In this document: in pieces, positions 1 to 64,000 of the stretch
Position numbering within the stretch: position 1 is the stretch's first letter
Layout of the letters: every line of letters begins with the position of its first letter
Source: a bacterium
Lineage (GTDB): Bacteria; Actinomycetota; Acidimicrobiia; Spongiisociales; ZC4RG35
Direction of reading: 5' to 3'
Length of the DNA: 64,000 nt
Assembly: GCA_024638655.1 (NCBI GenBank)
Contig: JAHEJW010000010.1
Coordinates: forward strand, 1 to 64,000
Notes under the pieces: model-generated
Databases searched by the model: none
The model's input: only the letters and a program-made list of their open reading frames with translations
What the model was told of the DNA's origin: nothing
Translations under genes and position numbers: made by a program

Positions 1-60
1 CCAACGAGAAGAGCCCCACGGCTATTGACGATTTCGCCAATACCAGGGGCTATCCCAGGG

Positions 61-134
61 TGGGCCCTGCAGGACTTGAACCTACGACCTCTTGCGTGTC
101 GAGCAAGCGCTCTACCAGGCTGAGCTAAGGGCCC
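61..134 (-). tRNA. tRNA-Val (GAC)
   Basis: The reverse strand folds into a standard cloverleaf. The 7-bp acceptor stem GGGCCCT/AGGGCCC is perfect, the anticodon stem is CTTGC/GCAAG, and its 7-base loop TCGACAC has GAC at positions 34-36. The T-loop GGTTCAAGTC and D-arm TAGCTCAG are canonical. The 3' CCA is not encoded. It lies 61 bases from a tRNA-Cys on the same strand. Confidence 0.95.
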
Positions 135-195
135 GTATCGAACCGGAATAGTACCGGCCGGTGATGTCTCGGCAACATGCCGGTCCCACCATTCG

Positions 196-266
196 AGGCG
201 ACGACCGGAATCGAACCGGTGTACCGGGTTTTGCAGACCCGTGCCTAACCACTCGGCCACGTCGCC
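196..266 (-). tRNA. tRNA-Cys (GCA)
   Basis: A reverse-strand cloverleaf of 71 bases with acceptor stem GGCGACG/CGTCGCC and anticodon stem-loop CGGGT-CTGCAAA-ACCCG, which gives anticodon GCA. The T-arm CCGGTTCGATTCCGG is canonical. CCA is not encoded. It probably forms a transcription unit with the tRNA-Val just downstream. Confidence 0.95.
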
Positions 267-375
267 GCGGGAGGTTTCTCGCTGGAGGTCAGCCTGGTGA
301 GAAGTCCGTTCGACAGGTTAACGACACTGATTGCGCACCCCGGAACCCGGCTACGGAAACTCGGGCCCAAACACG

Positions 376-1062
376 TCAGGATGCTTGCGACTCGTGCTCC
401 GGGTCTGGCATCTGGGGGGCACCGGCGCGCGACGTTGAGACTTCGCCTCCTAAGCCGCCCAGCGAGTCTTGGAGCGCCAGCCATTCGGGGTAGCTGTGGC
501 TGGTTGCACTCGAGAGGATCAATCCGGTTGGGAGTTCGGTTGCATCGAACATCGCCTCCAGACCGTGGCTCATTGCGAGATCCCTCAATTCAGCCTCACC
601 AAAGGTCTCGAGACACAACGTCCAGGCAACGATGTGACCCACCGTGATGTCGGCTACCTCAGCTTCGCATCCGGTCGAGGTGTCCAGAAAGAACCGCTTT
701 GCCATTGTCCTCTTCAAGACCTCAGCTCTGCCGGGACCATGAGTCGACTCGCCAAGCGGTTGGCTGATCTTGATCCAGTCCTCTAGATCGCCTTGGATTC
801 CAGACCCAAGTTCAACTTCCTCTTGAGACGCAAGCATCATCTTGCAGTCAAGCGTGTTGGCCGGCGACCGCCGTTTGAGCCCGACATTCTGGTGTGCGGC
901 TTCGAGGTCGTAGACATCGGACCTGAACTCTTGATAGAGAGGACCGGGCAGGGACCCGAACCACGTCGTAAACCAGCGAGGAATTCCTCCCTCGAAGAAC
1001 CAACGGACCTCACGCGTGACAATCGCGCTGAGATCTTCCCCGGCCCCCGCTCTCTCACCCAT
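376..1062 (-). CDS. hypothetical protein, possibly CYTH-like
   Basis: A protein of about 228 residues with no signal peptide or membrane segment. The segment starting REVRWFF, followed by a conserved-looking region with GLKRR and later EDWIKIS, resembles uncharacterised bacterial proteins whose N-terminus alternates charged beta strands as in CYTH-type phosphate-binding tunnels. This is a resemblance only and I cannot confirm the family. ATG at 1062 is preferred. An upstream in-frame TTG at 1131 would overlap the stop of the nitroreductase-like gene and would add 23 residues of unconvincing sequence. The gene follows the oxidoreductase at 1128-1589 on the same strand and may share its transcript. 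Confidence 0.55.
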   Translation of the reverse strand: MGERAGAGEDLSAIVTREVRWFFEGGIPRWFTTWFGSLPGPLYQEFRSDVYDLEAAHQNVGLKRRSPANTLDCKMMLASQEEVELGSGIQGDLEDWIKISQPLGESTHGPGRAEVLKRTMAKRFFLDTSTGCEAEVADITVGHIVAWTLCLETFGEAELRDLAMSHGLEAMFDATELPTGLILSSATSHSYPEWLALQDSLGGLGGEVSTSRAGAPQMPDPEHESQAS

Positions 1063-1127
1063 GTATGGACTCAATGATGGCACACGCCTGCGCCAAGCGT
1101 TGCCTGCGATGGGATCGTGACGTCCGA

Positions 1128-1589
1128 TCAATCGAGGTCAACGGCTACCACAACTGTGTAGTCGGCTGCCGTCGCCACATCGTCATGGTCGGCCCCTTTC
1201 GGGCCGATTGCCACCCCTGCGAATCTGGCGAGCGAAGGCAAAGCCTCGAAGAACCTGGCCAAGAGCTCGAGGCTCTCATCTCTCTCCAGCACACGCGCTG
1301 GTCCCTCATGCCAGCGTCCATCGAATCGAACGCCGACCCTTGGGTTGGCTGCGAGGTTCTTCCACCATGACCGTGTGCGGTGACCTGTCATGATGACTCG
1401 CCCGTCGATGAGTGCGTACGAGATTGGAGTCGTGAAGGTCTCACCGCTGCGACGCCCGACAAACCTCAGCAGCAACGTCGAGCGGCCCACCAAGCGCTGA
1501 AGGATCGGAGTGGTCAGCATGACCTTCATGGACTGATTGAGGAAGCGGGGCGGGGTCCAGCGCGGCTGTTCCATGACGGGCGTAGTCAC
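1128..1589 (-). CDS. nitroreductase-family deazaflavin-dependent oxidoreductase
   Basis: A 153-residue protein of the Ddn/PF04075 type, small split-barrel enzymes that use coenzyme F420H2 (some members use FMN). The family signature is visible: LLRFVGRRSGETFTTPISY in the first half, then RTRSWWKNLAANPRV, the loop where the deazaflavin phosphate normally binds. Length is typical. The start is GTG at 1589, with ATG at 1574 possible, and no clear ribosome binding site precedes either. The substrate cannot be told from sequence. It fits with the F420-type luciferase-like enzymes elsewhere in the window, suggesting an F420-using organism. Confidence 0.85.
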   Translation of the reverse strand: MTTPVMEQPRWTPPRFLNQSMKVMLTTPILQRLVGRSTLLLRFVGRRSGETFTTPISYALIDGRVIMTGHRTRSWWKNLAANPRVGVRFDGRWHEGPARVLERDESLELLARFFEALPSLARFAGVAIGPKGADHDDVATAADYTVVVAVDLD

Positions 1590-1680
1590 AACAGGGACGA
1601 TCCTGTCTGGAGATTGGATGGGTGGGTAGGGCCGTTGGGCTCGAATCGTCGGGCTTCGATGATTGATTGGCCGGCTCTGG

Positions 1681-1754
1681 AGCGGAAGACGGGATTCGAA
1701 CCCGCGACCTCAACCTTGGCAAGGTTGCGCTCTAGCCAACTGAGCTACTTCCGC
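1681..1754 (-). tRNA. tRNA-Gly (GCC)
   Basis: A reverse-strand cloverleaf of 74 bases. The acceptor stem is GCGGAAG/CTTCCGC, and the anticodon stem CAACC/GGTTG encloses loop TTGCCAA with anticodon GCC. The T-arm GCGGGTTCGAATCCCGT is canonical. CCA is not encoded. It lies immediately downstream of dut on the same strand. Confidence 0.95.
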
Positions 1755-1798
1755 AGAGGAGCGCCATTGTACTAGTCGCCGGAAGCCAGCCAAAAGGC

Positions 1799-2257
1799 TC
1801 AAGCACCGGTCGAACCGAAGCCTCCGTCTCCCCTCACGGTGTCGTCGAGCTCCTCAACCTCCACCCACTCCACCTCAGGAACCGGCAGGACGGCCAGTTG
1901 AGCGATGCGATCCCCACGACGGAATGTGACCGGGTCCTTGCCGTGGTTGATCAGGAGAACAGTCACCTCTCCCCTGTATCCGGAATCGACAAGACCAGGC
2001 CCATTGACCACACCGATCCCATAGCTCTTGGCGTGGCCACTCCTGGGCAAAACGAAGCCTGCATAGCCGGGGGGAATCGCCACGGCAATGCCGGTGCCAA
2101 CGGAAGCACGATCGCCTGGATAGAGCGTGATTCCATCACGGCAGTGAAGATCGACCGCTGCATCGCCGATATGTGCTCGAACAGGCGATGGGAGTTCAGA
2201 ATCGAGTTTGGTGAAGTTAACCTGGATCACGTCGTGGGGCGTCGGGCGGATGACCAT
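1799..2257 (-). CDS. dut: dUTP diphosphatase
   Basis: Trimeric dUTPase, hydrolysing dUTP to dUMP and pyrophosphate, which keeps uracil out of DNA and supplies the dTMP precursor. All five family motifs are present in order: DAAVDLH (about residues 32-38), PRSGHAKSYGI, a uracil-binding hairpin NGPGLVDSGYRGEV with the catalytic Asp, RGDRIAQL, and the C-terminal P-loop-like RGDGGFGSTG that closes on the phosphates. Length (152) is normal. The ATG at 2257 lies 23 bases from the divergent membrane-protein gene, so the two promoters must overlap. Confidence 0.96.
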   Translation of the reverse strand: MVIRPTPHDVIQVNFTKLDSELPSPVRAHIGDAAVDLHCRDGITLYPGDRASVGTGIAVAIPPGYAGFVLPRSGHAKSYGIGVVNGPGLVDSGYRGEVTVLLINHGKDPVTFRRGDRIAQLAVLPVPEVEWVEVEELDDTVRGDGGFGSTGA

Positions 2258-2280
2258 ACGACTGTAAGCGAGGCGACCCG

Positions 2281-3279
2281 ATGACAGCGACTATCCGCCG
2301 ACCGGATCCCAACCAGGCGCGTCAACGCCGGCCCCGGCGAGCCCGCGTCCGATTCTCCTTCATGGAGTCACTTGGGTTCATCGAGTCGCCGACGACTGTT
2401 TCCCGTACCTGGGCACCGCCATATCCCGTACCTTCGCAAGGGACTCCCCTGGCGCCGGTGAAGAGAGGGGCCCACGAGCGGACGGTCGCGGACCTCGACC
2501 CGATCGACACGACGAGTGAGCTGCTCAGTCGAAACGTTCGTTGGGGCGTGGTAGCCACCAGCACAGTTGTTCTGCTCGGTCTCGGCGTGCTCGCTGGATG
2601 GCTCTGGCAGAGACCCTCCTCGCTCGCCGAAGCAGCCGTCTCCGAACTCACCACGTCTGCTGCCGATCTCGCCCCCAAGCTGGAGTCCCTGCAGGAAGCC
2701 ACCGCAACGCTCGGCGCCTCACAGATGGACACCTCGGCGATCAACTTGGCAACTCTCTCGGTCGATGCAGCCGCCAGGGAGCTATTCAACGCCTCCGCCG
2801 CGCTGCCGGCGTCGCAATCAGGCCCTCGGACACAGGCGGCTGACATTGCCAGCAGAGCGCTCGACGCCTCGCGAATCCTCAGTGATGCGACGGCCTACCG
2901 GGCGGCGGCTGTTCAGATCCTCGCCGCCCCGGCCTTCGAGACCAATCCGGAACTCATCGCACTCGATGAAGCTGTGCGCCAGATCGGGTCGTGGCGGTTG
3001 AACTTCGATCAGATCCGGTCTGCCCTCCCCGAAGGCACGATGTCGTCGATCTCCAACCAGCTACACGTGATTTCGGGCAATCTCGAGTCGATTCAGAATC
3101 GATATATCGATGGGCTCAGGGAAGACGACCAGCGTGCAGCGGAAAGTGCTCTACTCGAGCTAGCCGTCCAATTGGAAGTTGCAGAAACGCTGTTGACTCG
3201 ATCGCTCGGTGAAACGCAGGAAAGCGTCGCAGGCTTGATCGAGGAAAGCCTCACCGGGATCGACCGCCTACTCGGCTGA
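2281..3279 (+). CDS. single-pass membrane protein of unknown function
   Basis: 332 residues. The N-terminal 85 residues are basic and disordered-looking. One membrane segment follows at about residues 88-109, then a long outer or cytoplasmic part rich in Ala, Leu, Glu and Ser that should be mostly helical and coiled-coil, with repeated AADLAPKLESLQEATATL-like heptads. I recognise no enzyme motif. The start at 2281 uses ATG, and an internal ATG at 2362 is possible. The last 12 bases overlap the 3' end of nrdR tail to tail. The shape (short basic tail, one membrane helix, helical domain) would suit a structural or septation-associated protein, but that is a guess. Confidence 0.75.
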   Translation: MTATIRRPDPNQARQRRPRRARVRFSFMESLGFIESPTTVSRTWAPPYPVPSQGTPLAPVKRGAHERTVADLDPIDTTSELLSRNVRWGVVATSTVVLLGLGVLAGWLWQRPSSLAEAAVSELTTSAADLAPKLESLQEATATLGASQMDTSAINLATLSVDAAARELFNASAALPASQSGPRTQAADIASRALDASRILSDATAYRAAAVQILAAPAFETNPELIALDEAVRQIGSWRLNFDQIRSALPEGTMSSISNQLHVISGNLESIQNRYIDGLREDDQRAAESALLELAVQLEVAETLLTRSLGETQESVAGLIEESLTGIDRLLG

Positions 3280-3720
3280 TTCGAGCTCGGCGAGCTCTTT
3301 TTCGAAGTCGGCGACGCCTTCGAACTCCTTGTACACAGAGGCAAAGCGCAGGTACGCGACCTCGTCGAGAGCCTTGAGGCGTTCCAGAACCTCATGCCCG
3401 ATTTGCTCGGAGCTCACTTGCCCACCCCCGGAGCGCAGTGATTGCTCGACCTCGGTGACCAGAGTTTCGACCTGGCTGCCGGAAACCGGCCGATCGGCCA
3501 GAGCCGCCGAGACACCTGCGATGAGCTTCGTCGAACTGAAAGCCTCGAGACGCCCGTTTCTCTTTCGGACCATCAACTGCGGCTCGAGACGCTCGTAGGT
3601 GGTGAAACGGCTTTCGCAGCTATCACACTCACGTCGGCGCCGAATAGCTTGCCCGTCGTCGGCGGGGCGACTGTCGATAACGCGATTCTCTGAAGCACCA
3701 CAGGTGGGGCAACGCATCAC
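3268..3720 (-). CDS. nrdR: transcriptional repressor NrdR
   Basis: Zinc-ribbon plus ATP-cone repressor of ribonucleotide reductase genes. It senses dATP/ATP and binds NrdR boxes. The zinc ribbon is C4xxC7 and C32xxC35, and the ATP-cone follows with RKRNGRLEAFSSTKLIAG. Length 150 is typical. M1 and M2 are both ATG, and the second (3717) matches most family members. It lies downstream of the LysM gene at 3744-4028 with a 23-base gap, the order lexA - LysM gene - nrdR being the one known from mycobacteria and relatives. It may thus share LexA control by read-through. Confidence 0.96.
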   Translation of the reverse strand: MMRCPTCGASENRVIDSRPADDGQAIRRRRECDSCESRFTTYERLEPQLMVRKRNGRLEAFSSTKLIAGVSAALADRPVSGSQVETLVTEVEQSLRSGGGQVSSEQIGHEVLERLKALDEVAYLRFASVYKEFEGVADFEKELAELESAE

Positions 3721-3743
3721 CCCAGCGTAACCAGGATCTTCAG

Positions 3744-4028
3744 TCAGGAGCGTGGGATCCTCAGAATCTGGCCCGGGTGGATCGTGGAGGTCTCGATGCC
3801 ACTCAGACGCTTGATGTCAGAGATGAGATTCCGAACATCGTCTGATGGCCTGGCGTGAACCGCGGCGATTTCCCAGAGTGTGTCGCCGGCAGCAACCACG
3901 TATTCGACGCCCGCCTGTGGAGGGCCTTCGGCCTCAGCTGCCCCTCCGATCAAGAGGAAGACGGTGAAAGCGGCGGCTACGAACACGGACAGCCGGACGG
4001 AAAGCTGCTGTTTCGCCGTCGTCGTCAT
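3744..4028 (-). CDS. LysM-domain protein, probable SOS-induced division suppressor
   Basis: 94 residues: an N-terminal membrane anchor or signal segment at about 11-33, then one LysM domain at about 41-92 (YVVAAGDTLWEIA ... IHPGQILRIP), which binds peptidoglycan. It sits next to lexA with two perfect LexA boxes in front of it. In mycobacteria (Rv2719c/ChiZ), Corynebacterium (DivS) and Bacillus (YneA) the gene at this position is an SOS-induced inhibitor of cell division. This one has no catalytic domain beyond LysM and is closest in size and layout to YneA. Function by synteny plus domain is strong inference. Direct division arrest is not shown by sequence. Confidence 0.85.
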   Translation of the reverse strand: MTTTAKQQLSVRLSVFVAAAFTVFLLIGGAAEAEGPPQAGVEYVVAAGDTLWEIAAVHARPSDDVRNLISDIKRLSGIETSTIHPGQILRIPRS

Positions 4029-4075
4029 CTCGTCTCCCTCCTGATCGGGCCCGTGTTGGCCGTTCGGCGGATTAC

Positions 4076-4089
4076 CGAACTCATGTTCG
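4076..4089. promoter_or_regulatory. LexA box 1 of the LysM gene
   Basis: CGAACTCATGTTCG, a perfect CGAAC-N4-GTTCG palindrome of the Gram-positive/actinobacterial SOS type, 48-61 bases upstream of the LysM start at 4028. Confidence 0.93.
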
Positions 4090-4099
4090 AGAACTCTAC

Positions 4100-4113
4100 C
4101 GAACGTCTGTTCG
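4100..4113. promoter_or_regulatory. LexA box 2 of the LysM gene
   Basis: CGAACGTCTGTTCG, a second perfect palindrome. Its centre is 24 bases from that of box 1, a little over two helical turns, so two LexA dimers could bind on nearly the same face. It could also act on the rightward unit starting near 4212. Confidence 0.93.
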
Positions 4114-4211
4114 ATGTCAAGTCCGGGTATTCACTGTTTGCATACGATGACACCCGGGTGTGACAGGAATCGATCGCCCATCCACGACCAGACGAGAAGC
4201 GCTCAATTCCC

Positions 4212-4241
4212 TTGACACTCGCGGGCGGAGGTCCATACGGT
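4212..4241 (+). promoter_or_regulatory. candidate sigma-70 promoter of the small-protein unit
   Basis: TTGACA at 4212-4217, an 18-base spacer, then TACGGT at 4236-4241. It would start transcription near 4248, before the small ORFs at 4289 and 4449 and the hairpin at 4634. The -10 is a moderate match. Confidence 0.5.
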
Positions 4242-4288
4242 CCCGGGCACAACTGTTGGATCTGCTCTTCCGAAAGGGGGTGAGTCAC

Positions 4289-4345
4289 ATGCTTTTCATC
4301 TGGGACAAACGAATGTCGACTTGCCCCGTGCACGCCACGGCATAA
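4289..4345 (+). CDS. possible 18-residue leader peptide
   Basis: A very short ORF, 18 codons, starting ATG behind a strong ribosome binding site (AAAGGGGGTG, 8 bases before the start) and 48 bases downstream of the candidate promoter. It encodes a peptide ending PVHATA with one Trp and one Cys. The ribosome binding site is better than most in this window, which is the only reason to list it. It could be a leader peptide or a small toxin-like peptide. The ORF can be extended upstream in frame but without a start signal. There is no homology evidence. Confidence 0.3.
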   Translation: MLFIWDKRMSTCPVHATA

Positions 4346-4448
4346 GTCACCCGAGAACCGGGCTCCCGGCAACTCCAAGGACACCTCATCAGCCGGGCGC
4401 TCGGGCACAGGCACACTTCATTCAGTGAGGACGAAGGAATGCAGAACC

Positions 4449-4628
4449 ATGTACCACTCAGATCACAGACTCAGCAAGATCCTGAGCGACACCCGACTTG
4501 AACAGGCCAAATCGCTCAGAGACAGAAACCATCGAGATCGCAATTCGAACAGCGCCCGGAGGAGAATCGGCCTTCTGCTCATCGCACGAGGTGAGAAACT
4601 CGCGGGTCGTCAGGCCAAAGCAGCCTGA
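4449..4628 (+). CDS. small basic protein next to lexA
   Basis: 59 residues from ATG 4449, very rich in Arg, Lys, Asp and Ser, with no hydrophobic segment except GLLLIARG near the end. An AAGGA lies about 11 bases before the start. An upstream GTG at 4425 would add 8 residues. The stop is followed within 6 bases by a strong terminator-like hairpin, so this looks like the last gene of a short unit beginning near 4212. I recognise no family. The position between two LexA-controlled promoters makes SOS regulation possible. Confidence 0.5.
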   Translation: MYHSDHRLSKILSDTRLEQAKSLRDRNHRDRNSNSARRRIGLLLIARGEKLAGRQAKAA

Positions 4629-4633
4629 GTACC

Positions 4634-4666
4634 GAAGGGGCTGTCCTGACTCGGGACGGCCCCTTC
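4634..4666 (+). terminator. terminator-like hairpin before lexA
   Basis: A 13-bp stem (GAAGGGGC-U-GUCC pairing with GGAC-G-GCCCCUUC, one G-U pair) around a 7-base loop. No T-tract follows. It separates the small-protein unit from the lexA promoter. Confidence 0.75.
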
Positions 4667-4702
4667 GCCCCGGATCCAGACTTGAAGCGTGAAATCCTCG
4701 AC

Positions 4703-4716
4703 CGAACAGATGTTTG
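4703..4716. promoter_or_regulatory. LexA box 1 of lexA
   Basis: CGAACAGATGTTTG, one mismatch from the CGAAC-N4-GTTCG palindrome, 40-53 bases before the lexA start. Confidence 0.85.
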
Positions 4717-4729
4717 GGCTAAAGTGACT

Positions 4730-4743
4730 AGAACATCAGTTCG
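4730..4743. promoter_or_regulatory. LexA box 2 of lexA
   Basis: AGAACATCAGTTCG, one mismatch. It ends next to the GGAGGA ribosome binding site (4745-4750) of lexA, so bound LexA would block transcription start or early elongation. It gives autoregulation. Confidence 0.85.
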
Positions 4744-4755
4744 AGGAGGAGTCAG

Positions 4756-5373
4756 GTGCTCACCGAACGGCAACAACAGGTGCTGGATTACATCAGGGAG
4801 ACGGTTCACGATCGGGGCTATCCGCCTTCGGTACGAGAGATCGGGGAAGCTGTTGGTCTCAGCTCACCTTCCAGTGTTCACGCTCAACTCAACTCGCTGG
4901 TCAAAGTGGGCATGATCAAGAAGGACCCCTCCAAGCCACGGGCCATCATGATCGTCGACGAGCACCCCCTCGCCGCCGAAAACGAGGGGCGAACCCGTGA
5001 GGTCCCGGTTCTGGGAAGGATCGCCGCCGGGACTCCGATCCTCGCCGCCGAGCACGTCGAAGACGTGATGACCCTGCCCACCGATCTGGTGGGTGATGGT
5101 CCGGTCTTCCTGCTCGAAGTCAAGGGAGACTCGATGATGGACGCCGGTATCCACGAAGGCGACTTGGTGTGTGTCCGAAGACAGCCTGATGCGCTCGATG
5201 GTGAGATCGTCGCTGCGCTCGTCGATGAAGACGAGGCGACGGTCAAGCGGCTTCGACGCAAAGATGGCAAAGTCGTTCTGGAGTCAGAGAACCCCCGCTA
5301 TCAACCGATGGTCTTCACAGAAGGTGTTCAGCTGATCGGGAAAGTGGTCAGCGTTCTCCGACGCTACCCCTGA
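4756..5373 (+). CDS. lexA: SOS repressor LexA
   Basis: 205 residues from GTG, placed by GGAGGA 5 bases upstream. A winged helix DNA-binding domain (about residues 1-65, recognition helix near SSPSSVHAQL) is followed by an S24 self-cleaving domain. The scissile pair is A91-G92 in GRIAAGTP, and the Ser/Lys dyad is S126 (GDSMMDAG) and K164 (ATVKRL). Activated RecA triggers self-cleavage and frees the CGAAC-N4-GTTCG boxes. In this window those boxes control lexA itself, the LysM gene and recA. The 3' end overlaps dapF by 26 bases tail to tail. Confidence 0.98.
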   Translation: MLTERQQQVLDYIRETVHDRGYPPSVREIGEAVGLSSPSSVHAQLNSLVKVGMIKKDPSKPRAIMIVDEHPLAAENEGRTREVPVLGRIAAGTPILAAEHVEDVMTLPTDLVGDGPVFLLEVKGDSMMDAGIHEGDLVCVRRQPDALDGEIVAALVDEDEATVKRLRRKDGKVVLESENPRYQPMVFTEGVQLIGKVVSVLRRYP

Positions 5374-6103
5374 ACGAGTACTCGACAGGGCCCCGCAGCC
5401 AGGCGACACCATCTCGTAGCCCGACTTCTCCATGTCCTCCGGGAACGTGGACCGGGATGACGCCTTCGAGTTCGTGCGTCTTCGTGGCGAGGAACGCCGC
5501 GGCCACCATTCCGGTGCCGCATGCGGTGGTCTCGCCCACTCCTCGCTCCCACACCCTCATGGTCACTCCCCCATCGTTCACGGTGGCGAACTCCACATTC
5601 GTTCCGCGGGGGAACTGGGGGTCTTTCTCCACTCGCGGACCGATGGAACCGACATCCACTCTCGAAGGATCATCTACCAGGACCACCGCATGGGGGTTAC
5701 CCACATCGATCAGGTGATAGCGCTCATCACCGATCGTGGTTTGACCAACGACTATCGGGCGGCCGATCTCGACTTCGACTCCATCTTCGAGCACCCGCAC
5801 GCCCCTCTCACCAACCGGAGTTCGAATTGCGAAGTTCCTGTCCGGTGCCCAGCCCCGGTCGTAGGCGTACTTGGCGACACATCTGAGGCCATTGCCGCAC
5901 ATCTCTGCCCTGCTGCCATCGGCATTCCAATAGTCCATTCTGATCGGATCGGCTCGGGTGACAGCCAGGATTCCATCGCCGCCCACGCCGAAACGACGAT
6001 CGCACAGAGATCGAACTTCCTCCGGGTCGAGGTCGATGGGGCCGTCGATGACCAGGAAATCGTTCCCCAGGCCTTGCATCTTCGTGAAGCTGACCGCTCT
6101 CAC
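5348..6103 (-). CDS. dapF: diaminopimelate epimerase
   Basis: Converts LL- to meso-diaminopimelate for lysine and peptidoglycan synthesis. Both catalytic cysteines are visible in their motifs, EMCGNGLRC and TTACGTGM, and the N-terminus FTKMQGLGNDFLVID is typical. The start is GTG at 6103, which overlaps the TGA of miaA in a GTGA junction. An ORF extension to 6163 lies wholly inside miaA and is not used. The length of 251 residues is a little short but complete. It is the last gene of a minus-strand run with miaB and miaA. Confidence 0.97.
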   Translation of the reverse strand: MRAVSFTKMQGLGNDFLVIDGPIDLDPEEVRSLCDRRFGVGGDGILAVTRADPIRMDYWNADGSRAEMCGNGLRCVAKYAYDRGWAPDRNFAIRTPVGERGVRVLEDGVEVEIGRPIVVGQTTIGDERYHLIDVGNPHAVVLVDDPSRVDVGSIGPRVEKDPQFPRGTNVEFATVNDGGVTMRVWERGVGETTACGTGMVAAAFLATKTHELEGVIPVHVPGGHGEVGLRDGVAWLRGPVEYSFRGSVGER

Positions 6104-6993
6104 ATCAACGCTTCCAGGGCTCTCTCGGTGCGTTCGACGACATCGTCTGTCCAGGGTATCCATCTGATCCGTGGATCACGCTGAAACCAGGTGCGCTGCC
6201 TCTTGGCCAGCTTCTTGGTGTTTTGGGCTGCATGTTGGAATGCCTCGTCTTCGCCCGTCTCTCCGGCGAGATGACGGAGTACCTCCCGATAGCCAACTGC
6301 AGTTCTCGCCGTTCGTCCCAGGCGCCCCCGCAGCCCTCTGACTTCCTCGACCAGACCTCCGGAGCGCATGTCCCCCAACCGCACATCGACTCTCTTGTCG
6401 AGGCGGTCACCAGGGTCGACTCCCACGGCAGTGAAATCGATCTCGGCCTGATAGCGGCGAACCTCTCGTGCCTCCTCCCTGGCGGCACGTGCGCTGGGGG
6501 TCTCACCGGAGAGACGGAGGATCTCCACCGCACGCACGACCCTCCGCGGGTTGGCCAGATCGACGTGTTCGCCGGCTTCGGGGTCGGCCTCGATGAGCTC
6601 CGTGATCAGCTCCTCGAGACCCGCCGATTCCAATTCGGCTCTCAGCTTTGGATCCGTGGGTGCGAAGGTCATCGGATCGACCAAAGCTCTGAAGTGCAGC
6701 CCCGAGCCGCCAGCGATGACAAGCGGTTTGTCGACGGAAGCCATGATCGAGCGGCCGCGCCGACGAAACTCGGCAACGCTGAACTCATCGGAAGGCTCGA
6801 CGATGTCGATCAGGTGATGTGGAATCCCCTTGCGCTCGATGATCGTTGGCTTGGCGGTTCCGACGTCCATACCCCGATATACCTGCATCGAGTCGACGGA
6901 AATGATCTCGGCCCCGATCTCTGATGCGACTCTCACCGCCATTTCCGTCTTGCCCGACGCCGTGGGCCCGACGATGGCCAGGAGTCGGCTCAG
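6100..6993 (-). CDS. miaA: tRNA dimethylallyltransferase
   Basis: Adds the isopentenyl group to A37 of tRNAs reading UNN codons. MiaB then methylthiolates the same base, so the miaB-miaA pair is one pathway. The P-loop GPTASGKT lies upstream of the first in-frame ATG (6942), so that ATG cannot be the start. Reading back, no ATG, GTG or TTG occurs before the frame runs deep into miaB. The only sensible start is CTG at 6993, whose last two bases begin the miaB stop (CTGA), exactly parallel to the GTGA junctions elsewhere. This gives 297 residues, beginning LSRLLAIVGPT. Other motifs: DSMQVYRGMDVGTAK and GGSGLHFRAL. Confidence 0.95.
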   Translation of the reverse strand: MSRLLAIVGPTASGKTEMAVRVASEIGAEIISVDSMQVYRGMDVGTAKPTIIERKGIPHHLIDIVEPSDEFSVAEFRRRGRSIMASVDKPLVIAGGSGLHFRALVDPMTFAPTDPKLRAELESAGLEELITELIEADPEAGEHVDLANPRRVVRAVEILRLSGETPSARAAREEAREVRRYQAEIDFTAVGVDPGDRLDKRVDVRLGDMRSGGLVEEVRGLRGRLGRTARTAVGYREVLRHLAGETGEDEAFQHAAQNTKKLAKRQRTWFQRDPRIRWIPWTDDVVERTERALEALM

Positions 6994-8378
6994 GCCGGTC
7001 TCCCGAGGAGATGGTGCTGGCCGGCGTCGGTGATGTGCGCGTCGAAGAACGTGCCGGCCGGGTGATGGCCGTCGACGTGCACCAACTTGCCGGTTCTTGT
7101 CCTGGTCGTGGCCACTTCGGGCCTCTTCTTCGAAGGCCCTTCAGAAAGCACTTCTGCCGTCGATCCGACCATCTCCAGGTTCCGCTCGTGCGATATCCGG
7201 TTCTGAGTCTCGACCAGACGCTGAAAGCGCTTTTGGATCACGTCATCGGAGACGAACCTGTCCGTCATCTTCGCCGCAGCCGTGCCGGGGCGCGGCGAGA
7301 AGATGAACATGAACGCCTGGTCGAAGCGGGCTTCCTCGATGACCTCCATCGTCAACTCGAAGTCTTCGTCTGTCTCGCCGGGGAACCCGACAATGATGTC
7401 CGTGGAAACTGCCAGACCTGGGATCATCTCCCTCGCCATGCCCAATCTCTCCATGTACTTGCGCCGGTGATAGCCCCGGTGCATCGCTGAGAGAACTCGG
7501 TCGGACCCCGACTGGAGTGGGAAGTGCAGTTGCTCGCAGACGGCATCGGTCTCGGCCATTGCCCTTGCCACGTCTTCTCGGAAGTCGTTCGGGTGAGGAC
7601 TGGTGAACCTGACCCGGCGGATCCCGTCGACACTGCCGACCCGACGAAGGAGATCGCCGAATATCGGACGACGCTTCCCGTCGATAGCCAGATCACGACC
7701 GTAGGTGTCGACGTTCTGTCCCAGCAGTGTGACCTCGACCACACCCTCTGCGACGAGCCTCTCGACTTCACGCACCACATCTCCAGGCCGCCTTGACACC
7801 TCAACACCTCGAACGGAAGGCACGATGCAGAAGGTGCACGTGTTGTTACAGCCGACCTGGATACTCACCCACGCCGAATGTTGCTGCTCTCTCCGCACCG
7901 GGAGCGAGGAGGGCATGGCTTGCAGCTCGTCGACCACCTCGGTTATCGGTCCCCACTCCTCGACATGGTCTATGAGATGAAGCACGCGGTCGAGATTGTG
8001 GGTCCCCATCACCACGTCGACCCAGGGCGCCCGCTCTCTAACCAGGTCGCGATCCTTCTGAGCCGCACAGCCGCCGACTACGAGAAGCATGTCCGGGTTT
8101 TCGTCCTTGACCGCCTTCAACTGACCGAGGTTGCCGTACAGCCTGTTGTCGGCGTTCTCCCGGATCGTGCAGGTGTTGATGTAGACGACGTCGGCGGACG
8201 AGTAGTCCCCGGTCGCGATCATCCCGTCTTGCTCGAACAGCCCGGCAATGCGCTCCGAGTCGTGCTCGTTCATCTGACACCCGAAGGTACGAATGAAATA
8301 TCGCTTCCCCGCTCGGGTCGGCATGCGCCGAGCCATCTCGCGGGTCCTTGGGGTTGGCAGCAGAACGGTCTGGGTCAT
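6990..8378 (-). CDS. miaB: tRNA-2-methylthio-N6-dimethylallyladenosine synthase
   Basis: Radical-SAM methylthiotransferase acting on i6A37 of tRNA. The UPF0004 domain carries three cluster cysteines (TFGCQMN, NTCTIRE, GGCAAQ). The radical SAM core has the CNNTCTFC cysteine triad (CxxxCxxC). A TRAM domain ends the protein. The length of 462 is usual. M1 (8378), M15 and M19 are possible starts and none has a clear ribosome binding site. M1 leaves a 13-base gap after rny. The stop overlaps the CTG start of miaA. Confidence 0.97.
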   Translation of the reverse strand: MTQTVLLPTPRTREMARRMPTRAGKRYFIRTFGCQMNEHDSERIAGLFEQDGMIATGDYSSADVVYINTCTIRENADNRLYGNLGQLKAVKDENPDMLLVVGGCAAQKDRDLVRERAPWVDVVMGTHNLDRVLHLIDHVEEWGPITEVVDELQAMPSSLPVRREQQHSAWVSIQVGCNNTCTFCIVPSVRGVEVSRRPGDVVREVERLVAEGVVEVTLLGQNVDTYGRDLAIDGKRRPIFGDLLRRVGSVDGIRRVRFTSPHPNDFREDVARAMAETDAVCEQLHFPLQSGSDRVLSAMHRGYHRRKYMERLGMAREMIPGLAVSTDIIVGFPGETDEDFELTMEVIEEARFDQAFMFIFSPRPGTAAAKMTDRFVSDDVIQKRFQRLVETQNRISHERNLEMVGSTAEVLSEGPSKKRPEVATTRTRTGKLVHVDGHHPAGTFFDAHITDAGQHHLLGRPA

Positions 8379-8391
8379 GCGGTTGCCTGGG

Positions 8392-9933
8392 TCAGCGTGC
8401 GAAATCGGTTGCCCGGAACTCCCTGATCACCGTCACCTCTATCTGGCCCGGATACTGGAGATCCTCTTCGAGTTTACGAGCGATCTTGCGCGAAAGCTCC
8501 CTGGCCTCCAGATCGTTCACACCGCCGGGGTCCACCATTACCCTCACCTCGCGTCCCGCTTGAAGAGCGAATACCTCCTCGACGCCCTCGAATTCGAGAG
8601 CGATGCTCTCCAGGCGTTCCAGACGCTTCACATAGCCTTCAAGGGTCTCCCGACGAGCTCCGGGACGGGCTGCCGAGACGGCGTCCGCCGCTTGGACGAT
8701 GACCGCCAGCACCGTCCTCGGTTCCACTTCGTTGTGGTGCGCCTCGATACCGTGCACCACGGCCGGATCCTCTTCAAAGCGCCGTGCGATCTCTGCCCCG
8801 ATCAGCGCGTGCGAGCCTTCGACCTCGTGCGTCACCGCCTTGCCGATGTCGTGCAGTAGAGCTGCACGCTTGACGGGCCCAGGATCGATCCCCAGCTCCG
8901 ACGCCAGCATCGAGGCGATCTGGGCGGTCTCCACCAGGTGGTTGAGCACGTTCTGACCATATGAGGTGCGGTACTTCAGCCTTCCCATCAGAGTTATGAG
9001 CTCTGGGTGGAGACGTGACACGCCAACCTCGACCAGAGCCCACTCGCCGGCATCCCGGACGCTCTGTTCCACCTCCGCCTTTGCCTTCTCGTACATCTCC
9101 TCGATGGAGGCGGGATGAATGCGCCCATCGGCGACCAGCTTCTCCACCGTGATCCGCGCGACCTCTCTCCTCACCGGGTCGAACGAGCTGACCGAGACCG
9201 CCTCAGGTGTGTCATCGACGATGAGATTGGTCCCCGTCACCGACTCGAGGTGCCGAATATTGCGACCCTCCCGGCCGATGATTCGCCCCTTCATCTCATC
9301 GGAAGGCAGCTCGATTACAGAAACCGTCGACTCTGTCACGACCTCTGACGAGAGCCTCTGGATCGCAGTCGCCAAAATCCTGCGCGCCCTGCGGTCGGCT
9401 TCTTCCCGCGCCTTCACTTCCAGGTCGCGAACCACGATCATCGCCTCGCGCCGCGCCTCGTCTTCGACTTGCTCGAGTAGCTCCGCCTTTGCGGCAGCAA
9501 CGTCGATACCGGAGACCTTCTCGAGCTGGAACCGAGCCTCCTCCTTGAGCTGCTCAAGGTCACCCCGGGATCTCGTCACTTCCTCTTCACGGTCGATCAG
9601 GAGCTGTTCGCGTTGGGCCAGGTTCGAGGCGCGCTGTTCAAGGGTTTCCTCTCGCTGCCCCAGCCTCGACTCGAGATTGGAGAGCTCGAGCCGACGAAGC
9701 GCCAGACCCTCCTCCTCTTTCTCCCGGTAGGCCTCCGCCTTGGCCCTGCCCTCATCCTCGGCCTTGACCAGGATGGTCTTGGCCTCGAGACGCGCCCCGG
9801 CGACAGCGTCCTCCGCCGAAGCACCATCACGCTCCCGCCGCCGGGCCGTAGTGAGCCTCGTGAACAGGTAGCCAAACCCGAGACCGATGGCCAGGCCGAA
9901 CACCGTCAGGCCGATCACCACAGGGTCGGTCAT
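8392..9933 (-). CDS. rny: ribonuclease Y
   Basis: Membrane-anchored endoribonuclease that starts mRNA decay. 513 residues from ATG 9933, chosen because GAAGGGA lies 6 bases upstream and because the protein then begins with the usual N-terminal membrane helix (VVIGLTVFGLAIGLGFGYLF). A long charged coiled coil follows (about 30-200), then a KH domain around GRIIGREGRNIRHLE, and an HD domain with ALLHDIGKA and the histidine pair in IEAHHNEV. With rnj at 35250 the organism has both RNase Y and RNase J. The unit lies downstream of recA across a 291-base gap. Confidence 0.97.
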   Translation of the reverse strand: MTDPVVIGLTVFGLAIGLGFGYLFTRLTTARRRERDGASAEDAVAGARLEAKTILVKAEDEGRAKAEAYREKEEEGLALRRLELSNLESRLGQREETLEQRASNLAQREQLLIDREEEVTRSRGDLEQLKEEARFQLEKVSGIDVAAAKAELLEQVEDEARREAMIVVRDLEVKAREEADRRARRILATAIQRLSSEVVTESTVSVIELPSDEMKGRIIGREGRNIRHLESVTGTNLIVDDTPEAVSVSSFDPVRREVARITVEKLVADGRIHPASIEEMYEKAKAEVEQSVRDAGEWALVEVGVSRLHPELITLMGRLKYRTSYGQNVLNHLVETAQIASMLASELGIDPGPVKRAALLHDIGKAVTHEVEGSHALIGAEIARRFEEDPAVVHGIEAHHNEVEPRTVLAVIVQAADAVSAARPGARRETLEGYVKRLERLESIALEFEGVEEVFALQAGREVRVMVDPGGVNDLEARELSRKIARKLEEDLQYPGQIEVTVIREFRATDFAR

Positions 9934-9970
9934 TGTGGTCCCTTCTACCGGGGGACCTGTGAGACAAGTC

Positions 9971-9995
9971 GTGCCGAGCCCAAAGGACTCGGCAC
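9971..9995 (-). terminator. hairpin between recA and rny
   Basis: GTGCCGAG and CTCGGCAC form a perfect 8-bp stem around 9 bases, with no T-tract on either side. It is the only clear structure in the 9934-10224 gap. It may end the recA transcript or protect the 5' end of the rny message. The rest of the gap holds no convincing gene: recX, often next to recA, is absent here. An AGGAGGAG on the minus strand near 10040 precedes only a 25-codon ORF. Confidence 0.5.
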
Positions 9996-10224
9996 ACGAA
10001 ATGAGCAACTCGTCAGGCGGGATCTATTCACCCGTGCTTTCGGTAGCTCCTCCTATCGCTGTCCTCGAGGTTCCGGTGTTTCAATATGTCCAATTCCGTG
10101 TGTCTAGTGCTGATCCTAACGCAGGACCTGCGCCGTCGGAACACAAAGGTTCGCGAAATTCAACGATCTTTCGCGTTCTCGGCCCGAGCACATGGCGACA
10201 CCGGCAACTCGTGAGGAGACCGGG

Positions 10225-11286
10225 TCACTCCTCGGTCTGGGCGGGCTCTTCGGCCGGCTCCTCCTCGGACTCTTCGTCGTTGTCGACGAGCCCGACCGCT
10301 TCGTATACCTTGGCCTGGAGCTGCATGGCCAATTCCGGGTTCTCCCGAAGGAAGCGCTTGGCGTTTTCCCTTCCCTGACCGAGCTGATCGTCGTCGAAGG
10401 TGTACCAGGCGCCGCTCTTCTTGACCACGTCATTGTCGACCGCCACGTCGATCAGGCTTCCTTCGCGCGATATCCCCTGCCCGAACATGATGTCGAACTC
10501 GGCGAGTCTGAATGGTGGCGCCATCTTGTTCTTGGCCACCTTGACCCTGACCCGGTTGCCGATGTTTTCGCTCCCATCCTTGATCGACTCGATACGACGA
10601 ATGTCGAGACGAACGGAGGAGTAGAACTTCAAAGCACGTCCGCCCGGCGTCGTCTCAGGTGAGCCGAACATCACACCTATCTTCTCTCTCAACTGGTTGA
10701 TGAACACCGCGGTCGTCCGCGACTTGTTCAGCGTCCCGGCGAGCTTGCGGAGCGCCTGTGACATGAGACGAGCTTGGAGACCGACGTGACTGTCCCCCAT
10801 CTCACCTTCGATCTCGGCGCGTGGGACGAGAGCGGCGACCGAGTCGATGACCAGCACGTCGAGGGCACCTGAGCGAATCAGCATGTCGGCGATCTCGAGA
10901 GCCTGCTCCCCGGTGTCGGGCTGGGAGATCAGCAGCTCATCCACGTCGACACCGATCGCCTTGGCATAGATCGGGTCGAGTGCGTGCTCGGCATCGATGA
11001 ATGCGGCGATGCCACCGTTGCGCTGGGCCTCGGCCACGATATGCAGCGCCAGCGATGTCTTGCCCGAGCTCTCAGGCCCGTACACCTCGACGATACGGCC
11101 ACGGGGCACACCACCTATGCCCAGCGCCAGGTCCAGGGAAAGCGCTCCGGTCGGGATGACGTCGACCTTCCTGATGGCGGCCTCGCCCATCTTCATGATT
11201 GCGCCTTTGCCGAACTGACGCTCAATCTGGCCCACGGCCATGTCGAGTGCTTTCTCGCGTTCCACTTTGCGTCCTTCCTGACTCAT
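10225..11286 (-). CDS. recA: recombinase RecA
   Basis: 353 residues. DNA strand-exchange protein and coprotease for LexA. The Walker A GPESSGKT is at residues 70-77, Walker B is [12 protein letters not shown], and the L2 loop region [22 protein letters not shown] is intact. The C-terminus is acidic ([11 protein letters not shown]), as usual. There is no intein. Behind the start there is no convincing Shine-Dalgarno sequence, which fits a nearly leaderless transcript from the promoter at 11296-11318. A LexA box lies further upstream. Confidence 0.99.
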
Positions 11287-11295
11287 ATCGCTGTC

Positions 11296-11318
11296 ACCGT
11301 ATCGATTGTCCCTGACAA
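11296..11318 (-). promoter_or_regulatory. RecA-NDp-like (PafBC-type) promoter of recA
   Basis: On the minus strand TTGTCAGGG, 8 bases, then TACGGT. This fits the mycobacterial DNA-damage promoter TTGTCRGTG-N8-TANNNT with one mismatch. The -10 ends 9 bases before the ATG, so the message would have almost no leader. It suggests LexA-independent damage control besides the LexA box. Confidence 0.6.
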
Positions 11319-11335
11319 GAATTCGCAGACTACTC

Positions 11336-11349
11336 CGAACATGTGTTCG
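11336..11349. promoter_or_regulatory. LexA box of recA
   Basis: CGAACATGTGTTCG, a perfect SOS palindrome 50-63 bases before the recA start and just after the thpR stop. Confidence 0.94.
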
Positions 11350-11359
11350 TAGATGGTAT

Positions 11360-11902
11360 TTATCGGGTCAGAGCAAAGGTTTCAAGGGGCTCGTACCGGG
11401 CAGGGCCCCCTCCGAGGTGGCTTCTAAAGACAACGACCCGGTCGCACACCCATCCCAGTCGTATCTCCTCCCCGACGAGGGGGCGGACATCGGCCGGAGG
11501 ACGCACTCTGGCCAGGGTCACATGGGGGTGAAAGGGTCTTTCCTCTGGTGCCATCCCTGCACCAACCGCTGCCTCCTCCGTGATCCGGTTGAGACGCTCC
11601 ATGGACCTCCCACCGGTGCGCACCCCCAGCCAGACCACGGTTGCCCTCTTCGGGTTTGGGAATGCCCCGAAGTTGCCCAGGGCCACGGTGAAAGCCGACT
11701 CGGAACACACCTCGCCGAGACCAGACAGGAAGCGCTCGAGGGTCACCTGCTCGATCGTCCCGAGGAAGCGCAGCGTCAGATGCCAATTCTCCTGAGGTGC
11801 GAGCGTGCCGGGGATTTCGAAGCTTCCGATCCGATCCGAGAGCGCCAGCCTGGTCTCGACCGGAAGAGGGACCCCGGCGAAGATCCTTATTGGCTCCACC
11901 AC
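11360..11902 (-). CDS. thpR: RNA 2',3'-cyclic phosphodiesterase (2'-5' RNA ligase family)
   Basis: 180 residues of the 2H phosphoesterase fold. The two catalytic H-x-T-x motifs are H41-L-T (HLTLRFLG) and H127-V-T (HPHVTLAR), spaced as in the family. It hydrolyses 2',3'-cyclic phosphates on RNA, and in vitro some members ligate tRNA halves. GTG start inside the 3' end of cinA with a 16-base overlap, so translation is probably coupled. The cinA-thpR-recA order is common in actinobacteria and Deinococcus-like genomes, hence the old ligT names near recA. Confidence 0.92.
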
Positions 11903-13122
11903 TTGCCCAGAAGGGCGAGCCTGGTGAGCTGAAGAGCCGAGGTGACCGCATAGGCGCGTACCCGTTCGCGGTCACCGGGGAGATGGAGCTCCCGGGCCTG
12001 GGTTCGCTCCGGTGTCGAAACTGCTATCACGACAGTCCCCACCGAGCGTTCCAGAGGATCGGGGCCGGCCGAGCCGGTGACCGACACTGCGACGTCCACG
12101 CCGAGCAGATCCTTGGCGCCGATCGCCATCTGCTCGGCCGTGTCGACGTCGACGACCATCGATATGTCCGTAACACCGAGAAGCTTGTGTTTCAGATCCG
12201 AGTGATAGGCGACGAGTCCTCCCATCACCACCTCCGAAGAGCCCGGGACAGAGGTCAGCGCAGCCGAGACCAGCCCACCCGTCATCGACTCGGCGGTCCC
12301 GATCTTGAGGCCAAGGCTGGCGAGGAGATTGAGGACGACCGCCTCCATGGTCTCGTCGTCCGCACCGAAAATGGCGTCCCCGAGACGGGTTCGCACCTCG
12401 TTTTCGACCGGCTCGATCAGGTTGACGGCTGCCTGGTGATCTGCGGCTTTCGCCGAGATCCTGATCTTGATCTCACCCTGCGACGCCAGGAACGCCACGG
12501 AGGGGTTTTTCGATCCGGTGAAGAGATCATCAAGGATCTCCGCCACGTCGGATTCCGCCTTCCCCCAACTGCGGAGCAGCCGGCTGACCAGCACAGATTC
12601 GTCACCGCCGGCTTCCAGGATCCTCGGGATGACCTCCGCCTGGAGGAGATGGGCCATCTCGGCCGGTACCCCGGGAATGCAGAAGACCAGGGTGCCATCG
12701 TGCTCGAGGGCCAACCCTGGTGCTGTTCCTTTGGGATTCTCGAGAAGCTCGGCCCCGTCCGGGTGGAATGCCTGCCGCACATTCGACTCCGGCATCTCCC
12801 TGCCCCTTCGCTCCCACCACCCCCGCAGCCGATCGGCATACTCCTCGGAGAAAACCAGGTCACGTCCGGTGGCCTGACAAAGAGCTTCGCGGGTCAAATC
12901 GTCCTGGGTCGGACCGATCCCACCTGTGATGACGACCGCATCGGCTCGGCCGATGGCCAGCGAGATCGCAGCGGCAGCCCGGTCCAGGTTGTCACCCACG
13001 ACCTGCTGGTGGTTGGCGTCCAGCCCCCGTTCGGCCAGGGCCGCCCCGATCGTCGCAGCATTGGAGTTGACGATCTGGCCAAGAAGCAGCTCGGTGCCAA
13101 CCGCGATCACTTCGACTATCAC
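11887..13122 (-). CDS. cinA: CinA, competence/damage-inducible and NMN deamidase
   Basis: 411 residues. The N-terminal COG1058/MoCF-like domain (VGTELLLGQIVNSNA, TGGIGPTQDDLT) acts as an ADP-ribose/CoA-type pyrophosphatase. The C-terminal domain (from about 265) carries GTAESMTGGL with the nucleophilic Ser of nicotinamide mononucleotide deamidase, recycling NMN into NAD synthesis. GTG start overlapping the rimO stop as GTGA. No LexA box was seen directly in front, so any damage induction would come with the upstream gene or from recA-proximal signals. Confidence 0.96.
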   Translation of the reverse strand: MIVEVIAVGTELLLGQIVNSNAATIGAALAERGLDANHQQVVGDNLDRAAAAISLAIGRADAVVITGGIGPTQDDLTREALCQATGRDLVFSEEYADRLRGWWERRGREMPESNVRQAFHPDGAELLENPKGTAPGLALEHDGTLVFCIPGVPAEMAHLLQAEVIPRILEAGGDESVLVSRLLRSWGKAESDVAEILDDLFTGSKNPSVAFLASQGEIKIRISAKAADHQAAVNLIEPVENEVRTRLGDAIFGADDETMEAVVLNLLASLGLKIGTAESMTGGLVSAALTSVPGSSEVVMGGLVAYHSDLKHKLLGVTDISMVVDVDTAEQMAIGAKDLLGVDVAVSVTGSAGPDPLERSVGTVVIAVSTPERTQARELHLPGDRERVRAYAVTSALQLTRLALLGKWWSQ

Positions 13123-14426
13123 GCGACAACCGCCTCCATGTCATGGCCAAAGGCCGCGGTGAATTCGACCTCGAGCCACTCGCCCGGGACTCCGCTGTCG
13201 GTGCGTACGACGCCGTCGATTTCGGGAGCGTGTCGATATGTCCGTCCCACCGGAACTCCCTCTTCCACTTGATCGATGAGGACTAGGCCCTTCCGACCGA
13301 CCCATTCGGCATTGGCCTTGGCCGTCAGCTCGTCCTGGATGTCGCTCAGGTGTCTGAGTCGCTCCATCGCGATGTCACGGGGTATCTGGTTGTCCATCAC
13401 GGCGGCGGGCGTCCCCGGTTCGGGTGAGAATGGGAAGAATCCGGCCCAGTCGAGGCGCGCTTCGACAAGGAAATCGGCCAGTTCCTCCACCTGGGAGTCG
13501 CTCTCGCCAGGAAAACCGACGATGAAAGATGAGCGCATGGCAGCCCCCGGTGACATCGACCGGATGCGACTGACCAGATTCAGGTGTTTCTCGCCATTTC
13601 CAGGACGCTTCATCGCTCGGAGCAGGCTCCCGGAGGCATGCTGCAGGGAAAGATCGAAGTAGGGAGTCACCAGAGGACTCGAGGTCATGACCTCGAGGAG
13701 GCGGTCGGTGATTTCACGGGGATGCAGATACAGGAGCCTCAGCCACCGAACACCCGGAACGTCAGACAGGAAGGCGAGCAGGTCGGGAAGACCGCCGGGG
13801 GCTCCGATATCGCGCCCGTAAGCCGCCAGATCCTGGGCAACCAGAATCACCTCACCTACACCGGCCGTGACCAGACCTTCGAGCTCAGCTCTTATCTCGG
13901 TCGGCCGGCGAGAGCGCTGCTTCCCACGAATCGAAGGGATCGCACAGAACGTGCACGGCTTGTTGCATCCCTCGGCGACCTTGAGGTAGGCGTATGGGAA
14001 GTCGGAGACTGGGCGGCCTGTGGCGTGGAGGATGTCCATCACGGGACGCCGAGTCAGGTTCACCGGCTCCCAGTTGGTCAGTCGATCCAGGACCCCGACC
14101 AGTTCCCCGTACCGATCGAGCCCGAGGACGCTGTCAATCTCCGGCAGGGCGCTCTCGACGTCGGAGCCGAACCTCTGCGCCATACAGCCGAGCACCACAG
14201 ACCTTGCGTCCGCTCGTTTGCGATCTTGGAGCTCGAGGATGGCCTCCACCGACTCGGCGCGGGCCTCTTCGATGAAGGCGCAGGTGTTGACCATGACGAC
14301 ATCCGCATTCTCCGGTGAATCTGCCCATGTGTACCCGGCCTCGGACAACATGGCAGTCACCTTCTCCGAGTCGACTTGGTTTTTCGCACAGCCGAGCGTC
14401 GTCAGCCAGAGAGAGGGACCTGCCAT
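13119..14426 (-). CDS. rimO: ribosomal protein uS12 methylthiotransferase RimO
   Basis: Radical-SAM enzyme that methylthiolates an aspartate of ribosomal protein S12. The N-terminal cluster cysteines are TLGCAKNQVDSEK (the RimO-specific form), NTCAFI and LGCMAQR. The radical SAM motif is CNKPCTFC (CxxxCxxC), and a TRAM domain is at the C-terminus. The start is taken at ATG 14426, 12 residues after the first ORF codon, where homology begins. It is a paralogue of miaB, the two sharing architecture but differing at CAKNQ versus CQMNE. First gene of rimO-cinA-thpR. Confidence 0.96.
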   Translation of the reverse strand: MAGPSLWLTTLGCAKNQVDSEKVTAMLSEAGYTWADSPENADVVMVNTCAFIEEARAESVEAILELQDRKRADARSVVLGCMAQRFGSDVESALPEIDSVLGLDRYGELVGVLDRLTNWEPVNLTRRPVMDILHATGRPVSDFPYAYLKVAEGCNKPCTFCAIPSIRGKQRSRRPTEIRAELEGLVTAGVGEVILVAQDLAAYGRDIGAPGGLPDLLAFLSDVPGVRWLRLLYLHPREITDRLLEVMTSSPLVTPYFDLSLQHASGSLLRAMKRPGNGEKHLNLVSRIRSMSPGAAMRSSFIVGFPGESDSQVEELADFLVEARLDWAGFFPFSPEPGTPAAVMDNQIPRDIAMERLRHLSDIQDELTAKANAEWVGRKGLVLIDQVEEGVPVGRTYRHAPEIDGVVRTDSGVPGEWLEVEFTAAFGHDMEAVVA

Positions 14427-14508
14427 TGAGGCAAGCCTAAATCGACGTCTAGCCTTCACGAACCCACCGCGGGTCGCCGGTTCCTAGACTCACACCCCCT
14501 CGACAAGA

Positions 14509-17064
14509 TTGGTGACGACGAACAGGCTCCCGACCGGAACGGTCACATTCCTCTTCAGTGATATCGAGGATTCGACAGGCGTTCTCCAGCGGCTCGGTTC
14601 GAGTTATCGAGCAACGCTGGAGCGTCATGCCGGGATCGTGCGCGGGTGTCTGGGTGCCCACGGTGGTGTGGAGGTGTCAACCGAAGGCGACAGCTTCTTT
14701 GCTGTGTTCGAGAGGTCTCCGGACGCTGTGGGTGCCGCCGCCGAGATGCAGCATCGCCTGGATGCCGAAGAGTGGCCTGAGGGTGGGACAGTCAGGGTCC
14801 GAGTCGGGATCCATGCAGGGACGGCCGAGATCGGACATGACGACTATGTGGGCATCGACGTGCACCGAGCTGCTCGCATCGGCGCTGCGGGCCACGGAGG
14901 CCAGGTCGTTGTTTCAGAGGCGGTGCAGGTGCTTACTCCTTCACAACAATTCGTCGATCTCGGAACCCACCGCCTCAAGGGGCTGGACGACCCGATTCAC
15001 CTATATCAGCTGCGGGTACCAGGGTTGCGTGAGGTGTTTCCGCCATTGCGCTCGGTGGACGCCCGACCGAACAACCTGCCGTCCCTGGAGACGAGGATCC
15101 TGGGGAGAGAGCAAGAGATATCCGAGGTCTGCCGGCTGCTCTCCGAGAATCGCATTGTGACTATCACGGGGCCGGGGGGCATCGGCAAGACCAGACTCTC
15201 CATCGAGGTAGCGGCGCGAGCGCTCAACGACTTCACGGACGGCGTCTTCGTCGTCGAGCTCGCCCCGGTTTCGGATCCGACCCTCGTGATGCCGGCGATA
15301 GGAGCTGTCGTCGGGGTCGACGACGTATCCGGTGACGCCGTGATCGAGTCTCTCGCGGCGCGCTCGCTGCTTCTGGTCCTCGACAATCTGGAGCAAGTGA
15401 CCGAGGCGTCCCGTGATTTCAAGCGTCTCCTCGATGGGGCTCCCTCGGTCAAAGCGCTCGCAACTTCACAGGTCCCCCTCAGGATCACGGGTGAGCGCAC
15501 GTACCGGCTTTCGCCCCTCGAAACAGGCGACTTCGATTCCCCTGCCGTCGCCGTTTTTGCCGACAGGGCGTCGGAGGTCGACCCCCTATTCGAGTTGGAG
15601 GCTCATCGCGATGCGGTGATCGAACTGACCAACGCCCTGGACGGCGTCCCCCTTGCGTTGGAGCTAGCCGCCGCCCGAACCAACGTCCTGACCCCGGAAG
15701 AGATCCTTTCCCGCATGTCGGCGAACGTGGATCTGCTGAAGAGGTCGACCTCCGACGGACCTGACCGGCATCAGTCCATCTCGGCCGCAATCGCGTGGAG
15801 CGTCGATCTCCTGTCTGAATACCAGCGTCATCTGCTCGAGAGCTTTGCCGTATTCCGTGGAGGGGCGTCGCTCAGAGCACTCGAAGCCGTTGCGGGTATC
15901 GATCCCTTGGATGACCTCGGTGAGCTGGTCGAGCGGAGTCTCGTCTTCACGTCGGCAGGGAAGGCAGGCAAACGATTCGACGTCTTGGCGCCGATCCGCC
16001 TATTCGTCGCATCGGCGCTCGACGAGGAGCCCCAGCTGGCGGAGCGGCATGCAAGTTTCTTCCATGGGCTGGCCCTAGAAGCGCAGGCCCCCCTCGAGGG
16101 TGATCGGAGGCCGCGGTGGACGGCGACCCTCGGAGACAACCATGAGAACCTCCAGCAAGCCTTGGAGTACCTACATTCGCGCGGAGACGCCCAACGAGGG
16201 CTCGAAATACTCGGGAGTCTCTGGAGGTATCACCAGGTTGCGGGACGCTTCAACGAGTTGGACCTCTGGCTGGAGCGCTTCTTCGGACTTCCCGAGGCCG
16301 AGGAGCGCACGGTCGCCCGGGCCAAGGGGCTCATGGCTCGAGCGGCCATCTACTACTGGCGATCCGACCAAAGAGCGGTGGATGACTATGAGGAGGCCGC
16401 TGGGATCGCCCGGGAAACGCGAGACCGCTCTTCTCTCGGGTACGCCTTGTCAGGTCTCGGAGCGGCGATGGCGGCGACTCGCCGCTCGGACATAGGACAA
16501 GGTGCAATTGCGTTGCCGATCCTGGAGGAGGCCCGGCAGGTTTTCGCCGAGATCGACGACAGGGAAGGTCTGGCGGCGGTGGAGGCCGCCACTTTGTTCA
16601 CCACGTCTTGGGCCGACGGACAGATGGTTCCCCATCGAACCGACCTCGAGAGGCTGGCCGATATGTACGAGAAGGCAGGTCAGCGAATCAACACCGCCCA
16701 CACCATCCTCGGCGTTGCGGCGAGCGAGGTAATCGCCGGTCACCACGACGAGGCTCTGAAACAAGCCCTCACCTCGTTGTCGATCGCAGAAGAGTCCGGT
16801 GACCGGTTCGTCATGGCATGGGCTCTCGAGTGGATCGCCACGGCCAAGGTCGAACTGGGCGATGCCCACACCGGGGCGTTGATCGCCGGTGCGGCGCGAG
16901 CGGGGCGGGACCAGGTGGGTGGGGGTTGGACACCCGCCACCTATGGCATCGACGATGCTGAGACCCGGGTGCGAAAGGCCCTCGGCGATGAAGCCGACTC
17001 GGTCATTGCACAAGGAGAGGCCATGAGCCTCGACGCGGCGGTGGAACTGGCCAAGATGACCTGA
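14509..17064 (+). CDS. class III cyclase-like / STAND ATPase / TPR regulator
   Basis: 851 residues. The N-terminus (1-170) is a class III nucleotide cyclase homology domain: TVTFLFSDIEDSTG holds metal Asp D18, and D61 lies in STEGDSFF. The substrate-selecting Lys is replaced (S57) and the transition-state Asn of VNxAAR is His (VHRAAR, Arg kept), so classic adenylate cyclase activity is uncertain. An NB-ARC/STAND NTPase follows, with P-loop GPGGIGKT (221-228) and LLLVLDNLEQ. TPR-like helices fill the rest. Such proteins are signalling switches common in actinobacteria. TTG (14509) or GTG (14512) start. It is divergent from rimO and has no HTH domain. Confidence 0.88.
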   Translation: MVTTNRLPTGTVTFLFSDIEDSTGVLQRLGSSYRATLERHAGIVRGCLGAHGGVEVSTEGDSFFAVFERSPDAVGAAAEMQHRLDAEEWPEGGTVRVRVGIHAGTAEIGHDDYVGIDVHRAARIGAAGHGGQVVVSEAVQVLTPSQQFVDLGTHRLKGLDDPIHLYQLRVPGLREVFPPLRSVDARPNNLPSLETRILGREQEISEVCRLLSENRIVTITGPGGIGKTRLSIEVAARALNDFTDGVFVVELAPVSDPTLVMPAIGAVVGVDDVSGDAVIESLAARSLLLVLDNLEQVTEASRDFKRLLDGAPSVKALATSQVPLRITGERTYRLSPLETGDFDSPAVAVFADRASEVDPLFELEAHRDAVIELTNALDGVPLALELAAARTNVLTPEEILSRMSANVDLLKRSTSDGPDRHQSISAAIAWSVDLLSEYQRHLLESFAVFRGGASLRALEAVAGIDPLDDLGELVERSLVFTSAGKAGKRFDVLAPIRLFVASALDEEPQLAERHASFFHGLALEAQAPLEGDRRPRWTATLGDNHENLQQALEYLHSRGDAQRGLEILGSLWRYHQVAGRFNELDLWLERFFGLPEAEERTVARAKGLMARAAIYYWRSDQRAVDDYEEAAGIARETRDRSSLGYALSGLGAAMAATRRSDIGQGAIALPILEEARQVFAEIDDREGLAAVEAATLFTTSWADGQMVPHRTDLERLADMYEKAGQRINTAHTILGVAASEVIAGHHDEALKQALTSLSIAEESGDRFVMAWALEWIATAKVELGDAHTGALIAGAARAGRDQVGGGWTPATYGIDDAETRVRKALGDEADSVIAQGEAMSLDAAVELAKMT

Positions 17065-17096
17065 TCGACCCGGGTTTCGGTGCCATGGGAGCGGGT

Positions 17097-17351
17097 TCAG
17101 CTCCGGGAGGACTCCACGATGGCGGCCAGGCTGGGTGAGTCGACGGCGTCGGCAAGAGTGTTCCATGTGGATATGGAGACTTCCCCGTCCTCCTCGATCT
17201 CCCAGCAGGCCAAGTAGATGACGTCGGCTAGCGGGCCGATCTTGCGGTCGAGTTCGAAGGCCTGAGACATCGCCATGCGTGCACCGGCGACATCACGCCG
17301 ACCGGTTGCTCTGATCGCCTCCTCGGCGAAAACCTGCGCCTCGGTCTCCAA
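17097..17351 (-). CDS. conserved small helical protein after GAPDH
   Basis: 84 residues from TTG 17351, 10 bases after the GAPDH stop. The ORF runs further back inside the GAPDH gene, but that part is an out-of-frame shadow. The protein reads as two or three amphipathic helices (EAQVFAEEAIRATGRRDVAG, then AFELDRKIGPLADVIYLACWEI) and ends in a Ser-rich tail. No motif is recognised. It probably shares the GAPDH message. It is listed because composition and codon use look coding. Confidence 0.6.
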   Translation of the reverse strand: METEAQVFAEEAIRATGRRDVAGARMAMSQAFELDRKIGPLADVIYLACWEIEEDGEVSISTWNTLADAVDSPSLAAIVESSRS

Positions 17352-17361
17352 CCGCTCGTCC

Positions 17362-18417
17362 TCAGATCTCTGGGTATAGGTACCGCCGAAGTATGTCCAT
17401 CCTGTCGTCCTGGGTCTCGGGATGGATATACCACAGCATGGCCGCCACGGTCGAGAGGAGAGGGTTCCCGTCCTGAGGCGTGAAGGAGAAACCGACGACC
17501 TCGTTCTCGTTTCGCACCGCAAGGGTCTCCAGTGAGACGACCGCCTGGCTCATGATCCTTCCGTAGTAGCCGTGGTCACGACCGAAGGAGAACACCTGGT
17601 TGGCCGACTTCTTGTGGGTGACGGCGACACGCGTATTCGCCAGCAATCGCTCCTTGACCTCGTCGAGAGTGATCTCACGATCGAGTGTCAAGGCGAAGTG
17701 GAGCGAGTGCATGTACTGGGTGTTCATCTTTATCGCCGACGAGTACAGGCTGAGATCGTGGCCGAGCGTCGAGAAGAGATCGTGAGCGTCTTTGGCATGG
17801 TGAGTGCCGAACCGATCGTGGTCGTGTGCTCCGACCGTGGGGCTGGCCACGAACCCGCTGTCCTGTGAGATGTCGTTGGCCCGCCGGAGGCAGAGGAATC
17901 GACCGTCCTCGAGATGACTCGTACCGTCTTCGTCCATCGCCAGTGCCTTCACCAGCACTGCGATGTTGTGCGTGTTGCAACTGACGATTTGCAGATACTT
18001 GTCGGAGCCGCGGATCAAGGCCTCGTCGTTGATACCCCTCGCGTACTTCTTCCCGAACCCATCCTCGGAGCCCTGTGCCATGAACCCGATGGGTCCGTTG
18101 GCGTTGACGTAAAACTCGTCCTTCTGCTCATTGCCTACTGGCGTGCAGTCGATGACGACCGTGGCTCGCTCGATGGCTTCCACACGGTTGTACTTCGGGG
18201 CGTGGCCGATCTCCTCGAACGTGGCACGTCGGTCTTCGTCCACGCAGAGGACGGCACCCCGGTCGACCAGGTCGTTCACCTTGGCCCTCTCCGTGACCAG
18301 TGGCGTCCTCTTGTGAAAGGTGACCTCTTCGATGCCGAAGTGCTCCTTGTTGTCGGCGAGGAGGCCGATCAGCGGCTCACCGATCGTGCCGGTGCCCACG
18401 ATATGGACGATGTTCAT
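17362..18417 (-). CDS. gap2: type II glyceraldehyde-3-phosphate dehydrogenase
   Basis: 351 residues from ATG 18417, chosen because GGAGG lies 8 bases upstream and because a Rossmann start VHIVGTGTIG follows at once. The catalytic Cys is C147 in VSCNTHN, the signature of archaeal-type (type II) GAPDH. Classical bacterial GapA instead has SCTTN. The size fits type II enzymes. It catalyses the NAD(P)-dependent oxidation and phosphorylation of glyceraldehyde 3-phosphate, or the reverse. The gene is isolated from other glycolysis genes and sits between a Rieske-TPP enzyme and a small protein. An apparent N-terminal extension of 75 residues overlaps the upstream gene and is rejected. Confidence 0.85.
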   Translation of the reverse strand: MNIVHIVGTGTIGEPLIGLLADNKEHFGIEEVTFHKRTPLVTERAKVNDLVDRGAVLCVDEDRRATFEEIGHAPKYNRVEAIERATVVIDCTPVGNEQKDEFYVNANGPIGFMAQGSEDGFGKKYARGINDEALIRGSDKYLQIVSCNTHNIAVLVKALAMDEDGTSHLEDGRFLCLRRANDISQDSGFVASPTVGAHDHDRFGTHHAKDAHDLFSTLGHDLSLYSSAIKMNTQYMHSLHFALTLDREITLDEVKERLLANTRVAVTHKKSANQVFSFGRDHGYYGRIMSQAVVSLETLAVRNENEVVGFSFTPQDGNPLLSTVAAMLWYIHPETQDDRMDILRRYLYPEI

Positions 18418-18532
18418 CAGGAATCCCTCCGAAGCGAGTGCGTTGGCATGTTCGCATCGACATAGTACCCGTCGCCGCCCTGGGTCATCGTGGGCAAAAG
18501 CGAAGGCGGGCTCTGCCTCCCATACGGTCTCT

Positions 18533-20485
18533 TCAGACGAGAAGTGGGTCGGTGTCGACGTGGACGATCGACGGGCCGCGGTGGTCCAAGGCCGAGCGAA
18601 TAGCGTTGTCCAGATCGTGACGACGGTCGACCCTGACCCCAAATCCTCCGCAGAGCCTGGCGAACTCGGCGAAGTCCGGATTCACCAGGTCCGTTTGCCA
18701 GACGTCGTACTCCTCGCCCCTCTGCTCTTTGCTGATCTTCCCTAGCTCGTCATTGACCAGCAACACCAGGGTGATGTTCATGTCGTGCTTCACCGCAGTG
18801 GTGAACTCCATGGCGTATTGACCGAATCCCCCATCACCCGCAACTGCTATCAGCTGATTTGCGTCTCCTACCGCCGCCCATGCCCCCATGGCCGCAGGGA
18901 AGGCGAACCCGATCGACCCGAGGTAGCCAGACATGATCACCGATTGGCGCTCGGTCTCGAAATAGCGCCCGAATGAATAGGTGTTGTTGCCGACATCGAC
19001 GGCGATCACGGCATCTGGCTCGACCAGCCTGGCCATTGACTCGAAGATCGCTTCGGAGTTGATCCCTTCGTCCGTCATGTCTGTCCGCCGACTCGCCTTC
19101 TCCGCCCGCCATATGTCCCAACGGTGGGCCACCTCCTCGGTCCGATCATGGAAGTTGTGGTCGGCGGGCATCCGCTCGGCCAGGAGCCGGGCGGTGACTC
19201 CAACGTGGCCCAGGACCGGGATGTCCACAGAGTGGAAGCGCCCCAATGCCATTGGCTCGTAGTCCACCTGGACGATGGGCTTGTATTCGGCGATCCCGGT
19301 GTGATTGGAGAAAGAGGCCCCGAACACGACGAGAAGATCACTCTCGTTCATGAACCAGGAAGCGATTGGTGTCCCGCTCCGGCCCAGGACGCCACATCCC
19401 AACGGGTGCGAGTCCGGAATCTGACCCTTGGCCTTGAAGGTGGTGACCACCGGAGCGCCCATCGACTCCGCGCAGCGGATTATCTCGTCCATATCGTGTC
19501 GTGCTCCCGCTCCGACGATGAAGAGCGGCTTCGTGGATTCGGCGATGCGTTTGACGGCGGCATCAAGGACTTCATCCGGAGGAGATGCCTCGCGACTTCC
19601 GACCCGGCCTTCTGGTGAGCCGGCTTCGGCCTCACTCGGGACCTTCTGCACCTCGTCTGGCAGCATGAGATGCCCGACCTGTCGATCGACCAACGCGGTC
19701 TTGCACGCGATGTTCATCAGCTCAGCCGCGTCACTTCCCGCCTGCACGACATGGCTGTACTCGGCGACGTCGGCGAATGCGGCTTCGAGATCGAGATCCT
19801 GAAAGGCACCCCTCCCCTTGACACTCGAGGCCACCTGTCCGGAGATGGCGAGTACCGGCGCCCGGTCCACCTTGGCGTCGTACAAGCCCGTAAGGAGGTT
19901 GGTCGAGCCCGGTCCCGCAATCCCGAAACAGGCCGAAAGACGTCCTGTGAGCTTTCCGTAGGCGCTTGCCGCGAAGGACGCAGCTCCCTCATGTCTGATT
20001 CCGACATAGGTGAGCTGGCCACGGGCCTCGGCCTCTCTCATGGCATCTGCGAACCCAAGGTTGGAATGCCCCACCATCCCGAAGACGTGCGTCACACCCC
20101 AGTTCACCATCGTTTCGACGAGGACGTCACTGATCGTCCTCTCCCGCTCGTGTTTGGGCGGTAGGGCGACATATACGCCGTCGTCGCGAATCTCGGTGAC
20201 GAAGCAGGATGGTGCATCGTCGAATCCCTCGGGGGGCTCACCTGTCAGAGGGTCGTAGTCGTATCCGTGCCAGGGACATCGAAGCCACCCGTGCTCGATG
20301 GAGCCTTCGCCGAGCGGGCCTCCCTGATGTGGGCAATGATTGTCGAGGGCGCCGTACTTGCCTTTGTAGTGGCTGAGGGCGAGCCATCGTCTCCCGACCG
20401 TGACAGTCTTGACCCGCCCCTCTGGGAGCTCATCGAGCTCGGCGACTTTGTGCCATGTTGAGTCGGAGTGTTCGCAGCCGGCCAT
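18533..20485 (-). CDS. fusion of a Rieske [2Fe-2S] domain with a TPP-dependent pyruvate oxidase-like enzyme
   Basis: 650 residues. Residues 1-110 form a Rieske ferredoxin domain: C51-x-H53 and C70-x-x-H73 with 16 residues between, exactly the cluster-ligand spacing, in HCPHQGGPLG and RCPWHG. From about 115 a full TPP enzyme of the pyruvate oxidase/acetolactate synthase family follows: catalytic Glu in IRHEGAAS, central FAD/UDP-like domain, and the diphosphate motif GDGGFGQYAMEFT ending in VNDE. Usual members of the family have no Rieske domain. The likely reaction is decarboxylation of a 2-oxoacid with electrons leaving through the iron-sulfur centre. This is inference. It starts ATG and lies downstream of aceA. 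Confidence 0.9.
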   Translation of the reverse strand: MAGCEHSDSTWHKVAELDELPEGRVKTVTVGRRWLALSHYKGKYGALDNHCPHQGGPLGEGSIEHGWLRCPWHGYDYDPLTGEPPEGFDDAPSCFVTEIRDDGVYVALPPKHERERTISDVLVETMVNWGVTHVFGMVGHSNLGFADAMREAEARGQLTYVGIRHEGAASFAASAYGKLTGRLSACFGIAGPGSTNLLTGLYDAKVDRAPVLAISGQVASSVKGRGAFQDLDLEAAFADVAEYSHVVQAGSDAAELMNIACKTALVDRQVGHLMLPDEVQKVPSEAEAGSPEGRVGSREASPPDEVLDAAVKRIAESTKPLFIVGAGARHDMDEIIRCAESMGAPVVTTFKAKGQIPDSHPLGCGVLGRSGTPIASWFMNESDLLVVFGASFSNHTGIAEYKPIVQVDYEPMALGRFHSVDIPVLGHVGVTARLLAERMPADHNFHDRTEEVAHRWDIWRAEKASRRTDMTDEGINSEAIFESMARLVEPDAVIAVDVGNNTYSFGRYFETERQSVIMSGYLGSIGFAFPAAMGAWAAVGDANQLIAVAGDGGFGQYAMEFTTAVKHDMNITLVLLVNDELGKISKEQRGEEYDVWQTDLVNPDFAEFARLCGGFGVRVDRRHDLDNAIRSALDHRGPSIVHVDTDPLLV

Positions 20486-20579
20486 GCACGCAACTTACGC
20501 GAGGACCGGGCCTATGGGCCCAAGAACACCTCCTTGTGTCTGTATCCCATCCGGTCGGGAATCTCAGACACAGAAGTGG

Positions 20580-21857
20580 TCAGAATTGCTCTTCCTCGGT
20601 GCTTCCGCTCAGAGCCAGCGTCGAAGAAGATCCTCCGCTGACCGCCTGGCTGACCAGGTCGAAGTATCCGGCCCCGACCTCTCTCTGGTGCCGGGTGGCC
20701 GAGTAACCCTTGTCTTCCATTGAAAACTCGTGGTTCTGCAATTCGACGTACGCCGACATCCCGCGCTCGCGGTAGTCGAGCGCGAGCTCGAACATCGATG
20801 CGTTGAGGGCATGGAACCCGGCGAGGGTGATGAACTGATACCGGTACCCCATAGTCCCGAGCTCTTTTTGGAATCGGGCGATCGTCGATGTGTCGAGATG
20901 TGCGCTCCAGTTGAAGGACGGCGAACAGTTGTAGGCGAGCATCTTCCCCGGGTATTCCGCGTGAATCGCGTCGGCAAAGGCCCTTGCCTCCTCGAGGTCC
21001 GGCTTCGCCGTCTCACACCAGATGAGATCGCAGTGGGGCGCATAGGCCAGACCGCGAGCTATCGCCGACTCCAATCCGCCCGATACCTGGTGAAAGCCCT
21101 CGGCGGTCCGGTCACCGACGATGAAGCGCCGATCTCTCTCGTCGACGTCGGAAGTGAGGAGTGTTGCCGAGTTGGCGTCGGTGCGGGCCACGATGATCGT
21201 CGGGACCCCCATGACGTCAGCAGCGAGCCGCGCAGATTGCAGCGTCCGGACGTGCTGGCTGGTCGGCACCAAGACCTTTCCCCCCATATGGCCGCACTTC
21301 TTCTCGGCCGCCAGTTGGTCCTCGAAGTGCACACCTGCAGCGCCGGCGGCTATGAAGCTCTTGGTCAGCTCGAACACATTGAGCGCGCCACCAAACCCGG
21401 CCTCGCCGTCGGCGACGATCGGGACGAACCAATCGATTTCGGTGTCACCTTCAGCCCAGTGGATCTGGTCGGCTCGCCGGAGTGCGTTGTTGATGCGATC
21501 GACCAACGCTGGTGCGGAGTTGGACGGGTACAGAGATTGGTCGGGATAGACCTCGCCGGCCAGGTTCCCGTCGCCTGCCACCTGCCAGCCGGACAGATAT
21601 ATCGACTTCAACCCTGCCTTGACCATTTGGACCGCCTGGCCGCCACTCAGCGCACCCAACGCGTTGAGGTAATCCTCGGTGTTCAGGAGATCCCAGAGCT
21701 TGGCCGCCATTCGGTACGCCAGAGTGTGCTGCTCACGAATGCTCCCACGCAGCCTGATGACCTCCTCGGGCCCATAGTCCCTCGTGATCCCATCCCATCT
21801 CGGGTTGTTCTGCCAGTCCTCGGCCAGGCGGGCTGCTTCGTTTCGATAGTTGTCCAT
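20580..21857 (-). CDS. aceA: isocitrate lyase
   Basis: 425 residues. Splits isocitrate to glyoxylate and succinate, first step of the glyoxylate shunt. The signature [11 protein letters not shown] contains the catalytic Cys; also [25 protein letters not shown] and [12 protein letters not shown]. Length is that of the short actinobacterial/enterobacterial AceA. It lies 10 bases downstream of malate synthase, and the pair is transcribed from the intergenic region shared with ramB. A hairpin (GGGCC, 4 bases, GGCCC, 20508-20521) follows about 60 bases after the stop. Confidence 0.98.
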
Positions 21858-21867
21858 GGTCCTCTCC

Positions 21868-23427
21868 CTAGTTGATCAACTCGTAGGCGGGCAAAGTCAG
21901 GAAGTCAACGAAGTCGTCGGACAGCGACACCTCCTCGAACACCTTTCGTGCCGCTTCGAGCCGCTTGCTGAAAGGGTGACCGGCCGCCTCCAACTCAGCG
22001 ACGGTCTCACCTGCGATCGATCGGACCAGATGCTCGGTGACTTGCGAGCCCTCGTCGGTGGTGACACCGTGGTGAACCCACTGCCAGATCTGGGATCTAG
22101 AGATCTCGGCCGTTGCGACGTCCTCCATCAGGTTGTTGATCCCCGCCGCACCGACTCCCGAGAGCCACGAAGCGAGATACTGGATGCCGACCGACACGTT
22201 GGTGCGGACACCCGTCATGGTGACCTCCCCCGGGAAGTCGAGATCGAGCAAGCCTTCATTGCTGACATCGACATCGTCTCGTCGAAGATCTACTTGATTC
22301 GGTCTATCACCCAGCACCGCGTTGAACTCGTCCATGGCAACAGACACCAGGTCGGGATGAGCCACCCAGGTGCCATCACACCCGGCGCCCGCCTCGCGAG
22401 CCTTGTCTGCCGACACGGCGGCAAAGGCCGCCTCGGTGACCTCGGGATCTCGCCGGTTTGGGATGAAGGCGGCCATTCCCCCTATGGCATGTGCGCCGCG
22501 TCGATGACAGGTCTGGATCATCAACTCCGTGTAGGCGTGCATGAACGGGACCGTCATGGTGACCTGAGACCGATCGGGAAGGACCATCTCGGGATCGTGA
22601 CGGAACTTCTTGATGACCGAGAATATGTAGTCCCAGCGTCCTGCATTCAAACCAGCCGCGTGATCGCGTAGCTCGTAGAGGATCTCGTTCATCTCGTAGG
22701 CCGCCAGGACGTTCTCGATGAGAACTGTTGCCTTGATGGTTCCAAGCGGCATCCCCAGACGGTCCTGCGCCCAGATGAAGACGTCGTTCCAGAGGCGCGC
22801 CTCGAGGTGTGACTCGAGCTTGGCGAGATAGAAATACGGTGCGGTTCCGTTCTCAAGCGCAGCCCGACCACCATGAAACATGTAGAGGCCGAAGTCGAAC
22901 AGCGAGGCTGACATGGAGCGGCCATCGACCTGGAAGTGTTTCTCCTCCAGATGCCACCCCCTCGGCCTGACGAGGAGTGTGGCGGTCTCCGGGTTCAGCT
23001 CGTAGGTCTTTGCTTCGGTCTCGAGTCGCAGCGTTCGCTCATGAGCCTCTACCAGGTTGGCCTGACCCTCCAACAGGTTCTGCCAGGTGGGAGAGGTGGC
23101 GTCCTCGAAATCGGCCATGAAGACCTTCGCTCCCGAGTTGAGCGCATTGATCATCATCTTCCGGTCTACCGGCCCGGTTATCTCGACCCTACGATCGGTC
23201 AGATCAGCCGGAACCGGGGCGATCTCCCACGCCGACTCCCTGATCTCTCGGGTGGAGTCGAGGAATTCGGGCCGTCTACCGGCGCCGAGCTCTTCCTGGC
23301 GAAGTTGTCGCGCCGCCAGTATCTGCCCCCGCCGCCATCGGAACTCGTTCTCCAGGTCGTCGAGAAAGGCCACTGCATCCGGCGTGAGCACCCTTTTTTC
23401 ATATTCGCTGGTGCGGAACTGATTCAT
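21868..23427 (-). CDS. aceB: malate synthase A
   Basis: 519 residues, A-type TIM barrel enzyme. Condenses acetyl-CoA with glyoxylate to malate, completing the shunt with aceA. Family stretches are visible: [67 protein letters not shown] (parts), and the catalytic-loop Asp region. ATG at 23427. Actinobacteria such as mycobacteria usually carry the longer GlcB form, so an AceB-type enzyme in an aceBA operon is a small point of interest. Confidence 0.97.
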
Positions 23428-23510
23428 AAGTACATAGTCTCTTATGCCTGAACAGAGTTATGCGGCTCCTCAGATGATAAGATCGAACAATCTTTGCGAC
23501 TGGAGTAGAA
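23428..23510. promoter_or_regulatory. shared aceBA / ramB control region
   Basis: 83 bases between divergent starts. GATAAG (about 23476) is a -10 candidate for ramB, and TGGAG lies 5-9 bases before its ATG. ATCTTTGCGA (about 23489-23498) resembles a half of the TTTGC-containing sites of RamB in Corynebacterium. ATAAG/CTTAT (23425-23444) is an imperfect palindrome over the aceB start. Site calls are tentative. Confidence 0.4.
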
Positions 23511-24959
23511 ATGACCGAAGCTCAGACCCTCGATCCGCTCATTCTGGGACGTCGGGTGCGGCACTACCGAAATGCCGTCAACCTGACTCTCGACGAACTC
23601 GGGGAGAAGGTCGGCAAGCCCGCCCCGTATTTGTCCCTGCTGGAGAACGGCAAGAAGGAGCCGCGGGTGGCGCTGATGATGGACATCGCCTCCACCCTCG
23701 GAGTCGATGTCGGCGAGCTCTTGGACCCTTCACCTCCAACCAGGCGCGATGAACTCGAAATCGCCCTTCTCAAGGCCCAAGAGACCTCCCTCTTCGACTC
23801 GCTCGACCTTCCCCCGATCAGGCCCAGCGCCCGCATGAGCAATGAAACACTCGCCCATCTGGTCGGTCTCCATCGTGCCGTGAAGGAGAGATCGAGTCTC
23901 GAGTCGGCCGGCTTCGAGGAACTGGCCCGGGCGACCGGAGCTGTGTCGGAATACCTGGCCTCCAAGGACGGCTATCTCGATGACATCGAAGTGGAGGCGG
24001 CTTCGGCCTTGAGGGCCTCGGGCTATCCCGGAGAGGGACCGTTTTCCTCCCGGAATCTCCTCGACCTGACCAGCCACGCCGGCTTCGACCTTCGCCCTAT
24101 CGACGATATGCCTGCCTTCGCCCGCTCCATCATCGACCTGGACAACAACCGGATCTACATCGCACAGCGTGATGAGCTACGCACCAGGCAAGCCCGCAAG
24201 GCCGTACTGCAAACCGTTGCCGGTTTCCTGCTCGGGCATGAAACGGAGCCCGACCTCGATACCTTCTTGCGACAGCGCATGGAGACCGCCTATTTCGCTA
24301 CAGGGGTCCTGGTTCCACAGGACGTCGTCGTGCCGCGTCTCATGGTGGCAAAGGAGAACCACGACATCGACGTCGAGGATGTCAAGGAGTTGTTCTACGT
24401 GTCCTACGAGATGGCGGCCTGGAGGACGGTCAATCTCCTTACCCGACACTTCGGCATCGACAGCCACCTCCTGGTGAGTGACGAGACGGGCACGATCATC
24501 AAGGGATACTCCAACGACGAGGTCCCGATACCAAGGAACGAGCACGGTGCCATGGAGACCCAGCGGCTGTGTCGTCACTGGGGGGCTCGGATCACTTTCC
24601 AGTCGCCCGACAAATACGGAACGCACCATCAATACACCGACACCCCCAACGGCACCTTCTTTTGCACGACCCACGTCGAGGCCGGGCGCGAACCGGCGCA
24701 TGGAATAACGATTGGGGTGCGTTTCGAGGATGCGCGGTGGATGCGGGGCCGGGAAACGGGCAACCGAATGACATCGAGCTGTCCGGACCCCGCCTGCTGC
24801 CGCCAGCCTTCGCCCGAGCTGACCAGCAAGTGGGGAGGAAAGGTCCAGGTCTCGGCCAGATCCCAGGGACGGATTCTGGGCATGCTGGCACCCGACCCTT
24901 ACCCCGAGCTGGACATGCCTCAGGTTCTCGCGGTGGTAGACGGCCACGCAAGCGACTGA
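23511..24959 (+). CDS. ramB: RamB-type regulator of acetate / glyoxylate metabolism
   Basis: 482 residues. N-terminal XRE helix-turn-helix (about 12-68, GRRVRHYRNAVNLTLDELGEKV ... YLSLLENGKK in part), a middle IrrE/DUF955-like segment where the HExxH is not kept, and a C-terminal short-chain fatty acyl regulator domain with several paired cysteines (SCPDPACCRQP). RamB of Corynebacterium and Rv0465c of M. tuberculosis have this layout and control aceA, aceB and acetate genes. Here it is divergent from aceBA, which supports the same job. ATG with TGGAG upstream. Confidence 0.9.
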   Translation: MTEAQTLDPLILGRRVRHYRNAVNLTLDELGEKVGKPAPYLSLLENGKKEPRVALMMDIASTLGVDVGELLDPSPPTRRDELEIALLKAQETSLFDSLDLPPIRPSARMSNETLAHLVGLHRAVKERSSLESAGFEELARATGAVSEYLASKDGYLDDIEVEAASALRASGYPGEGPFSSRNLLDLTSHAGFDLRPIDDMPAFARSIIDLDNNRIYIAQRDELRTRQARKAVLQTVAGFLLGHETEPDLDTFLRQRMETAYFATGVLVPQDVVVPRLMVAKENHDIDVEDVKELFYVSYEMAAWRTVNLLTRHFGIDSHLLVSDETGTIIKGYSNDEVPIPRNEHGAMETQRLCRHWGARITFQSPDKYGTHHQYTDTPNGTFFCTTHVEAGREPAHGITIGVRFEDARWMRGRETGNRMTSSCPDPACCRQPSPELTSKWGGKVQVSARSQGRILGMLAPDPYPELDMPQVLAVVDGHASD

Positions 24960-25032
24960 CCTATGCCTTCCCAGCCCAAGGGCAAGAGGGAACGTCGAAG
25001 CAAGTGAGGATACTCGTGGAGATCTCCGGTAG

Positions 25033-25461
25033 CTAGGACGGGGCGGTCAACGCCCTGGCTCTTTCGATCAGCTCGTCAAAGACATCCAGGTCGAGAACGT
25101 CCAACGAGGTGAAGCCGAGACTGGCGCTTCCGATCTTCACCTTGCCAAGCCTGCCCTTGTACTGCTGAAGGAGGTAGGAGCCGTCATCAACTGCGTTGAC
25201 ATAGACGCTGATGTAGTTCTTCTGGGCAGCCAGGCCCACGACAAACCACTGGACGTCTTTGCCGCTCGCATTGGTGTAGGAAGAATCGCCATAGCCGATG
25301 ATCTTCTGATCGCTGCCTCCCCAGAACCTGCCTTCCCACATGGACTTCGGGGCACCGGAGAAGAACCGTGAGATCCGCTCGTCCAACTCGGCGATATCGC
25401 CACCGATGTCGTCGGGCAGCTGGGCGATATACCGATCAGGATCGGTGTCTGTTCGCTCCAC
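25033..25461 (-). CDS. DUF1801 (YdhG-like) protein
   Basis: 142 residues. The motif MWEGRFWGGSDQKIIGYGD and the later KNYISVYVN strand fit the DUF1801 fold, a small alpha/beta domain of unknown biochemical role found widely in bacteria. It is the last gene of a minus-strand run, 8 bases after the S10 peptidase stop. Confidence 0.8.
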   Translation of the reverse strand: MERTDTDPDRYIAQLPDDIGGDIAELDERISRFFSGAPKSMWEGRFWGGSDQKIIGYGDSSYTNASGKDVQWFVVGLAAQKNYISVYVNAVDDGSYLLQQYKGRLGKVKIGSASLGFTSLDVLDLDVFDELIERARALTAPS

Positions 25462-25469
25462 GGAACCCC

Positions 25470-26948
25470 CTACGAAGACCCGGTGACGAAGTCTCTGAGG
25501 GCAGCTGCCAGCTTGTCCAACGACTCAAGGTGCACATACATCATGTGGCCCGCCTCGTAGTACTCCATGCGGACATTCGGGCGCACCTCGGGGTCGAGTC
25601 CCATATGGGAAAAGGTGTACTCGGTGGCGAAATGTGGTGTCGCCAGGTCGTAATAGCCGTTGGCGACGAGCACCCTGGTTCCTCGCGACCTCGATAGCAG
25701 CTCGCGCATCTGCTCGGACGTGTCGACGTAGCGATTCTTGAAATCCTCGTAGTCCCAACGACGATTCACGTCGAGAGAGAGGATCTCGTATACGTCGTCT
25801 GACTGGAACCCGATCTCACGACGCAAGTAGTCGTTGAGGGCCGCGCTGGCGACGGCTGTTGTGGCGTCCGAACTCGGATCTGCCTCGATGTTCTCACCCC
25901 TTCGCACACGGTCGATGCCGGTGTAACGGGAGTCGAGACGCCCGACCGTGCGGTGTTCCTCGCGCAGCAGCTCCTTGCAGAATCTGAGGATGTGGATCCG
26001 AAGGTCGTAGTGATCGATGTAATCGGGGTCGAGTCCTGTGTAGTCGCTGAGCCGCCCTGCGATCTTCGTGCGCGTTTTCTGATCGATCAGATCCCCCTGA
26101 GCGAGGGCCAGCCAATAGTCGGAGAGTGCGAACGCCTCGACTTCGTCGAGGAACTCTCGCAGCGCCATCGACTGATACTTCTTCGCCAGCCTGCCGTGGT
26201 ATCGGGCGGTTGCCGCGTAGGTTGGGAGGTAGAGGGCGAACGGGAGGTCGTTGCCAGGGTGAACCATCATCGTGCCGATGTCGATACCTGAGGTCTGGTA
26301 GTTGAGGATCGCCGAGATGAGCATCACGCCGTTGAACTCCACTCCCCTATCGACAAAAAGCTTGCGAGCGATGGCCGCGGCTCGAAGAGTGCCATAGCTC
26401 TCCCCGGCGAGATACTTGGGCGAGAGCCAGCGGTCGTTGCGGTTCAGATAGCGGACGATGAACTCGCTGAAAGCCTCGACATCCCGTTTGAAGTGGTGAA
26501 ACTCTTCTTCCTTCTCCTTGGGGTGGACCCGGCTGAAACCGGTCCCGATGGCGTCGACGCAAACCACGTCGCAAACGTCGAGGATCGAGCTCTGGTTGTC
26601 CACGAGTTTCCCCTGCATCCCGAGTTTGAAGCCCTCATCGTCAAAGACCATTCGTTTGGGGCCAAAGAGCCCGAGATGGAGCCAAACCGTGGATGAGCCG
26701 GGTCCACCGTTGAAACAGAAGAGAACCGGGCGCGTCGCCGGGTCGGCGTCGTCCTGGGTGTAGGAAACGTAGAAGAACGAGGCCTTGGATTCTTCAATCT
26801 CGAATACCTGGGTGGCGGCTCTTGCCGTGTACGAGATCTCCGTGTCTCCGAAGGTGCCGGTGAGTTGGCGAGAAGACTCCTTTTCCTCGATCTCGGGGAG
26901 CTTCCCTTCGTCCTGGTTCTCGTCTGGTTTCGGTTTGTCTTCTGTCAT
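25470..26948 (-). CDS. serine carboxypeptidase-like S10 family protein
   Basis: 492 residues, alpha/beta hydrolase of peptidase family S10. The triad is visible: Ser184 in AGESYGT, Asp in NGYYDLATP and His in EAGHMMY; the oxyanion-hole motif is CFNGGPGSS. There is no signal peptide: the N-terminus is acidic and Glu/Pro-rich, so the enzyme appears cytoplasmic, unlike eukaryotic vacuolar members. The substrate is unknown. It follows the AhpD-like gene by 11 bases and so may be read from the 2-oxoacid dehydrogenase operon. Confidence 0.92.
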   Translation of the reverse strand: MTEDKPKPDENQDEGKLPEIEEKESSRQLTGTFGDTEISYTARAATQVFEIEESKASFFYVSYTQDDADPATRPVLFCFNGGPGSSTVWLHLGLFGPKRMVFDDEGFKLGMQGKLVDNQSSILDVCDVVCVDAIGTGFSRVHPKEKEEEFHHFKRDVEAFSEFIVRYLNRNDRWLSPKYLAGESYGTLRAAAIARKLFVDRGVEFNGVMLISAILNYQTSGIDIGTMMVHPGNDLPFALYLPTYAATARYHGRLAKKYQSMALREFLDEVEAFALSDYWLALAQGDLIDQKTRTKIAGRLSDYTGLDPDYIDHYDLRIHILRFCKELLREEHRTVGRLDSRYTGIDRVRRGENIEADPSSDATTAVASAALNDYLRREIGFQSDDVYEILSLDVNRRWDYEDFKNRYVDTSEQMRELLSRSRGTRVLVANGYYDLATPHFATEYTFSHMGLDPEVRPNVRMEYYEAGHMMYVHLESLDKLAAALRDFVTGSS

Positions 26949-26959
26949 CTCACCGAAGG

Positions 26960-27526
26960 CTAAACAGTCTTCGGCCGGCCATCGGCGTCGAGCCAGTCCT
27001 CGTGTGCGATCCCGAGACCCTCGGCGATTCTGTTGATGTAGTTGAAATATGCAATCACCTGGGTGGCACTCGAGATTGCTTCGTCGTCGAGCCCATGGCT
27101 GCGCAATGCCTCGACGTCTGTTGGGCCAAGAGCCGCCGGATCTTCCGTCAATCTCTCGGCGTAGTCGAGTAGCGCGCTGGTCCTTTCATCCACCCCTGCC
27201 GACCGCCAGTCCTCGGCAAACCGGTCAACCAGGTCCTGATCGTCGACCTCGTCACGGAGGTCGTGCAGATGCGCCCGGATTCAGTAGTGGCAGTCGTTGT
27301 GACGCGAGGTGACCACCGCGATCATCTCGCGCTGCGCACGGCTCAGCGGCGAGGGGCCGAACATGATCGACTGGTAGAGCCGCATCGAGTCGCGCATGAC
27401 TTCGGGCAACTGGCACTGAATCGAGACAATGTTCCATATGCGGCCGGCGCGCCGGATCGCCTTGTCGTACTCACGCCTGGCCAGACCTGTCGTCTCCTCG
27501 TAATCGTGGACGTGAATGTGGGGCAT
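26960..27526 (-). CDS. AhpD-like peroxidase-related protein with in-frame TGA, candidate selenoprotein
   Basis: Two ORF halves (27281-27526 and the part down to 26960) are in one frame, split only by TGA at 27281-27283. Read through, the product has 188 residues and matches carboxymuconolactone decarboxylase/AhpD-like peroxidase-related proteins along its whole length, ending in ATQVIAYFNYINRIAEGLG. The TGA (position 82) replaces the second Cys of CxxCxxxH: C79-H-Y-U82-I-R-A-H86, and a Glu lies 12 residues before C79, as in mycobacterial AhpD. There the second Cys is the peroxidatic one. A 7-bp hairpin follows 17 bases after TGA. Five bases separate it from the E2 gene. The alternatives are a sequencing error or a young pseudogene. 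Confidence 0.82.
27244..27263 (-). promoter_or_regulatory. candidate bacterial SECIS hairpin
   Basis: Minus strand: CGACCTC, loop CGTGAC, GAGGTCG, a perfect 7-bp stem. The stem begins 17 bases and the apical loop 24 bases after the TGA, inside the range for SelB-read elements, and the loop has G at its second position. An outer CTG/CAG pair of three bases could extend it across an internal loop. The stem lies in coding sequence, as expected. Confidence 0.6.
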
Positions 27527-27531
27527 GGCGT

Positions 27532-28827
27532 CTAGGCGAGGAAGAGCGCCGGCTCCTCCAGGTTCTCCATGACCATCGCCATGAAACGGCGCCCTTGAGC
27601 ACCATCTACGACCCGATGGTCGTAAGACAAGGAGAGAGGCATCACGGATGCGATGACGAGATCACCGTCGTAGACGATCGCCTTGTCTCGTGCCCTGCCC
27701 ACGGACAGTATGCCAACGGTCCCGTACGGAACGATCGGAGTGCCGTGGCCTCCGCCGACCGCTCCGATGTTGGAGATTGTGAATGACTGCCCACCCAGCT
27801 CGTCGGGGGCGAGTCTTCGCTCCTTGCCACCATCGCCGAGGCGACGGACCTCCGAAGCCAGTTCGAGAACGCTTTTTGAGCCGGCATCCCAGATGACCGC
27901 CACCAGTAGGCCGTCGGGTGTGTCGACCGCGATACCGATGTCCTGGGAGCCATGGAGCACCAGATCATCACCCTCCAAGGTCGCATTGAACTCAGGGAAA
28001 GCCTCCAGGGCGGGAACCAAAGCTCTGATGACAAGGGCTTCGATGGGGATCTTCTCACCATGACGTTCGCCCAGGGCCTCCCTGACCTCCAGCAAGCGGG
28101 TCGCGTCGATGTCGTCGAAAGTGGTGACATGCGGTATCTCTGCCCAGCTCTTCGACATGTTCGCTGCGATCGTGCGACGCAACCGCGACATCGTGGAGCG
28201 TTGATCGACTCGCCGTTCCGACTTCGCGTCGGATGGGAATCCCGCCGGGCGTTGTTCGGCCGCGGGAGCGGCGGGCTCCCCAACTCGTGCCGCGATCACG
28301 GTTTCAACGTCTTCTCTGGTGATTCGCCCGTGTGGGCCCGAGCCCTCAACGGTCGAGAGGTCGACGTCGTTGTCCCGGGCCAGCTTGCGGACGATGGGCA
28401 GGGCCTTGATCCCCTGATCCGGCTCAGCCGCCGGACTGGTGGACGGAGGCTCGATCGTCTCGGCCTCCTCGCTGAGTGTCCCCACGATGGGAGATGGAAA
28501 ACCCGATGAAGGCGCGGGTCTCTCCTGCGACGGGGCAAAGACACGCTCAGCTGGTTCTTCGGGCTCGGGTTGGGATTCGAGCTGCTCACCCGTCTCGCCG
28601 ATCACAACGATTATCTCGCCGACCTCGATGACATCGCCCTCGGCTCCCCCGAGCTCCAAGACGACCCCGGCATAAGGGGAGGGAATCTCTACGACCGCCT
28701 TGTCCGTCTCGACCTCGACGATCGGTTGATCGGCATCGACATGATCGCCCTCGGCAACGAGCCAGCGAACGATCTCGGCCTCGGTCAGCCCCTCTCCGAT
28801 GTCGGGCAGCTTGAACTCCCGTGCCAC
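27532..28827 (-). CDS. 2-oxoacid dehydrogenase E2 (dihydrolipoamide acyltransferase)
   Basis: 431 residues in three parts: one lipoyl domain (1-80, lipoylated K43 in VETDKAVVE), a Pro/Glu-rich linker, a peripheral subunit-binding domain (about 143-178, ALPIVRKLARDNDVDL ... GRITREDV) and the catalytic acyltransferase domain with SYDHRVVDG near the end. It passes the acyl group from E1 to CoA. GTG start with AGGGA upstream. With E1alpha and E1beta it forms a pyruvate- or branched-chain-type complex. The acyl specificity is not decided by sequence alone. No E3 gene lies here. Its lipoyl arm could also reduce the AhpD-like product of the next gene. Confidence 0.95.
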   Translation of the reverse strand: MAREFKLPDIGEGLTEAEIVRWLVAEGDHVDADQPIVEVETDKAVVEIPSPYAGVVLELGGAEGDVIEVGEIIVVIGETGEQLESQPEPEEPAERVFAPSQERPAPSSGFPSPIVGTLSEEAETIEPPSTSPAAEPDQGIKALPIVRKLARDNDVDLSTVEGSGPHGRITREDVETVIAARVGEPAAPAAEQRPAGFPSDAKSERRVDQRSTMSRLRRTIAANMSKSWAEIPHVTTFDDIDATRLLEVREALGERHGEKIPIEALVIRALVPALEAFPEFNATLEGDDLVLHGSQDIGIAVDTPDGLLVAVIWDAGSKSVLELASEVRRLGDGGKERRLAPDELGGQSFTISNIGAVGGGHGTPIVPYGTVGILSVGRARDKAIVYDGDLVIASVMPLSLSYDHRVVDGAQGRRFMAMVMENLEEPALFLA

Positions 28828-28831
28828 CTGT

Positions 28832-29809
28832 CTATCCCTCCAACGTCTTCTCTGCGGCGTTCACGATGCGGTCCACCGCTGGAAGGTAGTGAGTTTCGGA
28901 CCGCTTGAGCGGAAAGACGGTATCCCAGCCAGTCACCCGCACAATGGGAGACAGCAAGGAGTAGAGGCAGCGTTCCTGGATCGAGGCAGCGATTTCTCCA
29001 CCAAAGCCGCCGGTCAGAGGAGCTTCGTGGATGATCACTGCGCGTCCGGTCTTCTCCACACTGTCGGCCAGTCCACCCCGGTCCAGAGGGGAGAGAGTGC
29101 GGACATCGAGGACCTCTACCGAGACACCCTCTGACTCGAGCCTCACGGCCGCTTGGCGGGTCTCCTTCATCATCGCTCCCCAGCTGATGAGTGTGATGTC
29201 CTCGCCCTCGCGTTCGACCCTCACCGGCCCAATGTCCACCGTGTAATAGATGTCGGGGATGTCTTCCTTGACGGCTCGATACAGGCGTATCGGCTCGAGA
29301 AAGACAACCGGATCTGGGTCTTCGATGGCCGCCAGCAACAAGCCTCGTGCGTCTCTGGGAGTAGAGGGCACCACGACCTTGATGCCGGGGATGTGGGCAT
29401 AGATCGACTCGGTTGACTCCGAATGGTGCTCGGCTGCGCCGATACCGCCGCCGTACGGCACCCTGATCACCATCGGCGCGGCGAAGCGATGGTTGGATCT
29501 GTTCCGGATCCGGGCGACATGATTGATGACCTGGTCGTATGCCGGATAGGAGAAGCCCATGAATTGGATCTCGGCGACCGGCCTCATACCGGCAACCGCC
29601 ATGCCAAAAGCAGCTCCGACGATTCCCGACTCGGCTACCGGTGTGTCGAAGACACGCTCGCCTCCGTGGGTGTCGAGCAAGCCATCGGTTATGCGAAAGA
29701 CCCCACCAGTCCTTCCGATGTCCTCTCCGAGCAGGACGACGCGGCTGTCGGACCCAAGGGCGGTGTCCAAAGCCCCGTTCAGGGCCTGAGCCAGATTGAC
29801 CTCACCCAT
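28832..29809 (-). CDS. 2-oxoacid dehydrogenase E1 beta subunit
   Basis: 325 residues. Transketolase pyrimidine-binding fold: GEDIGRTGGVFRITDGL, TPVAESGIVGAAFGMA, EIQFMGFSYPAYDQVINHVA and the C-terminal transketolase domain. Works with the alpha subunit as an alpha2beta2 TPP enzyme. ATG overlapping the alpha-subunit stop by 8 bases (ATGGGTGA), so the two are translated together in equal amounts. Two or so bases separate it from E2. Confidence 0.95.
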   Translation of the reverse strand: MGEVNLAQALNGALDTALGSDSRVVLLGEDIGRTGGVFRITDGLLDTHGGERVFDTPVAESGIVGAAFGMAVAGMRPVAEIQFMGFSYPAYDQVINHVARIRNRSNHRFAAPMVIRVPYGGGIGAAEHHSESTESIYAHIPGIKVVVPSTPRDARGLLLAAIEDPDPVVFLEPIRLYRAVKEDIPDIYYTVDIGPVRVEREGEDITLISWGAMMKETRQAAVRLESEGVSVEVLDVRTLSPLDRGGLADSVEKTGRAVIIHEAPLTGGFGGEIAASIQERCLYSLLSPIVRVTGWDTVFPLKRSETHYLPAVDRIVNAAEKTLEG

Positions 29810-30935
29810 CGGAGGCGATCTTCTTCTGTTCCTGCAAAGACGGAGTCGGGGTGGAGAACATGCGGTCGAACAGGTCTTCGGGCTCCGGTTGTGCCAGGTT
29901 TTCGGCCCACTCCACCGCCTCCTCGATCTTCGCAGATGCAGCCTTCTCCAACTCCTCTTGCCACTCGGAGGTCCAACCCCGCGCCTTCTCCAGCAGCTTC
30001 CGAATGCGCGTCAGGGGATCTTTGGATCTCCAGTCCTCGCCCTCGTCTTCGTCGCGGTACCGGCCCGGGTCATCCGAGGTCGTGTGGGGGCCGAGGCGAT
30101 AGGTCACGGCCTCGATGAGGCTCGGCCCTTCACCTCGCCTGGCCCGGTCGACGGCCTCCCTGACGACGGCGAGCACGGCCGCTACGTCGTTGCCGTCGAC
30201 TCGCGCCGCCGGCATGCCATAGGCCTCGGCTTTGACCGCGATCGTCTCTGAGCGGGTCTGTTCATGGACCGGATAGGAGATTGCGAATCCGTTGTTCTGA
30301 CAGAAGAAGACGGTCGGAGTCTCGTATACGGCGGCGAAGTTCATCGCCTCGTGAAAGTCGCCCTCGGACGTGGCTCCGTCCCCGAACGAGGTGAGGGCGA
30401 CTGAGTCGCTTCCTTTGAGCTTCTCGGCCCAGGCGAGCCCGACCGCGTGGATCATGTGCCCACCAACGGTTATCGACGGTGGCAGGATCCTGACGCTCTC
30501 GGGCACCTCTCCTCCACGCTCGTCTCCTGTCCGGCCGAGTATCAGCAACCGCCACGGGTATCCCGCCCTCCAATTGAGTGCCGCATCGCGATAGGTGGCA
30601 GCCAGCCAGTCCTGCGGGCGGAGGGCTGCTGCCGCGCCGATCTGTGCCGCCTCCTGGCCTTCGAAAGGGGCGTAGGTGGCAAGTCTGCCCTGACGCTGCA
30701 TGGCCATCGACTTATGATCGAAGACACGGGCCTCCACCATGTCGGCGTAGAGGGCCCTCATCTCCTCGAGGGTCACCGGAAGCCGATCGAGTACCGAGCC
30801 GTCAGGCTCTATCAGCTGGAACATGTCCTTGGGCGCATCGGGAGAAGTCTCGCGAACCGCGTCGTTGGTTGTCTGGGAGGCCATGGGTATCAAGGCCTCG
30901 AGGCCTCTGCCCAGCCCTGGCTTGCGTGAGCTCAA
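29802..30935 (-). CDS. 2-oxoacid dehydrogenase E1 alpha subunit with ParB-like N-terminal leader
   Basis: The core, from about residue 38, is a normal E1alpha: TPP motif FGDGATSEGDFHEAMNFA to CQNN, the phosphorylation-loop-like YRLGPHTTSDDPGRYR, and GGHMIHAVG. What is odd is the start. TTG at 30935, with AGGG 7 bases upstream and further GGGG before it, encodes MSSRKPGLGRGLEALIP before the first ATG (30884). This 17-residue leader is the N-terminal signature of chromosome-partition ParB/Spo0J, where it activates the ParA ATPase. The ATG has only a weak site. Either start gives an active subunit, so the leader would be an added targeting tail. Confidence 0.93.
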   Translation of the reverse strand: MSSRKPGLGRGLEALIPMASQTTNDAVRETSPDAPKDMFQLIEPDGSVLDRLPVTLEEMRALYADMVEARVFDHKSMAMQRQGRLATYAPFEGQEAAQIGAAAALRPQDWLAATYRDAALNWRAGYPWRLLILGRTGDERGGEVPESVRILPPSITVGGHMIHAVGLAWAEKLKGSDSVALTSFGDGATSEGDFHEAMNFAAVYETPTVFFCQNNGFAISYPVHEQTRSETIAVKAEAYGMPAARVDGNDVAAVLAVVREAVDRARRGEGPSLIEAVTYRLGPHTTSDDPGRYRDEDEGEDWRSKDPLTRIRKLLEKARGWTSEWQEELEKAASAKIEEAVEWAENLAQPEPEDLFDRMFSTPTPSLQEQKKIASDG

Positions 30936-31031
30936 CCCCTGTCCCTCGTCTGGTGTGTGGAGTTCGAGGTACGGAGCTTAAACCGCCGTCGGACTACCGA
31001 TATTCGCCCCATCAGCGGTCGTAGGCCCCGG

Positions 31032-33326
31032 TCAGACGCTTGCGCGCTCGGACTCGAGCATCTCTTCGAGCTCCTCGATGGTCATGAGCACATCTCGAGC
31101 CTTGCTCCCCACCGAGGGCCCGACTATGCCCCGGCGCTCCAGGGCGTCCATCACCCGGCCGGCGCGAGCGAAGCCGATGCGCAGCTTGCGCTGCAACATG
31201 GAGGTCGAGCCGAGCTCCGACCGAACGACGAGCTCGGTCGCCTGTCGGATGAGTTCGGCGTCCTCGTCGTCCTCGGCCTCGGCCTGGGCCGCCGCTGCCG
31301 CAGCGACCTCGAGCACCTCTCTGTCGCGGTACTCGGCATCGCGCTGCTTCTTCACCCAGTCGACGACATCGTGAATCTCGGATTCGCGCACCCATGCCCC
31401 CTGGATCCTCTGCGGTCTCGGCTCCTTGGCTGTGACCACGAGCATGTCGCCCATTCCAACCAGCTTCTCGGCTCCGGCACCATCGATGATCACACGGCTG
31501 TCGGTTTGAGAAGCCACACTGAATGCCAACCGGCTGGGCACGTTCGCCTTGATCACACCGGTGATCACATCCACCGAAGGTCGTTGAGTCGCGATGACCA
31601 GATGGATTCCCACAGCTCTTGCCATTTGGGCGATCCGGACGATCGACTCCTCAACCTCCCGCCCGGCCACCATCATGAGATCGTTCAACTCGTCGATGAG
31701 CACCACGATGAAGGGGAACCGGTCGAAACCATCGGGATCGAGCCGACCGGCGTCCCACTTCTCCCGATACCCCTCGATATCGCGCACTTTGGCATCGGCG
31801 AGCAGGTCGTAGCGCCGGTCCATCTCGGCGACGGCCCACTTCAGAGCGTCGTTGGCCTTCTTGGGGTTGGTGATGACTCGGGTGAGGAGATGCGGCACAC
31901 CGTTGTATTGGCCGAGCTCGACCCGTTTGGGGTCGACCATTATCAGTCTGACGTCGTCGGGATGGGTGCGCATCAGGAGCGAGGTCACGATCGAGTTGAT
32001 ACAGGAAGATTTCCCTGCTCCGGTGGCGCCTGCGATCAACACGTGGGGTAGCTCTGCCAGGTTCAGGAGCTTGGGCTGACCGGAGATGTCCATGCCCAAC
32101 CCAACCGTGAGAGGCCCTGAGGAGTCGTCGAAGTTCGAGCTGGAGAGGATGTCCCCCAAAGCCACCAGACGCCGCTTGCTGTTGGGCACTTCGACACCGA
32201 TTGCGGACTTGCCCGGGATGGGCACCAGGATCCTCACGTCGGGAGTCGCCAGTGCGTAGGCGATGTCGTGGGAGAGGTTGGAGACGCGATTCACCTTCAC
32301 CCCGGGGGCCAGCTCGATCTCATATCGCGTCACCGTCGGGCCGGGCACGATCTTGGTGAGGGTGGCATCCACGCCGTGCTGAACGAGGGTGCCCTCCAAT
32401 TGGCGTGCCGTCTCCTCCAGTGACCGGCGGTTGATCTCTCCACCGGTCCCGCCTTCGAGGAGATCGAGTGGCGGCAACTCGTAATCGGTCTTCGAGATAT
32501 CGATCGTACGCGGGGTGGGAGCCGGGGTCGACGTCGCCATCGGGGGCTCGGGATCGGGCTGCGGCTGTGGCTCGGGCTCCGGCTCGAGAGACGGTTGCGT
32601 TCTCGGCTTTTGATGCTTGCCACGCTTCTCAGGGATCAACGCCACCGACCTCGCCACGTGTGCGGCTCGATGTTTCGGAGCGGCCAAGGAGGTCTCGGTG
32701 GCCAGCTTTCGTACCGACCGATACATGTCGGCGATCCCCTGTGCGAGTTGGCGGACCGTGGTCTGCGTCATGATGAGAACTCCCATCCCAATCGCTGAGG
32801 CGAGCACCACGAACGCTCCCCAGCTGCCGAGAAGCCGCCGCAGGGGAAAGGCGATCAGTGCGCCTACGGCACCGCCTCGCTCCTGAACGAGCTCGATGTT
32901 CGGGCGCAATGAGACGGCGCCGGTGAGGAGATGGAATAGGGCGAGTGTTCCGACGAAGGTCGTGATCCCGCCGACCAGGAGATGGCGGGCGCCTGCCCTG
33001 GGCTTACCGACGATGAGGGCGATACCCAGCCCGGCCAGACCGACGGGGACCGCATAGCGCCACACTCCAAAGAGGAAGCGACTGCCGCTCTCGATGCCGT
33101 CTCCAAATGGACCGGCTCGTTTCACGAACGCAAGTGTGACGAGAACCGCCAATACGAGGAGTATCAAACCCCATACATCGTCGGTCTGGCGACCGAGCGT
33201 CTCACGGAACGACTCCCGGAAGGAGACCAGCTTCTCCCTTGCCACGGTCGTTGCCGACTTTCTCTTGTTCTTCTTGGACACCCGTCTCCGCCCGGATCCC
33301 TTCCGGGTGGGTGTCCGTTTGGGCAT
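31032..33326 (-). CDS. ftsK: DNA translocase FtsK
   Basis: 764 residues. Basic N-terminus, four membrane segments (about 50-70, 88-106, 115-135, 162-182), Pro/Glu-rich linker (EPEPEPQPQPDPEP), then the RecA-like motor with Walker A GATGAGKSS and Walker B FIVVLIDELNDLM, and a C-terminal winged-helix gamma domain (ELIRQATELVV ... RKLRIGFARAGRVMDALE) that reads orienting DNA sequences. It pumps DNA and resolves dimers at the closing septum. It lies 96 bases upstream of E1alpha on the same strand; nothing else is seen in that gap. Confidence 0.97.
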   Translation of the reverse strand: MPKRTPTRKGSGRRRVSKKNKRKSATTVAREKLVSFRESFRETLGRQTDDVWGLILLVLAVLVTLAFVKRAGPFGDGIESGSRFLFGVWRYAVPVGLAGLGIALIVGKPRAGARHLLVGGITTFVGTLALFHLLTGAVSLRPNIELVQERGGAVGALIAFPLRRLLGSWGAFVVLASAIGMGVLIMTQTTVRQLAQGIADMYRSVRKLATETSLAAPKHRAAHVARSVALIPEKRGKHQKPRTQPSLEPEPEPQPQPDPEPPMATSTPAPTPRTIDISKTDYELPPLDLLEGGTGGEINRRSLEETARQLEGTLVQHGVDATLTKIVPGPTVTRYEIELAPGVKVNRVSNLSHDIAYALATPDVRILVPIPGKSAIGVEVPNSKRRLVALGDILSSSNFDDSSGPLTVGLGMDISGQPKLLNLAELPHVLIAGATGAGKSSCINSIVTSLLMRTHPDDVRLIMVDPKRVELGQYNGVPHLLTRVITNPKKANDALKWAVAEMDRRYDLLADAKVRDIEGYREKWDAGRLDPDGFDRFPFIVVLIDELNDLMMVAGREVEESIVRIAQMARAVGIHLVIATQRPSVDVITGVIKANVPSRLAFSVASQTDSRVIIDGAGAEKLVGMGDMLVVTAKEPRPQRIQGAWVRESEIHDVVDWVKKQRDAEYRDREVLEVAAAAAAQAEAEDDEDAELIRQATELVVRSELGSTSMLQRKLRIGFARAGRVMDALERRGIVGPSVGSKARDVLMTIEELEEMLESERASV

Positions 33327-33373
33327 GTAGCCAGAGACAATAACGCCAGGATCCGATCATTACGGTTCATTCG

Positions 33374-34141
33374 ATGTCCCAGCTCCCTGATTACGTCCAG
33401 GTCAATCGTCTCCATTGGGACCGTCAGGCTCACGAGTGGGTGGAGATGGGCCGACGGGCGTGGCAGCAGGAGCCGCAATGGGGGATCTGGGGGATACCCG
33501 AGTCCGATCTCGACCTTCTCCCTTCTGACATGGCGAATATGGGCGCGATCGAGTTGGGCTGCGGAACGGGCTATGTGTCGGCGTGGATGACTCGACGAGG
33601 GGCCAGATGTGTCGCGATAGACAACTCGCAAAACCAACTGAACACCGCTCGGAGCCTCGCTGACCAGCACGGGCTCGACATCGAGTTCCTCCATGGCAAT
33701 GCGGAGACGGTGCCCTACCCGGACGAGTCGTTCGACTTCGCAGTCTCCGAATATGGAGTGGCCATCTGGGCCGACCCCTTCAAGTGGGTGCCGGAAGCCG
33801 CCCGGTTGCTCCGCCCTGGGGGAGAGCTGTCATTCTTGGGCCACCATCCGATGGTGATGCTGGCTCAACACCGTGAGGTCGACGACGAAGTGACCCGCAC
33901 CCTTCTGTATTCCTACTTCGATCTGCATCGAGTCGACTGGACGGAAGGTGAGGACAGTGGCACCGAGTTCAACTTGCCTATATCCAGATGGATGCGGCTG
34001 TTCGAACAGACGGGATTCGACATCGTCGCATTCCACGAGATCCGCAGCCCTTCGGCGACGGCTAGGAAGAGCTTTGCCGTTGATGCGGCTTGGGCCCACG
34101 ACTACCCGTCGGAGCAGGCGTGGCGTCTGCGCAAGCGCTGA
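33374..34141 (+). CDS. class I SAM-dependent methyltransferase
   Basis: 255 residues. Motif I is IELGCGTGYVSAWM, the acidic end of strand 2 is AIDNSQNQL, and motif II-like HGNAETVPYPDESFDFAVSEYG follows. The substrate is unknown. Divergent from ftsK with a 47-base gap. The stop is 23 bases before the nitroreductase start, so the two may be co-transcribed. Confidence 0.88.
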   Translation: MSQLPDYVQVNRLHWDRQAHEWVEMGRRAWQQEPQWGIWGIPESDLDLLPSDMANMGAIELGCGTGYVSAWMTRRGARCVAIDNSQNQLNTARSLADQHGLDIEFLHGNAETVPYPDESFDFAVSEYGVAIWADPFKWVPEAARLLRPGGELSFLGHHPMVMLAQHREVDDEVTRTLLYSYFDLHRVDWTEGEDSGTEFNLPISRWMRLFEQTGFDIVAFHEIRSPSATARKSFAVDAAWAHDYPSEQAWRLRKR

Positions 34142-34164
34142 GTCAGGCACCTACTGTCGCCGGC

Positions 34165-34854
34165 ATGCCTGCACCCATGATCCCCTATCAACACAGCCTC
34201 CTGGGCGCGGAAGAGCAAACGCGTCGAGCCGAGACCTTCTACCGAGAGATGGACGGCCGGCGGAGTGTGCGCTTCTTCTCCGGCGAGCCGGTGCCTCGAC
34301 GGCTGATCGAGACAGCGATTCGAACCGCTTCGACCGCGCCTTCGGGAGCACACCGACAGCCGTGGACCTTTGTGATGACCCGCGACCCAGTGATCAAACA
34401 TCGGATTCGCGTCGCTGCCGAAGAAGAGGAACGGACCAATTACGAAGGTGGCCGTCTCCCCGATCATTGGCTCGAGGCGCTCGAGCCGCTGGGCACCGAC
34501 TGGCACAAGGAGTTCCTCGAGACCGTCCCGTGGGTCGTAGTCCTCTTCGAGCAACGCTACGGGATTGACGACAAAGGCCAGAAGCTGCACCACTTCTACG
34601 TCAAGGAATCGTGTGGCATCGCTGCTGGATTGTTCATCGCGGCGTTGCACCACATGGGCCTGGCGACCCTCACCCACACACCTAGTCCCATGAAGTTCCT
34701 CACGGATCTTCTCGGGAGACCCGCCAACGAGAGGCCCTTCTGCATGTTCCCGATCGGCTACCCGGCCGACGACTGTGTCGTCCCCGACCTGCATCGAAAG
34801 AGCCTGGCTGAGGTACTGGTGGAGGTGGGCACGGCCGCGTCCGGCGACGAGTAG
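34165..34854 (+). CDS. nitroreductase-family flavoprotein (iodotyrosine deiodinase-like)
   Basis: 229 residues from ATG 34165, the first Met that gives a normal N-terminus; the ORF extends back into the methyltransferase gene out of frame. FMN-binding stretches: RRSVRFFSGEPVP, TASTAPSGAHRQPWTF and the C-terminal FPIGYPADD. The family reduces nitro groups, quinones or halogenated aromatics. The SGAH and RRSVR forms are close to deiodinase/BluB relatives. The substrate cannot be told. Confidence 0.87.
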   Translation: MPAPMIPYQHSLLGAEEQTRRAETFYREMDGRRSVRFFSGEPVPRRLIETAIRTASTAPSGAHRQPWTFVMTRDPVIKHRIRVAAEEEERTNYEGGRLPDHWLEALEPLGTDWHKEFLETVPWVVVLFEQRYGIDDKGQKLHHFYVKESCGIAAGLFIAALHHMGLATLTHTPSPMKFLTDLLGRPANERPFCMFPIGYPADDCVVPDLHRKSLAEVLVEVGTAASGDE

Positions 34855-34880
34855 GTTCCCGGGCACCTCAAAGAAAGGAC

Positions 34881-35213
34881 ATGGAGTTGAGTGATTACAT
34901 GGTGATCTACACCGGCGGCATGGGTATGGGGGCTTCACCGGAAGAACAAGAGAAGATCATGGCGGAGTGGGGAGCCTGGTACGAGCAGATGGGCTCTGCG
35001 ATCGTCGATGGCGGCTCGCCTTTCGCCGAAGCGAAGCACCTTGCGGGCAATGGGGTCGAGGACGGCCCTCTCGGAGAACCGGCTACCGGGTACACCCTGA
35101 TCTCGGCCGATTCGCTCGAGGCTGCGGCGACGGCGTGTGAGGGGCATCCGCACCTGAATCACGGCGGCCAAGTGCAGGTCTACACCTGCATCGACATGAG
35201 CCCACCCGAGTAG
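34881..35213 (+). CDS. YCII-related domain protein
   Basis: 110 residues: MVIYTGGMGMGASPEEQEKIMAEWGAW (in part), a central AATGYTLISADSLEAA strand-helix and a GHPHLNHGGQVQVY segment fit the ferredoxin-like YCII/DGPF fold often found beside ECF sigma factors. No such factor is here. ATG 34881 with AAGAAAGGA upstream. It may be the last gene of a unit beginning at 33374. Confidence 0.82.
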   Translation: MELSDYMVIYTGGMGMGASPEEQEKIMAEWGAWYEQMGSAIVDGGSPFAEAKHLAGNGVEDGPLGEPATGYTLISADSLEAAATACEGHPHLNHGGQVQVYTCIDMSPPE

Positions 35214-35222
35214 CTCCCGGAA

Positions 35223-35236
35223 GGGGAGGGCTCCCC
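35223..35236. terminator. short hairpin between convergent genes
   Basis: GGGGAGGGCTCCCC, a stem of five pairs with a 4-base loop between the convergent ends of the YCII gene and rnj. It has no T-tract, so it is weak evidence for a terminator. Confidence 0.35.
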
Positions 35237-35249
35237 CGCTACAGCCGAC

Positions 35250-36884
35250 TCAGAGCTCTACGACGACCGGGACGATCACCGGCTTGCGCGCGGTCTCGGC
35301 GCGAATGACCCGACCGGCGGCCTGCCGGACCGTCTTCTGCATCTCGGAGAGGTCGGTACGACCGGAGGCCCGTTCTTCGATCGCGGATCGGACCGCGTCG
35401 GCCGCCTTGGCCAACACCGGATCCGGGTCGTCCATCATCCCATGGCTGTCTAGATCAGGCCCGTAGACAATCTCACCGGTGTCGTGGTCGATGCCCACCG
35501 TCACGATGACCACACCCTCGTCGGCCAAATGGGAGCGATCCCTGAGCACCGCGTTTTGGACGTCACCAACGGCCGAGCCATCGAGATACACGTATCCCGC
35601 CGGAACGGCTCGCCGCTCCACGATCGTCTTCTCGCCGTCGATGGTGAGGCGGTCGCCATCCTCGAGCACATTGACGTCCTCGACGCCCATCCTCGCGGCC
35701 AACTCGGCGTGGGCATGGAGATGCCGGTACTCGCCGTGGACGGGCACGAACGCCTTCGGGCGCATCAGGTTGAGGAATGTCAGCAACTCCTCACGTGCGG
35801 CATGACCCGACACATGGACATGTGAGTTGCGACCGTGAACCACCGTGGCCCCACGACGCATGAGGTTGGAGATGACTTTCGAGACCGCCGTCTCGTTGCC
35901 CGGGATCGGTTTGGCCGAGATGAGAACCGTGTCGTTCTCGTGCAGCTCGACGAACTTGTGCCGTCCCTGTGACATGAGAGAGAGTGCGGCAAACGGCTCT
36001 CCCTGGCTACCAGTGGTTATCAGCAGCTGACGATCCTCGGGGAGAGCACCAAGCTCCTTGATGTCGAGGACCGATTCCTCGGGGACTTTCAACACACCCA
36101 GCTCCGTGGCAATGGTGGTGTTGCGATGCATCGACCTTCCGAAGAAGGCGACCTTCCTGCCGGCGGCGATGCCGGCGTCCGCTATCTGTTGAACCCGGTG
36201 CACGTGAGACGAGAAACACGCCGCAATCACCCGGCCGGGCGCGTCACGGATCACGTCGGCGATCGCGGGCCTGACCGAGCTCTCGGACGGCTCGAAGCCC
36301 GGCCTCTCGGCGTTGGTGGAATCGGAGAGGAGAAGCCGGACACCCTGGCTCGCCAATGATGCAAACGCGGTCAGGTCGGTGGGGTTGTTGTCGATCGGGG
36401 TCGGGTCGAGCTTGAAGTCCCCTGAGTGGACGATGATCCCCTCGGGGGTGTCGAGGGCAACGGCCGCCGCCTGCGGTATCGAATGGCTGACAGGCAGCAG
36501 GGAGAATCGGAAGGGGCCGTGCTTCTTCCACTCTTTGTAAGGAAGAGAATGCAGCTGAGCGTCCACACCCAGCTCATCGATCCTCCCAGCGGCGAATTCG
36601 ACCGACAGCTGTGTTCCATAGACGGGAACATTTATGTCTCGGAGGAAGTAGCCAAGAGCACCGACATGATCCTCATGTCCGTGGGTGACGATCACGAGTG
36701 TCACATCCTGACGCCGCTCGATGAGCCAGGACCAATCAGGGAAGACCAGATCGACGCCCAGCATCTCCTCCTCTGGGAACATCAACCCGACGTCGATAAG
36801 TGCGATCTTGCCGTCGATCTCTACCGCAGCACAGTTGCGGCCGATCTCACCTAACCCGCCCAGGAATGTGACAGAGACGCTCAC
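35250..36884 (-). CDS. rnj: ribonuclease J
   Basis: 544 residues, beta-CASP metallo-beta-lactamase enzyme with 5'-3' exonuclease and endonuclease activity on RNA. Metal site H68-x-H70-x-D72-H73 (VTHGHEDHVGAL), beta-CASP motifs later, and SGHA in the C-terminal part. GTG start overlapping the dapA stop as GTGA. The rnj-dapA neighbourhood is widespread in actinobacteria. Together with rny it gives a decay machinery without any sign of RNase E in this window. Confidence 0.97.
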   Translation of the reverse strand: MSVSVTFLGGLGEIGRNCAAVEIDGKIALIDVGLMFPEEEMLGVDLVFPDWSWLIERRQDVTLVIVTHGHEDHVGALGYFLRDINVPVYGTQLSVEFAAGRIDELGVDAQLHSLPYKEWKKHGPFRFSLLPVSHSIPQAAAVALDTPEGIIVHSGDFKLDPTPIDNNPTDLTAFASLASQGVRLLLSDSTNAERPGFEPSESSVRPAIADVIRDAPGRVIAACFSSHVHRVQQIADAGIAAGRKVAFFGRSMHRNTTIATELGVLKVPEESVLDIKELGALPEDRQLLITTGSQGEPFAALSLMSQGRHKFVELHENDTVLISAKPIPGNETAVSKVISNLMRRGATVVHGRNSHVHVSGHAAREELLTFLNLMRPKAFVPVHGEYRHLHAHAELAARMGVEDVNVLEDGDRLTIDGEKTIVERRAVPAGYVYLDGSAVGDVQNAVLRDRSHLADEGVVIVTVGIDHDTGEIVYGPDLDSHGMMDDPDPVLAKAADAVRSAIEERASGRTDLSEMQKTVRQAAGRVIRAETARKPVIVPVVVEL

Positions 36885-37774
36885 AGACCCTGCAGGGCTC
36901 CTAGAGCTTTCTCGATGGCTGCGACGGTCTCTTCAGAGGCATTGACCAGTGGAAGCCTCACATCACCGACCGGTTCCCAAAAAGCATTCATCCCTGCTTT
37001 GACGGGCGCGGGGTTGGTCTCGAGGAAACAGGCCTCGCAGAGAGGCAAGAGGGCATGGTGAAGGCGGGCCGCCTCGGCGAAGTCTCCGGACTCTGCAGCT
37101 TTGACCATGGCTTGTACCGTCAGCCCGGCGAGATGGGACACCACCGAGACCACACCGACGGCTCCCACCGACAACATGGGGAGGGTCAGCGAATCTTGGC
37201 CGGAATAGACGGGGAGACCGGGGATCCGGTTGATCGTTTTCGAAGTGAAGTCGAGGCTCTCCACGGCATCTTTGGTGGCAACAACGTTGGGGTGGGCGGC
37301 GATCTCGGCCAGGGTGTCGAGTTCGATCAACCGGTTGGTGCGACTCGGGATGTTGTAGACCATCACCGGGAGACCGACGTCGGCCGACACCGTGAAGTGC
37401 TCGATCAAGCCCCGCTGCGTCGGCTTGTTGTAGTAAGGGGTCACCACGAGGACACCGTCAGCGCCGAGCTCGCCGGCTTTCTCGGAGAGATGGACGACCC
37501 GGGCAGTGTCGTTGGTTCCGCTGCCGGCTATGACTTTGGTCTTCCTGTCGGCTACCGAGTCGATCACCGTCTTGAACAGGGCGACCTTCTCGTCGTCGGA
37601 GAGAGTCGGCGATTCACCGGTGGTCCCGGAAACGACCAGCGTGTCGGTCCCGTGGTCGGACAGATGGCGGGCCAGGTTCCAAGCCCTCTCATGGTCGACC
37701 TCGCCCGAAGGTGTGAACGGGGTGATCATGGCGGTGGCAACTCGGCCGAACGGGGCTTTGAGTGTGTCGGTCAC
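36881..37774 (-). CDS. dapA: 4-hydroxy-tetrahydrodipicolinate synthase
   Basis: 297 residues from GTG 37774 (the ORF runs back further but homology starts at APFGRVATAMITPF). Condenses pyruvate with aspartate semialdehyde, first committed step to diaminopimelate and lysine. Schiff-base Lys in VVATKDAVESL, the catalytic Tyr in MVYNIPSRTN, and SGTTGESPTLSDDEK binds substrate. dapF, a later step, is at 5348. Stop overlaps the rnj start. Confidence 0.97.
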   Translation of the reverse strand: MTDTLKAPFGRVATAMITPFTPSGEVDHERAWNLARHLSDHGTDTLVVSGTTGESPTLSDDEKVALFKTVIDSVADRKTKVIAGSGTNDTARVVHLSEKAGELGADGVLVVTPYYNKPTQRGLIEHFTVSADVGLPVMVYNIPSRTNRLIELDTLAEIAAHPNVVATKDAVESLDFTSKTINRIPGLPVYSGQDSLTLPMLSVGAVGVVSVVSHLAGLTVQAMVKAAESGDFAEAARLHHALLPLCEACFLETNPAPVKAGMNAFWEPVGDVRLPLVNASEETVAAIEKALGALQGL

Positions 37775-37816
37775 GAATCTGAAGCTTACCGAGCAAGCGA
37801 GTAGAAACCCTTGTTC

Positions 37817-39298
37817 ATGGAATTGACCCTGCCTGCGCCTTGCCTCATCGTCCTGATCGGGCCGAGCGGGGCTGGGAAGACCACCTGGGCGAAGGAGCAG
37901 TTCCAAGAGAACGAAATCGTCTCGTCGGACGCCTTGAGGGCCATGGTGGGGATCGACGAGGACGATCAGCAGGCGGGCACAGTCGCGTTCGAGCTACTGG
38001 AGTCGATCGTGGCGGAGCGGGTGAGGAGGGGGCTGACGACCGTCGTCGACACAACCGGATTGAATCAGGACAACCGTCGCAGTTGGATCACAAAGGCTCA
38101 CGACGCCCGCATGCCGGCGCATGCGATCGTCTTCGATACGTCACGAGAAGCGTGTGAGCTGCGGAATGCGTCGCGGTCGAGGCCGATTCCGAAGAGTGTG
38201 TTGTCGCGGCAGTTCACCCTCTTCAAGAACGCTCGAGGCGAAGTGCAATCCGACGGGTTTGACGGCGTGCACCTAGAGCAGCCGGTTGGCCTCGTGACGC
38301 CGCGTGTCGCCCAGGCGAAGGAAGCCTCCTCGGTTGGCGAGATCCCTCGGCTCGGGCACGGCTTTGGCCTGCTGATCAGCCGATTCCAGTCGAATGACAC
38401 AGACCTCGGCGAGACGCTTGCCCAAATCGCACAGCGGGCAGAGGCTGCCGGCTTTCTCGACATATGGTTGATGGACCACTTCCGGCAGATCCGCAGCGTC
38501 GGACGACCTTGGGAAGACATCCCGGAGGTCTACACGGCTCTCTCTCATATGGCCGCGGTCACGTCCCGAATCCGGATAGGAGCGTTGGTGACGGGCATCA
38601 CGCATAGGCACCCGGTTGTCCTCGGCAAGATGGTGGCAACTTTGGATGTGCTGTCAGCGGGCAGGGCGATCTGCGGGTTGGGGATCGGATGGGATGACGA
38701 CGAGCATCGGGCATACGGGATCACTTTCCCGGCGACTCCAGACCGATATGGCCTGTTGGAGGAGACCCTCGAGATGCTTCCGCTCCTGTGGGGGCCCGGT
38801 GCTCCTTCCTTCGAGGGCGAGCTGATCAGCGCCAAGGAGCTGATCTGTTATCCCCGTCCCGTCCAAGATCGGATCCCGATAATGATCGGTGGGTCTGGGG
38901 AGAGGAAGACGCTCAGGCTGGTCGCGCGGTACGCCGATCGATGCAACCTCTTCGGAGATCCCGAGACGATTCGTAAGAAAGTCCGGGTCCTCCATCGCCA
39001 TTGCCTCGATGTGGGCCGGGAGCCAGATGAGGTCGAGGTGACCCATCTGGTCAGCGCCTTGGCGGCCAATTCACGGACAACCCTTCGTCGGCGGATCGAG
39101 GAACTCCGGGACCGCAACACTTCTCACGAGGACTTTGCTCGATTGAACAATGCGGGGACGGTGGAGGACCTTGAGACGCTGATCGGCGCCTACGCAGATG
39201 CCGGCGCCACTCATTCGATCGTGACGCTGCCGGACGTCCATCTCGAAGGCTCGATCGAGGCATTCGGACAAGTCATTGAAAACCTGGGTCACCCTTAG
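37817..39298 (+). CDS. fusion: P-loop kinase domain plus F420-type luciferase-like oxidoreductase
   Basis: 493 residues from ATG 37817 (a TTG two codons upstream is possible). Residues about 8-150 are a P-loop kinase like polynucleotide kinase 3'-phosphatase kinase domains: Walker A GPSGAGKTTW, SSDALRAMVG, VVDTTGLNQDNRRSW. After a linker, residues about 175-493 are a luciferase-like (LLM) oxidoreductase: GFLDIWLMDHFRQI, VTSRIRIGALVTG, HPVVLGKMVATLDVLSAGR, GLGIGWDDDEH, PIMIGGSGERKTL. That is the pattern of F420-dependent TIGR03560-type enzymes. The two parts are in one frame with no stop. No function is proposed for the combination. Divergent from dapA. Confidence 0.9.
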   Translation: MELTLPAPCLIVLIGPSGAGKTTWAKEQFQENEIVSSDALRAMVGIDEDDQQAGTVAFELLESIVAERVRRGLTTVVDTTGLNQDNRRSWITKAHDARMPAHAIVFDTSREACELRNASRSRPIPKSVLSRQFTLFKNARGEVQSDGFDGVHLEQPVGLVTPRVAQAKEASSVGEIPRLGHGFGLLISRFQSNDTDLGETLAQIAQRAEAAGFLDIWLMDHFRQIRSVGRPWEDIPEVYTALSHMAAVTSRIRIGALVTGITHRHPVVLGKMVATLDVLSAGRAICGLGIGWDDDEHRAYGITFPATPDRYGLLEETLEMLPLLWGPGAPSFEGELISAKELICYPRPVQDRIPIMIGGSGERKTLRLVARYADRCNLFGDPETIRKKVRVLHRHCLDVGREPDEVEVTHLVSALAANSRTTLRRRIEELRDRNTSHEDFARLNNAGTVEDLETLIGAYADAGATHSIVTLPDVHLEGSIEAFGQVIENLGHP

Positions 39299-39308
39299 AC
39301 TCGGAGCC

Positions 39309-39893
39309 ATGGCTGTTGCTTCTACGATGCTCGAGCTCGGCACGAAGGCACCGGAATTCACCCTCCCGGATGCCGTCTCCGGGAACGCCGTCTCCCTGCG
39401 CGATTTCGCCGACAAGACGGGACTGCTGGTCATGTTCATCTGCAACCACTGCCCCTACGTCAAGCACATCAAGGAGGGCCTGGCTCAGTTCAGCCAGGAC
39501 TACCAAGACTCCGACGTCGGAATCGTGGCTATCTCGTCCAACGACATCGAGGCATACCCAACCGACTCTCCAGAGAACATGAAGGCTGAGGCTGAGCAAT
39601 TCGGCTACCGGTTCCCCTACCTCTTCGACAAGGAACAGGAGACGGCCGCTGCATATACCGCGATGTGCACACCCGATTTCTTCCTCTTCAACGCTCATCG
39701 CGAGCTGGTCTATCGGGGACGCTTCGATCAATCCCGCCCCGACAGCGGAGTCCCTGTCACGGGCTCTGACCTCCGCGCTGCGGTCGACGCTCTCCTCGGC
39801 GGCGACGACGTTCCCACCGAGCAGTTCCCATCGATGGGATGCTCCATCAAGTGGAGGCAAGGGCGGACCCCCGCCTATTTCACATCCTCCTGA
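39309..39893 (+). CDS. thioredoxin-fold peroxiredoxin-like protein
   Basis: 194 residues from ATG 39309, the start that gives a normal AhpC/TSA-type beginning (LGTKAPEFTLPDAVSG). The active-site stretch is VMFICNHCPYVKHI, a CxxC in the thioredoxin position, and PDFFLFNAHRELVYRGRFDQ is typical of this family, also called redoxin or resA-like but without a signal peptide. It starts 10 bases after the fusion protein's stop. Probably a cytoplasmic thiol-disulfide or peroxide-handling enzyme. Confidence 0.87.
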   Translation: MAVASTMLELGTKAPEFTLPDAVSGNAVSLRDFADKTGLLVMFICNHCPYVKHIKEGLAQFSQDYQDSDVGIVAISSNDIEAYPTDSPENMKAEAEQFGYRFPYLFDKEQETAAAYTAMCTPDFFLFNAHRELVYRGRFDQSRPDSGVPVTGSDLRAAVDALLGGDDVPTEQFPSMGCSIKWRQGRTPAYFTSS

Positions 39894-39956
39894 GATGAAC
39901 CACCCCGGTGCAGTGGCACGGTTCTCGGAGGTTCCCAGGCACACAGAAAGGAAGCC

Positions 39957-40466
39957 ATGACAAAGCAATACGACTCCCCACCCGAGATGACGCTCGATCT
40001 GAACAAGTCATACCAGGCGACGCTCGAGACAAATCACGGTGAGATAGTCATCGAGTTCGACGCCGATCGCTCACCGCAGACGGTCAACAACTTCGTGTTT
40101 CTGGCGAGGGACGGCTTCTACGACGGAGTGGTATTCCATCGGGTGATCGAGAACTTCATGATCCAAGGCGGTGATCCCACTGGCACCGGTAGAGGGGGCC
40201 CCGGCTACAGGTTCCGTGATGAGGTCGAGGGAGCGGGCGGCTACTCACGAGGCACCGTCGCCATGGCCAACGCCGGCCCCAATACCAACGGGAGCCAGTT
40301 CTTCATCTGTCATACGGATGTCGGGCTGCCTCACAGCTACACGATCTTCGGGAGCGTCGTCTCCGGTATGGAGGCGGTGGACTCGATTGCCGCCTCTGCC
40401 ACCGACAACAACGATCGACCCCACGACGACGTGGTCATCGAGAGCGTGACCGTCACCGAGAGCTGA
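39957..40466 (+). CDS. cyclophilin-type peptidyl-prolyl isomerase
   Basis: 169 residues. Core motifs FHRVIENFMIQGGDPTGTGRGGPGYR (in part), NTNGSQFFICHT and the GSVVSGMEAVDSI end. No signal peptide, so a cytoplasmic PPIase. AAAGGAAGCC precedes the ATG. The gene ends 5 bases before the convergent PEBP gene. Confidence 0.95.
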   Translation: MTKQYDSPPEMTLDLNKSYQATLETNHGEIVIEFDADRSPQTVNNFVFLARDGFYDGVVFHRVIENFMIQGGDPTGTGRGGPGYRFRDEVEGAGGYSRGTVAMANAGPNTNGSQFFICHTDVGLPHSYTIFGSVVSGMEAVDSIAASATDNNDRPHDDVVIESVTVTES

Positions 40467-40471
40467 ATCGT

Positions 40472-41101
40472 TCAGTCGATCAGGCGGGGATTCTGCGTAT
40501 AGGTCCCTACCACGGAGGCCTCGGCGAGCACGTGGCCCTCGATGGCTTGCCGGACGTCCTGGCCCGTGAAGGCACCCTCGACCGGGGTGTTGTCGATGTC
40601 CAGGGCGTAGATGGTGAAGACGTAGTGGTGGACGATGCTGTCGTTCCAGGGTGGAGCCGGCCCGTCGTAGCCGAAATACGACCCTCCCATGTCGGTGTCG
40701 CCGGCGAACCAGTTGGTGAAGTCGTTGATGCCCTGGCGTGAGCCATGGGGCCCTTCGCCGGCATCCTTGCCACCGGCGACCACGCCATTTGAGAACTCGC
40801 CGTCGGAGATCGATCGAAGGCTGGCAGGAAGATCGACTACGACCCAGTGAAAGAAGTCGACACGGGGCAAGTCTTCAGGTACCTCGCGGTCCTCCTGGTT
40901 GACGTCGTCGCCTTTGCTCGGAACGTCGTAGTCGTGACAGATCACAGCGAATGAGCGCGTCCCGTCGGGCACTTCGTGCCATTCGAGGGCCGGGCTCACG
41001 TTGCTGGCGAACGTGACGTGGTCGTCCGGATCTGGCTTGGCAAACGCAAAGCGAGCCGGGATAGGGCCCCCGTCCTTGAAGCTGATGGTGGTGAGTTCCA
41101 T
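40472..41101 (-). CDS. YbhB/YbcL-type PEBP (Raf kinase inhibitor-like) protein
   Basis: 209 residues from ATG 41101 (the ORF also has an upstream Met at 41125). PEBP fold motifs: GGPIPARFAFA, VSPALEWHEVP, SFAVICHDYDVP, FFHWVVVDLP and GPAPPWNDSIVHHYVFTIYALD, the phosphate-binding pocket. The biological role in bacteria is not known. Confidence 0.9.
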   Translation of the reverse strand: MELTTISFKDGGPIPARFAFAKPDPDDHVTFASNVSPALEWHEVPDGTRSFAVICHDYDVPSKGDDVNQEDREVPEDLPRVDFFHWVVVDLPASLRSISDGEFSNGVVAGGKDAGEGPHGSRQGINDFTNWFAGDTDMGGSYFGYDGPAPPWNDSIVHHYVFTIYALDIDNTPVEGAFTGQDVRQAIEGHVLAEASVVGTYTQNPRLID

Positions 41102-41121
41102 GGTCGGACGATAACGATTGC

Positions 41122-42000
41122 TCAAGTGAGGATCGAAGCGAGCTCCTCCACCGCTTTGGCGTCGATCGGGTCGAGAACGACCTGAATACCGGTTATGCCA
41201 AGGGATTCGAGACGGTCGATGGTTTCCGGCAGCCTCGAACTCGGAATCGGCTCGACGGCCGGTCGATCTGACGAGCCTGGGGCGCGACCCCGGCCCCCGC
41301 TGACCTGAACATAGACGGCAGCTGTCTTCCCGATCTCAGAGACGTCACGACCGACCTCCTCGCAAGCCCGCGCCAGCTCGTCCAGTAGAGGAGGAATGCC
41401 CGCAGGGTCGTTTCCGTATGAGGCATGCCAGGTATTCCACATGTCGACGTATGGGGCAGCGATCCTCAGCATCCTCGGACCGTTCGATCCGATGAGCAGG
41501 GGAAGATCGCTCCTGGCAGGGGGCAGCAGCTTCATCTCCCGAAGCTGGTAGTAGTCGCCCGAGAAATCGATCTCACCTTCTTTGATGAGAGTTCTGATGA
41601 TGGTGAAGGCCTCCTCGAATCGACCGACTCGGTCTCCGTATGGGAACCCGAATGCATCGAATTCCACGCGATTCCACCCGGCACCCAGTCCCAAGATCAG
41701 ACGCCCGCCGCTGATCTCATCGACAGTGGCTGCCTTCTTGGCGATCATCGCGGGCGAGTGGAAGGCAGTAGCGGCGACGAGCGGCCCGATCTCGATCCGT
41801 TCGGTGGCCTCGGCCAGGGCTGCGAGCAATGACCATGCCTCCCATGGACCCCTCTCGCCCCCGGCGTCGTCGCGATAGAGGAGGTGGTCTCCAACCCAAA
41901 TCGAGTCGAAACCACACTCCTCGGCTTCGAGCGCGATTTGGCGAGTTTCGGTCCAGGAATAGGACCGCTCCACCTCCGGCAGCTGCAACCCGATCCTCAC
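41122..42000 (-). CDS. F420-dependent LLM-class oxidoreductase
   Basis: 292 residues from GTG 42000 (an in-frame stretch up to 42159 overlaps glpD and is rejected). TIM-barrel motifs: RIGLQLPEVE, ECGFDSIWVGDHLL, IEIGPLVAATAFHSPAMIAKKAATVDEISGGRLILGLGAGWN (parts) and PLLIGSNGPRML. Flavin or F420 use is inferred from the family. Its paralogue is the C-terminal half of the fusion at 37817. Divergent from glpD with 55 bases between. Confidence 0.9.
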   Translation of the reverse strand: MRIGLQLPEVERSYSWTETRQIALEAEECGFDSIWVGDHLLYRDDAGGERGPWEAWSLLAALAEATERIEIGPLVAATAFHSPAMIAKKAATVDEISGGRLILGLGAGWNRVEFDAFGFPYGDRVGRFEEAFTIIRTLIKEGEIDFSGDYYQLREMKLLPPARSDLPLLIGSNGPRMLRIAAPYVDMWNTWHASYGNDPAGIPPLLDELARACEEVGRDVSEIGKTAAVYVQVSGGRGRAPGSSDRPAVEPIPSSRLPETIDRLESLGITGIQVVLDPIDAKAVEELASILT

Positions 42001-42055
42001 GGGACCATCGTAAATGTGCCCAAGTCGTCGCGGTCGACTACAACACTTGGCAAGT

Positions 42056-43744
42056 ATGACCCGCGACCCCTCCGCACTGAACCAAGAGCAGAGATCGGCC
42101 GCTCTCACATCGATGAGCTCGTCTCCAGTCGACCTCCTTGTCGTAGGCGGAGGCATCACCGGCGCGGGGGTGGCTCTCGATGCGGCATCGAGAGGTCTAC
42201 GCGTCGGCTTGGTTGAACAGCGGGACTACGCGTCGGGGACCTCCAGCAGATCGTCCAAGCTGTTCCATGGCGGGCTCCGCTATCTCGAACAGCTGAACTT
42301 CAAGCTCGTCAGGGAAGCCCTTGGCGAACGCAACCTCATGCTCGAGCGGATCTGCCCTCACTTGACTCGTCCCATTTCTTTCCTGTACCCCTTGAAACAC
42401 CGCTTCTGGGAGAGGGCCTACGTAGGGGCCGGAGTTGCCCTCTACGACGTGCTCGCCGGAAGATCGAGCCCGTTGCCCCGCCACCAGCACATCTGGAAGC
42501 GCGATCTGGCCAAGATGGCGCCGGCTTTCGATCCCGCGACTGTCCGAGGCGCCATCCGCTATTGGGATGTACTCGTCGACGACGCCAGGCACACCATGAC
42601 GGTGGCACGGACGGCCGCGGCGGCGGGCGCTCAAATGGCGAGCAGCTGCCGCGTCGTGGGAATGTCGGCCCGCCCCGACCAAGTCTCCGTTGAGGTGGTC
42701 GACCTGGAGTCAGGGACGGGCCTAGACATAGCCGCAAGAACCGTGATCAACGCCACCGGGGTGTGGACCGACCAGATCCAGGAGTTGTTGGGCGACGACA
42801 CGAGGGACGTGAGGCCGTCAAAGGGGATTCACCTCGTTGTCCCTCGCGATCGAATCGATTCGAGCGTAGGGATGATCCTCCGCACCAAGGTGAGCGTCCT
42901 GTTCCTCATCCCATGGGATGAGGAACACTGGATCATCGGCACGACCGATACCCCCTGGGAGCTGGATCTGGCCCATCCTGCAGCCAGCCGAGAGGACATC
43001 GATTACCTGCTTCGCTGGGTCAATTCTGTCCTCACCAGCCAATTGACACGTGATGACATAGTTGGTGTCTACGCCGGACTGCGCCCCCTTCTGACCGGTG
43101 AATCGGACCAGACTTCCAAACTGAGCCGCGAGCATGCCGTGATCGACGAGGGCAACAGGGTCGTCACGGTTGCGGGGGGCAAGTACACGACTTACCGGGT
43201 CATGGCCGCCGATGCCATCGATGCGTTGAGTCCATACCTCGGCGATCTACCTCCCACACCCACCCGGGACATCCCTCTGATAGGCGCCGAAGCAGAGCCT
43301 CCCGCCAGGAGCGCCACCGAAGATATCGACGACGGCGCGCAAGGCCACAGATTGTGGAGGCGATATGGGTCGAAGATCGGAGAGATCGGAGGTCTCATCA
43401 AACAGAATCCCGAGCTCGGTGAGCCAATCGTCAGCGATGCCCCTTATCTGAGGGCCGAAATCGCTTACGCGGTCACCCATGAGGGTGCACTTCATCTCGA
43501 CGACATCCTCACGCGGAGGACAAGACTCTCGATCGAAACGTGGGATCGGGGTCTGGGTGCGGCTGCGGAGACAGCCCGGATCGTCGCTCCCCATCTCGGA
43601 TGGAACCAGGAGATCATCGATCGGGAGTTGGAGCACTATCGGGCACGTGTCGCCGCCGAGATCGACTCGCAGCGTCAGCCGGATGACCACACCGCGGATG
43701 CCGCCCGGATGGGAGCCGCGGACGTTCGCATGGGTAAGACCTGA
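42056..43744 (+). CDS. glpD: FAD-dependent glycerol-3-phosphate dehydrogenase
   Basis: 562 residues from ATG 42056. Rossmann motif LLVVGGGITGAGVALDAASRG, SSRSSKLFHGGLRYLEQ and GVYAGLRPLL are family hallmarks. Oxidises glycerol 3-phosphate to dihydroxyacetone phosphate and feeds electrons to quinone at the membrane. The C-terminal domain follows (YAVTHEGALHLDDILTRRTRL in part). No glycerol kinase or facilitator gene lies nearby. Confidence 0.96.
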   Translation: MTRDPSALNQEQRSAALTSMSSSPVDLLVVGGGITGAGVALDAASRGLRVGLVEQRDYASGTSSRSSKLFHGGLRYLEQLNFKLVREALGERNLMLERICPHLTRPISFLYPLKHRFWERAYVGAGVALYDVLAGRSSPLPRHQHIWKRDLAKMAPAFDPATVRGAIRYWDVLVDDARHTMTVARTAAAAGAQMASSCRVVGMSARPDQVSVEVVDLESGTGLDIAARTVINATGVWTDQIQELLGDDTRDVRPSKGIHLVVPRDRIDSSVGMILRTKVSVLFLIPWDEEHWIIGTTDTPWELDLAHPAASREDIDYLLRWVNSVLTSQLTRDDIVGVYAGLRPLLTGESDQTSKLSREHAVIDEGNRVVTVAGGKYTTYRVMAADAIDALSPYLGDLPPTPTRDIPLIGAEAEPPARSATEDIDDGAQGHRLWRRYGSKIGEIGGLIKQNPELGEPIVSDAPYLRAEIAYAVTHEGALHLDDILTRRTRLSIETWDRGLGAAAETARIVAPHLGWNQEIIDRELEHYRARVAAEIDSQRQPDDHTADAARMGAADVRMGKT

Positions 43745-43749
43745 GTCGA

Positions 43750-45048
43750 TCAGGGAGCTGTCAGCTCCTCATCTGTAGGGATGGCGGCAGGGTCGAAGTT
43801 GCTGCTGACGTTCCAGAGTATCCAACCCACTCCCCCATCCTCAGCTGCTTGGATTGCGCTTCGGATCTGAGAGCTCGACCACCAGAAGGCCTGCAACCAA
43901 GGCCTGAGAATCGTCCCCGGGGACAATCGCGCCAACGCGTCGTCGATCGCCGCAGCAGTTACCTCATAAGGGTGGTCGTTGGGATCCGAGAAACCGAGCC
44001 AGCCAGGCGAGTAGTGGCTGGGGTAGACCATGGGGCTGAGAGCGTCGACTTGACGGGACAACTCCTCCGGTCGCTGCCCGAGGCCCTGGTCATCGTCCAT
44101 CGAGAGCACGATGGCGAAGATGTCGGCGCTCACCGCACAGCCCATGGGTCGGAGCCTCTCACGAGCCTGAGCGAGGAACCCTTCGATCGCCGCCACTCGC
44201 TCTGCCTGACTCAATGAGAGCTGGCCCGAGATTGTGGCCGTCCGGCCCGCCGGAAACCGGACGTAGTCGAACTGGATCTCGTCGAACCCGAGTTCACAGG
44301 CCTCGACCGCCAGTGCGATGTTGTAGTCCCAAGCCGTTTCCGAACGCGGGTCGAGCCATCCACCCGCAAGCTTCTCTTCGGGTCGGAACCTGATCCGAAG
44401 AGAGTCGTCGAAGGCGACTATTCGGGTGATCGTGTAGAGCCCCGCGACCTTGGCCTGTTCGAGTCGCTGACGAGGGTCGTACCAGGGCTCGACCGCCCCG
44501 CTTTCCCGAGCTGGGGCCACCTGACTCTCATAGAGCACCTTGCCGCCTTCTTGCTTCGTGTCGAAGACAAATGCATTGACGGCCGTCGAATCGGCCAGCA
44601 GGAGCAGGCGATCGAAGAACTCGTCGTCACCCGCCGCTCCAGCCCCGACCCGTATCCCCCTCACGATCCTCGGAGCGATCTCCACCACGGTGAACGGGGT
44701 CTCTGAATTCCAAGCGATCTCGACCGTCACCCATCCAGGCAGGGAGATGCGGAGCGTTCCCGGGGCCGGCGCCATCAAGCCGAAGAACCCATCGGAACCA
44801 GTGCTTGTCGTGATGCCATCGATTTCGACGCGGGCGCCGGTCACCGGCTGGTTCTCCGGCCCGACGACTCTTCCAGCCACGGTGACCGGGGGCAGGGTTG
44901 TCGTCGGCGGCACTGTCGTGGCTGTGGGAACGGATGTCGAAGTGGTCGAAGACGGCAGGGAGGTCGGACCGCTGCTCTCCGAGGAGACCTGGGTGCATGA
45001 GGCAACAAGAAGGAGGCCGATAGCCACCATGGACACACGCGTCCGCAT
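43750..45048 (-). CDS. lipoprotein with glycoside-hydrolase-like (DUF4015) domain
   Basis: 432 residues. Signal peptide with lipobox LLLVASC (Cys18), a Thr/Pro/Ser-rich wall-spanning linker (20-55), a carboxypeptidase-regulatory-like beta domain (about 56-125), then a TIM-barrel hydrolase-like domain with AFVFDTKQEGGKVLY, GFDEIQFDYVRFPAG and MVYPSHYSPGW, as in DUF4015/GHL-type proteins. The FDEIQFDYVRFP motif holds the likely acidic active residues. Anchored outside the membrane. The polysaccharide target is unknown. Confidence 0.85.
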   Translation of the reverse strand: MRTRVSMVAIGLLLVASCTQVSSESSGPTSLPSSTTSTSVPTATTVPPTTTLPPVTVAGRVVGPENQPVTGARVEIDGITTSTGSDGFFGLMAPAPGTLRISLPGWVTVEIAWNSETPFTVVEIAPRIVRGIRVGAGAAGDDEFFDRLLLLADSTAVNAFVFDTKQEGGKVLYESQVAPARESGAVEPWYDPRQRLEQAKVAGLYTITRIVAFDDSLRIRFRPEEKLAGGWLDPRSETAWDYNIALAVEACELGFDEIQFDYVRFPAGRTATISGQLSLSQAERVAAIEGFLAQARERLRPMGCAVSADIFAIVLSMDDDQGLGQRPEELSRQVDALSPMVYPSHYSPGWLGFSDPNDHPYEVTAAAIDDALARLSPGTILRPWLQAFWWSSSQIRSAIQAAEDGGVGWILWNVSSNFDPAAIPTDEELTAP

Positions 45049-45059
45049 GAGTGAGCCGG

Positions 45060-45515
45060 TCAGGACCAGCGGGTGACCATCGCCACGATCGTGAGCAGGA
45101 GTAGCAATGTGTCCAGTGCGCCAAAGGCGGCCAGCCGCGACATCGCCGACCTGACCAGGCCCTGGTCTCCGGACTCGATGGCCACGGCCGCACGCTCGGA
45201 GCCTTTCTCGAAGACGACGAACCCGAGTATCGCTCCGATCACGATCATGGTGAAGCCGACGGTCACGAACCGTGTTCCGAAGCCATACTCATCGGCACCC
45301 AGTACGAGGAAGATCCCGGTGACGAGGATGACCACGGACGCCGGCACATATACCCGGTTGCCCAACTTCGCGGCGACCCGATACCAACCGGCGGCAGCTT
45401 CCGCACCATGCCGGGCCACCATTCTCGGCACGACAGCCTGGATGACGTTCGCGCCCAGCCATATGCCGGCACCTGCGATGTGGAATGTCAGCAAGAGCTC
45501 CCTGAGACCCATCAA
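45060..45515 (-). CDS. DUF2269-like integral membrane protein
   Basis: 151 residues with four membrane segments, typical of DUF2269: first segment LLLTFHIAGAGIWLGANV, then VYVPASVVILVTGIFLVLG, FVTVGFTMIVIGAILGFVV and LDTLLLLLTIVAMV. His12 and Trp19 in the first helix are often kept in this family and suggest a haem-like or redox context, which is unproved. M1 or M2 is the start. The stop lies 11 bases before the lipoprotein start. Confidence 0.85.
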   Translation of the reverse strand: MMGLRELLLTFHIAGAGIWLGANVIQAVVPRMVARHGAEAAAGWYRVAAKLGNRVYVPASVVILVTGIFLVLGADEYGFGTRFVTVGFTMIVIGAILGFVVFEKGSERAAVAIESGDQGLVRSAMSRLAAFGALDTLLLLLTIVAMVTRWS

Positions 45516-45581
45516 ACCCTCCGAGACCTGCGGAATCTAGCCGACGTTCCGATTGGTCTCGACGATCTCTACGCTCGGCGG

Positions 45582-45956
45582 GTGACTGGTGGGCAAGACG
45601 AGACAGGGTGCCGGGATGCCGCGACTGCCACCTTGTTCCTCCTCGGTTTTGCCGTCGTGTTCATGATCGTCGGCCTTACCTTGAGCCAACGCGTCGACTG
45701 TCTGGGAATATGTGAGACGACGGCACTCACCCTCCTCTATGCGGGTGGGCCGTTGTCCGCACTGTTGGGCGTGGTGTTTGGTTCCCTCTGGGTGGCGTGG
45801 CCATTGGAGATCACGCTTTGGGTCATCGTGGGGTTCACCACTGCACGGCTCGCCGCACGCCGTTCTACCGGGGTCCTCGGTCTCGCGGTGTTGATCCTGA
45901 GCATCGCCCTCGTCTACGGACTAGTCCTTTCGCAATTCGTCGAAATAGCCCAGTAG
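45582..45956 (+). CDS. small membrane protein
   Basis: About 124 residues from GTG 45582, or a shorter form from TTG near 45633. Three or four membrane segments: TLFLLGFAVVFMIVGLTL, ALTLLYAGGPLSALLGVVFGSLWVAW, ITLWVIVGFTTARLA and VLGLAVLILSIALVYGLVL. The longer ORF back to 45408 is antisense to the DUF2269 gene and is rejected. No motif is recognised. Confidence 0.6.
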   Translation: MTGGQDETGCRDAATATLFLLGFAVVFMIVGLTLSQRVDCLGICETTALTLLYAGGPLSALLGVVFGSLWVAWPLEITLWVIVGFTTARLAARRSTGVLGLAVLILSIALVYGLVLSQFVEIAQ

Positions 45957-45989
45957 ATCCAGGACGCCACCACCTAGCGTGAGTACTGC

Positions 45990-46340
45990 ATGCGGAGCGT
46001 GATAGGAAATCGCACCGTCGGGCTGGGACTGGCAGCAATGATCACCATTGCCGCCACACTCTCCGTCACGGCGACATTCAAGTCTTCGGCGCCGGGCCTG
46101 GGTCTAGAGCCGGTGGGTGGGGCCGAGAACCTGATCCAGTTGATACAGGGTCAGGAACACATCGTCTGGTCTGCGTTGACCGGGACGGTCACGAGCTATG
46201 AGGCGGTCGGCTGGCCGTCGTCGGCAGGTGACGTCGAGCTCGGCGGGGCACTGGTGATCGAGCGGCCGGCGGACACGTCCGCCGGGATCATCGACTTTGG
46301 GGAGAGGCCGATGTCGCTCGAATTTCACCTCAACCGCTGA
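45990..46340 (+). CDS. small exported or anchored protein of unknown function
   Basis: 116 residues. An N-terminal hydrophobic segment (about 10-29, GLGLAAMITIAATLSVTATF) looks like a signal peptide or anchor. The rest is a small beta-rich domain with a GALVIERPADTSAG strand. No family is recognised. The stop is followed by the strong hairpin at 46352-46385. Confidence 0.5.
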   Translation: MRSVIGNRTVGLGLAAMITIAATLSVTATFKSSAPGLGLEPVGGAENLIQLIQGQEHIVWSALTGTVTSYEAVGWPSSAGDVELGGALVIERPADTSAGIIDFGERPMSLEFHLNR

Positions 46341-46351
46341 CCAGACTGTTC

Positions 46352-46385
46352 TGTGTGGGCTCGCGCGGGGTCGCGAGCCCGCACA
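46352..46385. terminator. bidirectional terminator
   Basis: A 14-bp stem (upper part GGGCTCGCG/CGCGAGCCC perfect, one U-G pair below) with a 6-base loop CGGGGT, between the convergent ends of the small exported protein and the M16 peptidase. It is strong enough to act on both strands although no T-tract follows. Confidence 0.75.
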
Positions 46386-46403
46386 GGACGCCGTGAACAG
46401 ATC

Positions 46404-47660
46404 TCAAAGCTGGATGTAGCCCTCCAGGTCCCCGGCGTCGAATGGTCCGACGGCTCCGATGACCCGGGTGTCCGCGCCATAGAGGTTGGCAGCAACATCC
46501 TGGACCGCCTGGAGATCGACGGCTTCCAGCTTCTCGAGCCTCTCATCCACCGACAGATGGGGCATGCCGGCCAACTCGTCTCGGCCAAGTCGTACCATTC
46601 GACTGTTGGCGTCTTCCAGCGCCAGGGCGAGGCCGCCACGCATCGATCCCTTGGCACGCTCTAGCTCTTCGGAAGATATTCCCTCCTCGACGACCTTGGC
46701 CAACTCCTCTCGGATCACGTTGAGAGCGGTCTCGGTCTGACTCGGTGTGGTGCCCACATATACGCCCCAGGCACCGTTGTCGGCATAGGCGAGTTTGAAT
46801 GCATAGATCGAGTAGGCGAGACCCCGCTCCTCTCTCACCTCACGAAACAGACGGGAAGACATCCCGGAACCCATGACATGATTCAGGACTTCGAAGGCCC
46901 ATCGCCGATCGTCTTCCCTGCGCAGCCCGGGCCCCCCAAGGACTATGTGGGCTTGCTCGGTTTCACGACGGCGAACGTTGACCCTCGGCGTCGTCTCGAC
47001 CGGGGAAAGATCATGATCCACCGCTGCCCCGGACCAATCACCGAATCTGTCGGCAATCATCTCCACCAGATCTGCATGCTCGACCGACCCGGCGGCCGCC
47101 ACCACCATCGAGCCGGCTCCGTACCGACGTCCCCAGTATCCGACGATGTCTTCTCTGCTCATCTCGCGAATCGACTCCCTGGTGCCCAACACCGGAGCCT
47201 CCAGGTCATGGTCGGCAAAGACTGCGCTCGTGAAACACTCGAAGGTCACGTCGTTCGGGTCGTCCTCGTACATGTTGATCTCTTCGATGACGACCTGACT
47301 CTCCGACTGGATTTCGTTCGTTCGGAAAGCAGGCCTCTGGATGATCTCCGAAAGGACGTCGAGCCCGGTGCCCAGGTCTTGGTCGAGCAGCCGGGCCCAA
47401 AAGCAGGTGTATTCCTTGGAGGTGAACGCATTCGACTCGGCACCGATCGAGTCAAATGTCTCGGAGACATCTCTAGCCGACAGCTTCTCCGATCCCTTGA
47501 AGAGGAGGTGTTCGAGGAAGTGTGAGACGCCTGCCTCATCGGGCATCTCATCTCGGGTGCCGGTGTCAATCCAGCAGCCGAGTGCAATCGATCGAAGTGA
47601 GGGCATCGCCTCGGAGATCACGCGGAGGCCATTGGGGAGGGTCGTGAGGTCGTAGTGCAC
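46404..47660 (-). CDS. M16 family zinc peptidase (pitrilysin/PqqL-type)
   Basis: 418 residues from GTG 47660, which puts TTLPNGLRV a few residues in, as in relatives; ATG 47726 would add 22 residues. The inverted zinc motif is HFLEHLLFKG (HxxEH) and the third ligand Glu lies downstream in IEEINMYEDDPND. The C-terminal inactive half has GGPGLRREDDRRWA and GLAYSIYAFK. Only one full M16 protein is encoded, so it probably forms a homodimer or pairs with a partner elsewhere. The downstream end is near the terminator. Confidence 0.93.
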   Translation of the reverse strand: MHYDLTTLPNGLRVISEAMPSLRSIALGCWIDTGTRDEMPDEAGVSHFLEHLLFKGSEKLSARDVSETFDSIGAESNAFTSKEYTCFWARLLDQDLGTGLDVLSEIIQRPAFRTNEIQSESQVVIEEINMYEDDPNDVTFECFTSAVFADHDLEAPVLGTRESIREMSREDIVGYWGRRYGAGSMVVAAAGSVEHADLVEMIADRFGDWSGAAVDHDLSPVETTPRVNVRRRETEQAHIVLGGPGLRREDDRRWAFEVLNHVMGSGMSSRLFREVREERGLAYSIYAFKLAYADNGAWGVYVGTTPSQTETALNVIREELAKVVEEGISSEELERAKGSMRGGLALALEDANSRMVRLGRDELAGMPHLSVDERLEKLEAVDLQAVQDVAANLYGADTRVIGAVGPFDAGDLEGYIQL

Positions 47661-47743
47661 GGACGGAAGCGTATTACCGGCCACGTGCCAATGCGCCAGG
47701 CACTTTGGGCCAGGTTTGACAGTCATGGGACAATGATCGGCTG

Positions 47744-49831
47744 ATGCGCGCCCGCGAACAGACATTCCTCACAGAACTGATCGGTCCCGAAGATCAGGCA
47801 ATCGAAGCCGTGGTCAGCCGGTACCAGCGTGTCGCTCCGGCTGTTACCAGGCTGGCGCGCAGTCTCTCTGACAACCCGAACCTCCGTGTTCGACTCGGAT
47901 CCGAGGCCGCCGCTTCGGACGACGAGATCGTCTGCGACCCCCGAGTTTTCCAGGCCGCCTATCACCGCAACGCCCCGGTCACTCCGGACGAGGTCGCTCT
48001 TGCCTCAGCACTCCACGAAGTCATGCACCTGGTTTCGACGAATCTCGACGAGACAAGGGAACTGCCTGGCGACTGGCCGATCGACGGTGGCCAGAACGCC
48101 GGGCTCGAGCTCGACCTGCTCACGGCCCTGGAGCGCACCGAGCGCCCGGTAGCCGAGGTCTTGTTCTTCAGCCTCGAGGACGCTCGTCAGGAGGTTCAGG
48201 GTCTGGCGGCGTACCCCGGAGCACGCTCGGTCCTCGAGGACCTGTATCGATCTTCTCTCAGCCATGCCATCGCCAAGTCGGGAGCGTTGAGCCAATTCGT
48301 GCTCGGGTGTTTCCTTCTCACCGGGGAATACGTGGAGCGAGAGATCCTCGAGAGACAGTTCGAGGCGAGAGCAGCCGTGGCCCTGGACGAGGCGACCCGC
48401 CATTGTTCGGAAGCGGCCGAGACCGACGACCCCTGGTACGTGGCTCAGCTGGCGCTCGAGCTCGAGGCAATTGCCCGGAGTCACGGTCTAATCACCGAGG
48501 TCCCGGAGAAGGCGACCGGCCAGCAGAGGAAACTCGCCGAGGAAGCAGACGCCGAAAAGGCGGCGGAAGGTGTCGACAGAGTGCGAATGGTGACGCCGAT
48601 CCTGTCCGATTCCGAGTCCTATCAGAACACGAGGCGAGCGGCCGAGTCACGATCCGGAGCCTCCGAGAGAAGAGGAGCGTCGCATACCGCGGGCGAGGAG
48701 TCGACCGAACAGCTTCTGCGGGTGAGCCAGGCGCCGGAGGTCTTCCTACCGACAGGCCAGGGGGGCAAGCTCCTGGTCACTCCGATACCGGCTGCGTTCG
48801 AGACTTTCTCCACTGAGGGCATCGAGGCATTGGAGGAGGCCGCCGAGCGATGGGATGTCGCTCAGAGACGGGTGTCCGGCGAGCTGTTCCCCCTCTTTGC
48901 GGCAAACCAGAGAAGGGGCCTTCGCTCCGGGTTCGACCAGGGAGACGTCTCCCCCCACGCGGCGCTTTTCATCGGCGCCGGCCTATACCAGAGGCTGTAC
49001 GAGCGGAGGGCCTCCAGGACCCGCCGACGTTATGCGGTCTCTCTCCTGGTCGACGCATCGGCTTCCATGCTGAGCCCCGGCCGACGCCAAGGGGCTGGCA
49101 CCTCGTGGGCCATGCCGGCTGCCCTTCTCGGAGCGTGGACCATGGCGCGACTGTGTGATGAGCTACAGGTGGACTTCGAGGTGGCTCTATTCAACCGCGG
49201 CTTCGCCGCTCGCCCCGATGACACCGAAGACACCTACCGCCGCGCCCGGGCTGCCGCGACAGCGGGCCTGCGTCAGACCCAGGGCACCGCAGCAGAGAGA
49301 CTCACCACCACCGTCAACCACTACATAGTCAAAGAATTCGACCGGAGGTGGAGGGACTCGCAGAGATCTCTCGCCGGGCTCTTCTACACCGCGGCGCAGC
49401 CAAAGCGGGCAGCCGCCAAGGCTCGCCGCTCGACCGAGTCGGCTCCACCCGTTTCTCTATTCGAGAAGGCAGCCAATGTCGACGAGTTCAACCTCGTACA
49501 CGCCGCCGAGCGAATGGGTCGTCTCGGCGCCGAAGTTCGATTGTTGATGGTGCTTGCCGATGGCATGACCCGGGGCTCGGTCGAGGCACTGGCCGAGTCC
49601 GTGAGCGCGATAGAGGCGTCGGGGACAACGGTCATCGGAATAGGGATCGGCGACCACACCGTCGATGAGGCATATGGCCGCCACGAGGTGGTCGAGGAGC
49701 CCGACCAGTTGGCCAGAGCCATGATCGATGGCACGAGGGGAGCGTTGAGGCGAAGCCTCGCCCTTTCCGGGATGGACACATGGTGGCTACGTCAGTCAGG
49801 AGCAAGCCAAAAGGAGATAGCAGTTGCCTGA
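47744..49831 (+). CDS. VWA-domain protein with N-terminal HExxH region
   Basis: 695 residues. Residues about 60-130 hold ASALHEVMHLVST with H91-E92-x-x-H95, a zinc-metallopeptidase-like motif. The middle is Glu-rich and acidic. Residues about 430-660 are a von Willebrand A domain with a complete MIDAS first motif D437-A-S-A-S (LLVDASASM) and later LMVLADGMTRG. The layout fits putative metallopeptidase plus VWA proteins of the DUF2201 kind, which pair with MoxR-type AAA proteins. The next gene is such an AAA protein, overlapping by 8 bases. Together they could be a metal-dependent assembly or activation system. The client is unknown. Confidence 0.82.
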   Translation: MRAREQTFLTELIGPEDQAIEAVVSRYQRVAPAVTRLARSLSDNPNLRVRLGSEAAASDDEIVCDPRVFQAAYHRNAPVTPDEVALASALHEVMHLVSTNLDETRELPGDWPIDGGQNAGLELDLLTALERTERPVAEVLFFSLEDARQEVQGLAAYPGARSVLEDLYRSSLSHAIAKSGALSQFVLGCFLLTGEYVEREILERQFEARAAVALDEATRHCSEAAETDDPWYVAQLALELEAIARSHGLITEVPEKATGQQRKLAEEADAEKAAEGVDRVRMVTPILSDSESYQNTRRAAESRSGASERRGASHTAGEESTEQLLRVSQAPEVFLPTGQGGKLLVTPIPAAFETFSTEGIEALEEAAERWDVAQRRVSGELFPLFAANQRRGLRSGFDQGDVSPHAALFIGAGLYQRLYERRASRTRRRYAVSLLVDASASMLSPGRRQGAGTSWAMPAALLGAWTMARLCDELQVDFEVALFNRGFAARPDDTEDTYRRARAAATAGLRQTQGTAAERLTTTVNHYIVKEFDRRWRDSQRSLAGLFYTAAQPKRAAAKARRSTESAPPVSLFEKAANVDEFNLVHAAERMGRLGAEVRLLMVLADGMTRGSVEALAESVSAIEASGTTVIGIGIGDHTVDEAYGRHEVVEEPDQLARAMIDGTRGALRRSLALSGMDTWWLRQSGASQKEIAVA

Positions 49832-50819
49832 AACAATGAAATTCGAGGATCCGACGGGTGAGGGGCGGACTATCGAGCTGGACAAGTTCGAGGTGCCTGC
49901 CAGCATCGATGACACCGATCTGCGTCTCAGGAAGATCCCCGAACCCGATCCCCACTACGTAGATCTGGGGATGCTCTATCGGTTCGCGCAGCTCGAGGAA
50001 GCGCGCCGCAACGGAGTCGACGGGCTGGTCCCGCTCCATGTCGCGGTGAAGGGGCACATGGGCACGGGCAAGGATCACGACATCGAGCAATTCGCCGCCG
50101 CCATGGGCCTGCCCTACTTCCGCATCCCACTCACCGGGGAGGTGAGGGATGTGACGTTGATCGGATCGACCAGGTTGCACGGAGACGGTAAAGGCGGGAC
50201 GGAGAGTCGTTGGGAGGACGGTGACATCACCCGAGCTCTCCGGGGCCCCGCTCTGCTCAATCTGTCCGAGCTGAACGCAGCCGGAGCGGAGACGCTGTTC
50301 GCCTTGCATGGGCTGCTCGACCGATACTCGGCGCTCGACCTCCCCAATGGCGAGACGATCCGACTGCGGACCGACGTCAGGATCTTTGGGACGATGAACC
50401 CGACGGACATTCGTGACTATGCGGGGACACAGACCCTGAACAAGGCGTTTGCCGACCGCTGGGTGATCTGGGAGAAGAAGTTCCCCGCTGACGAACAGGT
50501 CAGGGCAATGCTGGAGCGCCGTTACCCGAACCTCAAGAAGGACTACGTCGAGGCGATCGCCAGACTGACTGTCGAGATCAACGCCTCTTTCGACACGCCT
50601 GACGCCGGCGTCCGAGTCGAGACACCACTATCCCTTCGGACGATCCTCGACAGGCTCCCCACGGGCCTGGTCATCTACTCGACCCGCGAGGATCCACTCC
50701 GATCGGCCTGGGAAGAATTCGTCTTGCCCCAGGTAGACGTCTACGACCGCGACCACTACGAGACAGTCTGGAACGCGGTTGTGAGGAAGGGCCCATCTGG
50801 CAAGCCCTTCGCCAAGTGA
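49824..50819 (+). CDS. MoxR/CobS-like AAA protein with altered Walker motifs
   Basis: 331 residues from TTG, set by AAGGAG 8 bases upstream; ATG at 49836 has no site. The AAA core resembles MoxR/CobS: GHMGTGKDHDIEQFAAAMG, TLIGSTRLHG, GALLNLSELNAAGAETLF-like Walker B region, then FGTMNPTDIRDYAG (sensor 1). The Walker A ends GKD (D84), where Ser or Thr coordinates Mg, and Walker B reads LNLSELN with Ser148 for the usual Asp, although Glu149 is kept. ATP hydrolysis may therefore be weak or absent. Translated by coupling with the VWA gene. The pair resembles NorQ/NorD or CobS/CobT-type chaperones. Confidence 0.87.
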   Translation: MPETMKFEDPTGEGRTIELDKFEVPASIDDTDLRLRKIPEPDPHYVDLGMLYRFAQLEEARRNGVDGLVPLHVAVKGHMGTGKDHDIEQFAAAMGLPYFRIPLTGEVRDVTLIGSTRLHGDGKGGTESRWEDGDITRALRGPALLNLSELNAAGAETLFALHGLLDRYSALDLPNGETIRLRTDVRIFGTMNPTDIRDYAGTQTLNKAFADRWVIWEKKFPADEQVRAMLERRYPNLKKDYVEAIARLTVEINASFDTPDAGVRVETPLSLRTILDRLPTGLVIYSTREDPLRSAWEEFVLPQVDVYDRDHYETVWNAVVRKGPSGKPFAK

Positions 50820-50914
50820 GCGGGTTCCGCAACCGGCGAACGACCGACTCGCGATGCTGCCCCAAACAGGTGTCCCCGACCGACCTGTCGCCCGGCTGTA
50901 CGGTTATCTGACCC

Positions 50915-51997
50915 ATGGCCTATGACCTCGGCAACCCCGAGCTCGACGAGCGAATTCTTCAGCTGGTGGATGACGCCTCCGACGGTGACAACCAGGACCT
51001 CATCGCCGAGATGATCACCACCGTTCTGAAGCTCCATCGCGACAACTCCGTTCGAGGCGACCTCAAGTTGATCAACACCGCCTTGAAGGAGATGCGCTAC
51101 TCCAACCTGGTGTTCTCCCGCCACGACGAGCCGAAGGTGACCATTTACGGGTCGGCCCGACTCCACGAGGGTGATCGCGACTACGAGACGACCGTCGAGT
51201 TCGCCAGGATGATGGTGGAACACGGCTGGGGCGTGATCACCGGGGCCGGCCCGGGGATCATGGAGGCAGGAAATCGCGGGGCGGGGATCGAGAACTCGTA
51301 CGGGGTGAACATCCGGCTCCCCTTCGAGGCCTCCGCGAACAGATTTCTCTCTCCCGAGCGTACGGTGAACTTCAAGTACTTCTTCACCCGCAAACTCGGA
51401 TTCGTCAAGGAGTCCCACGCCTTCGTGATCCTTCCTGGTGGCTTTGGGACTCTGGACGAGGCGTTCGAGCTGATCACCCTGATTCAGACCGGAAAGAGCG
51501 ATCTCCACCCAGTCGTGCTCCTCGAGTCCCCCGACACCACCTACTGGGGGCCAGTTCTGGATTTCATCGCCAATGTCCAGCTGAGCCGCAGCTTGATCTC
51601 CGATTCGGATCTGGCCCTGCTCCTGCACACCAAGAGCCCCGCCGCGGCTCGTGACCACATCCGCCAGTTCTATTCGAACTATCACTCCCAGCGCTACGCG
51701 GGGGGCCGGCTGATACTTCGGCTTCGCCAGGCCCCCTCCGATGAGGACCTGGAACGTCTGAACGGTGAGTTCGACGACATCGTGGTCGAGGGGCGAATCG
51801 ATAGGACCGAGCCGACGCAGGCCGAGATCGAGGATGATGACGCGCTCGACTACGACCGCATCTCATTTGTTTTCGACCGACGCCATTTCGGTCGTCTTCG
51901 TCAGCTCATCGACCAGCTCAACGAGATCGCCGACCTGCCAGGGACGACCCAGATACCCACGCCAATGGGAGAAGAGCAGGCAGAAAGGCCCTGGTAG
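50915..51997 (+). CDS. LOG-family Rossmann protein
   Basis: 360 residues. Lysine-decarboxylase-like motif PGGFGTLDE and VTGAGPGIMEAGNRGAG (YGSARLH before it) mark the LOG/TIGR00730 fold, whose characterised members are phosphoribohydrolases that free cytokinins or nucleobases from nucleoside monophosphates. It is longer than classical LOG (about 190): the first 75 and the last 120 residues have no assigned domain. Active site residues are intact. Confidence 0.88.
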   Translation: MAYDLGNPELDERILQLVDDASDGDNQDLIAEMITTVLKLHRDNSVRGDLKLINTALKEMRYSNLVFSRHDEPKVTIYGSARLHEGDRDYETTVEFARMMVEHGWGVITGAGPGIMEAGNRGAGIENSYGVNIRLPFEASANRFLSPERTVNFKYFFTRKLGFVKESHAFVILPGGFGTLDEAFELITLIQTGKSDLHPVVLLESPDTTYWGPVLDFIANVQLSRSLISDSDLALLLHTKSPAAARDHIRQFYSNYHSQRYAGGRLILRLRQAPSDEDLERLNGEFDDIVVEGRIDRTEPTQAEIEDDDALDYDRISFVFDRRHFGRLRQLIDQLNEIADLPGTTQIPTPMGEEQAERPW

Positions 51998-52047
51998 CCC
52001 TGGCTGGCCCTTGGGAATACTCTCGCACCCGCGGCTAGAATTGGCTG

Positions 52048-52779
52048 GTGCGCGACATCCTCTCAGACCTCGTGGCAGAGCAACAATTCCTCGATCAGTC
52101 TCTGCAGCGCATCCCTATCAAGGTCTGGGATCTGATGACCCCGATGAAGCCGTGGACTGTGAGGGACACCATCGCCCACCTGGCCCACTTCGAGGAGCTC
52201 GGAGCCGACACAATCAATGGTGGTGATCGGGTCAAGGAGTGGCAGAAGGCCTCCGATCTGAAATCTCTCGAGCAGCGAGCCATCAAGAAAGGCCGTTCGA
52301 TGCGGCCCCAAGACGTCATCGAGTGGTGGCGCGGGGGTCGGGCCAAGGTCGTAGAGCCGCTTTCTCACATGAATGCCGAAGATCGCATCGAGTGGATCGC
52401 AGGCGATATGAGCGCCAGGACGTTCGCCACGTTCCGGCTAATGGAGACATGGATGCACGGTCTCGACATCTATGAGACGCTCGACATCGAAGTCGAGGAC
52501 ACGCCACGCATCCGCCATGTGTGTTGGCTCGGATGGAAGACCCTCCCATATGCCTTCAAGCGGGCCGGGGAGCACTATGAGCCGGTTCGGGTCGAGGTCA
52601 TCGGGCCCGGGTATGCCAAGTGGGTGTACGGTCCGAACGACACCGATCAGCTGATCAAAGGATCGGCGTCGGATTGGGCCCGGATCGCGGTTCGCCGTGC
52701 CAAGCCTGAGGACACGCGTTTGAAGATCAACGGCGAATTCGCCCAGAAGGCCGTCCAAGTAGCACGCGCCTACCTGTGA
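52048..52779 (+). CDS. TIGR03084/maleylpyruvate isomerase-like metal-binding protein
   Basis: 243 residues from GTG. DinB-like four-helix fold: MKPWTVRDTIAHLAHFEELG and ATFRLMETWMHGLDIYET contain the two His regions of the metal site found in mycothiol-dependent maleylpyruvate isomerase relatives. The C-terminal half is a sterol-carrier-like domain (VYGPNDTDQLIKGSASDWARIAVRR in part). The substrate is unknown. First gene of a three-gene set with GTGA junctions. Confidence 0.85.
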   Translation: MRDILSDLVAEQQFLDQSLQRIPIKVWDLMTPMKPWTVRDTIAHLAHFEELGADTINGGDRVKEWQKASDLKSLEQRAIKKGRSMRPQDVIEWWRGGRAKVVEPLSHMNAEDRIEWIAGDMSARTFATFRLMETWMHGLDIYETLDIEVEDTPRIRHVCWLGWKTLPYAFKRAGEHYEPVRVEVIGPGYAKWVYGPNDTDQLIKGSASDWARIAVRRAKPEDTRLKINGEFAQKAVQVARAYL

Positions 52780-53570
52780 GCTCCACCATTCCCCACCTGG
52801 TGGGGATGGTCCATCTCCAGCCTCTACCCGGTGCACCCGGCTTCAGCGGCTCGATCGACGAGGCAATAGCGGGAGCCGTGGCCGATGCTGTGGTCCTCGC
52901 CGAAGCCGGTTTTCCAGCTCTGATGATCGAGAATTTCGGCGACGTCCCGTTTACAAGCGACCATGTTGCAGCAGAGACGACCGCCTCCATCACCAGGGCG
53001 GTGATGGCCATCGGAGCTGCAACCAAGCTGCCTATCGGCGTGAATGTTCTGAGAAACGACGCACTGGCAGCGCTCGGCATTGCCGCGGCGACCAATGCCG
53101 AGTTCATCAGAGTGAACGTCCTCACCGGTGTGATGTACACAGATCAAGGGCCGATCGTGGGCCGCGCTGCCGAACTAGCCCGGAAACGCTCTGCCATCGC
53201 CCCTTGGGTCGAGATTTGGGCGGACGTCATGGTCAAGCACGCCACTCCCCCGGCCGGGCAGGAGACAGGGCAAGCGGCTGCGGATACAGTCGAGCGCGGG
53301 CTTGCTGATGCGGTCATCGTGTCCGGCCCAGGTACGGGCTCGGCTCCGCAATTCGGTGAAGCCGAGTTGGTGAGGAACGCAGTGCCCAAGGAGACGCGTT
53401 TGGTCATAGGGTCCGGCGCAACACCCGCGAACCTGGCCAGTTTGGCCCAGGTGGCCGACTCCTTCATCGTCGGGACTTCGATCAAGCGCGATGGACGCAC
53501 CGCCGGCCCCGTGGATCCAGACAAGGCGAGGCAGCTCGTCGGTGTGGCCCGGGACTGCGGCATCACGTGA
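52776..53570 (+). CDS. BtpA/SgcQ-family TIM-barrel protein
   Basis: 264 residues, GTG start overlapping the previous stop (GTGA). LVGMVHLQPLPGAPGF, AGFPALMIENFGDVPF and GLADAVIVSGPGTGSAP are the family signature. Known relatives are cyanobacterial BtpA (photosystem I build-up) and E. coli SgcQ, so no firm function can be given in this organism. Confidence 0.88.
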   Translation: MSSTIPHLVGMVHLQPLPGAPGFSGSIDEAIAGAVADAVVLAEAGFPALMIENFGDVPFTSDHVAAETTASITRAVMAIGAATKLPIGVNVLRNDALAALGIAAATNAEFIRVNVLTGVMYTDQGPIVGRAAELARKRSAIAPWVEIWADVMVKHATPPAGQETGQAAADTVERGLADAVIVSGPGTGSAPQFGEAELVRNAVPKETRLVIGSGATPANLASLAQVADSFIVGTSIKRDGRTAGPVDPDKARQLVGVARDCGIT

Positions 53571-54355
53571 ACTCGATACGGACCAGGACCGAGGAAGGCG
53601 TCACCGTGGTCACCCTCGATCGGCCCGAGGTCCGCAACGCACTCACCGGCGAAGAGATGCTCGATGGGCTGCTCGACGCCATAGACGCTGCCGAGGCGGA
53701 CCCTGAGATCGGGGTTCTGGTCATCGACGCTGAGGGCCCCGCTTTCTCGGCAGGCGGCGATGTCAAGGCGATGGCTGCACGCGAGGGGATGTTCGCCGGC
53801 GATGCGGCAAATCTGATAGAGAACTATCGCCAGGGGATTCAGCAGCTGACCCGTTTCATGGCCACCACCGACCTCGTCACCATCGCCGCCGTCGATGGAC
53901 CGGCAATCGGAGCCGGCTTCGATCTCGTGCTCGGGTGTGATCTGCGAGTGGGGTCACCACGCGCGAGGTTCGCCCACACGTTCATCGAAATGGGAATCAT
54001 CCCAGGAGATGGCGGTGCCTGGCTCCTGCCGAGGGTGGTGGGCTGGCAGAGGGCAACGGAGCTGGCTTTGACGGCGCGCTCCGTCGATGCCGAAGAAGCC
54101 GCACGCCTGGGAATACTCCTGGACGTGGTCCCCTCAGACGAGCTCGAAGCTCGGGTGAGCAACCTGGCCGGAACGATCGCCTCCAAGCCGCGCCCAGCGG
54201 TGATCATGGCGAAGAGGCTGTTGCGCCAGGCCAGATCGATGGACCTCGACGGGTTCCTCGAGCTGTCCGCGGCCCTCCAGTCGGCGGCTCATGCCACCCC
54301 CGAGCATCTCGAAGCCGTCAACGAATACGTTGCCCGGCTCAAGGACCGCGACTGA
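53567..54355 (+). CDS. enoyl-CoA hydratase/isomerase family protein
   Basis: 262 residues from GTG 53567, again overlapping the upstream TGA. Crotonase motifs: PAFSAGGDVKAM (oxyanion hole), DGPAIGAGFDLVLGCDLRV and a catalytic-loop Glu in FIEMGIIPGDGG. Hydration of enoyl-CoA, or a related crotonase reaction. The role together with the other two genes of this set is open. Confidence 0.93.
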   Translation: MNSIRTRTEEGVTVVTLDRPEVRNALTGEEMLDGLLDAIDAAEADPEIGVLVIDAEGPAFSAGGDVKAMAAREGMFAGDAANLIENYRQGIQQLTRFMATTDLVTIAAVDGPAIGAGFDLVLGCDLRVGSPRARFAHTFIEMGIIPGDGGAWLLPRVVGWQRATELALTARSVDAEEAARLGILLDVVPSDELEARVSNLAGTIASKPRPAVIMAKRLLRQARSMDLDGFLELSAALQSAAHATPEHLEAVNEYVARLKDRD

Positions 54356-54534
54356 ACCTGAAACCCGTGTCGTGCGCCGGCGCCAGAGGCGCTGCCGACG
54401 GGCTGGCGAGGGGTCCTGACGCGGCCCCCGCCACGTGCCGGCGTGTAGTAGACGCCTTGGTCCGATAGGTCTTCGACCACATCGGCCAGGTCCTTTCCCA
54501 CTTGTAGACACAGCCATTGAGGCTCAAGACCCAT
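54289..54534 (-). CDS. possible small protein antisense to the crotonase end
   Basis: 81 codons from ATG 54534. The first 38 residues (MGLEPQWLCLQVGKDLADVV and on to QGVYYTPARGG) have coding-like composition; the rest becomes Arg/Ser-rich and overlaps the end of the enoyl-CoA hydratase gene. No ribosome binding site. It is the only candidate gene in the 54356-54640 gap, which otherwise holds GC-rich inverted words and no clear signal. Confidence 0.25.
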   Translation of the reverse strand: MGLEPQWLCLQVGKDLADVVEDLSDQGVYYTPARGGGRVRTPRQPVGSASGAGARHGFQVQSRSLSRATYSLTASRCSGVA

Positions 54535-54640
54535 GTCGATGTGACGAAGTTACGTAACCATATGGAGCATCAAACCGTTTACCTACTTGTTGACGCCGCG
54601 CCGAAAGGGCGAGGGAGAACGAGAACACGGGGATAGGACA

Positions 54641-55216
54641 ATGAGGGAGATACCGAGAGACATCCTGATCGAAGTCATGGAGGACGTGATCGAAGACCTT
54701 CACGGACATGTCCACCGCGTCTCCGACCTGGCCGTGAATCTCGGGACCGGACTCGGTCTCGCTGAACAGGATCTCGATCGTCTTGCGCTTGCAGGTGTCC
54801 TCCACGACGTCGGGAAGATCCACCTCGATCCGTCCATCCTCGGAAAGCCCGGGCCCCTCTCCGACTCTGAGTTCGAGTTGATGCGCCGCCACCCCGAGCT
54901 CGGCTTCGCAATGACACGCAATCGACTCGATTCCAAGGTGGCAGAAGCCATCCTCTACCACCACGAGCGGTGGGATGGCGCGGGTTATCCCTTCGGCCTG
55001 ACGGCCGAAGAGATACCGATTCTCAGCCGGGTGGTGCTGGTCTCCGACGCATTCGACGCAATGACCTCGGTCAGGGCCTATCAGCCGGCCCTTCCTGTCG
55101 ACTACGCAGTGAACGAGATCCGCAGCAACGCCGGCACCCAGTTCGACCCTCAGGTGGTCGAGATCTTCCTCGAGTTGGCATCCATGGAGATGCTGCCTCT
55201 AGAGCTCATCGCCTGA
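54641..55216 (+). CDS. HD-GYP-domain phosphodiesterase-like protein
   Basis: 191 residues. An HD-GYP domain fills the protein: HVHRVSDLA, AGVLHDVGKIHLD (HD), RRHPELG, YHHERWDGAGYP (the GYP motif) and SDAFDAMTSVRAY. This set of residues normally binds two or three metals and hydrolyses cyclic di-GMP. No sensor or receiver domain is attached, so it is a stand-alone enzyme. ATG 54641 with GATAGGA upstream. TTG at 54587 would add 18 charged residues. Confidence 0.9.
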   Translation: MREIPRDILIEVMEDVIEDLHGHVHRVSDLAVNLGTGLGLAEQDLDRLALAGVLHDVGKIHLDPSILGKPGPLSDSEFELMRRHPELGFAMTRNRLDSKVAEAILYHHERWDGAGYPFGLTAEEIPILSRVVLVSDAFDAMTSVRAYQPALPVDYAVNEIRSNAGTQFDPQVVEIFLELASMEMLPLELIA

Positions 55217-55312
55217 ACCAACCGACGATCTGGTCCATTCCCCCTCCCTGAGACTCGAACAATGGATAACTTACCGCCGATTGGCTCGCGTGTTCTCATC
55301 TAGGAGGTCGAA

Positions 55313-55996
55313 ATGCGCAGGCGAGCGCTTCTTGTGGCCCTCTGTCTCTTCGTCGGTGCTTGTGGTACCGACGAGGCCCAACAGCAGCCGGACGCTGCGG
55401 GCACGGAGGCACCGGCATCCTCGATGACCTCGTCGGCGAGTCCCACGACCACTCCGCCGGCGATCACCACAACTCTCGCCGTGACCACGACAGCCGACGA
55501 CTGGGACTCGATCAAATCGTGGGTGGGGGGTCCAGCTGGCGAGTATCGGACACGCGTTTTTCAACCCCCATTCCGATTCACCACGACAGGTGCACTGTCT
55601 TCGATCATCGTATGTCAGGAGGTAGAGGCGATCGTTCGAGTGAGCGACGGCTCGTTCTACGGGATCTGGGCATATCGATTCGACACAGGTGGAGTCGACG
55701 AGGCAAGAGCTTTCCTCGAAGAGCATCCTGCGATTTCTGTGAGTTCGAGCGTTCCGGTCGAAGTGGGTGGAGCTCCAGGGGTGGTGCTCAGCGCAGATCT
55801 GGTGGAGAACCTGGTCCTGGGTCCCTTCTGTGAAGCGACTTTCCAGATCGAAATCGGTTCGGCTGTCGACATCTACATCCTGGATGTCGCCGGAAAGACC
55901 GTGACGATTCTCGTCGAGAGCGTCCCGCGGGTCCCAGCCGAAGACATCACGGCAATCATCGAATCCATCGAGTGGAAGGACCTCTCCGGAGACTGA
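55313..55996 (+). CDS. secreted lipoprotein of unknown function
   Basis: 227 residues. Signal peptide with lipobox LFVGAC (Cys17), a Thr/Ser/Pro-rich linker to about 62, then a globular domain with repeated strands (SSIIVCQEVEAIVRVSD, GIWAYRFDTGG, VPVEVGGAPGVVLSAD). AGGAGG upstream of the ATG. The lone Cys pair may form a disulfide outside the cell. No family recognised. Confidence 0.75.
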   Translation: MRRRALLVALCLFVGACGTDEAQQQPDAAGTEAPASSMTSSASPTTTPPAITTTLAVTTTADDWDSIKSWVGGPAGEYRTRVFQPPFRFTTTGALSSIIVCQEVEAIVRVSDGSFYGIWAYRFDTGGVDEARAFLEEHPAISVSSSVPVEVGGAPGVVLSADLVENLVLGPFCEATFQIEIGSAVDIYILDVAGKTVTILVESVPRVPAEDITAIIESIEWKDLSGD

Positions 55997-56038
55997 AGCC
56001 CGGGAAGATTTGTCGCCCCGCCCTGATACCTTCGGGTC

Positions 56039-59000
56039 ATGGAGTCGCCACAAGGCTTCACCAGGGCAACTCGAACATGGTTCGAAGCCTCTTTCAACGC
56101 GCCCACACCCGCCCAGGAGCTCGGTTGGCCCTCCATTGCTGCCGGAGATCACACACTGATCCATGCCCCGACCGGTTCTGGGAAGACCCTCGCCGCGTTT
56201 CTGTGGACACTCGATCGACTCCTGTCCGAGCCGCTGCCCGATCCGAGCGAGCGATGCCGTGTCCTCTACGTATCACCGCTCAAGGCGCTGGCCCATGACG
56301 TCGAGCGCAATCTGCGCGCTCCCCTCGCCGGGATAAGACACGCCGCCGAGCGGCTGGGAGGTGAGCGGTTACCCGAGTTGGAGACCTTCCTTCGAACCGG
56401 TGACACCCCGCAACAGGAGAGGAGGCGGATGGAAAGGCATCCGCCCGACATCCTGATCACCACGCCCGAGTCCCTCTACTTGATGCTCACCTCCGCGGTT
56501 CGGAGCGTCCTGAGCTCCGTCCGCTGGGTGATCGTCGACGAGGTCCACGCGGTGGCGGGCTCCAAACGGGGAGCCCACCTCGCCCTCTCCCTCGAACGTC
56601 TCGAGGAGCTCACGAGCAGACCGCCCCAACGCATCGGCCTCTCGGCTACGCAGCGCCCCCTGGAGACGATCGCACGTTTCCTTGGTGGTGGCACCGTCGA
56701 GAACGACTCGTGGCGCGAGCGTCCGGTTCATATCGTCGACGTGCCCGGCGAAAGAGACCTGGACATCGAGATAGTCGTTCCCGTCGAGGACATGAACGAG
56801 CCCGGTGAGCCGGACCCACTAGACCCGGACAGACAGACGAAGCGGTCGATCTGGCCCGCCATATACCCGCGGCTCCTCGACCAGATCCAACGTCACAAGT
56901 CGACCATCCTGTTCGCCAATTCACGGCGTCTGGCCGAGAGGATCTGCTCCGAGATCAACAATCTCGCCGGCGAGGAGATCGCCAGAGCCCATCACGGGTC
57001 CGTCGCCAGGGAACAGCGTCTGGAGATCGAGGAGGGGCTGAAGAAGGGTGAGCTCAAGGCGGTCGTCGCAACGTCCTCGTTGGAACTGGGCATAGACATG
57101 GGCTCTGTAGACCTGGTGCTCCAGGTCGAGGCTCCCAACTCGGTTGCCTCCGGACTGCAGCGTGTCGGCCGATCCGGCCATCAGGTCGGCGGGGTGTCCA
57201 AGGCGAAGATCTACCCGAAGTACCGCGGAGACCTATTGGTCTCAACGGTCATTGCAGAACAGATGGTCCGCAGACATGTCGAGCCGACGACGATCCCGGC
57301 GAATCCGATCGATGTGCTCGCCCAACAGTTGGTGGCTCAGATCGTCAGCGGTGACACCACCTCCGAGCACCTCTACGAAACGACGCGGCGGGCAGCGCCC
57401 TACGCCACGCTCACCCGACAGGTATTCGATGAGACGCTCGACATGCTCGCCGGGCGCTATCCCTCCGATCTCTTCGCTGAACTGCGGCCGAGGGTCACAT
57501 GGGACCGAGCAACCGACACAGTGGTCGCTCGACCCGGCGCGCGACAGCTCGCCGTGACCAACCCGGGAACCATCCCCGATCGCGGGCTCTACAGAGTGAC
57601 CCTCCCGGAAGGCAGCCGCGTCGGGGAGCTCGACGAGGAGATGGTCTACGAGTCTCGCGAAGGCGACACATTCGTTCTCGGCTCCACCGCCTGGAAGATC
57701 ACCCGAATCACCCACGACAGGGTCGAAGTGGTGCCTGCGCCGGCAGACGCGGCGCCCCGGATGCCGTTCTGGCACGGTGACATGCTGGGCCGATCGCTGG
57801 AGACGGGTCGAGCCGTTGGAGCCTTCACCCGCCAGATCGCAGGGCTCGATCAGGACAAAGCCCTCGATGAGCTCCAGGGCACCTACCGCCTCGACGAGTT
57901 CGCCGCCAGGAACCTGGTCAACTATCTCGCAGAAGAGCGGGAGGCGACTGGCGTACTGCCCACCGATCAAACGATCGTCGTTCAGAGGTTCAGGGACGAG
58001 ATAGGTGATTGGAGGGTGGTGCTGCTGTCGCCGCTCGGAGCCCGAGTTCATGCGCCCTGGGCCATGGCCCTGCGTCATCGCTTTCGGACGCGCTACGACT
58101 CTGATGTCGACGTCATATGGTCCGATGACGGCATCGCCTTCCGCTTCCCCGACTCCGACGACCCTCCGGAGGCCGAAGATCTGCTCGCCGAGCCGGAGGA
58201 GGTGGAGCAACTGCTGATCGAGCACATATCCGATACGGCGCTGTTCGCCGCGCGATTCCGTGAGGCGGCCGGGCGCTCTCTGCTCTTGCCGCGTCGTCGA
58301 CCGGGCGAGAGGACACCACTGTGGCTCCAGCGCCGGAAATCGGCCGACCTGCTCGGGGTGGCCAAGCAGTTCGGCTCTTTTCCGATCCTGCTCGAGGTCT
58401 ACCGAGAGATCCTGCGTGACGATTTCGACCTGCCGGCACTTCAAGAGGTGCTCGGGCAGATCAGATCGAGAAAGATCCGGCTCGTCTCGGTGGACACCAC
58501 CTCACCGAGCGCTTTCGCCTCCTCCTTGCTCTTCTCGTTCGTGGCCGCCTACCTCTACGAAGCAGACGCCCCGCTGGCAGAGAGACGCGCAGCCGCCCTG
58601 ACTCTCGACCGAGAGCTGCTTCGCGAGCTCCTCGGCGAAGGCGAGCTGCGGGAGCTGATAGACCCCGAAGTGGTTGCCGCCGTCGAGCTGGAGCTGCAGC
58701 ACCTCACCGACAATCGTCGTGCCCGCTCGGTGGACGGGGTGCATGACCTACTCAAAGACCTCGGCCCTCTCGGAATCGACGACATCTCGATCAGGACAGA
58801 GGCAGTCGACGTGGATCATGCGCTCGAAGAGCTGGAGAGCAGCCGGCGGGTGGTGCCGGTGACGATGGGCGGAGAACCTTCGTGGGCGGCCATCGAGGAC
58901 GCGTCCCGACTGCGCGATGCTCTCGGCGTTCAACCGCCGCCCGGGGTCCCCCATGTCTTCCTGGAGCCGGTCCCCGACCCCCTCGGCGATGTGGTCGGTA

Positions 59001-60412
59001 GGTATGCGAGGACGCATGGACCGTTTTCGGTTCAGGAGGCCGCCAGATCCTTGGGTTTGCCGACCGGTGTCATCGAAAGTGCGCTGGCCGGTCTCGAGGC
59101 GGCCGGTCGCGTAACCCAGGGAGCTTTCCGACCCGGCGGCGAAGGCCGCGAATGGGTGGACGAGAACGTCCTGCGAAGACTCAAGCGTCGCTCTTTGGCC
59201 GCTCTCAGAAGCGAGATCGAGCCCGTGGAAGCCGATGCCCTCGCCAGATTCGGCATCGCCTGGCAGGGAGTGAGCGACGAGCCACCTCGTGGCCGAAATG
59301 CGCTCGGCGATGTGATACGGCAGCTGGTCGGAGTGGCCATCCCTGCCTCGGTGCTCGAGCGAGATGTACTCCCCGCCCGGGTGGCGGACGCCCATGGAGG
59401 GATCGATTCCCTGATACTGGCCGGTGACCTGATCTGGATCGGCGACGGCTCGCTCGGGCCGCGGGACGGGCGCGTGAGGCTCTTCCCAAGTGATGCCCTC
59501 CCCGCCCTGTGGGGCGGGCATCAGGAGTCCGAACTCGACGAGCGGGAAGCGTCGATCGTGGAAGTCCTTCGCCGACGCGGCGCCAGCTTCTTCAGGGATA
59601 TCTACGAACAGTCCGGGGGTGGCGACCCTGAGGAGGCCCTCGATGTCCTTTGGGACCTCGTTTGGAAGGGAATGGTCACCAACGACACATTCGAGCCTGT
59701 TCGAGACTTCGTCAACAGGCGGTCGCGCCGCTCTTCCGGCAGGAAACCCATGTCAGGAAGATTCCCGGCTCACTCAGCCGGTCGCTGGTCGCTGACCGAG
59801 ACTCTGATCCGCGGAGCCGCCTCAGATACCGAGCGTCACGCCGCGTGGGCCGAGCTCCTGCTCGACCGCCATGGAGTGGTGACACGCTCCACGGTGCTCA
59901 GCGAGGGGTACCCGGGCGGCTTCAGCACCCTCTATCCCGTGTTGTCTCATATGGAGGAAACGGGTCGGATCAGACGCGGCTACTTCGTCGAAGGCCTTGG
60001 AGGATCCCAGTTTGCCCTCCCAGGGGCCGTGGATCGGCTTCGCTCGAGCAGTGAGGAGTCGCTCGTGGTCCTGGCGGCCACCGATCCGGCCAACCCGTAC
60101 GGGGGAGTCCTGCCCTGGCCCGATGCCGGAGATTCGCGTCTCGCCCGAGACGCCGGAGCCTACGTGCTGTTGATGGGCGGACGACTCGTCGGTTATCTCG
60201 ACAAGGGCCGGAAAGGCTTGACTCTGCTCGAGAGATCCCCCGAGTTGTTCGGTTCGCTGTCGCGTGCCCTGGCGGAGGTGGCCACGCGACACAGGCGGCT
60301 CACCCTCATAACTGTGGACGGTGAGCCTGCTTCCTCCTCGCCATTGGCCTCACCACTATCGGAATGGGGCTTCGCCACCGCCCCACGAGGTCTCACCTAC
60401 CGGGGCCGCTGA
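56039..60412 (+). CDS. lhr: large DEAD/DEAH helicase Lhr
   Basis: 1457 residues, typical of the long Lhr form. Walker A APTGSGKT (43-50), DEVH box D167-E168-V169-H170, SATQRPLE (motif III) and a helicase C domain with ATSSLELGIDMG and QRVGRSGHQ. The winged-helix and beta-barrel parts of the Lhr core follow, then the long C-terminal domain with tandem winged helices. Mycobacterial Lhr is an ATP-dependent 3'-5' helicase preferring RNA:DNA hybrids and is induced by DNA damage. No LexA box was seen here. ATG start; encoded alone. Confidence 0.97.
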   Translation: MESPQGFTRATRTWFEASFNAPTPAQELGWPSIAAGDHTLIHAPTGSGKTLAAFLWTLDRLLSEPLPDPSERCRVLYVSPLKALAHDVERNLRAPLAGIRHAAERLGGERLPELETFLRTGDTPQQERRRMERHPPDILITTPESLYLMLTSAVRSVLSSVRWVIVDEVHAVAGSKRGAHLALSLERLEELTSRPPQRIGLSATQRPLETIARFLGGGTVENDSWRERPVHIVDVPGERDLDIEIVVPVEDMNEPGEPDPLDPDRQTKRSIWPAIYPRLLDQIQRHKSTILFANSRRLAERICSEINNLAGEEIARAHHGSVAREQRLEIEEGLKKGELKAVVATSSLELGIDMGSVDLVLQVEAPNSVASGLQRVGRSGHQVGGVSKAKIYPKYRGDLLVSTVIAEQMVRRHVEPTTIPANPIDVLAQQLVAQIVSGDTTSEHLYETTRRAAPYATLTRQVFDETLDMLAGRYPSDLFAELRPRVTWDRATDTVVARPGARQLAVTNPGTIPDRGLYRVTLPEGSRVGELDEEMVYESREGDTFVLGSTAWKITRITHDRVEVVPAPADAAPRMPFWHGDMLGRSLETGRAVGAFTRQIAGLDQDKALDELQGTYRLDEFAARNLVNYLAEEREATGVLPTDQTIVVQRFRDEIGDWRVVLLSPLGARVHAPWAMALRHRFRTRYDSDVDVIWSDDGIAFRFPDSDDPPEAEDLLAEPEEVEQLLIEHISDTALFAARFREAAGRSLLLPRRRPGERTPLWLQRRKSADLLGVAKQFGSFPILLEVYREILRDDFDLPALQEVLGQIRSRKIRLVSVDTTSPSAFASSLLFSFVAAYLYEADAPLAERRAAALTLDRELLRELLGEGELRELIDPEVVAAVELELQHLTDNRRARSVDGVHDLLKDLGPLGIDDISIRTEAVDVDHALEELESSRRVVPVTMGGEPSWAAIEDASRLRDALGVQPPPGVPHVFLEPVPDPLGDVVGRYARTHGPFSVQEAARSLGLPTGVIESALAGLEAAGRVTQGAFRPGGEGREWVDENVLRRLKRRSLAALRSEIEPVEADALARFGIAWQGVSDEPPRGRNALGDVIRQLVGVAIPASVLERDVLPARVADAHGGIDSLILAGDLIWIGDGSLGPRDGRVRLFPSDALPALWGGHQESELDEREASIVEVLRRRGASFFRDIYEQSGGGDPEEALDVLWDLVWKGMVTNDTFEPVRDFVNRRSRRSSGRKPMSGRFPAHSAGRWSLTETLIRGAASDTERHAAWAELLLDRHGVVTRSTVLSEGYPGGFSTLYPVLSHMEETGRIRRGYFVEGLGGSQFALPGAVDRLRSSSEESLVVLAATDPANPYGGVLPWPDAGDSRLARDAGAYVLLMGGRLVGYLDKGRKGLTLLERSPELFGSLSRALAEVATRHRRLTLITVDGEPASSSPLASPLSEWGFATAPRGLTYRGR

Positions 60413-60425
60413 CTCGCTCGGCTCG

Positions 60426-61202
60426 TTAAGAGATCCCCGAGGAACCGGCCCCGATCACACCACCGTCGATCGGAACTGTGGCACCCGTCATCCACGCGGA
60501 TGCATCCGATGAGAGGAAGACGATGACACGAGCGACGTCCTCGGGCTCCCCGACCCTGCCCAGTGGATGAAGGCGAGCCGTTGCATCCTCATCGGTCAAC
60601 AGCGCTCCTGCCAGGCGTGTCTTGACGACCGCAGGAGCGACCGCGTTCACCCTGATCTTGGGTGCCAGTTCGAGCGCGAGCTGGCGGGTCATGTGGATCA
60701 ACCCTGCCTTGGAGATGTTGTACGCACCCATCAGGGGACTGGCCCTGAGACCGGCGATCGAAGCCACGTTGACTATCGCACCGCCATGATCACCCATCCA
60801 GGCGTGAAACGCCGCCCGCACCCAGAGCAGCGGTGCACGGAGGTTCACGGCCCACGTTTTGTCCAGCGCCCCCAGGTCCACGTCGGTGAGCATGCCGGCC
60901 GCCGGGTTGGTACCAGCGTTGTTGATCAGAATGTCGCAGGACCCGAAGCGCTCGATGGTCGCGCCAACCGCTTTGGCGGCAGAGCCCTCCGAGTCGGCCC
61001 GCGCCGCCAAAGCCAGTATCGAGGCCGGATCGACGCCGGCTTCGACCAGGTCCTCGGCCGCCGCGTCGACGTTCTCTTGCTTGCGCGAGGTGATGGTGAC
61101 CCCACTCGCGCCACTCCTCGCCAGCTCCAGTGCCGTCGCCAACCCGATGCCCCTGCTGGCACCGGTGACCAGGGCAACCCGCCCATCGACGGACACGTCC
61201 AC
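60426..61202 (-). CDS. short-chain dehydrogenase/reductase
   Basis: 258 residues from GTG 61202, with GAGGAGG 6 bases upstream and one base of overlap with the preceding gene's TAG. Rossmann TGASRGIG, the NAG motif ILINNAGTN, and the YxxxK pair in GAYNISKAG with Ser in NVASIAG. NAD(P)-dependent oxidoreductase, substrate open. The longer ORF up to 61490 is inside the flavin reductase gene. Confidence 0.93.
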   Translation of the reverse strand: MDVSVDGRVALVTGASRGIGLATALELARSGASGVTITSRKQENVDAAAEDLVEAGVDPASILALAARADSEGSAAKAVGATIERFGSCDILINNAGTNPAAGMLTDVDLGALDKTWAVNLRAPLLWVRAAFHAWMGDHGGAIVNVASIAGLRASPLMGAYNISKAGLIHMTRQLALELAPKIRVNAVAPAVVKTRLAGALLTDEDATARLHPLGRVGEPEDVARVIVFLSSDASAWMTGATVPIDGGVIGAGSSGIS

Positions 61203-61699
61203 TAGTGACCTCCTCGCTTCACTCCTCCATATTTCATTCGAGTGTCGGACATGGCTGCAGCACGCTGGTCGTCGTCTCTCACGCCCGCATCGACGACCTC
61301 GCCGACGAACAAGGTGTGGGTACCGAAATCGATGGATCGCCGGACTTGACAATCCATCCACGCGATGGCCTCTTCGAACACGGGAGCTCCGGTCGTGGCA
61401 ACGAAGACCGGCCTGCCATTCAGTGTGTTGCCGTCCCGGTCGGCAGGTTTGGAGAACTTGACGAACGGCCTGGTGTCTTCGGAGGACCACAAGTTGACCG
61501 TGAACGAGCCGCTCTCACTGATCAGGCGGTGTGTGACCGCCTTGTTGTCCACCCCGACCCCGATCAACACGGGCTCCATGCTCAACTGTGTGATCCAACT
61601 CGCGGTCATGCCGTTCCACTCCTCACCCGAGGCGGAGCCGATCAGGGCGAGGGCATTCGGGATCTTCCAGGTGACTTTGTTGATCAGCTCGGGTTCCAC
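61202..61699 (-). CDS. flavin reductase-like FMN-binding protein
   Basis: 165 residues, split-barrel flavin reductase domain: NGMTASWITQLSMEPVLIGVGVDN (parts), SGSFTVNLWSSEDT and the C-terminal FVGEVVDAG strand. Usually supplies reduced flavin to a partner monooxygenase. No such partner gene is adjacent; the SDR follows directly. Confidence 0.9.
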   Translation of the reverse strand: MEPELINKVTWKIPNALALIGSASGEEWNGMTASWITQLSMEPVLIGVGVDNKAVTHRLISESGSFTVNLWSSEDTRPFVKFSKPADRDGNTLNGRPVFVATTGAPVFEEAIAWMDCQVRRSIDFGTHTLFVGEVVDAGVRDDDQRAAAMSDTRMKYGGVKRGGH

Positions 61700-61746
61700 G
61701 TTGCTCCTCGACGCACAGAGGGGATCGAAACCCTAATGTCCACGGC

Positions 61747-62256
61747 GTGCGCATCCTCGTTGCCACCACAGGTGTGCTGCCGGCGGCTCCGGTTGCCGAG
61801 TTCTGTGAGCGTCTCATCGGCGATGACAGGAAAGTCACGGTCATGACTGTCGTGCGGGTCCCCCGTTCGTTCTTGGAGGCCCTCGATGACGATGCGCGGC
61901 GTTCCTTTCTCGACGACTCACCCGACGAGTCCGCCGCAGCCGAGGAGAAGGCGGCCCGCTACCTCGAAGAGAGAGGGCACCGCGCAGTCGATCCGATCTG
62001 TGCGTCTCTGGCTGCATCGGGGATCGAAAGTGATGTCCGTTTCGTGGAAGGCGACGACCCGGCGGAGGCCATAATCGCGACTGCGGAGAATGTCTCCGCC
62101 GAGTTGGTGATCATGGGAGCCACCCGGCGCTTGTTCACCGAGGAAGCTTGGCGCAGTGTCTCGGCGCGGGTGATGGTCAACTCGCACCTTCCGGTGCTAT
62201 TGGTGCCGGGGAACCGGCTGGAGGACACCCATGAGATGCCGATCCTCAAGCTGTAG
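61747..62256 (+). CDS. universal stress protein-like domain protein
   Basis: 169 residues from GTG. UspA fold: RILVATTGVLPAAPVAEF, an ERL-GDDRKVTVMTVV strand, and the C-terminal ATP-binding-like GATRRLFTEEAWRSVSARVMVNSHLPVLLVP where the G-2x-G-9x-G(S/T) loop is only partly kept, so ATP binding is doubtful. In actinobacteria such genes often belong to the DevR regulon, and devR is next door. Confidence 0.85.
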   Translation: MRILVATTGVLPAAPVAEFCERLIGDDRKVTVMTVVRVPRSFLEALDDDARRSFLDDSPDESAAAEEKAARYLEERGHRAVDPICASLAASGIESDVRFVEGDDPAEAIIATAENVSAELVIMGATRRLFTEEAWRSVSARVMVNSHLPVLLVPGNRLEDTHEMPILKL

Positions 62257-62258
62257 GT

Positions 62259-62936
62259 CTAGGCGTCGTCCCAGCTTTCCGGGGTCAGCTGCGCATCCTT
62301 TTCGGCCTGAGTCCGGGCAACGTGAGCTGCGGCTTCACTCCGCCGGCTCATCCCCATCTTGGCCAGCAGGTTCGACACGTAGTTCTTGACCGTCTTCTCG
62401 GCGAGGAACATCTCCTCGGCTATCTGCCGGTTGGTCATCCCGTTGGCGATGTGCTCGACGATCGTTCGCTCTTGCTTGGTGAGCCTCGATAGCAGAGGAT
62501 CCTCGCTCTCCCCTTCCCGCAACCGGGTGAAGAGACGCTCCGTCATCTCCGGATCGAGCAAAGACTCCCCTCTGCCGACGCGTCTTATGTCATCTATCAG
62601 CTCGTCCGATTTGATCCTCTTGAGCACGTACCCGGAGGCCCCGGCGAGAATCGCCGCCATCAGGGCTTCCTCGTCGGCAAACGATGTCAGCATCAGAACA
62701 CTGACATCGGGGAAGCGCGAACGGATCTCACGGCAGGCCTCGACGCCACTCATGTCGGGCAGCCGAACGTCCAGCACGGCGACGTCGGGCTCGTCGTATC
62801 CGACGCGCCGGACGCCATCCTCGGCGGTTCCTGCCTCACCGACCACCGTCATGTCCTCTTGTGATTCGATCAGGGTCTTGAGACCTGCCCGAACCACCTC
62901 ATGATCGTCGACTAGCAAAACACGAAGTGTCTCCAT
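62259..62936 (-). CDS. devR: NarL/DevR-type response regulator
   Basis: 225 residues. Receiver domain with phospho-acceptor D56 (AVLDVRLPD), acidic pair DDH near the start and Lys in GYVLKR; LuxR-type helix-turn-helix at the end (LTKQERTIVEHIANGMTNRQIAEEMF in part). Pairs with the divergent histidine kinase at 62973, 36 bases away. In mycobacteria DevR/DosR controls hypoxia and NO responses including usp genes. The symbol is by similarity of layout. Confidence 0.88.
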   Translation of the reverse strand: METLRVLLVDDHEVVRAGLKTLIESQEDMTVVGEAGTAEDGVRRVGYDEPDVAVLDVRLPDMSGVEACREIRSRFPDVSVLMLTSFADEEALMAAILAGASGYVLKRIKSDELIDDIRRVGRGESLLDPEMTERLFTRLREGESEDPLLSRLTKQERTIVEHIANGMTNRQIAEEMFLAEKTVKNYVSNLLAKMGMSRRSEAAAHVARTQAEKDAQLTPESWDDA

Positions 62937-62972
62937 CGACCCTCACGCTAGTTGGAATTAACGTCATGTTCG

Positions 62973-64000
62973 ATGGATCGAAGTGCGGCGCTTGATCGCC
63001 TGTCGCCCCTGATCGAGTCGGCCGCCACCGTGGTGGGCGAGCTCGATCTGGGAAAAGTGCTCCGCAGGCTGATCTCAGAGGCGATGGCAGCGACAGGCGC
63101 CCGCTATGCGGCGCTTGGAGTGATAGGTGAGCATGGTGTCTTGTCCGACTTCCTCTATCAGGGCATCGACTCGGACCTGGCCGACCAGATAGGCCATCTC
63201 CCGACCGGTCGAGGCGTTCTCGGAACTGTCATCAGGGACAAGAGGGCTCTGATCCTGGAGAGGATCGGCGATCATCCGGACTCGTTCGGTTTCCCGGAGA
63301 ATCACCCACCCATGACCAACTTCCTGGGTGTTCCGATCACCGTCGGAGACAGCACTTTCGGCAACCTCTACCTGACCGACAAGGAGGGAGGCTTCACCGA
63401 TGACGACCGTCGGGTCATCGAGGCGTTGGGTCACATAGCTGGTGCCGCCATCCAGACCGCCCGGCTCCAAGAGCGGTTGAGGCTCGTTGCGGTCATCGAG
63501 GACCGCCAGAGAATCGCCCGGGACCTGCACGACTCGGTGATCCAGGACCTGTTTGCGGTGGGATTAGGGCTTCAGGGCCTGACCCGCCGAATCGACGATC
63601 CGGGCACTGCGCGCATGGTTGATGACGCCGTCGACCGTCTCGACAAATCGGTCAATTCGCTCCGCCGCTACATATTCGAGCTCAAAGACCTCTCTCAGCC
63701 GGCCCTGACCCTCGACGAGCGTCTCCAGGACCTGGTTTCGCGCATGGGATCGGCCTATCCCTCGGCCGCCCGGCTGTCGATGGAGTACTTGAGCCCAACC
63801 ACAGCCGACGACGAGATTGTGATGTTGGTCCAAGAAGGCCTGTCGAACTCACTCCGCCACTCGGAGTCGAAGTGGGTGGTGGTGACCGTCACCGACGACG
63901 ACAGAGATGTGTTGCTCCGCATCGAAGACAAAGGCATCGGCTTCGATCCCACGGAGATCGAAAAGGGGATGGGTCTGTCCAACATGCGGTCGCGCGTCCA
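62973..64000 (+). CDS. devS: GAF-domain sensor histidine kinase, partial at window edge
   Basis: 342 codons from ATG 62973 are present and no stop occurs before the window ends. A single GAF domain (about 20-170: ARYAALGVIGEHG, GRGVLGTVIRD, FGNLYLTDKEGGFTDDD), then HisKA_3 with the phospho-His H186 in RIARDLHDSVIQDLFA, and the start of the HATPase domain (VQEGLSNSLRHSESKWV N-box, IEDKGIGFDP). DevS of mycobacteria has two GAF domains with haem; only one is seen here and no obvious haem His. Faces devR across 36 bases. Confidence 0.9.
   Translation, partial: MDRSAALDRLSPLIESAATVVGELDLGKVLRRLISEAMAATGARYAALGVIGEHGVLSDFLYQGIDSDLADQIGHLPTGRGVLGTVIRDKRALILERIGDHPDSFGFPENHPPMTNFLGVPITVGDSTFGNLYLTDKEGGFTDDDRRVIEALGHIAGAAIQTARLQERLRLVAVIEDRQRIARDLHDSVIQDLFAVGLGLQGLTRRIDDPGTARMVDDAVDRLDKSVNSLRRYIFELKDLSQPALTLDERLQDLVSRMGSAYPSAARLSMEYLSPTTADDEIVMLVQEGLSNSLRHSESKWVVVTVTDDDRDVLLRIEDKGIGFDPTEIEKGMGLSNMRSRV

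Follow-up and report, generated by a model that had tools for sequence, protein, structure and literature searches.

Here, we describe a gene that joins a Rieske iron-sulfur domain to a complete TPP enzyme, found in a 64,000-nucleotide stretch of bacterial DNA (the window). The fusion is real, old and widespread. Its protein appears to be a ThDP oxidoreductase of the POX type to which a carrier is fused, and our searches found no characterised member. On balance, it is fairly likely that the protein works as a soluble TPP-dependent 2-oxoacid:acceptor oxidoreductase from the POX/PoxB/PQO group, in which the Rieske domain relays electrons instead of the enzyme docking to a membrane quinone. The fusion probably represents a hitherto unstudied route by which electrons are drawn from a keto-acid.

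The fusion gene lies on the minus strand at 18533-20485, starts with ATG and encodes 650 residues. Since the open frame has only 653 codons, the N-terminus of the protein is tightly bounded. The original prediction had placed a Rieske domain and a complete TPP enzyme here, and both were recovered in this exact frame, with all Pfam domains (Rieske, TPP_enzyme_N, TPP_enzyme_M and TPP_enzyme_C) scoring above cut-off on the minus strand, the prediction having named no strand. The Rieske [2Fe-2S] domain, of the ferredoxin type, occupies residues about 9-108 at the N-terminus (20162-20461; PF00355, 8.5e-17, residues 10-83), and a linker of ~8 residues connects it to the PYR domain (TPP_enzyme_N, residues 117-233, 19787-20137). 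The central domain (TPP_enzyme_M, residues 308-433, 19187-19564) and the PP domain (TPP_enzyme_C, residues 497-643, 18557-18997) follow. As judged by its likeness in family and fold, the central domain is probably of the FAD type and would hold the FAD site. An AlphaFold2 model of the monomer, built from 37 homologues (mean pLDDT 89.5, pTM 0.88), shows a confidently modelled β-rich N-terminal domain ahead of a TPP fold of three domains.

The exact Rieske ligands that had been predicted, CxH and CxxH with 16 residues between them, are C51 (20333-20335), H53 (20327-20329), C70 (20276-20278) and H73 (20267-20269). All four are found in one frame in 110 of 110 Rieske-type homologue sequences, which are not all independent genomes, some being one genome fetched twice. 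That the protein contains a Rieske fold with this motif is supported by Pfam, by conservation and by the model. An assembly chimera or a chance motif was rejected, as the fusion is encoded in a single frame in >100 homologue sequences. Taken alone, the Rieske part has soluble Rieske proteins as its nearest solved relatives in Foldseek, for example 3d89 and the CarAc ferredoxin (1vck).

By fold and by tree, the TPP part is nearest to PoxB/PQO/POX. Foldseek places it with PoxB of E. coli and PQO of C. glutamicum (TM ~0.9 of target), and AHAS, including that of plants, and L. plantarum POX (LpPOX) are also among the top matches. The TPP_N/M/C domains, the catalytic Glu and the GDG and Asn metal ligands place it in the ThDP POX/ALS superfamily. 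Residues were mapped from alignments with 1y9d and 3eya. The catalytic Glu and the GDGG motif of the original prediction correspond to Glu166 (19988-19990), equivalent to LpPOX Glu59, and to residues 550-553; D551 and N578 are the Mg ligands, and F228/Q229 are equivalent to LpPOX F121/Q122. E166, F228, Q229 and D551 are conserved among the Rieske members, and N578 is found in 83 of 85. Glu587 (18725-18727), equivalent to LpPOX Glu483, is present in 85 of 85 Rieske members; the residue is Glu in POX/PoxB-type references and Trp in ALS, and the enzyme therefore looks oxidase-type.

Two other residues set the Rieske-TPP family apart. Lys583 (18737-18739) aligns with LpPOX Phe479 and E. coli PoxB Phe465 and is Lys in all 85 non-redundant Rieske members. 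All other sequences, rubredoxin relatives included, have F, M, Q, N or L at this position, and the POX/PoxB references have F or M, so that the aromatic residue or Met of these references is replaced in the fusion. His140 (20066-20068), which aligns with PoxB Asp27, is invariant in the family and unique to it. Together, His140 and Lys583 suggest a substrate other than pyruvate, perhaps an anionic one, and a simple pyruvate pocket seems doubtful given two extra basic residues. The substrate is probably not plain pyruvate; it may be a 2-oxoacid that is dicarboxylic or anionic in some other way. The hydroxyethyl-TPP intermediate of the original prediction, which implies pyruvate, is weakened by these two residues.

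The two ends of the protein also differ from those of the reference enzymes. Ahead of the TPP domain, 13 of 14 PoxB/POX/ALS references have at most 16 residues, the 14th (L168) having an unverified start, which agrees with the earlier claim that standard PoxB and acetolactate synthase proteins carry no such domain. Past residue 643, the C-terminus extends by 7 residues in 83 of 85 Rieske members (0 in two incomplete rows) and by 7-8 in rubredoxin-TPP proteins, compared with 40-71 in POX/PoxB-type references; the fusion thus lacks the C-terminal tail that binds lipid and delivers quinone. In E. coli PoxB, as PMC7245740 describes, residues 558-568 form a C-terminal lipid helix; once lipid is bound, Phe465 can move into the active site, where it enhances electron transfer from TPP to FAD. 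As the Rieske members have neither an equivalent of Phe465 nor the tail, their electron exit has probably changed.

In a sister clade of the fusion, rubredoxin replaces the Rieske domain at the N-terminus (joint support in the tree 1.0; the Rieske clade itself is monophyletic with support 0.92). These rubredoxin-TPP fusions (L119:1894-3648, L120:1550-3316 and L121:741-2519) were found in three genomes only, of one family. The carrier on the TPP enzyme is exchangeable. We also noted that a transketolase-like gene adjoins the rubredoxin-TPP gene in L120 and L121.

A genome scan returned at least 580 related stretches, not all of which need be fusions; the best 80 of these are all Rieske-TPP. The record names of these 80, some of whose MAG labels may be unreliable, include Acidimicrobiia, Acidobacteria, Cyanobacteria (including Xenococcus PCC 7305), Chloroflexi, Planctomycetota, Myxococcota, Bacteroidetes, Balneola, Alphaproteobacteria and others. 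Plasmids of Halorubrum, Halorarius, Haloferax and Salinirubellus also encode the fusion, at 58-59% identity (the Haloferax larsenii homologue is KU306_RS17095), as does a plasmid of Mycobacteroides abscessus, and RefSeq names these plasmid homologues only 'thiamine pyrophosphate-binding protein'. It is found in 20 of 60 relatives of the window's genome (that genome excluded), in 9 of 296 genomes of the phylum sample and 29 of 198 of the class sample (that genome counted), and in 5 of 247 genomes of a phylum sample around one Balneola genome. Carrier-less intermediates in this clade were absent from the Actinomycetota, class and Balneola-phylum samples. Our search of the open literature found no description of the fusion, though subscription journals may differ. 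The original prediction could have failed had many homologues already been characterised; homologues are many, and none that we found is characterised.

Several genes recur around Rieske-TPP. A conserved protein of the flavodoxin/FMN-reductase family was seen in four loci (L127:5160-5876, L065:2069-2827, L130:10871-11614 and L122:4424-5170), which comprise Rieske-TPP loci and one locus of an unfused TPP relative, and is a possible electron partner. Sodium/proton exchanger genes recur beside Rieske-TPP in several unrelated genomes (L068, L079, L081, L084, L124 and L152). On the haloarchaeal plasmids (L123-L126), two Rieske-TPP genes lie near a Rieske-GltB gene, and the other plasmids have mercury(II) reductase-like, DsrE and arsenic-resistance genes nearby. 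A fixed metabolic neighbourhood was rejected, as neighbours other than GltB scatter.

In the window, the fusion is the third gene of a minus-strand row: malate synthase A (21868-23427; TIGR01344, 743 bits, cut-off 594.5), isocitrate lyase (20580-21857; PRK15063, 753 bits, cut-off 562), Rieske-TPP and a GAPDH-like gene (17362-18420), separated by 10, 94 and 112 bp. The glyoxylate-shunt genes that had been predicted are thus present upstream in the same orientation; the predicted GAPDH, by its scores, is no more than distantly related to the type II GAPDH of archaea (PRK04207, 77 bits, cut-off 185; phmmer 7e-8 to 2yyy), too divergent for any Pfam family. Wherever a close relative has that flank, the GAPDH-like gene lies next to the fusion; the malate synthase/isocitrate lyase pair is found in only some close relatives, with conserved order. 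None of the other lineages examined has a glyoxylate-shunt neighbourhood around the fusion. The setting is specific to the lineage of the window, and the central-carbon role that had been read from it loses ground. A divergent HTH regulator, weakly RamB-like, is encoded on the plus strand at 23511-24959 (HTH_3; RamB 23.5 bits, cut-off 700); regulation of the operon through RamB boxes was rejected, as matches to the box are no more than chance.

The commonest neighbour of Rieske-TPP is a protein of ~540 residues with an N-terminal Rieske domain and a glutamate-synthase FMN domain (Rieske-GltB). It was found in the fetched flanks of 25 of 80 bacterial loci and on 2 haloarchaeal plasmids; L038 and L048 are examples of loci with the adjacent pair. 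In most cases it lies immediately upstream in the same orientation, and in several the two genes appear to overlap by 4 bp. It is encoded elsewhere in 21 of 40 fusion genomes without a nearby copy. Rieske-TPP and its GltB-like partner co-occur above chance. Among relatives, the fusion is present in 9 of 12 partner genomes compared with 20 of 60 overall (Fisher p 0.0013), and in the phylum sample in 4 of 6 compared with 9 of 296 (Fisher p 6e-6); both tests count related genomes as independent, and relatedness inflates the co-occurrence. The window's own assembly (G000, 93.3% complete) lacks Rieske-GltB, as do many other genomes with the fusion; four close relatives (G011, G012, G013 and G031) have it, not linked to the fusion.

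The carrier of the partner varies as well. In L030:672-2291 and L064:4299-5873, two N-terminal CDGSH domains replace the Rieske domain of the partner directly upstream of Rieske-TPP. GltB-like proteins with a rubredoxin-like N-terminus (20.4 bits in one of them, just under the cut-off of 23) are encoded in L165:1252-2694 and in L162-L164, a lineage without a TPP fusion in its sampled genomes; the rubredoxin versions of the TPP enzyme and of the GltB-like protein occur separately, in other lineages. The Rieske domains of the partner and of the fusion share 23-32% identity, which does not support recent copying from one to the other. In the partner, the CX5CX4C cysteines are retained and the loop is QGAKTGTGGHLPG in nearly all members compared with QGAKPGEGGQLPG in glutamate synthase, so that the reaction of the partner is uncertain.

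How the fusion may work is suggested by these observations. Glu166 would activate TPP, on which a 2-oxoacid would be decarboxylated. The resulting carbanion/enamine would be oxidised, with FAD in the central domain as the most likely oxidant, and a soluble acceptor would receive the electrons one at a time via the N-terminal Rieske [2Fe-2S] cluster, an exit that would take the place of the route to quinone used by membrane-docked PoxB. The Rieske- (or CDGSH-) fused FMN GltB-like protein may serve as acceptor or functional partner in many organisms, and in some genomes the acceptor is perhaps this partner itself. Sequence shows the architecture, the conserved ligands, the TPP and metal residues, the absence of the tail, the substitutions, the rubredoxin sister and the linkage to the GltB-like protein; we infer the occupancy of the cluster, the FAD, the direction of electron flow, the substrate and the acceptor. 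The Rieske domain is best read as an electron relay, which is how such domains are known to behave. Three observations strengthen this reading: the sister clade carries rubredoxin, the membrane tail is missing, and a Rieske/CDGSH-GltB protein co-occurs. More tentatively, the two proteins might form a two-enzyme redox module common to bacteria and haloarchaea, in which the ThDP enzyme oxidises a 2-oxoacid and single electrons pass through exchangeable fused carriers (Rieske or CDGSH) to a reducing flavin enzyme, for example for amination.

Were the protein an ordinary pyruvate oxidase or pyruvate:quinone oxidoreductase with an accessory Rieske domain, it would convert pyruvate to acetate and CO2 and pass the electrons to quinone or oxygen. 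Its best NCBIfam match is indeed pyruvate oxidase PRK08611 (403 bits), PoxB and PQO are among its best folds, and an acetate producer beside the glyoxylate shunt is metabolically sensible. We nevertheless regard this as quite unlikely: the fusion falls far under every pyruvate oxidase/PoxB equivalog cut-off (403 of 742, 324 of 788, 293 of 792 and 279 of 638 bits), lacks the lipid/quinone tail, has Lys in all members at the Phe465/Phe479 position, and carries the unique His140. Nor does it reach the acetolactate synthase cut-off (279 of 538 bits), and Pfam finds no PFOR domain with 4Fe-4S clusters. Plain membership of PoxB, POX, ALS or PFOR was accordingly rejected on family cut-offs and diagnostic residues.

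It is also unlikely that the protein is a non-oxidative ThDP enzyme, a decarboxylase or carboligase related to acetolactate synthase, in which the Rieske domain would be structural or redox-sensing. Plant AHAS structures rank among the best fold matches, the ALS family retains FAD yet is non-oxidative, and Lys583 could mean altered, non-oxidative substrate chemistry. However, position 587 has the POX-type Glu and not the Trp of ALS, and the strict conservation of four Fe-S ligands and the rubredoxin sister favour electron transfer over a scaffold; a mere scaffold is hard to explain, as unrelated one-electron carriers swap on one enzyme. In the original prediction, the cluster could take electrons from the TPP-bound intermediate. 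The relay survives as the best reading, and a direct, PFOR-like transfer without flavin is not indicated because the middle domain looks FAD-type. We consider such a transfer very improbable, even though the PoxB residue that aids TPP-FAD transfer is Lys in all members: TPP_enzyme_M is complete with invariant positions (G325, G327, T349, G368, G389 and D408), the nearest families and folds bind FAD, the PFOR domain is missing, and the Rieske domain is N-terminal on its short linker.

POX-type ThDP oxidases are known to pass their electrons to oxygen or membrane quinone. If an oxidoreductase with a Rieske relay is the right reading, the fusion would provide a third electron exit for such enzymes, possibly to a soluble protein partner, and would offer a function for a large group of genes that so far carry only the generic RefSeq name, some on plasmids of cultured haloarchaea. 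It is a concrete case of domain swapping, with Rieske or rubredoxin on a ThDP enzyme and Rieske, CDGSH or rubredoxin on a GltB-like protein.

Compared with known systems, the fusion resembles E. coli PoxB and C. glutamicum PQO in the three-domain ThDP fold, the catalytic Glu, Glu587, the FQ pair (F228/Q229) and the metal motif, but it has an added N-terminal Rieske domain, lacks the C-terminal lipid/quinone tail and shares ~26% identity in structural alignment; relative to PoxB, Phe465 is replaced by Lys583 and Asp27 by His140. The equivalents of E59, F121, Q122 and E483 of the O2- and phosphate-dependent L. plantarum pyruvate oxidase are kept, whereas Phe479 is replaced by Lys583, the Rieske domain is added and the long C-terminal tail is missing; against the SpxB equivalog the fusion reaches 279 of 638 bits. 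Its Rieske domain has the ligand spacing class of the ferredoxin-type Rieske proteins CarAc and T4moC (toluene monooxygenase ferredoxin) and, like them, no third cysteine for a disulfide, but those are free electron carriers for oxygenases and this one is part of a ThDP enzyme. The Rieske-/CDGSH-GltB proteins likewise have a carrier fused at the N-terminus of an oxidoreductase, with an unrelated catalytic domain, the glutamate synthase FMN domain with 3Fe-4S cysteines. Rubredoxin-TPP has an N-terminal one-electron carrier and a short C-terminus on an equivalent TPP enzyme, with Met rather than Lys at position 583.

What the first reader, a model, noticed from the sequence alone, without database searches (positions are those of the whole stretch)
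26960..27526. AhpD-like gene with TGA at the catalytic cysteine: candidate selenoprotein
Seen: one reading frame from 27526 to 26960 is broken only by TGA at 27281-27283, and the protein on both sides reads as a single AhpD/carboxymuconolactone-type sequence. The TGA replaces the second Cys of C-x-x-C-x-x-x-H (C79, U82, H86), and a Glu lies 12 residues before C79. Known: in M. tuberculosis AhpD the second Cys, with Glu118 and His137, is the peroxidatic residue, so selenocysteine would sit at the nucleophile. CxxU AhpD-like selenoproteins are recorded from environmental data. Inference: this is a functional selenoprotein in an actinobacterium, not a pseudogene, because no other damage is visible.
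Basis: partly seen in the sequence, partly recalled or inferred. Interest (0 to 1): 0.92.

Follow-up and report, generated by a model that had tools for sequence, protein, structure and literature searches.

The report
Selenocysteine AhpD-like redox enzyme gene
The gene's internal stop codon is almost certainly read as selenocysteine, which makes it a further member of an already listed bacterial selenoprotein family; the less expected part is that it sits directly behind a lipoyl-bearing dehydrogenase gene that could supply its electrons.

Summary
One frame (27526→26960, minus strand) is broken only by TGA at 27281-27283 (codon 82) and reads as one AhpD-like protein, C79-H-Y-U82-x3-H86 with E67. 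The selenocysteine reading is strongly supported. The same genome carries tRNA-Sec, selA, selB and a selD that itself has an in-frame TGA. All 80 best homologues in genome contigs, spread over many phyla, have TGA at this codon. A hairpin with a loop G follows the TGA and shows compensatory changes. Purifying selection acts on both sides, and TGA ends 20 of 28 large window genes, so it is not generally reassigned. The family is known: AhpD-like, TIGR01926, CxxU, is in the 2026 selenoproteome table (PMC13188914) and in earlier marine surveys. So this is a new member of a known kind. What I did not find described is the context: in the window's taxonomic family the gene closes a PDH-type E1α-E1β-E2 operon, directly behind the lipoyl E2, the class of protein that reduces AhpD in mycobacteria and corynebacteria. 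Function as a lipoyl-E2/Lpd-reduced Sec peroxidase or disulfide reductase is inferred, not shown.

The parts
26960..27526 (-). AhpD-like selenoprotein gene (188 residues, Sec at codon 82)
27281..27283 (-). in-frame TGA read as selenocysteine (U82 of C79-H-Y-U82)
27244..27263 (-). SECIS-like hairpin: 7-bp stem, 6-nt loop with G at loop position 2 (27255), starting 18 nt after the TGA
27532..28827 (-). E2 of a 2-oxoacid (PDH-type) dehydrogenase complex: lipoyl, E3-binding and acyltransferase domains; its stop codon lies 5 nt before the selenoprotein ATG
28832..29809 (-). E1 beta subunit
29802..30935 (-). E1 alpha subunit (TIGR03181, 444.7 bits, above cut-off)
25470..26948 (-). serine carboxypeptidase (peptidase S10)-like protein, downstream neighbour conserved in the family

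Best explanation
The gene encodes a functional AhpD-like (TIGR01926) selenoprotein. UGA at codon 82 is decoded as Sec by tRNA-Sec and SelB with the aid of the hairpin just downstream (shown by comparative evidence, not biochemically). Inferred mechanism: Sec82, helped by His86 and Glu67, attacks a peroxide (or an oxidised peroxidase); Cys79 resolves it to a selenenylsulfide; this is reduced by the dihydrolipoyl arm of the E2 encoded immediately upstream, which Lpd and NADH recharge. It would thus tie peroxide removal to the 2-oxoacid dehydrogenase complex, as M. tuberculosis and C. glutamicum AhpD do with SucB and Lpd. The confidence given is for the selenoprotein itself; the lipoyl-E2 donor step stands at about 0.5.
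For: tRNA-Sec (72.4 bits; ARAGORN tca), SelB (588 aa), SelA and SelD in the same genome. 80/80 homologues from Actinomycetota, Chloroflexota, Acidobacteriota, Planctomycetota, Neomarinimicrobiota, Calditrichota, Gemmatimonadota and Myxococcota have TGA at this codon, although one of the two search patterns could only match TGY there. Hairpin: 100% paired in 18 orthologues; in 80 homologues a loop G in 80/80 and pair 24/37 is CG 43, UA 32, UG 4, CA 1, with 86.6% pairing against 29-55% when slid. dN well below dS on both sides. AF2 model pLDDT 95.6; close solved fold D. radiodurans AhpD 6k40, TM 0.87, 34% identity. E2 upstream of the gene in 8 family genomes, and a monophyletic E2-linked clade. 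Lpd present in the genome. C. glutamicum CgAhp, a CxxC protein with AhpD-like activity, is preferentially reduced by Lpd/SucB/NADH (PMC10460364).
Against: No protein evidence for Sec. In the window alone the hairpin is no more stable than shuffles (z -0.44), and its outer pairs are lost in many Actinomarina sequences. The E2 link is confined to one taxonomic family; most members of the Sec clade have other, non-conserved neighbours, and many genomes of the family have this E2 without the selenoprotein, so the lipoyl-donor step is only inferred. The His132 equivalent of M. tuberculosis AhpD is Tyr here.
Confidence: 0.95

Rival explanations
1. Pseudogene or sequencing error: the TGA is a nonsense mutation or a miscalled TGC/TGT.
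For: Single MAG; the reads were not available to check.
Against: TGA at the same codon in 80/80 homologues from other assemblies and purifying selection after the TGA.
Confidence: 0.01
2. TGA is reassigned to another amino acid in this lineage, so the residue is not Sec.
For: The frame is open under such a code.
Against: TGA is the stop of 20 of 28 large window genes; the Sec machinery is present; Cys stands at this place in solved homologues.
Confidence: 0.01
3. It is a selenoprotein, but the electron donor is not the E2 lipoyl domain (for instance thioredoxin or a low-molecular-weight thiol), and the operon position is incidental to one family.
For: Outside the window's family no E2 neighbour was found in the fetched flanks; the 5-nt gap may only provide translational coupling.
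Against: The E1b-E2 linkage is kept across seven genera of the family, and lipoyl E2 is the documented donor for AhpD (PMC8945050, PMC10460364).
Confidence: 0.4
4. It is a selenoenzyme of the AhpD fold with another substrate, for example reductive dehalogenation like Bmp8.
For: Bmp8 debrominase is among the fold matches (TM 0.74).
Against: Only 18% identity to Bmp8 against 34% to D. radiodurans AhpD, and the full E-C-x-x-U-x3-H set is kept.
Confidence: 0.04

Closest known systems
AhpD-like selenoprotein, TIGR01926, CxxU (PMC13188914 table; AhpD-like families of PMC2398784 and PMC1088965)
   Same: TIGR01926 above cut-off, CxxU motif, SECIS-like hairpin downstream of the UGA
   Different: Here in a PDH-type E1-E2 operon; I found no such context in the papers searched
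D. radiodurans AhpD (6k40) and D. geothermalis 2oyo
   Same: Same fold (TM 0.86-0.87), 34% identity, motif aligned
   Different: Cys in place of Sec
M. tuberculosis AhpD (1knc) with SucB/Lpd
   Same: E-x11-C-x-x-[C/U]-x3-H arrangement; the mycobacterial enzyme is reduced by a lipoyl E2
   Different: Different subfamily (15% identity, TM about 0.6), Cys instead of Sec, His132 replaced by Tyr81
NF041238 alkylhydroperoxidase-related (seleno)protein
   Same: Related CxxU AhpD domain
   Different: Window protein scores 60.5 bits, far below its cut-off of 175

Membership tests
Bacterial selenoprotein | In-frame UGA conserved, or Cys, at a redox position in homologues | tested here: met
   80/80 homologues TGA; Cys in solved homologues
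Bacterial selenoprotein | SelA, SelB, SelD and tRNA-Sec in the genome | tested here: met
Bacterial selenoprotein | SECIS hairpin after the UGA with a loop G | tested here: met
   energy alone not significant
Bacterial selenoprotein | Selenium present in the protein | not testable with these tools
   needs 75Se labelling or mass spectrometry
AhpD-like protein TIGR01926, CxxU | TIGR01926 score above cut-off | tested here: met
   141.7 against 81.8 bits
AhpD-like protein TIGR01926, CxxU | CxxU motif | tested here: met
   C79-H-Y-U82
AhpD proper (M. tuberculosis type) | Relay Glu118, Cys130, His132, Cys133, His137 | tested here: not met
   E67, C79, U82 and H86 present; the His132 position is Tyr81 (PMC3141380)
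AhpD proper (M. tuberculosis type) | Reduction by lipoyl E2 and Lpd | not testable with these tools
   only genomic context: E2 5 nt upstream, Lpd in the genome

The most novel reading that the evidence does not exclude
In one family of Acidimicrobiia a selenocysteine AhpD has been built into the operon of a PDH-type complex, making the lipoyl E2 a dedicated electron source for a selenoenzyme: a direct, genetically fixed link between central carbon oxidation and selenium-based peroxide defence.
Probability: 0.4. Interest if true: 0.6.

Novelty: new member of a known kind. Interest (0 to 1): 0.42.

Why it matters
Gene callers would truncate or drop this gene at the UGA. Its clade had TGA at the active site in every close homologue examined, across many phyla and including marine Actinomarina, so the family looks Sec-dependent rather than an occasional Cys replacement. 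The E2 operon suggests an electron donor for a selenoprotein family for which I found no biochemical characterisation, which makes a direct assay possible.

Tried and rejected
Pseudogene and code reassignment were tested and rejected. A viral-contig scan found no relatives. A conserved partner gene was sought beside the gene in other phyla; none was evident by eye in 12 loci, but those neighbours were not run against family libraries. Presence of selA is weakly informative because 117 of 138 genomes of the order have a match. The only other window frame with a single internal TGA (45990-46664) looks spurious and was not pursued. Searches for papers on Actinomarina or Acidimicrobiia selenoproteins, and on AhpD with lipoamide and selenocysteine, returned none in the held library.

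Full report
Observation. The minus-strand frame from 27526 to 26960 is exactly as described: 188 residues, a single in-frame TGA at codon 82, and a TAG stop. The read-through protein is a TIGR01926 'peroxidase-related enzyme' (141.7 bits, cut-off 81.8) and a CMD-family protein (PF02627). The alignment runs through the TGA, with C79-H-Y-U82-x3-H86 and E67 twelve residues before C79. These four positions are invariant in 32 diverse homologues.

Is TGA selenocysteine? The window lies in a 2.87-Mb, 75-contig genome (93.3% complete). It holds a tRNA-Sec scoring 72.4 bits, also called by ARAGORN with anticodon tca, selB of 588 aa, selA immediately upstream of selB, and selD, which itself contains TGA in the motif SGUACK. 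TGA is not generally reassigned: it ends 20 of 28 large window genes.

Conservation. In 138 genomes of the same order all the close orthologues (58-74% identity) carry TGA at this codon. In the independent genome-contig collection the 80 best relatives, 44-74% identical, all carry TGA there; some of these are the same contigs as in the order search. They come from Acidimicrobiia, Candidatus Actinomarina, Chloroflexota, Acidobacteriota, Planctomycetota, Neomarinimicrobiota, Calditrichota, Gemmatimonadota and Myxococcota. The search was not biased towards TGA: one of the two patterns could only match TGY at the codon. In a sample of 396 genomes of the phylum every match above about 150 bits has a TGA, and the Cys forms score lower. 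Purifying selection acts before and after the TGA (dN 0.1-0.5, dS mostly above 0.7).

SECIS. Eighteen nucleotides after the TGA starts a 7-bp stem with a 6-nt loop carrying G at loop position 2. In 18 orthologues all 126 pair cells are standard pairs, including two C-G to U-A double changes at one pair. In 80 homologues the loop G is present in 80/80 and that pair is CG 43, UA 32, UG 4, CA 1. Pairing is 86.6% in register against 29-55% when slid. A second, more distant AhpD-like group, including the genome's own copy at C35:20538-21086, has its own hairpin with clear covariation (0/500 shuffles reach the score). The folding energy of the window's hairpin alone is not exceptional.

Structure. 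AlphaFold2 on the homologue alignment gives pLDDT 95.6. The nearest solved structures are TIGR01926-type Cys proteins: D. radiodurans AhpD 6k40 and D. geothermalis 2oyo (TM 0.86-0.87, 34% identity) and 2prr (0.87). M. tuberculosis AhpD is more distant (TM about 0.6). In D. radiodurans the mutant lacking AhpD is more sensitive to H2O2 and the CxxC cysteines matter (PMC8945050).

Context. Five nucleotides upstream lies an E2 gene with lipoyl, E3-binding and acyltransferase domains, preceded by E1 beta and E1 alpha (TIGR03181 above cut-off). In the window's taxonomic family the E2-selenoprotein order is visible in eight genomes (seven genera), often with the same S10-type peptidase downstream. 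In one of the eight (G136) about 600 bp separate the two genes. In another (G124) the gene looks frameshifted in that assembly. The E2-linked proteins form one clade (100/95). Outside this family no E2 was found beside the gene. Many genomes of the family have the E2 without the selenoprotein. In genus g18, G135 and G137, in which no selA was found (93% and 95% complete), have E2 and the peptidase but no selenoprotein, while G136 with selA has it: this looks like a gene lost along with the Sec trait, on small numbers.

Mechanism. By analogy with M. tuberculosis AhpD, whose relay is Glu118, Cys130, His132, Cys133 and His137 (PMC3141380), Sec82 should be the attacking residue, Cys79 the resolving one, and His86 and Glu67 the relay; Tyr81 stands for His132, as in PA0269. 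AhpD-type proteins take electrons from NADH through Lpd and a lipoyl E2 (PMC8945050), and C. glutamicum CgAhp prefers this route by orders of magnitude (PMC10460364). The genome has an Lpd. The E2 encoded directly upstream is therefore the most likely donor. This last step is inference.

Novelty. AhpD-like CxxU selenoproteins were reported from the Sargasso Sea (PMC1088965) and Global Ocean Sampling data (PMC2398784), and TIGR01926 CxxU is listed in a 2026 review (PMC13188914). The finding is therefore a well-supported new member of a known kind. The E1-E2 operon context was not found in the literature searched.

Noticed in passing
window 29802-30935 (-): The E1 alpha reading frame from its TTG start begins MSSRKPGLGRGLEALIP, which resembles the N-terminus of ParB proteins, before the E1 domain starts; it may be a start-site artefact or a remnant.
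   Followed up: no
L017 (G000:C35:20538-21086, +): A second AhpD-like gene in the same genome with TGA at the equivalent codon and a different, strongly covarying hairpin; its group is common across the order.
   Followed up: partly
L049 (G000:C29:51742-52665, -): selD of this genome is itself a selenoprotein gene (SGUACK motif with TGA).
   Followed up: partly
window 20580-23427 (-): Isocitrate lyase and malate synthase A lie side by side (glyoxylate shunt), next to a regulator weakly similar to RamB at 23511-24959, close to the E1-E2-selenoprotein operon.
   Followed up: partly
L143 (G135), L159 (G137), L145 (G136): Within genus g18, two genomes with no selA found lack the selenoprotein between E2 and the peptidase, while the one with selA has it; a small PspC-like frame follows E2 in G135 and G137.
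   Followed up: partly
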